From: a virus
DNA length: 21,091 bases
IMG/VR virus record: IMGVR_UViG_3300031707_000225
Location: 1-21,091 of that record
Reading direction: 5' to 3' (one strand)
The notes beneath the pieces were generated by a model that worked only from the letters and a program-made list of their open reading frames with translations, made no database searches and was not told the DNA's origin. The translations under genes and the position numbers were made by a program. Shown here piece by piece: positions 1-21,091 of the stretch; position 1 is the stretch's first letter; each line of letters begins with the position of its first letter.

Positions 1-912
1 GCAGCAACAGTATTTGCTCAAGTAGGAACAGTTAATGCTGATCTAGGGTTTGTATGTACTGCTGATGCAGGTGGTACAATAAACGTTACAGCAATTACCT
101 TCATTCAGTTCTCAACCTTTGCTGCGGGTATTACTCAATTAACTGGTGAGGCTACAGCAGGTCCTGGAAGTGGTAGTCAAGCAGTTACATTAACAAACTC
201 TGCCGTTATTGCAAAAACTTTGACAGGTTATTCAGCTAGTGCAGATACAGTTACAAGTTCAGATTCAATTCTGACAGCTATAGAACATATAGATGGTAAT
301 GACGCATTAAAGTTGCCTTTAGCAGGTGGTACTCTTACAGGTGCTCTAACAATTAATCCAGTAAGTAATCAATTAGTTCTTGGTGGGGTAAGTGTAGGTT
401 ATAAAGTAACTATTTCTTCAACAGCTCCCGGAGCAAATAGAGTATTAACTATTCCAGCACCTACAGGAAATAGAAACTTCTTAATCTCTGGAGAAGCTGC
501 AATCGTAACAGGAGATATTAATGCAAGTGCAGCTATTACTCTAGCTAAGTTAGCTAGTATTGGTGCAGCTAAGATTATAGTAGGAAATGTTTCTAACGTT
601 GCAGCCGCAGTTGATATGTCTGGAGATGCTACTATTGATAATGCAGGCGTTATTACTCTAAGTGCAACCGCACTTGGAACAACACACTTCGTTACTAGGT
701 CACTTCCCGCAACTGGAGATATTGATGGAAGTAACAGAGTATTTACAACCACTGTTGCTCCAATTAGTGGAACAGAACACGTGTACTTAAATGGTGTGCT
801 TCAAAATGCAGGTTCAGGTAAAGACTATCAAATAGCTACGAATACAATTACTTTCGAAACAGGTAATGCTCCAAAGACAGGTAGTGTATTATTGATCTCT
901 TATCACAAATAA
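1..912 (+). CDS. Tail fibre-like repeat protein, 5' end outside window
   Basis: The frame is open from base 1, so this is the last 303 residues of a longer protein. The first in-frame start-like codon, TTG at 220, lies in continuous coding sequence and is not the start. The visible part is beta-rich, low in charge and rich in A, T, G, S and V, as in trimeric phage fibres. It holds a module with VTSSDSILTAIEHIDGN and GGTLTG (about bases 250-350), a module with TIPAPTGNRNF and IVTGDINASA (about 450-660), and a C-terminal unit with VYLNGVLQNAGSGKDY ending in ILLISYHK-like strands (VLLISYHK). The last unit resembles 'LNGVLQ' end domains common in phage fibres. The first two modules recur in the 929-aa protein at 3799. 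The role in host attachment is inferred from composition and motifs; confidence is high for a structural fibre-type protein and low for its exact place on the virion. Confidence 0.8.
   Translation, partial: AATVFAQVGTVNADLGFVCTADAGGTINVTAITFIQFSTFAAGITQLTGEATAGPGSGSQAVTLTNSAVIAKTLTGYSASADTVTSSDSILTAIEHIDGNDALKLPLAGGTLTGALTINPVSNQLVLGGVSVGYKVTISSTAPGANRVLTIPAPTGNRNFLISGEAAIVTGDINASAAITLAKLASIGAAKIIVGNVSNVAAAVDMSGDATIDNAGVITLSATALGTTHFVTRSLPATGDIDGSNRVFTTTVAPISGTEHVYLNGVLQNAGSGKDYQIATNTITFETGNAPKTGSVLLISYHK
451..483 (+). repeat. 33-bp exact repeat, copy A (fibre module)
   Basis: This 33-bp stretch, encoding the IPAPTGNRNFL part of a fibre module, is identical to 4078-4110 in the 929-aa fibre gene. 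The surrounding 80 bases are also close to identical, including the stretch encoding VTGDINASA. The conservation at DNA level suggests recent duplication or recombination between fibre genes. Confidence 0.85.
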
Positions 913-962
913 CCGTAAAATCGGTGGCTAGGTTACTTATAGCATTATAATAGAGTTTAAAC

Positions 963-1016
963 AGGGATGAAATAACTGGTAGTAGGAACTTTGTTTCTTC
1001 TACCAGTTACTTCCCT
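963..1016 (+). terminator. Strong intergenic hairpin, possible terminator or RNA-processing structure
   Basis: A 16-nt arm at 974-989 pairs with 993-1008 around a 3-nt loop, with one mismatch and one G:T wobble (core AACTGGTAG / CTACCAGTT). An outer AGGGA (963-967) pairs with TCCCT (1012-1016). The structure lies just behind the first fibre gene. The bases after it (AGATAAGATT) are not a U tract, so a classic intrinsic terminator is not certain. Partial attenuation or transcript stabilisation before the next gene is equally possible. Confidence 0.5.
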
Positions 1017-1040
1017 AGATAAGATTAGAGGAGAAATAAC

Positions 1041-1328
1041 ATGAAAGAAAAAGACATGAAGTCTGAAGTAAAACAAGAAGTTAAACCTGAAGTAAAACCC
1101 ATTGTACAAGAAACAAATGATTTTAGAGAGTTGTATGGTAAATTAAGAAATGAAATTAGTAAGGCTAAAGAAACATATAGAACTATGTCGACACAAACAG
1201 ACGAAGCAATAAATGTACGTGTACGAGAATTAGAAATATTAAAAATTAGAAAGGTGAAATTAGAAGGTGCTATTGAAGCTACTGAAGAGCTTTTAAAGAC
1301 AGCCTTACCTTCTAATAATAAACAATAA
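1041..1328 (+). CDS. Small charged coiled-coil protein, function unknown
   Basis: This 95-residue protein has a clear ribosome binding site (GAGGAG at about 1028-1033) in front of the ATG. The first 25 residues are a K/E/V-rich, P-punctuated tail (KSEVKQEVKPEVKP) that is probably disordered. Residues about 30-90 are predicted helical with heptad-like spacing (RVRELEILKIRKVKLEGAIEATEELL). There is no signal peptide and no membrane segment. It follows a fibre gene directly, and a second small coiled-coil gene at 7101 follows the other fibre genes, so a role as fibre assembly chaperone or trimerisation/attachment helper is possible. That is inference from position only; I do not recognise the family. 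Confidence 0.75.
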   Translation: MKEKDMKSEVKQEVKPEVKPIVQETNDFRELYGKLRNEISKAKETYRTMSTQTDEAINVRVRELEILKIRKVKLEGAIEATEELLKTALPSNNKQ

Positions 1329-1330
1329 TA

Positions 1331-1582
1331 GTGATATACAAAACGGGACAAACAGTAAATTGTGAACTAAAATTAAAAATTTTAAGAGCGTTTGCCCTTG
1401 ATGGAAACGTTTACTATATTTTTGGTGTTTTGAAAAAAGATACACCACTTAGATATATAGTTGATCATCTTTATGGTGTATTAAATGTAGAAGGTAGTCA
1501 TGACAGTATTCCATTGGATGCATATGCAAAAGCTGAACAGTTAATTCAAAATGAAAATTTGTTAAACAAGATAGATGAATAA
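1331..1582 (+). CDS. Small hypothetical protein, GTG start
   Basis: This 83-residue frame begins with GTG two bases after the previous stop codon. No Shine-Dalgarno sequence is visible upstream and there is no in-frame ATG, so initiation probably depends on coupling to translation of the 95-aa gene. The first half is beta-like (VYYIFGVL), followed by a DAYAKAEQLIQNENLL helix. It contains no cysteine motif apart from one Cys near the N-terminus and no recognisable domain. It sits between a coiled-coil gene and the 729-aa fibre gene. Function is not assignable; the compact packing and lack of stop codons support a real gene. Confidence 0.6.
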   Translation: MIYKTGQTVNCELKLKILRAFALDGNVYYIFGVLKKDTPLRYIVDHLYGVLNVEGSHDSIPLDAYAKAEQLIQNENLLNKIDE

Positions 1583-1595
1583 ATAGGATTTAATT

Positions 1596-3785
1596 ATGGG
1601 AAAAACTCAAATTGGCGGCGGACAAATTAAAGATGGTGACATCACATCCGATGATATTGGAGACGCCGCTGTAAGAGGAACTACAGCTAACACTGCGGGA
1701 ACACAGCAAGAGATTGCTCAAGGAACTATTTCAACTCCTGATTTAAGAAATGATGCTGTTGACGCTACAAAACTTTTAGAAACCGATTCTTATGTAGTGG
1801 GTGCATTAACTATAAATAGTACTACAAAAGCTTTCTTACCTCCCAGGATGACAACTACTCAAAGAGATGATATTGCTACTCCTAGTGCAGGAATGTTGAT
1901 TTATAATAATAGTGATAGTGCATTAAATATTTACACAAACGCTTGGCTTTCTTTCTCTACAGGAGGAGCAAATACAACTTTATCCAACTTAGCTGATACC
2001 GTTGCAATAAACAAAAACTTAAACAATTTTAGTGCGGGAACAATCACAGCTAGTTTAACGGGTGCTGCAAGCCTTAACCTTCTTTTAACGGGTGGAACTT
2101 TAACAGGAGACTTAACTCTAGCAAATAATAAAACTTTAATCTTACAAGAAGCTACAGGTAATGGTACTGATAGTGTAACTATCAAGACTCCAGCAGCATT
2201 AGCTGCAAGTTATACACTTACACTTCCTGTAGATGATGGAACAAGTACACAAGTGCTTACTACAGATGGATCAGGTGTACTTAGTTGGACTACTCCAGCT
2301 GGAACAGTTAATACAGGAACACAATATCAATTAGCTTTTTATGCTACATCTACTAATGCTGTTAGTGGAAATTCTAGTATAACAACGAATGCTTCAAATC
2401 AACTATTAGTTCCCGTTGGCACAGCAACTGCTCCATCTATAACTTTCGCTGGAGATCTTAGTACAGGTATTTATCATATTGGAGCAAATAATTTAGGTAT
2501 ATCAACTAATGGAGTATTAAGGATTCCAGATAGTGTAACTACATCTACCCCAAGTATTGCATATGTAACAGATGCTACTAATGGTATATATTTTGATTCC
2601 TTGGGAACAGTTTTTGTTATTGGTGGAGCTTTTCAATTAAGAACAACGGCAGCCCGTATAACAACTAATGTGCCGCTTAGACTTGAGAATGGTACAGCTG
2701 CCGCTCCCGCAGTTACTTTTGTGGGATCCGCTTGGGATTCAGATTCAGGTTTATATTGGGTTGGAGAAAATGATTTAGGAATATCAACAAATGGTACACT
2801 AAGATTAGACGTTAGTACAACTGCTATTACTTCTACATTACCAATAGTTCTTCCAATTGGAGCAATTGGAACACCATCTTTAACGTTTGCTGGTGATACA
2901 GATACAGGTATTTATAGTGGGGGATCAAACATACTTGGACTTGTGGTAAATGGTAAACATGTTTTTGCATCAAATACAACTGAGGTTTACCTTTACTCAA
3001 ATGGAGTAGCGAAATTTTACTTAGATGCTACTAGTATAACAGCAGTACTACCATTTTATGCAGCAGATGGAACAGCAGCTGCACCATCTTTAACGTTTGC
3101 TAGTGATACTAATACGGGAATTTATCGATTAGCGGCTGATGAACTCGGTATTGTATGTAACGGTACTTTGGCCGGTGATTTTTTTGCTAGTGGTGTTAAT
3201 CTTTATGCAAGTGGAGTAGCAAAGTTTTCTTGTGATGCGAATGGATGTAATGTCGCTATGACCGATGGGACAGCAGCGGCCCCGTTAATAAGGTTTAGTG
3301 CAGACACAGACACAGGTATTTATAGAGTTGGTACAGATGATTTAGGTTTATCAACAAATGGTACACTAAGATTAGACGTTAGTACAACTGCTATTACTTC
3401 TACATTACCAATAGTTCTTCCAAATGGAACAGCAACTGCACCATCTTTAACGTTTGCTAGTGATACTAATACAGGTATTTATAGAGGTGGAGCTGATCAG
3501 ATAAACTTCTCAGCAGGTGGTGGAAATTACGCTTGGATAAATACCACGGCTTTTACTTTTAACACAGATATTCTACCAAATGATGATAACGCTCAAAATT
3601 GCGGATCTGCTGGTAAACGATGGAAACTTGTTCGTGGAGTAACAATTACTCCAGGAGATTTAAAATTTGAAAACGATTGGGTTATGACTGAAGGAGAAAA
3701 AATTGGTTGTCCAGAAGAAGGAATTGTAGTTGTATCTCCAACAGGTAAAAAATATAAAATAAATTTAACAGAGATTGTAGAATAA
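1596..3785 (+). CDS. Tail fibre / adhesion protein with seven GIY-type repeats (729 aa)
   Basis: The start is the ATG behind AGGAT. Residues 1-80 form an acidic, Q/G-rich N-terminal region (QIKDGDITSDDIGDAAV) of the kind that begins many phage fibres. About residues 83-120 carry PPRMTTTQRDDI and GMLIYNN, a motif frequent in fibre proteins. A GGTLTG module follows (about 165), then a TVNTGTQYQLAFY module (about 237). Residues about 272-665 hold seven units of roughly 50-65 residues built on A-P-S-L-T-F-x-x-D-T-x-T-G-I-Y followed by LGISTNGTLRLD. The C-terminal 60 residues (WVMTEGEKIGCPEEG) differ and may be the tip. The protein lacks any hydrophobic signal. The likely role is a trimeric beta-structured fibre or decoration of the tail; receptor binding is inferred, not shown. 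Two units are almost identical at DNA level. Confidence 0.82.
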   Translation: MGKTQIGGGQIKDGDITSDDIGDAAVRGTTANTAGTQQEIAQGTISTPDLRNDAVDATKLLETDSYVVGALTINSTTKAFLPPRMTTTQRDDIATPSAGMLIYNNSDSALNIYTNAWLSFSTGGANTTLSNLADTVAINKNLNNFSAGTITASLTGAASLNLLLTGGTLTGDLTLANNKTLILQEATGNGTDSVTIKTPAALAASYTLTLPVDDGTSTQVLTTDGSGVLSWTTPAGTVNTGTQYQLAFYATSTNAVSGNSSITTNASNQLLVPVGTATAPSITFAGDLSTGIYHIGANNLGISTNGVLRIPDSVTTSTPSIAYVTDATNGIYFDSLGTVFVIGGAFQLRTTAARITTNVPLRLENGTAAAPAVTFVGSAWDSDSGLYWVGENDLGISTNGTLRLDVSTTAITSTLPIVLPIGAIGTPSLTFAGDTDTGIYSGGSNILGLVVNGKHVFASNTTEVYLYSNGVAKFYLDATSITAVLPFYAADGTAAAPSLTFASDTNTGIYRLAADELGIVCNGTLAGDFFASGVNLYASGVAKFSCDANGCNVAMTDGTAAAPLIRFSADTDTGIYRVGTDDLGLSTNGTLRLDVSTTAITSTLPIVLPNGTATAPSLTFASDTNTGIYRGGADQINFSAGGGNYAWINTTAFTFNTDILPNDDNAQNCGSAGKRWKLVRGVTITPGDLKFENDWVMTEGEKIGCPEEGIVVVSPTGKKYKINLTEIVE
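2366..2413 (+). repeat. 48-bp exact repeat shared by two fibre genes, copy A
   Basis: This stretch encodes GNSSITTNASNQLLVP and is identical over 48 bp to 4968-5015 in the 929-aa gene. The protein modules around both copies are homologous (GTQYQLA upstream, APS-TF-G-D downstream), so this is a shared fibre module whose DNA has hardly diverged at its centre. Confidence 0.88.
2782..2856 (+). repeat. 75-bp exact direct repeat within the 729-aa fibre gene, copy A
   Basis: The 75 bases encoding STNGTLRLDVSTTAITSTLP and flanking residues recur without change at 3349-3423, 567 bp downstream and in the same frame. Recombination between the copies would remove or add 189 residues (three repeat units) without a frameshift. 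Confidence 0.9.
3079..3115 (+). repeat. 37-bp exact direct repeat, copy A
   Basis: The 37 bases encoding APSLTFASDTNT are identical to 3436-3472, 357 bp downstream in frame. They mark the conserved start of the fibre repeat unit. Confidence 0.85.
3349..3423 (+). repeat. 75-bp exact direct repeat, copy B
   Basis: This is the second copy of the 75-bp block at 2782-2856. The first base outside the block differs on each side (A/T at 2781/3348 and T/A at 2857/3424). Confidence 0.9.
3436..3472 (+). repeat. 37-bp exact direct repeat, copy B
   Basis: This is the second copy of 3079-3115 and opens the seventh repeat unit of the 729-aa fibre. Confidence 0.85.
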
Positions 3786-3798
3786 GAGAGGAATTTCA

Positions 3799-6588
3799 AT
3801 GGGAACACTTTGGAATGTGGATGGAACAACGGGACAAATTAAAATAGAAGATGGAACAGTATCTGCTCTTGCATTAACCTTTATATCAGATCCAAACACC
3901 GGTATTTATCATGTTGGAACAGATGATTTAGCTTTAGCAACCAATGGAACACAAGCATTAGAAATAAATAGTACTCAACAAATTGTTGTTCCAAAAACAT
4001 CTAATCAAATTATATTGGGAACTACAAATACTGTAACACTATCATTTTCTGCTCCTGTAACTTCTAGAACTTTAACAATTCCAGCACCTACAGGAAATAG
4101 AAACTTCTTACTTTCTGGAGAAGCTCAAATAGTAACAGGAGATATTAATGCAAGTGCAAATATTGTTCTGAGTCAATTAGCTAGTATTACTGATGGTCAT
4201 ATTATTGTAGGTGCCGTTACTACAGGTACTCCTACTAGTGTTACTATGTCTAGTGAAGCTTCAATTATTAATACTGGAGCCGTTACATTATCTAATGCTG
4301 CTGTCATTGGAAAAGTTTTAACAGGATTTACTTCAGGTTCAGGTTCAGTAACGTCTTCAGATTCAATTTTAGCAGCTATTCAACACTTAGATGGTAACGT
4401 TGGTACAAAATTAAATCTTAGTGGTGGTACTTTAACTGGAAGTGTTTTACCCTCGAGCTCTTCATGTAATTTAGGATCTGGAACGCAGGAATGGGGATTA
4501 GTTTATAGTGGTGGTTACATTGTAGGAAACCCTACTACTCCTGGTTACTTACAGTTATGGAGCGGAGGTCTTAAATACATAGACATATGGGCAGTAACAC
4601 CTAGTGTTAATAGCAATTATACAATAAGAGATGTTGGAGCAAATGCTGATTTTGTAATGACAGAAGGTACCCAAACACTCAACGGTAGTAAAACATTTAG
4701 TTCTGATCTTACTATTTTTGGGAATAAAGCCTTAATTATAAATGATGGAGAAGGAACTCCAAAAACTGTAACTATTAAAACTCCAGCAACTTTAACGGCA
4801 AGTTATAATATGATTCTTCCTGTAAATCATGGGGCTGCCGGAGAATATTTAAAAGATGCTGCCGGGGATGGTATTTTAAGTTGGGACTCTCCAACCGGTT
4901 CAGGAACAGTTAATTCGGGAACACAATATCAATTAGCATATTATACGACTACTGGGACAACTGTAGATGGAAATTCTAGTATAACAACGAATGCTTCAAA
5001 TCAACTATTAGTTCCTGCTGGATTGGTAACGGCACCCTCTTTGACGTTTACGGGTGACCCAAATACTGGTATTTTTTCTTCTGGAGTCGACCAAATTGGT
5101 TTTTCGTGTGGAGGAGTAATAAAAGCAGTTCTGTCATCTACTGATTTAGATGTGAAAGGAAGATTTTATGCAGCAGACGGAACAGTGGCTCTTCCAGCGT
5201 ATTCTTTTAATAGTGACCCAGATACAGGTATTTATAGAAGTGGAGCAAATGAATTAACTCTTGTAACAGGCGGAGGAAGTGCAACTGGAAATACTGTTTT
5301 TACATTGTATGGCTCTGGTGGAACTGAAGTATACCAAGATGCTAATACGAGTACTTTTCTTAGGGTTTATAATGGAAATGTTGGAAGTAGAACGGCTACA
5401 ACTTCTGTTATGTCTCTTACAAACAGATCAACATCGATGGATGGTAGTATTGCTCTTGTTAAATACGCTCTTGGTCATTCAGGAACATATTCAAATGGAT
5501 CACCCACAAGTAATTCAGGAGCTATTACAATATCTAGTGATCAAATTGCTCGTTGGGCATGGGAAATGGGAACTAGTGGTAACGAAGGTATTTACTATAA
5601 TTCACAAACATATGGTGGAGTAGCTAGATTAACTAATACTGGTAGATGGTTAGTTTCTGATGGAACAGCAACAGATCCTTCATTGTCTTTCTTAAACGAT
5701 CTTGGTACAGGTATGTATTCCGGGGGAGTTACTAATCTTCGTTTCGCAACTGTTGGAGTTGGTAGGTGGCAGATTAATTCAACGGGTGACTTTGGTATTG
5801 TTACGGGTAATGCTGGAGTAATTAGTACGTCAGATGGTACAGCTGCAGGACCATCATATAGTTTTTTAAGTGATACAGATACAGGTATTTATAAAGCAAA
5901 TACAAATGTACTTGGGTTTTCTGCAGGAAGTACAGGTGCACAAATGTTTTTGACTAATACAACGTTGCAACTTAATTCTCCGTTGGTTGCAATACGTAAT
6001 GTTGTAGGTTCAGTTACCGTTCCATCATATAGTTTTGATGTTTCTCCGACGGATAACGGAACAGGAATTTATTGGGTTAGTGCAGGTAAAATAGGAATTA
6101 CGTTAGCAGGAACAAAATATGTAGATTTATCTACAACAGCAGTAACAATTTCTGCTCCTTTAATTGCTAAAGGAACAATAACAAATGATTCTGCTGCTGC
6201 CAGCTATATTGGTGAGTATATTGAGTCAGTGGTTGGACCTGTTAATCCTACTGCTTCTGAAACTTGGTATAATATGGCATCCATATCCTTAACAGCAGGA
6301 GATTGGGATGTTTCTCTTATGGAAGATTTTTCAAGTGGTGCAACTAATACAGCGTATTATGCTGGAATTTCTGCTGATGCAACTCCCAGTAGTTTTTCGG
6401 ATAGCGTTATAGGATCGAATTACGCTTACAGTGGTGTTGCATCTAGTCTTCCAATGACTATGAGTATTCCAGTTTTCAGAGTATCTCTTGCTGCTGCTGA
6501 TGTTTACTATGCCAAATCAATGATCACTTATACAACACTAGGTGGAGCAAACAGCAGAGGAAGATTGTCAGCAAGGAGAGTAAGATAA
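3799..6588 (+). CDS. Large modular tail fibre / receptor-binding candidate (929 aa)
   Basis: The start is the ATG behind AGAGAGGA, 13 bases after the 729-aa gene. Modules in order: a TFISDPNTGIYHVG unit (about residue 20-65); TIPAPTGNRNF with VTGDINASA (about 93-165); VTSSDSILAAIQHLDGN with GGTLTG (about 184-220); a region with FVMTEGTQTLNGSKTF (about 285-300) of the kind seen in fibres; GTQYQLAYY and SSITTNASN (about 372-410); then five further TGIY-type units between about 412 and 790. A unique 130-residue stretch with Trp (about 490-620) interrupts them. The last ~135 residues form a distinct end domain (LTAGDWDVS, then a VYYAKSMITY strand, ending RGRLSARRVR) that looks like the beta-sandwich end domain of other phage adhesins, so it is the best receptor-binding candidate here. 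The assignment is from motifs and layout, not from a database. Confidence 0.82.
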   Translation: MGTLWNVDGTTGQIKIEDGTVSALALTFISDPNTGIYHVGTDDLALATNGTQALEINSTQQIVVPKTSNQIILGTTNTVTLSFSAPVTSRTLTIPAPTGNRNFLLSGEAQIVTGDINASANIVLSQLASITDGHIIVGAVTTGTPTSVTMSSEASIINTGAVTLSNAAVIGKVLTGFTSGSGSVTSSDSILAAIQHLDGNVGTKLNLSGGTLTGSVLPSSSSCNLGSGTQEWGLVYSGGYIVGNPTTPGYLQLWSGGLKYIDIWAVTPSVNSNYTIRDVGANADFVMTEGTQTLNGSKTFSSDLTIFGNKALIINDGEGTPKTVTIKTPATLTASYNMILPVNHGAAGEYLKDAAGDGILSWDSPTGSGTVNSGTQYQLAYYTTTGTTVDGNSSITTNASNQLLVPAGLVTAPSLTFTGDPNTGIFSSGVDQIGFSCGGVIKAVLSSTDLDVKGRFYAADGTVALPAYSFNSDPDTGIYRSGANELTLVTGGGSATGNTVFTLYGSGGTEVYQDANTSTFLRVYNGNVGSRTATTSVMSLTNRSTSMDGSIALVKYALGHSGTYSNGSPTSNSGAITISSDQIARWAWEMGTSGNEGIYYNSQTYGGVARLTNTGRWLVSDGTATDPSLSFLNDLGTGMYSGGVTNLRFATVGVGRWQINSTGDFGIVTGNAGVISTSDGTAAGPSYSFLSDTDTGIYKANTNVLGFSAGSTGAQMFLTNTTLQLNSPLVAIRNVVGSVTVPSYSFDVSPTDNGTGIYWVSAGKIGITLAGTKYVDLSTTAVTISAPLIAKGTITNDSAAASYIGEYIESVVGPVNPTASETWYNMASISLTAGDWDVSLMEDFSSGATNTAYYAGISADATPSSFSDSVIGSNYAYSGVASSLPMTMSIPVFRVSLAAADVYYAKSMITYTTLGGANSRGRLSARRVR
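4078..4110 (+). repeat. 33-bp exact repeat, copy B (fibre module)
   Basis: Identical to 451-483 in the truncated upstream fibre gene; it encodes the IPAPTGNRNFL core of the shared module. Confidence 0.85.
4968..5015 (+). repeat. 48-bp exact repeat shared by two fibre genes, copy B
   Basis: Identical to 2366-2413 in the 729-aa gene; it encodes GNSSITTNASNQLLVP. Confidence 0.88.
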
Positions 6589-6740
6589 TGTTTATTGTAC
6601 AAATTAACAATGTAGATTGTAGTTGTCATACACAATCTATAGATGCAGAGACACAAAAACAAAGATATTTAGATTCAGGAATAGCAGAAGAAAATATTTT
6701 AATTATAGAGAAAGATACTTTTGAACCTTCACAAGAGTAA
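6588..6740 (+). CDS. 50-aa small protein overlapping the fibre stop codon
   Basis: The ATG shares its A with the last base of the fibre stop (TAATG), and a perfect AAGGAG at 6573-6578 sits nine bases upstream inside the fibre gene. The product begins MFIVQINNVDCSCHTQ, is acidic, has a C-S-C pair near residue 11-13 and a helix-like QKQRYLDSGIAEENILII region. It carries no signal or membrane segment. The coupled start and strong binding site argue for a real gene expressed in step with the 929-aa fibre. I do not recognise the family. Confidence 0.68.
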   Translation: MFIVQINNVDCSCHTQSIDAETQKQRYLDSGIAEENILIIEKDTFEPSQE

Positions 6741-6762
6741 TATGAAATTAAGGAGATAGCAA

Positions 6763-7035
6763 ATGGCTGACAAGATAATGTCGTGTGTAGTCGAAAAGAA
6801 TGCAAATGATGAAGTAATTCAATATACTGTTTCTTATGAAGTAGAACACGAAACAGCTAAAAATAGTTTTTGTGTTTGTGTGAAAGCTGAGGAAATGACT
6901 GATGCAATGAGTCAATCAGAAGCAATAACAAAAGCTAATGTTAAAGCTTTAGCTATTAAAGATGCATGGATTGCAATGTTGCCTCCATCAGTTAGTACAG
7001 TTCTTATTTCTGATCCACAAGATGTAACATTATAA
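6763..7035 (+). CDS. 90-aa hypothetical protein downstream of fibre
   Basis: The ATG is preceded by AAGGAG at a good distance. The N-terminal half is strand-like (SCVVEKNANDEVIQYTVSYEVE, ending near residue 30) and contains CVCV near residue 37-40. The second half is helical (EAITKANVKALAIKDAWIAM), followed by a short tail. Alternating strand and helix in 90 residues suggests a small alpha/beta fold. It lies 22 bases after the 50-aa gene and before a coiled-coil gene in the fibre-associated block. Function is unknown. Confidence 0.72.
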   Translation: MADKIMSCVVEKNANDEVIQYTVSYEVEHETAKNSFCVCVKAEEMTDAMSQSEAITKANVKALAIKDAWIAMLPPSVSTVLISDPQDVTL

Positions 7036-7065
7036 GTAACGAATGCAAAGAAGTTTTGAATAATA

Positions 7066-7086
7066 GTATGAAGTAGAGTATCATAC
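7066..7086 (+). repeat. Short inverted repeat before the 68-aa gene
   Basis: GTATGA (7066-7071) and TCATAC (7081-7086) are perfect inverted repeats around a 9-nt loop. They end just before the GAGGAG binding site of the next gene, so the hairpin could influence ribosome access. Six A/T-rich pairs make this a weak structure. Confidence 0.3.
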
Positions 7087-7100
7087 AGAGGAGAAAAGAA

Positions 7101-7307
7101 ATGGATCAAACACAGATTGAAACTCTTCTAGCTCAAAAGCAGGAAGATTATAAAAAAGTACTTGGACAACTTCAACAGTTAGAACAAGCTTATGCAAAGC
7201 AAAGAGATCAACTTTTAACTGCAGGAGTTGAACTGCAAGGTAGAATAAAAATGCTTCAAGAGTTGATGCCAAAAGCTGAAGTTATAGATATACCTAAAGC
7301 TGAGTAA
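7101..7307 (+). CDS. 68-aa coiled-coil protein, function unknown
   Basis: A strong GAGGAG precedes the ATG. Almost the whole protein (residues about 3-58) looks like one continuous amphipathic helix rich in Q, L, K and E (KVLGQLQQLEQAYAKQRDQLL), ending in a short tail with VIDIPKAE. It resembles the helical half of the 95-aa protein at 1041 in design, though similarity is too weak by eye to claim common descent. Both follow fibre genes, so a fibre-related helper or oligomerisation role is possible. There is no recognisable domain. Confidence 0.72.
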   Translation: MDQTQIETLLAQKQEDYKKVLGQLQQLEQAYAKQRDQLLTAGVELQGRIKMLQELMPKAEVIDIPKAE

Positions 7308-7374
7308 TAGTACAAAATATAATAGTAGTTGTGCTCGGAAGGTTAGAGCTAATATATAGATTTTTATAATAAAA

Positions 7375-7411
7375 GCAACAAGAATCAGAATATTCTCTGG
7401 TTTCTTGTTGC
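7375..7411 (+). terminator. Intergenic hairpin between fibre block and neck genes
   Basis: GCAACAAGAA (7375-7384) pairs perfectly with TTCTTGTTGC (7402-7411). The 17-nt middle can extend the stem through CAG/CTG and AAT/ATT with small bulges. The flanks are AAAA before and ATGTTTAAAA after, so the U tract is short. It lies in a 124-bp gap between the last small fibre-associated gene and the neck gene, a sensible place for a terminator or attenuator. Confidence 0.5.
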
Positions 7412-7431
7412 ATGTTTAAAAGGTTAAGAAA

Positions 7432-7944
7432 ATGAGCCACCTCCAAATTCTTCCCAATACAAATAATAAGGGCAGTCATAACAAAGAATTTTATTTCTTG
7501 TCTATTAGGAACCGTTATAAATGGCTTTTGGATATGAGTGGGGAAAAAGTTCTTTTGTATAAACGAAAGTATGAAGGAACAAGATGTCCAAATTTCGATC
7601 AAGTTCGCAAAACAAATCAACAACACGAGCAAGATTTAGTATGTTATGGTACGGGTTATGTAGGTGGATATTTTAAACCTATAGAAATAGTAGTTAGCTT
7701 ATTAACACCTGTTACTCAACAAGTTGTACTTGAAGAGTACGGAAGACGTAGAGTTTTTAAACCAACAAGTTGGACTCTTTGGGAACCGCTCATTACAACG
7801 GGAGATATACTGGTAAAACGTAATAACCAAAGACTTTGGATTACTGATGTAAGTGTAACTAAATGGAAATCGTATATATTACGCCAGAACTTTTCAACTA
7901 CTGAAATAGAACGTAATAACGCAATTTATAATATACCAATTTAA
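7432..7944 (+). CDS. Probable neck / head-closure protein (CYGTG motif)
   Basis: The 170-residue product starts with ATG behind AAAAGG. The diagnostic part is residues 50-85: TRCPNFDQVR, then VCYGTGYVGGYFKPIEI. I associate a C-x-C ... C-x-x-C-YGTG-x-VGGY pattern with small neck proteins encoded just before the tail terminator in several myophage groups. Here only C52 and C71 remain of the four expected cysteines, so metal binding may be lost. The rest is beta-rich (LWEPLITTGDILVKRNNQRLWITDV), as in head-closure proteins that plug the portal exit and meet the tail. The position, first in the neck/tail run, fits. A general virion protein is the fallback call. Confidence 0.55.
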   Translation: MSHLQILPNTNNKGSHNKEFYFLSIRNRYKWLLDMSGEKVLLYKRKYEGTRCPNFDQVRKTNQQHEQDLVCYGTGYVGGYFKPIEIVVSLLTPVTQQVVLEEYGRRRVFKPTSWTLWEPLITTGDILVKRNNQRLWITDVSVTKWKSYILRQNFSTTEIERNNAIYNIPI

Positions 7945-7946
7945 AT

Positions 7947-8723
7947 ATGAAATCAGGAATTTACAAATATCAAAATATTATCGATGGTAAACTATACATT
8001 GGTTCTGCTGTAGATTTTATTGATCGTTGGAACGTACATAAATATGCGTTAAAAAATCAAAAACACCATTCTTCACGTCTTCAAAACGCAGTTAATAAAT
8101 ATGGAATAGAAAACTTTGAATTTAAGATATTGGAAGAAGTGGAACCCATAAAGAAAAAATTACTTGAAAGAGAACAATATTATTTAGATTTTTACAAAAG
8201 TTATGAAGAAGATAAAGGGTATAATATAGCACGAGCGACTAGAAGTCCAATGTTCGGTCGTAATCATACAAAAGAGACTAGAAATCATTTAAGTAAAGTA
8301 CGAAAAGGTGAAATACATTCTTTAGAACATAATTTAAAAGTAAGTAGAGCTTTAAAAGGTAAGATGCCAACGCAAACACATATGGAAAAACTTTGGACGG
8401 GAACTCGAGGACGTAAACAATCAATAAGTGAGATTGAAAAACGAAGAAGTTCTTTGACAGGACTAAAGAGATCTAAAGAAGCTATTAAAAATTTATCTAA
8501 CGCACATTTAGGAAATAAATACGCTTTAGGTGCGAAAAGATCTCAAAACTATCGAGAAATAACGCGTCAAAATTCTTTAGCCCAATGGAAACGTTATAGA
8601 GAAGAGTTTGGAAAATATATACTTTGTGCGTGCGACTGCAACGAAAGTTTTTACGTACGCCCTTCAGAAAATAAAAAGAAGTTTAAAGATATAAATCATT
8701 ATTATAAATTTATTAAGGATTAA
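7947..8723 (+). CDS. Free-standing GIY-YIG homing endonuclease with NUMOD3-like repeats
   Basis: Residues 1-95 form a GIY-YIG nuclease domain very like that of I-TevI: GIY at 4-6, YIG at 17-19, R27 in DRW, E76 in EREQYYLD and N93 in GYNI match the known catalytic positions (Y, Y, R, E, N). Residues about 100-190 carry repeated R-x-H/K-T/S-x-E-T/A-x-x-x-(L/I)-S motifs with Lys/Arg (GRNHTKETRNHLSKVRKG and later copies), typical of NUMOD3 DNA-binding segments. The C-terminus has CACDC, which may be the rest of a zinc finger lacking its second cysteine pair. It would cut a specific phage site to spread its own gene. It fits exactly between neck and tail-terminator genes with 2-nt junctions and has no visible ribosome binding site of its own, so it probably relies on coupling. 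Confidence 0.9.
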   Translation: MKSGIYKYQNIIDGKLYIGSAVDFIDRWNVHKYALKNQKHHSSRLQNAVNKYGIENFEFKILEEVEPIKKKLLEREQYYLDFYKSYEEDKGYNIARATRSPMFGRNHTKETRNHLSKVRKGEIHSLEHNLKVSRALKGKMPTQTHMEKLWTGTRGRKQSISEIEKRRSSLTGLKRSKEAIKNLSNAHLGNKYALGAKRSQNYREITRQNSLAQWKRYREEFGKYILCACDCNESFYVRPSENKKKFKDINHYYKFIKD

Positions 8724-8725
8724 AC

Positions 8726-9310
8726 ATGTCAAACACATTTCAGATTTTGAGAAAAACCAGGGATGCTGTGATCCTGAACTTGAGAAGAATTTTTCAAGGT
8801 GATGTGAAATATACGTATGTAGAACTTTCAAGTGGAGAATATGATTGGGATAACACTAAAATTATTATTTCTGATATTATTCCACAAGAACATGCTTTCT
8901 TTCCAGCAATAGTTGTAGATACCGTTTCTGGTCCAGAAACAAGATATTTAGGTCCGGAAACTTTAAGAGAAACTAGAGATCCAACCACTCATGAAGTAAT
9001 AGAGGATAAATTATTCTCTAGTTTAGATTTAACAGTAAATATTAACGTTTACACTATAAACGATACTATAGCACGAGATGAGATAGTAGACCGTATTTAT
9101 GACCATTTAAAGTTGATTACTGACGATTTAGCAGACAATGCGATAGAAATTAAAAGAGTTACTTTCTCTCCAGAAACAAGAGCGTTTGTAGATGACCGAT
9201 GGTACATAACTGCTAGAATGGTTTTGGAAGTGTATACAGAGTGGGTAAGCGATATAGATATTGGTAATTTAGTTGAGTCTATTCCTATTACTGTTACGTT
9301 GAATCCGTAA
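8726..9310 (+). CDS. Probable tail terminator / tail completion protein
   Basis: This 194-residue protein starts at ATG with AAGGA (8715-8719) inside the last codons of the endonuclease gene. It begins with a helix (FQILRKTRDAVILNLRRIF), has a central strand region (SLDLTVNINVYTIN) followed by a long helix (ARDEIVDRIYDHLKLI), then strands (ITARMVLEVYTEW). This alpha/beta layout, size and position between the neck gene and the sheath gene match tail terminators of contractile tails, which cap the tube and sheath and join them to the head. I do not see a sequence signature decisive for one family, so the function rests mainly on gene order and fold pattern. Confidence 0.5.
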   Translation: MSNTFQILRKTRDAVILNLRRIFQGDVKYTYVELSSGEYDWDNTKIIISDIIPQEHAFFPAIVVDTVSGPETRYLGPETLRETRDPTTHEVIEDKLFSSLDLTVNINVYTINDTIARDEIVDRIYDHLKLITDDLADNAIEIKRVTFSPETRAFVDDRWYITARMVLEVYTEWVSDIDIGNLVESIPITVTLNP

Positions 9311-9379
9311 ACGCAAAAGAAGTGATATAATATTTATTGATTATAGTATAGATATAGCAATTTTATCCTGGAGAATCTA

Positions 9380-9652
9380 ATGCCCGAATATTTAAGTCAA
9401 GCAAAAATGTTATTGGATTCATTAGATATAAAGGCCTCAGAGATAGATCAGGCAAAAGAACAATTAGAAAATCTTACAAAGACTAGTGCTATAATGGATT
9501 TGATTAATGATCCAAAGTTTCAAAATGTAGTTAATTTATTGACACCGTTTGTAGTCAATTATAAAGTAAATCAAGTACTCAAACTTTTGAAAGAGTTAGG
9601 TAAAGATAGTCGGATAATAGATCCAGAAACTGGATTAAGAAAATATATTTAA
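9380..9652 (+). CDS. Small helical protein before the sheath gene, unknown
   Basis: The 90-residue product follows a TGGAGAA binding site. It is predicted almost fully helical, with an N-terminal charged helix (ASEIDQAKEQLENLTK) and a second, more hydrophobic part (FQNVVNLLTPFVVNYKVNQVLKLLKEL). It has no cysteine and no obvious membrane anchor. It sits in a 70-bp-gap position after the terminator gene and 29 bp before the sheath gene, so expression with the tail genes is likely. I do not recognise it; a minor virion or assembly protein is possible. Confidence 0.68.
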   Translation: MPEYLSQAKMLLDSLDIKASEIDQAKEQLENLTKTSAIMDLINDPKFQNVVNLLTPFVVNYKVNQVLKLLKELGKDSRIIDPETGLRKYI

Positions 9653-9681
9653 AGAAGAATTTGAATTAGGAGGAAGTAAAA

Positions 9682-11496
9682 ATGTCTATTGCAAACGTAT
9701 ATGTAGAACCGGGAGTCTACTCCCAGTTTAAACCATCAGGTAACTTACCAGTAATTCCGGGGGGAGTTAGAGTTGCTGCATTGGTAGGTGCCGGACGTAC
9801 AACGAACATAGTTACACAAGAACAAGTAACAAAGGGCACCGACACATTAGCACACACCGCGGTGAGTCTGGGAGCTCAGATAGTAGATGAAGATTTTAAT
9901 ACTTATGATAGTGCAACAGATTATTCAGCCACACCTGGAGCAACTATTAGTTGGTTAACGGGTGCAGTTTCCTTAACGGGAACAATTGCGCAACCTTATG
10001 CAGGTTTAGTAGGAAAAACTTTTATAGTAACTATTGGAAGTAATTCACCACAAACATATTTATTCAAGAATAGTATTGCTTTGACAATTACGGGTGTTCA
10101 AGGTGATGGACATACATTAGATGTTACTAGTAACGCGGGTGTAGTAGTAGGTGATACTATTACTGCAGGAGCTGCGTCATCCGTAGTCACAAGTGTAGAT
10201 CCTGGAACTATAACGTTAGTGAGTACCTTTGGTTTTGCTCCAGGAGCAGCTGTAGATACAGCAGATTTTGTTGTTCCCACAGCAGCTACCGCATTAGAAG
10301 TTGTTACCGCACTTAACAAACTTACAGGTATTACGTGTACGGTTGATTCCCTTAAAGTTAAAGTTGCTACGACAGCAACTAGTAATTCGTCATTGTTAAT
10401 AGGAACAGGTACTACAAATAGTATTCTTGGATTTACAGATGGTTCTTATCAAGCAACTCCCCGGCAACCAGCTGCACTCAAAAAATACTTTGTAAATTAT
10501 GAGTACGCGAAATCTTCCTCCGATTACAGCGTACGGTTCTTCTTTAATATGTCAGACATAGTTGCAGAACATGGAGACGTTAGCACAACTGATACTCTTT
10601 CACTAGGAGCAGAAATATTATTTCAACATGGTGCCAGTGCAGTAGCTTTAGTACAAGTTAATCCAGCTGATGGAGCATTAATTCAACAGTTTAGGAAAGC
10701 ACTTGACAAACTTTTACCCGTTGACGGAATTAATATAGTTGTTCCATTAAATCCAGATTCAGGTTTGTATTCTTATCTTTCAAATCATGTGGATCAAGCA
10801 AGTTCTTTAACAGAAAGAAAAGAAAGAACTGGTATTGTAGGATTAAGTGGGGCACCTTCAATATCAACTATTCAAGGATTTGCAACTGGATTAGCTAACA
10901 AGAGAATGGTATTAGTTTATCCGCCTTCTTGTACACGATATGTAGGTGCTAATACAACAGTTTCTACTTTAGACGGATCTTTTCTAGCTTGCGCTTGCGC
11001 TGGTATCAGAACTAGTACAGCTTATGATGTTGCTGATCCGTTAACAAGAAAGGAATTAATTGGTTTTGAAAATATTCCGGATACTTTGTTAAGAGCGGAA
11101 AAGAATCAATTAGCAAGTAGTGGAGTATTAGTAATCGAAAACGTAGGTGGTATTTTTAGAGTTAGACATCAAAAAACAACTGATACGTCAACCGTACCAA
11201 ATAGTGAATATTCAGTAGTTGAAATAGTTGACTACACAGCGGTTAACATGAGAAAAATGTTAGAAACTATTTACATTGGACAAAAAATACTAGTGGATAC
11301 GCCATCACAAGTCAAAAGCACCGTAAATGCATTACTTCAAAATCTTGTATCTCGTGAGATTATTGTAGCATTTACAGATATACAGGCTTCAATTAATAGT
11401 ATTGATCCTACTGAAATTGATGTTCAATTTAGTATCAGTCCTACGTACCCGTTAAATTATATTCTCGTAACGTTTTCATTATCAACAAATCAATAA
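9682..11496 (+). CDS. Contractile tail sheath protein
   Basis: The start has an optimal AGGAGG. At 604 residues it is in the usual size range for phage sheaths. The N-terminus YVEPGVYSQFK is the classic sheath opening. Residues about 95-265 form a Gly/Thr/Val-rich inserted beta domain, probably facing outward. From about 265 the core resumes (ADGALIQQFRKALDKLL, GINIVVPLNPDSGLYSYL, then KRMVLVYPPS near residue 410). The C-terminal part (TAVNMRKMLETIYIGQKILVD, ending DVQFSISPTYPLNYILVTFSL) matches the sheath C-terminal subdomain that links neighbouring subunits by strand exchange. It would form the contractile outer layer around the tube encoded next. Confidence is high. Confidence 0.92.
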   Translation: MSIANVYVEPGVYSQFKPSGNLPVIPGGVRVAALVGAGRTTNIVTQEQVTKGTDTLAHTAVSLGAQIVDEDFNTYDSATDYSATPGATISWLTGAVSLTGTIAQPYAGLVGKTFIVTIGSNSPQTYLFKNSIALTITGVQGDGHTLDVTSNAGVVVGDTITAGAASSVVTSVDPGTITLVSTFGFAPGAAVDTADFVVPTAATALEVVTALNKLTGITCTVDSLKVKVATTATSNSSLLIGTGTTNSILGFTDGSYQATPRQPAALKKYFVNYEYAKSSSDYSVRFFFNMSDIVAEHGDVSTTDTLSLGAEILFQHGASAVALVQVNPADGALIQQFRKALDKLLPVDGINIVVPLNPDSGLYSYLSNHVDQASSLTERKERTGIVGLSGAPSISTIQGFATGLANKRMVLVYPPSCTRYVGANTTVSTLDGSFLACACAGIRTSTAYDVADPLTRKELIGFENIPDTLLRAEKNQLASSGVLVIENVGGIFRVRHQKTTDTSTVPNSEYSVVEIVDYTAVNMRKMLETIYIGQKILVDTPSQVKSTVNALLQNLVSREIIVAFTDIQASINSIDPTEIDVQFSISPTYPLNYILVTFSLSTNQ

Positions 11497-11526
11497 ATTT
11501 AGAAAAGAATTCAGGAGGAATTTAAA

Positions 11527-12042
11527 ATGGCAAAATTAAGTAAAACACAGGTACGCATGGCTACCAGCGTTTCTATTATGGCGATCAAAGGTGAATTAAC
11601 TTTTGATGATCTAAACAATTTAGATGCTGTAAGAGCATTAGCTAATTCAACTGTAAAAATTGGAGCTATTCAATCGTTTAGTGAAGCTTCTCCAAGAGGA
11701 ACTACACCACGATATGAATTAGATGCTGATACTGCAGGTGATATGGTAGAAAGAGTACCAGGTCTTGTAGATCGTACTTTGAGAATTAATAGGGCTGTTC
11801 TTTATTCAGCTGATATGTTACAAGCTTTTGGTTTTAATGATATCATTGATATTATTGATCAAAATATTGCATTTTGCGTAGAGAAAGTGGAAAGAGCTCC
11901 GGAAGGATCTAATATTCCAACCAAAACAACTATTTATGTAGGTTGTTGGTTCCATGATCTACCAAAGACTTATGATATTGGAGCTGATTTAAAAGTGCTC
12001 CAAGATGTGGAAATAGGGTATACCAAAAAATTCCAAATTTAA
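11527..12042 (+). CDS. Tail tube protein
   Basis: The 171-residue protein has a perfect AGGAGG in front of the ATG and follows the sheath gene by 30 bases. The size fits tail tube proteins of contractile phages. It opens with a basic strand region (LSKTQVRMATSVSIMAI), holds VKIGAIQSFSEASPRGTTPRY and DMVERVPGLVDRTLRINRAV, and ends in a VGCWFHDLPKTYDI / VLQDVEIGYTKK strand pair. The R-x-x-(L/I)-D...E-x-V-P-G pattern and the final strand ladder are typical of the tube beta-barrel whose hexamers stack into the inner tail tube. The position directly after the sheath and upstream of the chaperone/tape measure genes strongly supports the call. Confidence 0.88.
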   Translation: MAKLSKTQVRMATSVSIMAIKGELTFDDLNNLDAVRALANSTVKIGAIQSFSEASPRGTTPRYELDADTAGDMVERVPGLVDRTLRINRAVLYSADMLQAFGFNDIIDIIDQNIAFCVEKVERAPEGSNIPTKTTIYVGCWFHDLPKTYDIGADLKVLQDVEIGYTKKFQI

Positions 12043-12086
12043 CAAAAAGAATAGTTTAGAAGTTAAAGAAAAGTAAGGAGACGCCG

Positions 12087-12623
12087 ATGGACCTTAAGTC
12101 GGGTGTTTATTCTATTGTTAATAGATTAAACAAAAAAATTTACATTGGGTCAACTGTAAATTTTATCTATAGAAAATGGATACATTTTAATGATCCAAAA
12201 ATAAGTTCACCACATCTTCAAAATGCAATTAAAAAATATGGAATAGAAAATTTCGAATTTACTATCCTTGAAGAAATTGAACCTATTAAAGAGAAATTAT
12301 TAGAAAGAGAGCAATATTATTTAGATCTATATAAGAGTTATGAAGAAGATAAAGGTTATAATATTTGTCATATTGCTGGTAGTAGATTAGGGTCTGTACA
12401 GTCAGAAGAAACTAGAAAAAAGATTTCAATAGGTAGATTAGGTAAAACTAAAGGTATTCCAAAACTCCCACGTACAAAAGAACATACAGAAAATCATAGA
12501 CGGGCTCTTTTAGGTAAGAAATTGGCTCCTAGAACCGAAATACATAAACAACATATTAAAGAATCTTGGATTTTAAGACGTAAAAAATATGGAACAAATG
12601 GCAGAAAGAAAAGGGGTGACTAG
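12087..12623 (+). CDS. Free-standing GIY-YIG homing endonuclease, second copy (short)
   Basis: AAGGAG at 12075-12080 precedes the ATG. The nuclease domain spans residues 1-95 with GVY at 6-8 (the usual I replaced by V), YIG at 19-21, R29, E75 in EREQYYLD and N92 in GYNI, so all catalytic positions are kept. It is clearly related to the endonuclease at 7947: NFEF...ILEE.EPI and LLEREQYYLD.YKSYEEDKGYNI match almost residue by residue. After about residue 100 a shorter basic tail has two NUMOD3-like stretches (QSEETRKKISIGRLGK and RTKEHTENHRRALLGKK). It lacks the CACDC end of the first copy. It lies between tube and chaperone genes, and its last codons contain the AAGGGG site used by the next gene. 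It acts as a site-specific DNase for self-propagation. Confidence 0.9.
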   Translation: MDLKSGVYSIVNRLNKKIYIGSTVNFIYRKWIHFNDPKISSPHLQNAIKKYGIENFEFTILEEIEPIKEKLLEREQYYLDLYKSYEEDKGYNICHIAGSRLGSVQSEETRKKISIGRLGKTKGIPKLPRTKEHTENHRRALLGKKLAPRTEIHKQHIKESWILRRKKYGTNGRKKRGD

Positions 12624-12624
12624 A

Positions 12625-12966
12625 ATGACAGACTTACGTAGTTTAACTCAATTAGGACGTGTAGAAAAAGAAATTGAAATTGGAAGTTTTAAAGTAAAAC
12701 TCCATACATTAACCGTAGCAGATCAACAAAAAGCTTTGTTAAGTATCTCAGAAGAAATTAAAGATGATACAGCAAGACTTTTTCAAATGCAAAAAGCTAT
12801 TTTAGTTTATGCTACCGATAGTATAAATGGTGAAGTAGTAGAAAAAGATAAATTACACGAATTATACAACGAGTTACAACCTGTTGTTTTATCTAATCTC
12901 TTTAGTGGTTACTTAGAATTAGTAGATGAACAAAGTAAAATACTAGACGAATTAAAAAAAAAATAA
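12625..12966 (+). CDS. Tail assembly chaperone, short product (gpG-like)
   Basis: I chose ATG at 12625 because AAGGGGTGA lies just upstream; an ATG at 12589 would add 12 residues that lie inside the endonuclease gene. The 113-residue product is acidic/basic mixed with a strand-rich start (VEKEIEIGSFKVKLHTLTV) and helices later (KDKLHELYNELQPVVLSNLF). It ends LDELKKK on a run of ten A and a TAA. Position directly before the tape measure gene, size and the frameshift signal match the upstream product of the tail chaperone pair, known from lambda gpG/gpGT and used by most long-tailed phages to coat the tape measure during tube assembly. The chaperone itself is absent from mature virions in known systems. 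Confidence 0.82.
   Translation: MTDLRSLTQLGRVEKEIEIGSFKVKLHTLTVADQQKALLSISEEIKDDTARLFQMQKAILVYATDSINGEVVEKDKLHELYNELQPVVLSNLFSGYLELVDEQSKILDELKKK
12954..12963 (+). other. Slippery A10 tract for programmed -1 frameshift
   Basis: The ten A bases are read in frame as TTA AAA AAA AAA TAA, so the zero-frame stop follows the slip site at once. Several A-AAA-AAA heptamers are available for tandem -1 slippage. The -1 frame stays open from here to 13331. No clear downstream stem-loop is seen in the next 60 bases. A homopolymer sequencing error is the alternative explanation. Confidence 0.78.
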
Positions 12967-13331
12967 CAGACCTACCTTTTAGAGATTTATGGATTGTTTC
13001 AAAAGCACTTCATACGTCTCCCCTCGATGAAAAAATAACTGCTCTCACACAGCCTCAAATGACGTGGATTTTAGCTAATCATTTTAAAGATGAAGAAGTT
13101 GAATGGAAAAAATTACAACTTTTATGTAGATTTATTAATCCAGAAGCCGCCAGACAAATTTTCGACAAAGAAACAATTGATCCAATTATAGAAATGACTG
13201 AGGACGAGTTTCTACAAGAAATTAATGCTCACACAACTGAAAAAATAGATAATAAAACTTTACAAGATGCTTTTAAAGGTAATATAACAACTGATCAAGA
13301 CTTGGATGTAATTGTACCTGTAGAGGAATAA
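12963..13331 (+). CDS. Tail assembly chaperone, -1 frameshift extension (gpT-like part)
   Basis: This is the downstream half of a 235-residue fusion running 12625-13331, made when ribosomes slip back one base on the A tract. From the slip the frame reads ITDLPFRDLWIVSKALHTSP and onward without a stop, reaching the first ATG only at 13059. That ATG has no ribosome binding site (CACACAGCCTCAA upstream), so independent translation from it is unlikely. The extension includes PQMTWILANHFKDEEVEW, a motif type I associate with tail chaperone extensions, then a Glu/Asp-rich end. By analogy with gpGT, the extension would bind the tube protein while the shared N-terminal part binds the tape measure. 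The stop lies 3 bases before the tape measure ATG. Confidence 0.78.
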   Translation: MTDLPFRDLWIVSKALHTSPLDEKITALTQPQMTWILANHFKDEEVEWKKLQLLCRFINPEAARQIFDKETIDPIIEMTEDEFLQEINAHTTEKIDNKTLQDAFKGNITTDQDLDVIVPVEE

Positions 13332-13334
13332 TAA

Positions 13335-15257
13335 ATGCCTGATCCAATAAATCCTGGAGATCCTGGTTTTCAACCTCCACAACCTCCAAAAAGAATAAAT
13401 CCTGAAGATATTTTTGATGCTGCTAGATTTCAACAGCAGTTGTCAGAAAGTATGAATAAAGCATTTAAAAATATAGATCTGTCTCAACTTGAAAAAGCCC
13501 GAGAAATAATGCAGTCTATTGGTAAAGAAGCATCAAAAGTAGAAATAAGTGATATCTCAAAAGATCTTATAGCATCTAGAGAAAGTGTTTCTGAGGCTGT
13601 TAAAAAAGAAAAAGAGGAAGAAGGTAAGTGGGAAGATCAGATTCTCAAAAGAGTATCAACTGCTGAAAGATATAAGCATCAACAATTAATTAAAGAAAAA
13701 AATGAACTGATAAAAAAAGTTAAAGATTTAGGGGTTGTTGAGTTAAATAATCTAAAAGGTACTACCAAAGATAAAGAAAAACTTAAAGAAGTTGAAAAAG
13801 CTTTTGAGATTTTGCAACTCGAGAAAGTACAAGAAATTGAAAAATCATTTAGTAAAGAAACCAAAAGAACTAATATAGAGGCGTTGGCATCTGAAGGAAA
13901 TTTAGGTGCCAAAGCTAAGTTGTTGTTACTTCGAACACAAGATGAGTTAAATCAGAAAACCGATAGTTATACTGATAAATTAATATCAGCGGCGGGTTTG
14001 TGGGGTGTTTTGTTTTTAATATTATCTAAAGCAGCTAAACAAGCAGCCGATATGGCAACGACAGGGGCGGCACTAAAAGCCGCTGGAGAGTTTAAACCTG
14101 GAGTATCTATTTCAGGAGAACGCGTAATGAAGCGTGCTGAAGAAAGGTTTGCTGGAGTAAGTCCATCTGTTGTGAGTAGAGAACAACAATATGAATTTTT
14201 GAAGACGATGAGTAAAGCTCCAAGAACACTTAAAGATTCTAGTGCTTCAATGAAACAATTGTTAGGAGTATTTGGTACTGAAATTCCTGAAGCTTCTCAA
14301 ATTGTTGACTTATATACTAGAGCTAATATGAGTTCCAATGCTTCCATGAAAGATTTACTTAAAACGTTTGCGGCGTCTAAAAAAGCAGCTAATGTTTTAA
14401 ATGTAGATCATAGAGATTTAATAAATACACAATTACAGATGCGAGAAGCTTTACGAGGTGTTACAACAAATGGAGAAGTTGCTATAAAAGCAATGGATTT
14501 ATTGACGAAACCACTGAAAGCTATTGGAGCATCAAAGGATGAAGTTGATCGATTTAATGTATCGTTTGCTCGATTTTTAGGGACGTTAACTGTTAAAAAA
14601 TTAATGGGGTTATCTGCTTTTGCTACGGGGAAATTACCAACGGATAAAGACATAGAACTTATGGCGAAAAATCCTTTAGAAGTTGTTAGTAAAGCTTTTG
14701 TTAAAATGGGTAAAATGTTTCCTGAACGAAATAAATTAGTTGCTTTAGAACAGTTTGCATCTGAAATGGGATTAGAGACTTTTGGTGTGCGTGGTATTCC
14801 TATCCTTAGAGATCTTATTAAAGAAATGGAAAAAGGTGCTAAATTATCAGAAAAAGATTTAAAAGCACGGTTTAAAGAAGCGGGATTACAAGATATTAAT
14901 TCTATCATGGACGATGGGTTAAAGACTATTGCCCAAGGTAAAGGGTTTGTAACAGCTTTAGAAGATGTTATTGGTAGCTGGGCGCAAGATTACTTAATGC
15001 CAATTACAAACGGTGTTAATATTTTAGTTAGAAAACTTACCGGTGCACCTTCTGGACCCGCGGCGGAACAAGCACTTATGATGAGTCAACAAGAAGGATA
15101 TATTACTTCACAACAAGCTAGACAACAACGTGAATTGTTACGAACGCATCCAGAACTTCGTGACGTAATAAAAAGACAATACTATAAAGTTTCTCCAGAT
15201 ACTGCAACAGTCACAGATGCAAAAATTAAGTTAGCCGAATCATTTAAAGGACAATAA
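13335..15257 (+). CDS. Tail tape measure protein (640 aa)
   Basis: GAGGA precedes the ATG. The first 30 residues are Pro-rich (PGDPGFQPPQPPK). Residues about 30-215 are charged, helical and coiled-coil-like (KKEKEEEGKWEDQILKRV, KLKEVEKAFEILQLEKV). About 217-236 is the only strongly hydrophobic segment (GLWGVLFLIL), followed by an Ala-rich helix; the remainder is helical with Lys/Ala/Leu. Tape measure proteins set tail length at about 1.5 angstrom per residue in known phages, which would give roughly 95 nm here. It is the largest helical gene in the tail run and follows the chaperone gene, as expected. No lysozyme or peptidase motif was seen. The hydrophobic segment could help channel formation in the host membrane, which is inference. 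Confidence 0.85.
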   Translation: MPDPINPGDPGFQPPQPPKRINPEDIFDAARFQQQLSESMNKAFKNIDLSQLEKAREIMQSIGKEASKVEISDISKDLIASRESVSEAVKKEKEEEGKWEDQILKRVSTAERYKHQQLIKEKNELIKKVKDLGVVELNNLKGTTKDKEKLKEVEKAFEILQLEKVQEIEKSFSKETKRTNIEALASEGNLGAKAKLLLLRTQDELNQKTDSYTDKLISAAGLWGVLFLILSKAAKQAADMATTGAALKAAGEFKPGVSISGERVMKRAEERFAGVSPSVVSREQQYEFLKTMSKAPRTLKDSSASMKQLLGVFGTEIPEASQIVDLYTRANMSSNASMKDLLKTFAASKKAANVLNVDHRDLINTQLQMREALRGVTTNGEVAIKAMDLLTKPLKAIGASKDEVDRFNVSFARFLGTLTVKKLMGLSAFATGKLPTDKDIELMAKNPLEVVSKAFVKMGKMFPERNKLVALEQFASEMGLETFGVRGIPILRDLIKEMEKGAKLSEKDLKARFKEAGLQDINSIMDDGLKTIAQGKGFVTALEDVIGSWAQDYLMPITNGVNILVRKLTGAPSGPAAEQALMMSQQEGYITSQQARQQRELLRTHPELRDVIKRQYYKVSPDTATVTDAKIKLAESFKGQ

Positions 15258-15258
15258 A

Positions 15259-15747
15259 ATGGCTACATTTCTCCCGGTTCAAATTAATAATTTAAGATTT
15301 TCAGTAAACCCAACACATTTGAACATTACAAAAGGTGTTAATTTTGGAACACTTCCTACACAAGATGGTGTTAAGTATCAAGTATGGTATGATGCACCTG
15401 AAATTTTGACAATTGCGGGAACGAGTGCTGGTAAAACTGCATATATTGAATTATCATTTTTGAAACGCAATTTTGAACGAACAAATAAACTTAGTGAATT
15501 ATTTTACAAAACACGAATCTATAAAGGTTTTATTACAAATTTGCAAGTAGAACATAGTACAACTCATATTAATCAATTTACGTATTCTATTACGTTTCAA
15601 TTAGTTTTTGGTGAAAAATTTGCTATAGAAGATTTTACTGTAACAAGTAAAGAAATAGGTGGTAGGATTGGACGCTATATAAACGAACCATTAAATAAAT
15701 TTCAATCTAATATAGAAAGTTTTATTCAAAAGAATAGGTTGTTGTAA
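15259..15747 (+). CDS. Probable tube-baseplate adaptor protein after tape measure
   Basis: The ATG has AAAGGA inside the end of the tape measure gene. The 162-residue protein is beta-rich. It starts LPVQINNLRFSVNPTHLNI and contains VKYQVWYDAPEILTIAGTSAGK, a pattern like the (G-G/-)-x-x-x-Q-x-W-x-x-x-x-x-x-(I/L)-x-(I/F)-x-G-x-(T/S) segment of phage proteins that follow the tape measure. The C-terminus is strand-rich (FTYSITFQLVFGEKF), then a helix. Related positions in other contractile tails hold LysM-type or tube-initiator proteins that join the hub to the tail tube. I see no LysM motif in its 162 residues. The function is inferred from order and the partial pattern. Confidence 0.5.
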   Translation: MATFLPVQINNLRFSVNPTHLNITKGVNFGTLPTQDGVKYQVWYDAPEILTIAGTSAGKTAYIELSFLKRNFERTNKLSELFYKTRIYKGFITNLQVEHSTTHINQFTYSITFQLVFGEKFAIEDFTVTSKEIGGRIGRYINEPLNKFQSNIESFIQKNRLL

Positions 15748-15748
15748 A

Positions 15749-17917
15749 ATGGACAGTACAACTAGTATAGAGTTATTAAAATTAAAAGTTTTTTTGTATA
15801 AATATACTCCACCTTTTACACAAAAGATAGAGGAGAGTAATACAGATAATAAACTTGGAAAAATAGATAAGTATACCGTTGAATTAGATGAAAAATACTT
15901 TTCTAAATACGATATTACAAATTACGTAGTAACTTATAGTTTCGACCAAACTATTGATGGGAATACATATAATTGGACATTAAATTTACAAGAAAAATTA
16001 TTAACTTTAACAGAGTTGAAAAGTATAGTAATTGAAGGTAACGCTGTTGATCCTGCAACTTTAGGAACGTACGAATCACAAGCAACAAATTTGGCAGATC
16101 AACCAATTATTAAAGCAGCAAAAGTAGAAAGAGGTATTAATCAACAAGGTGAATATACTGTTAAAGAAGGTACAAATTTACCAAAAATACCACAAGGTTT
16201 ACGTTTAAGCGATTTGATTCAATCGTATGATTTTATTTCATGTTTTTTATATAAAGACACAACTCCATTAGAAGAAATACACGGAACGAAGAAAAAAATA
16301 AATACCATATTTGTTGCCGATATGTTACCAAAACAATTAGATTATTTTGAGTGCAATTTAATTGGACAAACTTTAAGTTCACACGATTTACAACAAGAAA
16401 CAATTTTGTTAAGTCGTAAAAATGTTTCTTTTGGTTTACCATTATTTTCGAATGAATTTAATGGATTTGTTTTGACTAAAACCGTTTCGAGACAAATTGG
16501 AAATGTTGATACAATAACATTATCAGGTAACGGACTTACACGACTGTTTGGATCAACAAGAAGAATTTTAAAATCATCGTTGATGCAAGATAGCATTTAT
16601 GACATAGGAGAATTGATAGAACCAGAAGCAATTTCGCCATTCCAAAATATATATGTGGGTAAAACATTAGAAGAAATTTTTGTAGATTTATTTACTATAT
16701 TTTATCGTATAAAATTCCCTTCTTTTATTAAAAATGTTCCAACAGAAGTAAATACTTCATCAAATACAATTACAACTTCTACCGGGCAAGAGATTTCATT
16801 AAATATGAGCATAACTCCAGGAGGTACAACATTAGTTTCGTTACCACAAAGATTTTTTACGGGAAAGAATTTTTATGATTTATCTACTTTTTATGTTGGA
16901 AATGCTATACAAACAAATCTTTATACTATTCCACCATATTTGTTATCACTTGTAATGAAACGTCGTGGGTTTAGTTATAGAGAACCAAACGGAAATATCT
17001 CACGACATTATTTAGAAGACATAGCTAGTGCACCCGGAGTGTCAATATATGATCAAAATGCTCTAGCAACATTTTTAGATAGTAGTTCTCAATATCAAAC
17101 GCAACCCGATGGATTTTATCCAATACACATTTCTAAAGAATTACAACCATTAAAACCCTATTTTAAAATAATAGAAGACGTTTTAAGATATTTTAACCCT
17201 GAATTACGAACACCCTTCGAAATTTTAGATGAAATTAAGTCAAAAACATTTTTAGAATTTATTGAACGCCCAGACGGTGTAGTTGTTATTCGACCGCCCC
17301 AATATAATGATACTGTTAATGTTGTTTGGAGTTCAGATTTAGATATTATAAATACTGCATACATTGAAACGGCAAATCAATTAATTTCACGACATAAAGT
17401 TGGATATGGGCATGATGTTATTGTGCAATTAAATGCTGTTCCTGAGTATTCTTACGCGAACGGTAAACTTTTAATTCAATATGGATTTATGGAAGCAGGT
17501 GCCGATATTAATCCAAACGTAAAAGACGATAAACCAATAGATGCTATGTTAACAAAATCAAAAGAAAATGGATTATTCAAATATGCAGAATTCTTTTTGA
17601 GATTACATAACGCGAATTTGAAAACAGGTTCTGTTACATGTAATTTGTTACCTAATGTTTTTGTAGGTCAAACATTTTTTGATGAAAAGAATAATAAATT
17701 TGGTTACATAACATCTATTAGTAAAACAGTAAGTGTTTCTGGCACAGCTACTATGACTTTTCAATTATCGTATGTAAGAGATGCATATTTAACGGGAGAA
17801 ACTATACATGTTGAAAAATTACTTAGATTAGTTGATTTAGCGCAAGGTTTTTCACAAACACAAGTAGATACATCTATAAGTGATCCTTTTCCTCAAATAG
17901 TATCCTTTCCGAGGTAA
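15749..17917 (+). CDS. Baseplate hub protein (gp27/XkdQ-like), 722 aa
   Basis: The start lies 1 base after the previous stop. The first ~110 residues have a strand-rich domain with YVVTYSFDQTIDGNTYNWTL; about residues 255-275 hold VDTITLSGNGLTRLFGSTRR. About residues 470-545 include LDEIKSKTFLEFIERPDGVVVIRPPQYN, split by short linkers, matching hub proteins' second barrel. The C-terminal part (KYAEFFLRLHNANLKTGSV, then LPNVFVGQTFFDE and GYITSISKTVSV) ends in a beta barrel, as expected for hub proteins that form the trimeric ring connecting tube to spike. The length is above many hub proteins, owing to inserted loops at about 90-150 and 330-400. The next gene encodes the spike it would hold. 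No peptidoglycan hydrolase motif was seen. Confidence 0.7.
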   Translation: MDSTTSIELLKLKVFLYKYTPPFTQKIEESNTDNKLGKIDKYTVELDEKYFSKYDITNYVVTYSFDQTIDGNTYNWTLNLQEKLLTLTELKSIVIEGNAVDPATLGTYESQATNLADQPIIKAAKVERGINQQGEYTVKEGTNLPKIPQGLRLSDLIQSYDFISCFLYKDTTPLEEIHGTKKKINTIFVADMLPKQLDYFECNLIGQTLSSHDLQQETILLSRKNVSFGLPLFSNEFNGFVLTKTVSRQIGNVDTITLSGNGLTRLFGSTRRILKSSLMQDSIYDIGELIEPEAISPFQNIYVGKTLEEIFVDLFTIFYRIKFPSFIKNVPTEVNTSSNTITTSTGQEISLNMSITPGGTTLVSLPQRFFTGKNFYDLSTFYVGNAIQTNLYTIPPYLLSLVMKRRGFSYREPNGNISRHYLEDIASAPGVSIYDQNALATFLDSSSQYQTQPDGFYPIHISKELQPLKPYFKIIEDVLRYFNPELRTPFEILDEIKSKTFLEFIERPDGVVVIRPPQYNDTVNVVWSSDLDIINTAYIETANQLISRHKVGYGHDVIVQLNAVPEYSYANGKLLIQYGFMEAGADINPNVKDDKPIDAMLTKSKENGLFKYAEFFLRLHNANLKTGSVTCNLLPNVFVGQTFFDEKNNKFGYITSISKTVSVSGTATMTFQLSYVRDAYLTGETIHVEKLLRLVDLAQGFSQTQVDTSISDPFPQIVSFPR

Positions 17918-17924
17918 TATAGTT

Positions 17925-19037
17925 ATGGCGTATACGATTTATCAAGGTAAATTATTAAATCATGATTCACACAATCCACGTATTTGGAGTGTATTACAAT
18001 ATCCAGATCATTATGTGATGACAAATGTACGATTACCTCATTTATTACAATCACAAGGAATACCTCAAAAAGGTAGTATTGTATTAATAGCTTCAGAAGG
18101 GCCATACAAGGCGTATGTTATAGCTGTTTTGAGAGACCCGTTAGAATTTGTTAGTACTAATGCAGATTTGATGGGTGCAGATCCAAAATCTACTGCGCAA
18201 GCACAACCGGGAGAAATATTCTTGGAATCACGTGGGGATCCAACAGCTAATTTTCCAGGTTTCGGTTCTACTTTACACTTAGCTAATGATGGTACAATTA
18301 ATCTTTGGGATGGAAAACGAAAAGAGTGTTTATTAATTGGCGGATCAGATGATGATGATGATGGAGAAGTTATTCTTAGAGGTGATAAAGGTTTTTTTGA
18401 ATCAAATGTAACTCCTGTAACAAATGTTCAAAGTGCATTTCGTTTTGATGACACAAATACATTGCAAGTTGTTAATAATGTTGTTACGTTACCAAGCACA
18501 GGTGTGCCTATAGAAGTAACTACAGCAGAACTAAAAATTGATACGTTAGGACATATACAATTACGAAATACGACTTTGGGAACTACTAAAGATTTACTTG
18601 ATTTTGATGTAACGGGAAAGTTAACACTGAAGAATCAATTTGGTACTTACGAAATTTCAGCATCTGGGGGAATTACAGAACAAGCAACGTTATCATTAAG
18701 TTTATCTGCGGGATCAACTATGTCGTTGTCTTCCACGGGTAATATGACTTTAACAGGAAGTACAATCAACCTAAATAGTGGTACTTTTGGGATAGCTCGA
18801 TTAAATGATTTGACTATATCAAATACTTCTACAGATCCAATTTTTTGGTTAATGCCTCCAGCGTTGAGTGTGTTTATGACAGCAATAGCCGCTATGGTAG
18901 GTGGTGGGGGCAACCCTGTAACTATGAGTGCTTTGGGAGCATTGGGTGCAACATTTGTGGCTACTGTTCCAATAGCGCCAGTGTCAATTACCGGAAAAAT
19001 TTCAACATCTTCGACTACAGTTAAGGCAGGTGGGTAA
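17925..19037 (+). CDS. Baseplate spike protein (gpV/gp5-like)
   Basis: GAGG precedes the ATG; the gene starts 7 bases after the hub stop. Residues about 5-90 form an OB-fold-like domain (GKLLNHDSHNPRIWSVLQY, PQKGSIVLIASEGPYKAYVIAV), the usual N-terminus of spike proteins. Residues 105-135 carry PGEIFLESRGD and TLHLANDGTINLWDG, the entry into a repetitive beta region with many short strands ending near 290 (SLSLSAGSTMSLSSTGNMTL). A five-Asp run lies near 141-145. A hydrophobic, Gly-rich part (about 304-350: FWLMPPALSVFMTAIAAMVGGGG) precedes the end GKISTSSTTVKAGG. The protein should form the trimeric needle that pierces the outer cell layer. No lysozyme domain is inserted, unlike T4 gp5. Confidence is good for spike, modest for the tip. 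Confidence 0.75.
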   Translation: MAYTIYQGKLLNHDSHNPRIWSVLQYPDHYVMTNVRLPHLLQSQGIPQKGSIVLIASEGPYKAYVIAVLRDPLEFVSTNADLMGADPKSTAQAQPGEIFLESRGDPTANFPGFGSTLHLANDGTINLWDGKRKECLLIGGSDDDDDGEVILRGDKGFFESNVTPVTNVQSAFRFDDTNTLQVVNNVVTLPSTGVPIEVTTAELKIDTLGHIQLRNTTLGTTKDLLDFDVTGKLTLKNQFGTYEISASGGITEQATLSLSLSAGSTMSLSSTGNMTLTGSTINLNSGTFGIARLNDLTISNTSTDPIFWLMPPALSVFMTAIAAMVGGGGNPVTMSALGALGATFVATVPIAPVSITGKISTSSTTVKAGG

Positions 19038-19038
19038 A

Positions 19039-19506
19039 ATGGTTAGTAATATTGCTCCTTGCGTAAAAGCTTTTATTTTAGCAATACTTTGTGGAAATCC
19101 TATTTTAAAGGGAGCTTTTGTTACTTTACTCAATACTGTTATAATTAGATTAGATCAAGACATAGCGTTATTAACTGCACAACTTTTACGCCTTAATTTA
19201 GCAAATATGCTTTTAAATTTAGAAATACAAATAGTGGAAGGATTAGTAAATAGAGTTCAGTCAGAATTAAATCTTGTTTTAGGTCCATTTCAACAATTTG
19301 GGGGTTGTGAATCCTTATCAAAATTAAATGAGATTTTACAAAATAACGCAGTTGGAAAAACATATGCTAGTTTTCAAAGAAAATTGTACGAATGGAACAG
19401 AAGACTTAATTTAGCTACTAGAATAGATGCTCTTATAAAACAAAAAGAAAAATATAAAACTGAGTTACAAGATTGGGTAAGTGCTATAGGTGGATTATGT
19501 CCTTAA
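19039..19506 (+). CDS. Unknown baseplate-region protein (155 aa)
   Basis: I prefer ATG at 19039, one base after the spike stop with AGGTGGG upstream, over GTG at 19030, which would add three residues and overlap the spike gene. The N-terminal third is hydrophobic (CVKAFILAILCGNPILKGAF and on) and may form a membrane-like or buried helix pair; the middle and end are helical with a basic/acidic mix (KTYASFQRKLYEWNRRLNLATR). Cys lies at about residues 8, 18, 90 and 154 (the last two in GGCESL and GGLCP). It stands between spike and gp25 genes, so a minor baseplate or assembly protein is likely. I do not recognise the family. Confidence 0.7.
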   Translation: MVSNIAPCVKAFILAILCGNPILKGAFVTLLNTVIIRLDQDIALLTAQLLRLNLANMLLNLEIQIVEGLVNRVQSELNLVLGPFQQFGGCESLSKLNEILQNNAVGKTYASFQRKLYEWNRRLNLATRIDALIKQKEKYKTELQDWVSAIGGLCP

Positions 19507-19518
19507 GGGATTATTAAA

Positions 19519-19995
19519 ATGGAAGATTTAAAATTAATTACAAAAACACAATTAGGTGTAAATCCTATACCTCCACAACCGGGAAATCCAACCGAATTTT
19601 TTGGTGAGATGTCTAATGATATTCAATTTAGTACTGTGAATGATTTAGAAGTAATTTCTGGATTAGATAAACTTCGGCAAGACATACAAAAAATTCTTTT
19701 AACTGTTAAAGGACAAAATACTTTTTTTGATTTATATGGATCTGATTTACAATCGATGATTGGTGGTAAAGTTACTGAGTATGTAAGGGCAAAAATGAGT
19801 AATGAAACAATTACTGCTTTACAAGTTTTAGAATACATAAATAGAGAAAATCCAAATTTAGACGAAAGACCTGAAGTTTTAGAATCTTTAGAAATTCAAC
19901 AAGTAACAATTGATCAATTTGAAATTAGATTATCAGTTATTACAGCATCACAAAAAAGTGTTTCAACAGGACTTACTGTTAATATTTCCCAATAA
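19519..19995 (+). CDS. gp25-like baseplate wedge / sheath initiator
   Basis: AAGGGA precedes the ATG. At 158 residues it is close to known gp25-family proteins. The key part is residues about 38-82: VNDLEVISGLDKLRQDIQKI, TVKGQNTFFDLYGSDLQSMIG. The gp25/GpW pattern of an (I/L)-x-Q-x-I-x-x-x-L-x-T-x-x-G-x-x-x-x-x-x-x-x-G-S-x-(L/I) type is visible, with the usual conserved G and the 'YGSDL' stretch. Strands VTIDQFEIRLSVITA close the domain. Family members start sheath assembly at the baseplate and contribute to the wedge. The next gene, gpJ-like, is its usual neighbour. Confidence 0.82.
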   Translation: MEDLKLITKTQLGVNPIPPQPGNPTEFFGEMSNDIQFSTVNDLEVISGLDKLRQDIQKILLTVKGQNTFFDLYGSDLQSMIGGKVTEYVRAKMSNETITALQVLEYINRENPNLDERPEVLESLEIQQVTIDQFEIRLSVITASQKSVSTGLTVNISQ

Positions 19996-20007
19996 ATAGA
20001 GGTTATT

Positions 20008-21091
20008 ATGGCTATACGAACTCTTTCACAGATTATTACTGACGCTATAAATTTTATCAGGTCAAAAAGACCAAATGCAGCTACATTTACAGGTACTGTA
20101 ATTAGAGATGTAGTTGTCGAGTCCCCTGCACAAGAATTTAATAATGTGTACACCGAATTAACACATACTCAACAGCTACAATCTGTTGTTTACGCAACAA
20201 ATATGACTATGGATGAATTAGATGCACTTGGAGGAAATTATGAAATGTTGCGTAATGTAGGTAGACAAGCTACAGGAACAGTTGCGTTCCAAATTAGAAA
20301 TTACTCAAGTGCAAGTTTTGATATAACGGTTCCGATTGGTACGGTAATAGCAACTCAAGGTTCTAATAATGTACCTCAAATTTCATTTGTAACAACACAA
20401 TCAATTACTTTTCTTGCTTCTTTAGCCCCATCTTATTTTAATCCTACAACAGGACTTTATGAACAAAATGCAACTATAATAGCAGAAAGTATAGGGACAA
20501 CTAGTAATGTAGCTGCAGGGACTATTACACAATTAGTTTCGTCTGTTACTGTAGATAGTGTGACAAATTACATATCAACAACAGGTGGAACTGATATTGA
20601 AAGTAACGAGACATTCGGAACTAGAATTCAAACTAAATTAAATGGAAATAGTATAGGGACACCTTTAGGCATTATGAATCTAATGAAATCTAACGCAAAT
20701 GTAATAGACGCTATAACGGTAACGCCAAATGATGTAGAAATGATTAGAAATGAGTTTGGTGGATCCGTGGATGTTTATATTTTGGGAGAATTACTAACTC
20801 CTATAGCGGATATTGATCTTTATCAAACTACGGGATCTCAAGACTTTATTTTACAACACCAACCAACACACGCAATTTCAAGTATTGTTGGCATAGCTAG
20901 CGGAGTAACTTATTCATTTAAACCTGGAGTAGATTATTCATTTGTGTTAGATCCTACTACGTTGTTAAATGGTAGTACTCAAGTACAAAACTTGGTGAGA
21001 TTTAATATTGGAGGTACAAATCCAGATGATGCAACAAATATCACTATTAGTTATGTGTATGATTCTTTAATTGAATTATTACAAAATCAAT
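20008..21091 (+). CDS. Baseplate J-like wedge protein, 3' end outside window
   Basis: The ATG follows AGAGG and the frame stays open for 361 codons to the window edge. The N-terminus (ITDAINFIRSKRPNAATF, then IRDVVVESPAQEFNNVYTEL) matches the start of gpJ/gp6-like wedge proteins. LDALGGNYEMLRNVGRQATG and FDITVPIGTVIAT follow, then GGTDIESNETFGTRIQTKL near residue 200, and TPLGIMNLMKSNANVIDA, all in the order expected for this family. It joins gp25 and the peripheral wedge in an inner baseplate ring. The missing C-terminal end continues beyond base 21091. Confidence 0.85.
   Translation, partial: MAIRTLSQIITDAINFIRSKRPNAATFTGTVIRDVVVESPAQEFNNVYTELTHTQQLQSVVYATNMTMDELDALGGNYEMLRNVGRQATGTVAFQIRNYSSASFDITVPIGTVIATQGSNNVPQISFVTTQSITFLASLAPSYFNPTTGLYEQNATIIAESIGTTSNVAAGTITQLVSSVTVDSVTNYISTTGGTDIESNETFGTRIQTKLNGNSIGTPLGIMNLMKSNANVIDAITVTPNDVEMIRNEFGGSVDVYILGELLTPIADIDLYQTTGSQDFILQHQPTHAISSIVGIASGVTYSFKPGVDYSFVLDPTTLLNGSTQVQNLVRFNIGGTNPDDATNITISYVYDSLIELLQNQ

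Follow-up and report, generated by a model that had tools for sequence, protein, structure and literature searches.

A conserved A9/A10 tract in place of a slippery heptamer and hairpin at the -1 junction of a tail assembly chaperone pair in distant relatives of Bacillus phage G

Two overlapping reading frames lying before the tape measure gene of a contractile-tailed phage, a distant relative of Bacillus phage G, are well supported as a tail assembly chaperone pair with a conserved -1 transition, on the combined evidence of homology, synteny, predicted fold and 17 related loci. The window, i.e., the whole stretch of DNA that was analysed, is the complete 21-kb IMG/VR virus record IMGVR_UViG_3300031707_000225 (21,091 nt, 34% GC), and the features discussed below are collected in Table 1. 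The most probable reading of the two frames is a programmed -1 chaperone fusion driven by an A tract, to which a probability of about 0.9 is assigned. The -1 shift of tail chaperones is known as such; what is new is a conserved site of nine or ten A's (A9/A10) that replaces the heptamer and hairpin.

Table 1. Tail genes and signals around the chaperone junction in the window.
Feature	Position	Strand	Basis
Tail sheath protein	9682..11496	+	phrog_2839, E 1.7e-43; PF17482 above cut-off; best phage match phage G gp178
Probable tail tube protein	11527..12042	+	Follows the sheath gene; weak match to phrog_985 (virion structural), E 0.0053; synteny
GIY-YIG homing-endonuclease gene, a bystander between tube and chaperone	12087..12623	+	PF01541, E 6e-10
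AAGGGG, Shine-Dalgarno-like	12611..12616	+	Sequence; 8 nt upstream of the start codon at 12625
Tail assembly chaperone, short 0-frame product, 113 aa	12625..12966	+	ATG at 12625, TAA at 12964-12966
A10 slippery tract, site of the 0 to -1 shift	12954..12963	+	Sequence; A9/A10 at the homologous place in 17 relatives
-1 frame extension, gpGT-like, 122 codons and stop	12963..13331	+	phrog_1316 match; alignment with phage G gp182
Weak predicted stem-loop, probably not a stimulator	12982..13020	+	18 nt after the tract; z -1.65; not conserved
Tape measure protein gene, 640 aa	13335..15257	+	PF10145 PhageMin_Tail, E 2.9e-4, below the Pfam gathering score; synteny with phage G

The 0-frame gene ends with ...GAC GAA TTA AAA AAA AAA TAA and an A run of exactly ten, just as the preliminary description of this DNA had read it. 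The -1 frame is open from 12939, after an in-frame stop at 12936-12938, to the stop that ends at 13331, and the frames for a fusion of 113 + 122 = 235 aa directly before the tape measure gene are thereby confirmed. Neither upstream of the tract nor for 32 codons after it does the -1 frame contain an ATG, GTG or TTG; its first start codon is the ATG at 13059, which had already been judged unsuitable and indeed lacks a ribosome-binding site and lies downstream of the best-conserved motif, PFRDLW. Two overlapping frames, the second of them startless, are thus found upstream of a tape measure gene and downstream of tube and sheath genes, and the earlier likening to the lambda gpG/gpGT fusion is borne out by frames, gene order and homology alike. 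The A10 is the sole run of at least eight A's within the window; with 0.6 runs of at least ten A's expected per window under a dinucleotide model at 34% GC, such a run is not astronomically rare. It had also been proposed that a true length of 9 or 11 A's would create one unbroken frame, which is correct for 11, and would equally be so for 8, but fails for 9, where translation would enter a third frame and stop soon after the tract. An exact-flank DNA scan found no copies with different tract lengths.

When compared with the PHROG families, the short product gave a weak match to the tail assembly chaperone family phrog_2792 (E 0.0069) and the extension matched phrog_1316 (E = 2.5e-6). The fusion and phage G gp182 could be aligned through the junction (E = 7e-14), where DELKK/K in the window is matched by NELKK in phage G and the shift falls at equivalent residues; together with the phrog_1316 homology, this alignment argues that the -1 frame is more than a chance opening. 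An AlphaFold model of the 113-aa product, built on a 15-row alignment (pLDDT 87), found its closest PDB fold in 2ob9, the tail assembly chaperone of HK97 (prob 1.00, TM 0.57/0.60, E 0.018), and its best viral match in phage G gp181 (TM 0.88), so that the short product is related in homology and fold to known tail assembly chaperones. The extension was modelled poorly in its second half (pTM 0.45) and its fold matches were weak, with phage G gp182 ranking second. The tail chaperone reading of the preliminary description is now backed by the gp181/gp182 homology, the synteny, the HK97-like predicted fold and the 17 relatives.

The gp181/gp182 pair of phage G (NC_023719.1, 110944-112046) resembles that of the window in the homology of both frames (E 7e-14), in a -1 shift at the same aligned residue, and in the sheath-tube-chaperone-tape measure order common to both. 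It differs in its slip site, an A_AAA_AAC preceded at a distance of 12 nt by AAGGA and followed by a hairpin of five pairs, whereas the window has A10 without these elements, and in its C extension, which is about 130 aa longer. The heptamer A_AAA_AAC occupies the homologous position in phage G and in loci L019 and L013, and the hairpin, CGAC-loop-GUCG just downstream of it in phage G, is also present in L019. A published account describes the two proteins as tail chaperones with the kind of frameshift known from lambda, and mass spectrometry of phage G proteins did not detect them (PMC8570332).

A further relationship concerns the family matched by the extension. phrog_1316 and many RefSeq entries are labelled 'RNA polymerase beta subunit', and members such as gp27 of Listeria phage P100 lie between the tail assembly chaperone and large tail genes. 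From the position and homology of its members, the name is very probably wrong, and the family would very probably represent the frameshifted extension of the tail assembly chaperone. In the Herelleviridae pair gp26/gp27 of P100, the C extension (phrog_1316) is related to that of the window and directly follows the tail assembly chaperone gene, but the second frame lies at +1 relative to the first and has been given the 'RNA polymerase beta subunit' label in databases. This second frame is already open before the annotated start of gp27 (NC_007610.1 19970-20557), which makes gp26 and gp27 the probable halves of a single frameshifted pair.

The gene order of the window runs from the sheath through the probable tube, the GIY-YIG endonuclease and the two chaperone frames to the tape measure. 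The tail cluster contains two GIY-YIG homing-endonuclease genes, at 7947-8723 and 12087-12623, which are 47% identical over 177 aa; the second directly precedes the chaperone gene. In the relative L026, the stretch matching this endonuclease gene contains no ORF of at least 80 aa, and GIY-YIG-like genes also occur near the sheath gene of L034. Some relatives have very long sheath proteins (L018, 2846-8056; L020, 2738-8080; L011, 4391-8089), which take up 1232-1780 codons, compared with 604 for the sheath of the window, and carry large insertions ahead of their conserved C-terminal half. In L011 (9933-11126), as in L017, a transposase-like gene, of the TnpB/OrfB type by eye, follows the tube-like genes at the place expected for the chaperone. 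Positions 220-6588 of the window encode big repetitive proteins with recurring motifs of the 'DTGIYR' type, which resemble tail-fibre or appendage proteins.

Seventeen further distinct IMG/VR loci were collected by alignment-based scans, several of them via sheath queries blind to the slip site. They were reached only by alignments pairing the window with phage G and, later, L021; single-protein scans of viral contigs with the fusion and with the sheath, and scans of genome contigs, found no relatives. The -1 relation falls on an uninterrupted A run in 18 of 18 loci, the window included, although these are related and several are near-copies, so that they do not amount to 18 independent draws. 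The run is A10 in three, namely the window, L026 and L022 (with its near-copy L023), and A9 in the remaining fifteen. Runs of 8 or 11 A's never occur among the 17 relatives, which come from other assemblies, and no run is shorter than nine. The comparison of the tract in related phages, suggested in the preliminary description as a check, therefore returned A9/A10 in all 17, always with the -1 relation; more generally, a slippery sequence (A9/A10 or A_AAA_AAC) with a 0 to -1 change lies in the overlap of every relative examined. A tree of the fusion proteins has one fully supported branch that sets phage G, L019 and L013, with their A_AAA_AAC, apart from the A9/A10 loci.

The constancy of the run stands out from its surroundings. 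The flanking codons vary (CTT, CTC, TTA or AGT before; GTG, GTA, GTT, CTG, CTT or a stop after), and in L049, L050 and L055 the codon register is different (TTA/CTA AAA AAA AAG) with the run still exactly nine. In the first 12 loci, the tract uses AAA for all 36 of its Lys codons; elsewhere in these loci AAG accounts for 16-65% of Lys codons, and both codons occur at other conserved Lys positions of these proteins. Across 158 kb of coding sequence outside the tract, no run of at least nine A's or nine T's was found, against 6.4 and 5.5 expected, respectively, when codons were randomised under each locus's own usage, none of 200 randomisations being as low. Long homopolymers are thus avoided elsewhere and kept at the slip site, an avoidance measured on the phages themselves and not on their hosts.

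Stimulatory elements were sought near the tract. In the A9/A10 clade no conserved hairpin was found: predicted stems lie at different places, a consensus fold over 12 relatives comes to -0.18 kcal/mol and there are no compensatory pairs, on which grounds a stimulatory hairpin was rejected for this clade. A Shine-Dalgarno-like stimulator was likewise rejected for lack of a conserved element, and an Rfam search gave no match. The earlier view of a plain A run without a hairpin holds in that no stem is conserved, but the site is not merely a simpler one, being instead the conserved state of a clade. As neither a Shine-Dalgarno-like element nor a stem is conserved there, we infer that the homopolymer must do most of the work.

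Under the mechanism proposed here, standard decoding would produce the 113-aa short chaperone, ending at the TAA directly after the A10, and in a fraction of passes a -1 realignment on the tract would lead into 122 more codons and yield the 235-aa fusion. This realignment would be driven by the homopolymer itself, either through ribosomes slipping on A_AAA_AAA or through RNA polymerase adding one A to give an A11 mRNA, and both routes would end in the identical protein, ...LKKK-ITDLPF.... By analogy with lambda, the shared N domain may coat the tape measure protein and the C extension may recruit tail tube subunits, and neither chaperone product would be present in the virion. We infer the production of the fusion, its ratio, route and role from what is read directly in the DNA, i.e., the frames, their homology, synteny and fold, and the conservation of tract and -1 relation. 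The fusion could be made by the ribosome, by the polymerase or by both, as only the need for -1 joining can be read from the sequence; both kinds of slippage probably contribute, and we think that the length of nine to ten A's is probably kept for efficient, hairpin-independent slippage.

It is tentatively suggested, at somewhat short of even odds, that the chaperone ratio in this clade is set mainly by RNA polymerase slippage on A9/A10, in which case a homologous site would have switched its mechanism, as is known for dnaX between E. coli and Thermus. Slippage thresholds vary among bacteria. Phage G itself has a classical ribosomal site, and from the A_AAA_AAC heptamer in phage G, L019 and L013 and the hairpin in phage G and L019, the ancestral mode was probably ribosomal. 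A conserved A9 together with conserved overlapping frames has been put forward as a comparative criterion for functional transcriptional slippage (PMC1088944), and conserved overlapping frames with a run of at least nine A's are found in 18 of 18 loci; the avoidance of A or T runs of at least nine elsewhere in the phage sequences is a further sign that such runs are slippery in the host. Nine A's or T's suffice for efficient RNA polymerase slippage in vivo (reviewed in PMC5009743), and in E. coli reporter cassettes A7, A9 and A11 shift at 10, 40 and 63%, respectively (PMC3711429). If the A10 behaved like these cassettes, an efficiency near 40-60% would be expected in E. coli. The step from a conserved A9 to RNA polymerase slippage was nevertheless held to be suggestive only, because in the commoner register three Lys codons and the heptamer A_AAA_AAA already give nine A's.

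Transcriptional slippage as the only route, with the polymerase inserting one A (or four, or losing two) and the A11 mRNA being translated normally, appears possible but doubtful. It would fit the presence of at least nine A's in every locus, retained at nine when the codon register changes, the agreement of this length and of the overlapping frames with the published figure and criterion (PMC5009743; PMC1088944), the shunning of long A and T runs elsewhere, and a tract without the Shine-Dalgarno-like element and conserved hairpin that both accompany the A_AAA_AAC of phage G. There is also precedent in Citrobacter rodentium tssM, Shigella mxiE/spa13 and IS elements, which, like the window, combine A9-A11 shortly before the 0-frame stop with conserved overlapping frames and lack ribosomal stimulators; these are, however, not tail chaperones, and polymerase slippage there was shown by mRNA analysis. 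In tssM, an A11 shortly before a premature stop gives rise to extra A's in the mRNA at 20-25% (PMC4256274). Yet A_AAA_AAA and A_AAA_AAG are ribosomal slip sites in their own right, and the A_AAA_AAG of L049, L050 and L055, which among such sites shifts most readily in E. coli (PMC5009743), fits a ribosomal route. The chaperone shifts of the lambda type investigated to date are translational.

Slightly less probable is ribosomal -1 slippage alone, on an A_AAA_AAA with weak stimulators around it, as happens in many phages. The classical heptamer found at this place in phage G, L019 and L013 speaks for it, as does the 10% shift of A7 cassettes by themselves in E. coli (PMC3711429), but a heptamer needs just seven matching positions and every locus has at least nine A's, in a clade devoid of both the hairpin and the Shine-Dalgarno-like element. 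Far less probable is the separate translation of a second gene, from the ATG at 13059 or by coupled re-initiation, although such pairs are habitually annotated in this way, as for P100 gp26/gp27. Against it stand the missing ribosome-binding site, the position of PFRDLW, the most conserved part, upstream of that ATG, and the lack of an ATG, GTG or TTG before the conserved domain of the C frame in 12 of 12 loci; independent initiation of the second frame was rejected on the last of these grounds, and homologues with separately initiated genes, which the preliminary description had named as counter-evidence, were not encountered in these loci. Least probable of all is a sequencing or assembly error concealing one unbroken gene with 11 (or 8) A's, since, error-prone as homopolymers are and although the window is a public-collection contig and not an isolate, the 17 relatives from other assemblies have 9 or 10 A's and always the -1 relation, and the phage G group, an isolate genome included, has this -1 overlap too but no long A run.

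The programmed -1 fusion on the A tract places this phage beside lambda gpG/gpGT, HK97 and mycobacteriophage cluster C, in which a short chaperone and its -1 fusion are likewise encoded directly before the tape measure gene. The lambda slip site is of the GGGAAAG type, whereas the window has A10, and the lambda-type -1 fusion is a low-abundance product. The ratio of the G to the GT product in lambda is 30:1 (PMC5009743), and the yields of the A7, A9 and A11 cassettes in E. coli (PMC3711429) are far above it.

Tail-chaperone frameshifting is among the most widespread recoding events and is generally treated as ribosomal. No prior report of polymerase slippage at a tail-chaperone gene was found in the literature searched, in which a polymerase-set chaperone ratio, if true, would be the first tail-chaperone case. 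The comparison also exposes a probably misnamed protein family, phrog_1316, and provides a simple annotation rule for joining such chaperone genes. A clade with 9-10 A's instead of heptamer and hairpin offers a natural test of whether RNA polymerase can set the same protein ratio and, with 40-63% for A9-A11 in E. coli against the 30:1 of lambda, of the upper limit of the fusion fraction.
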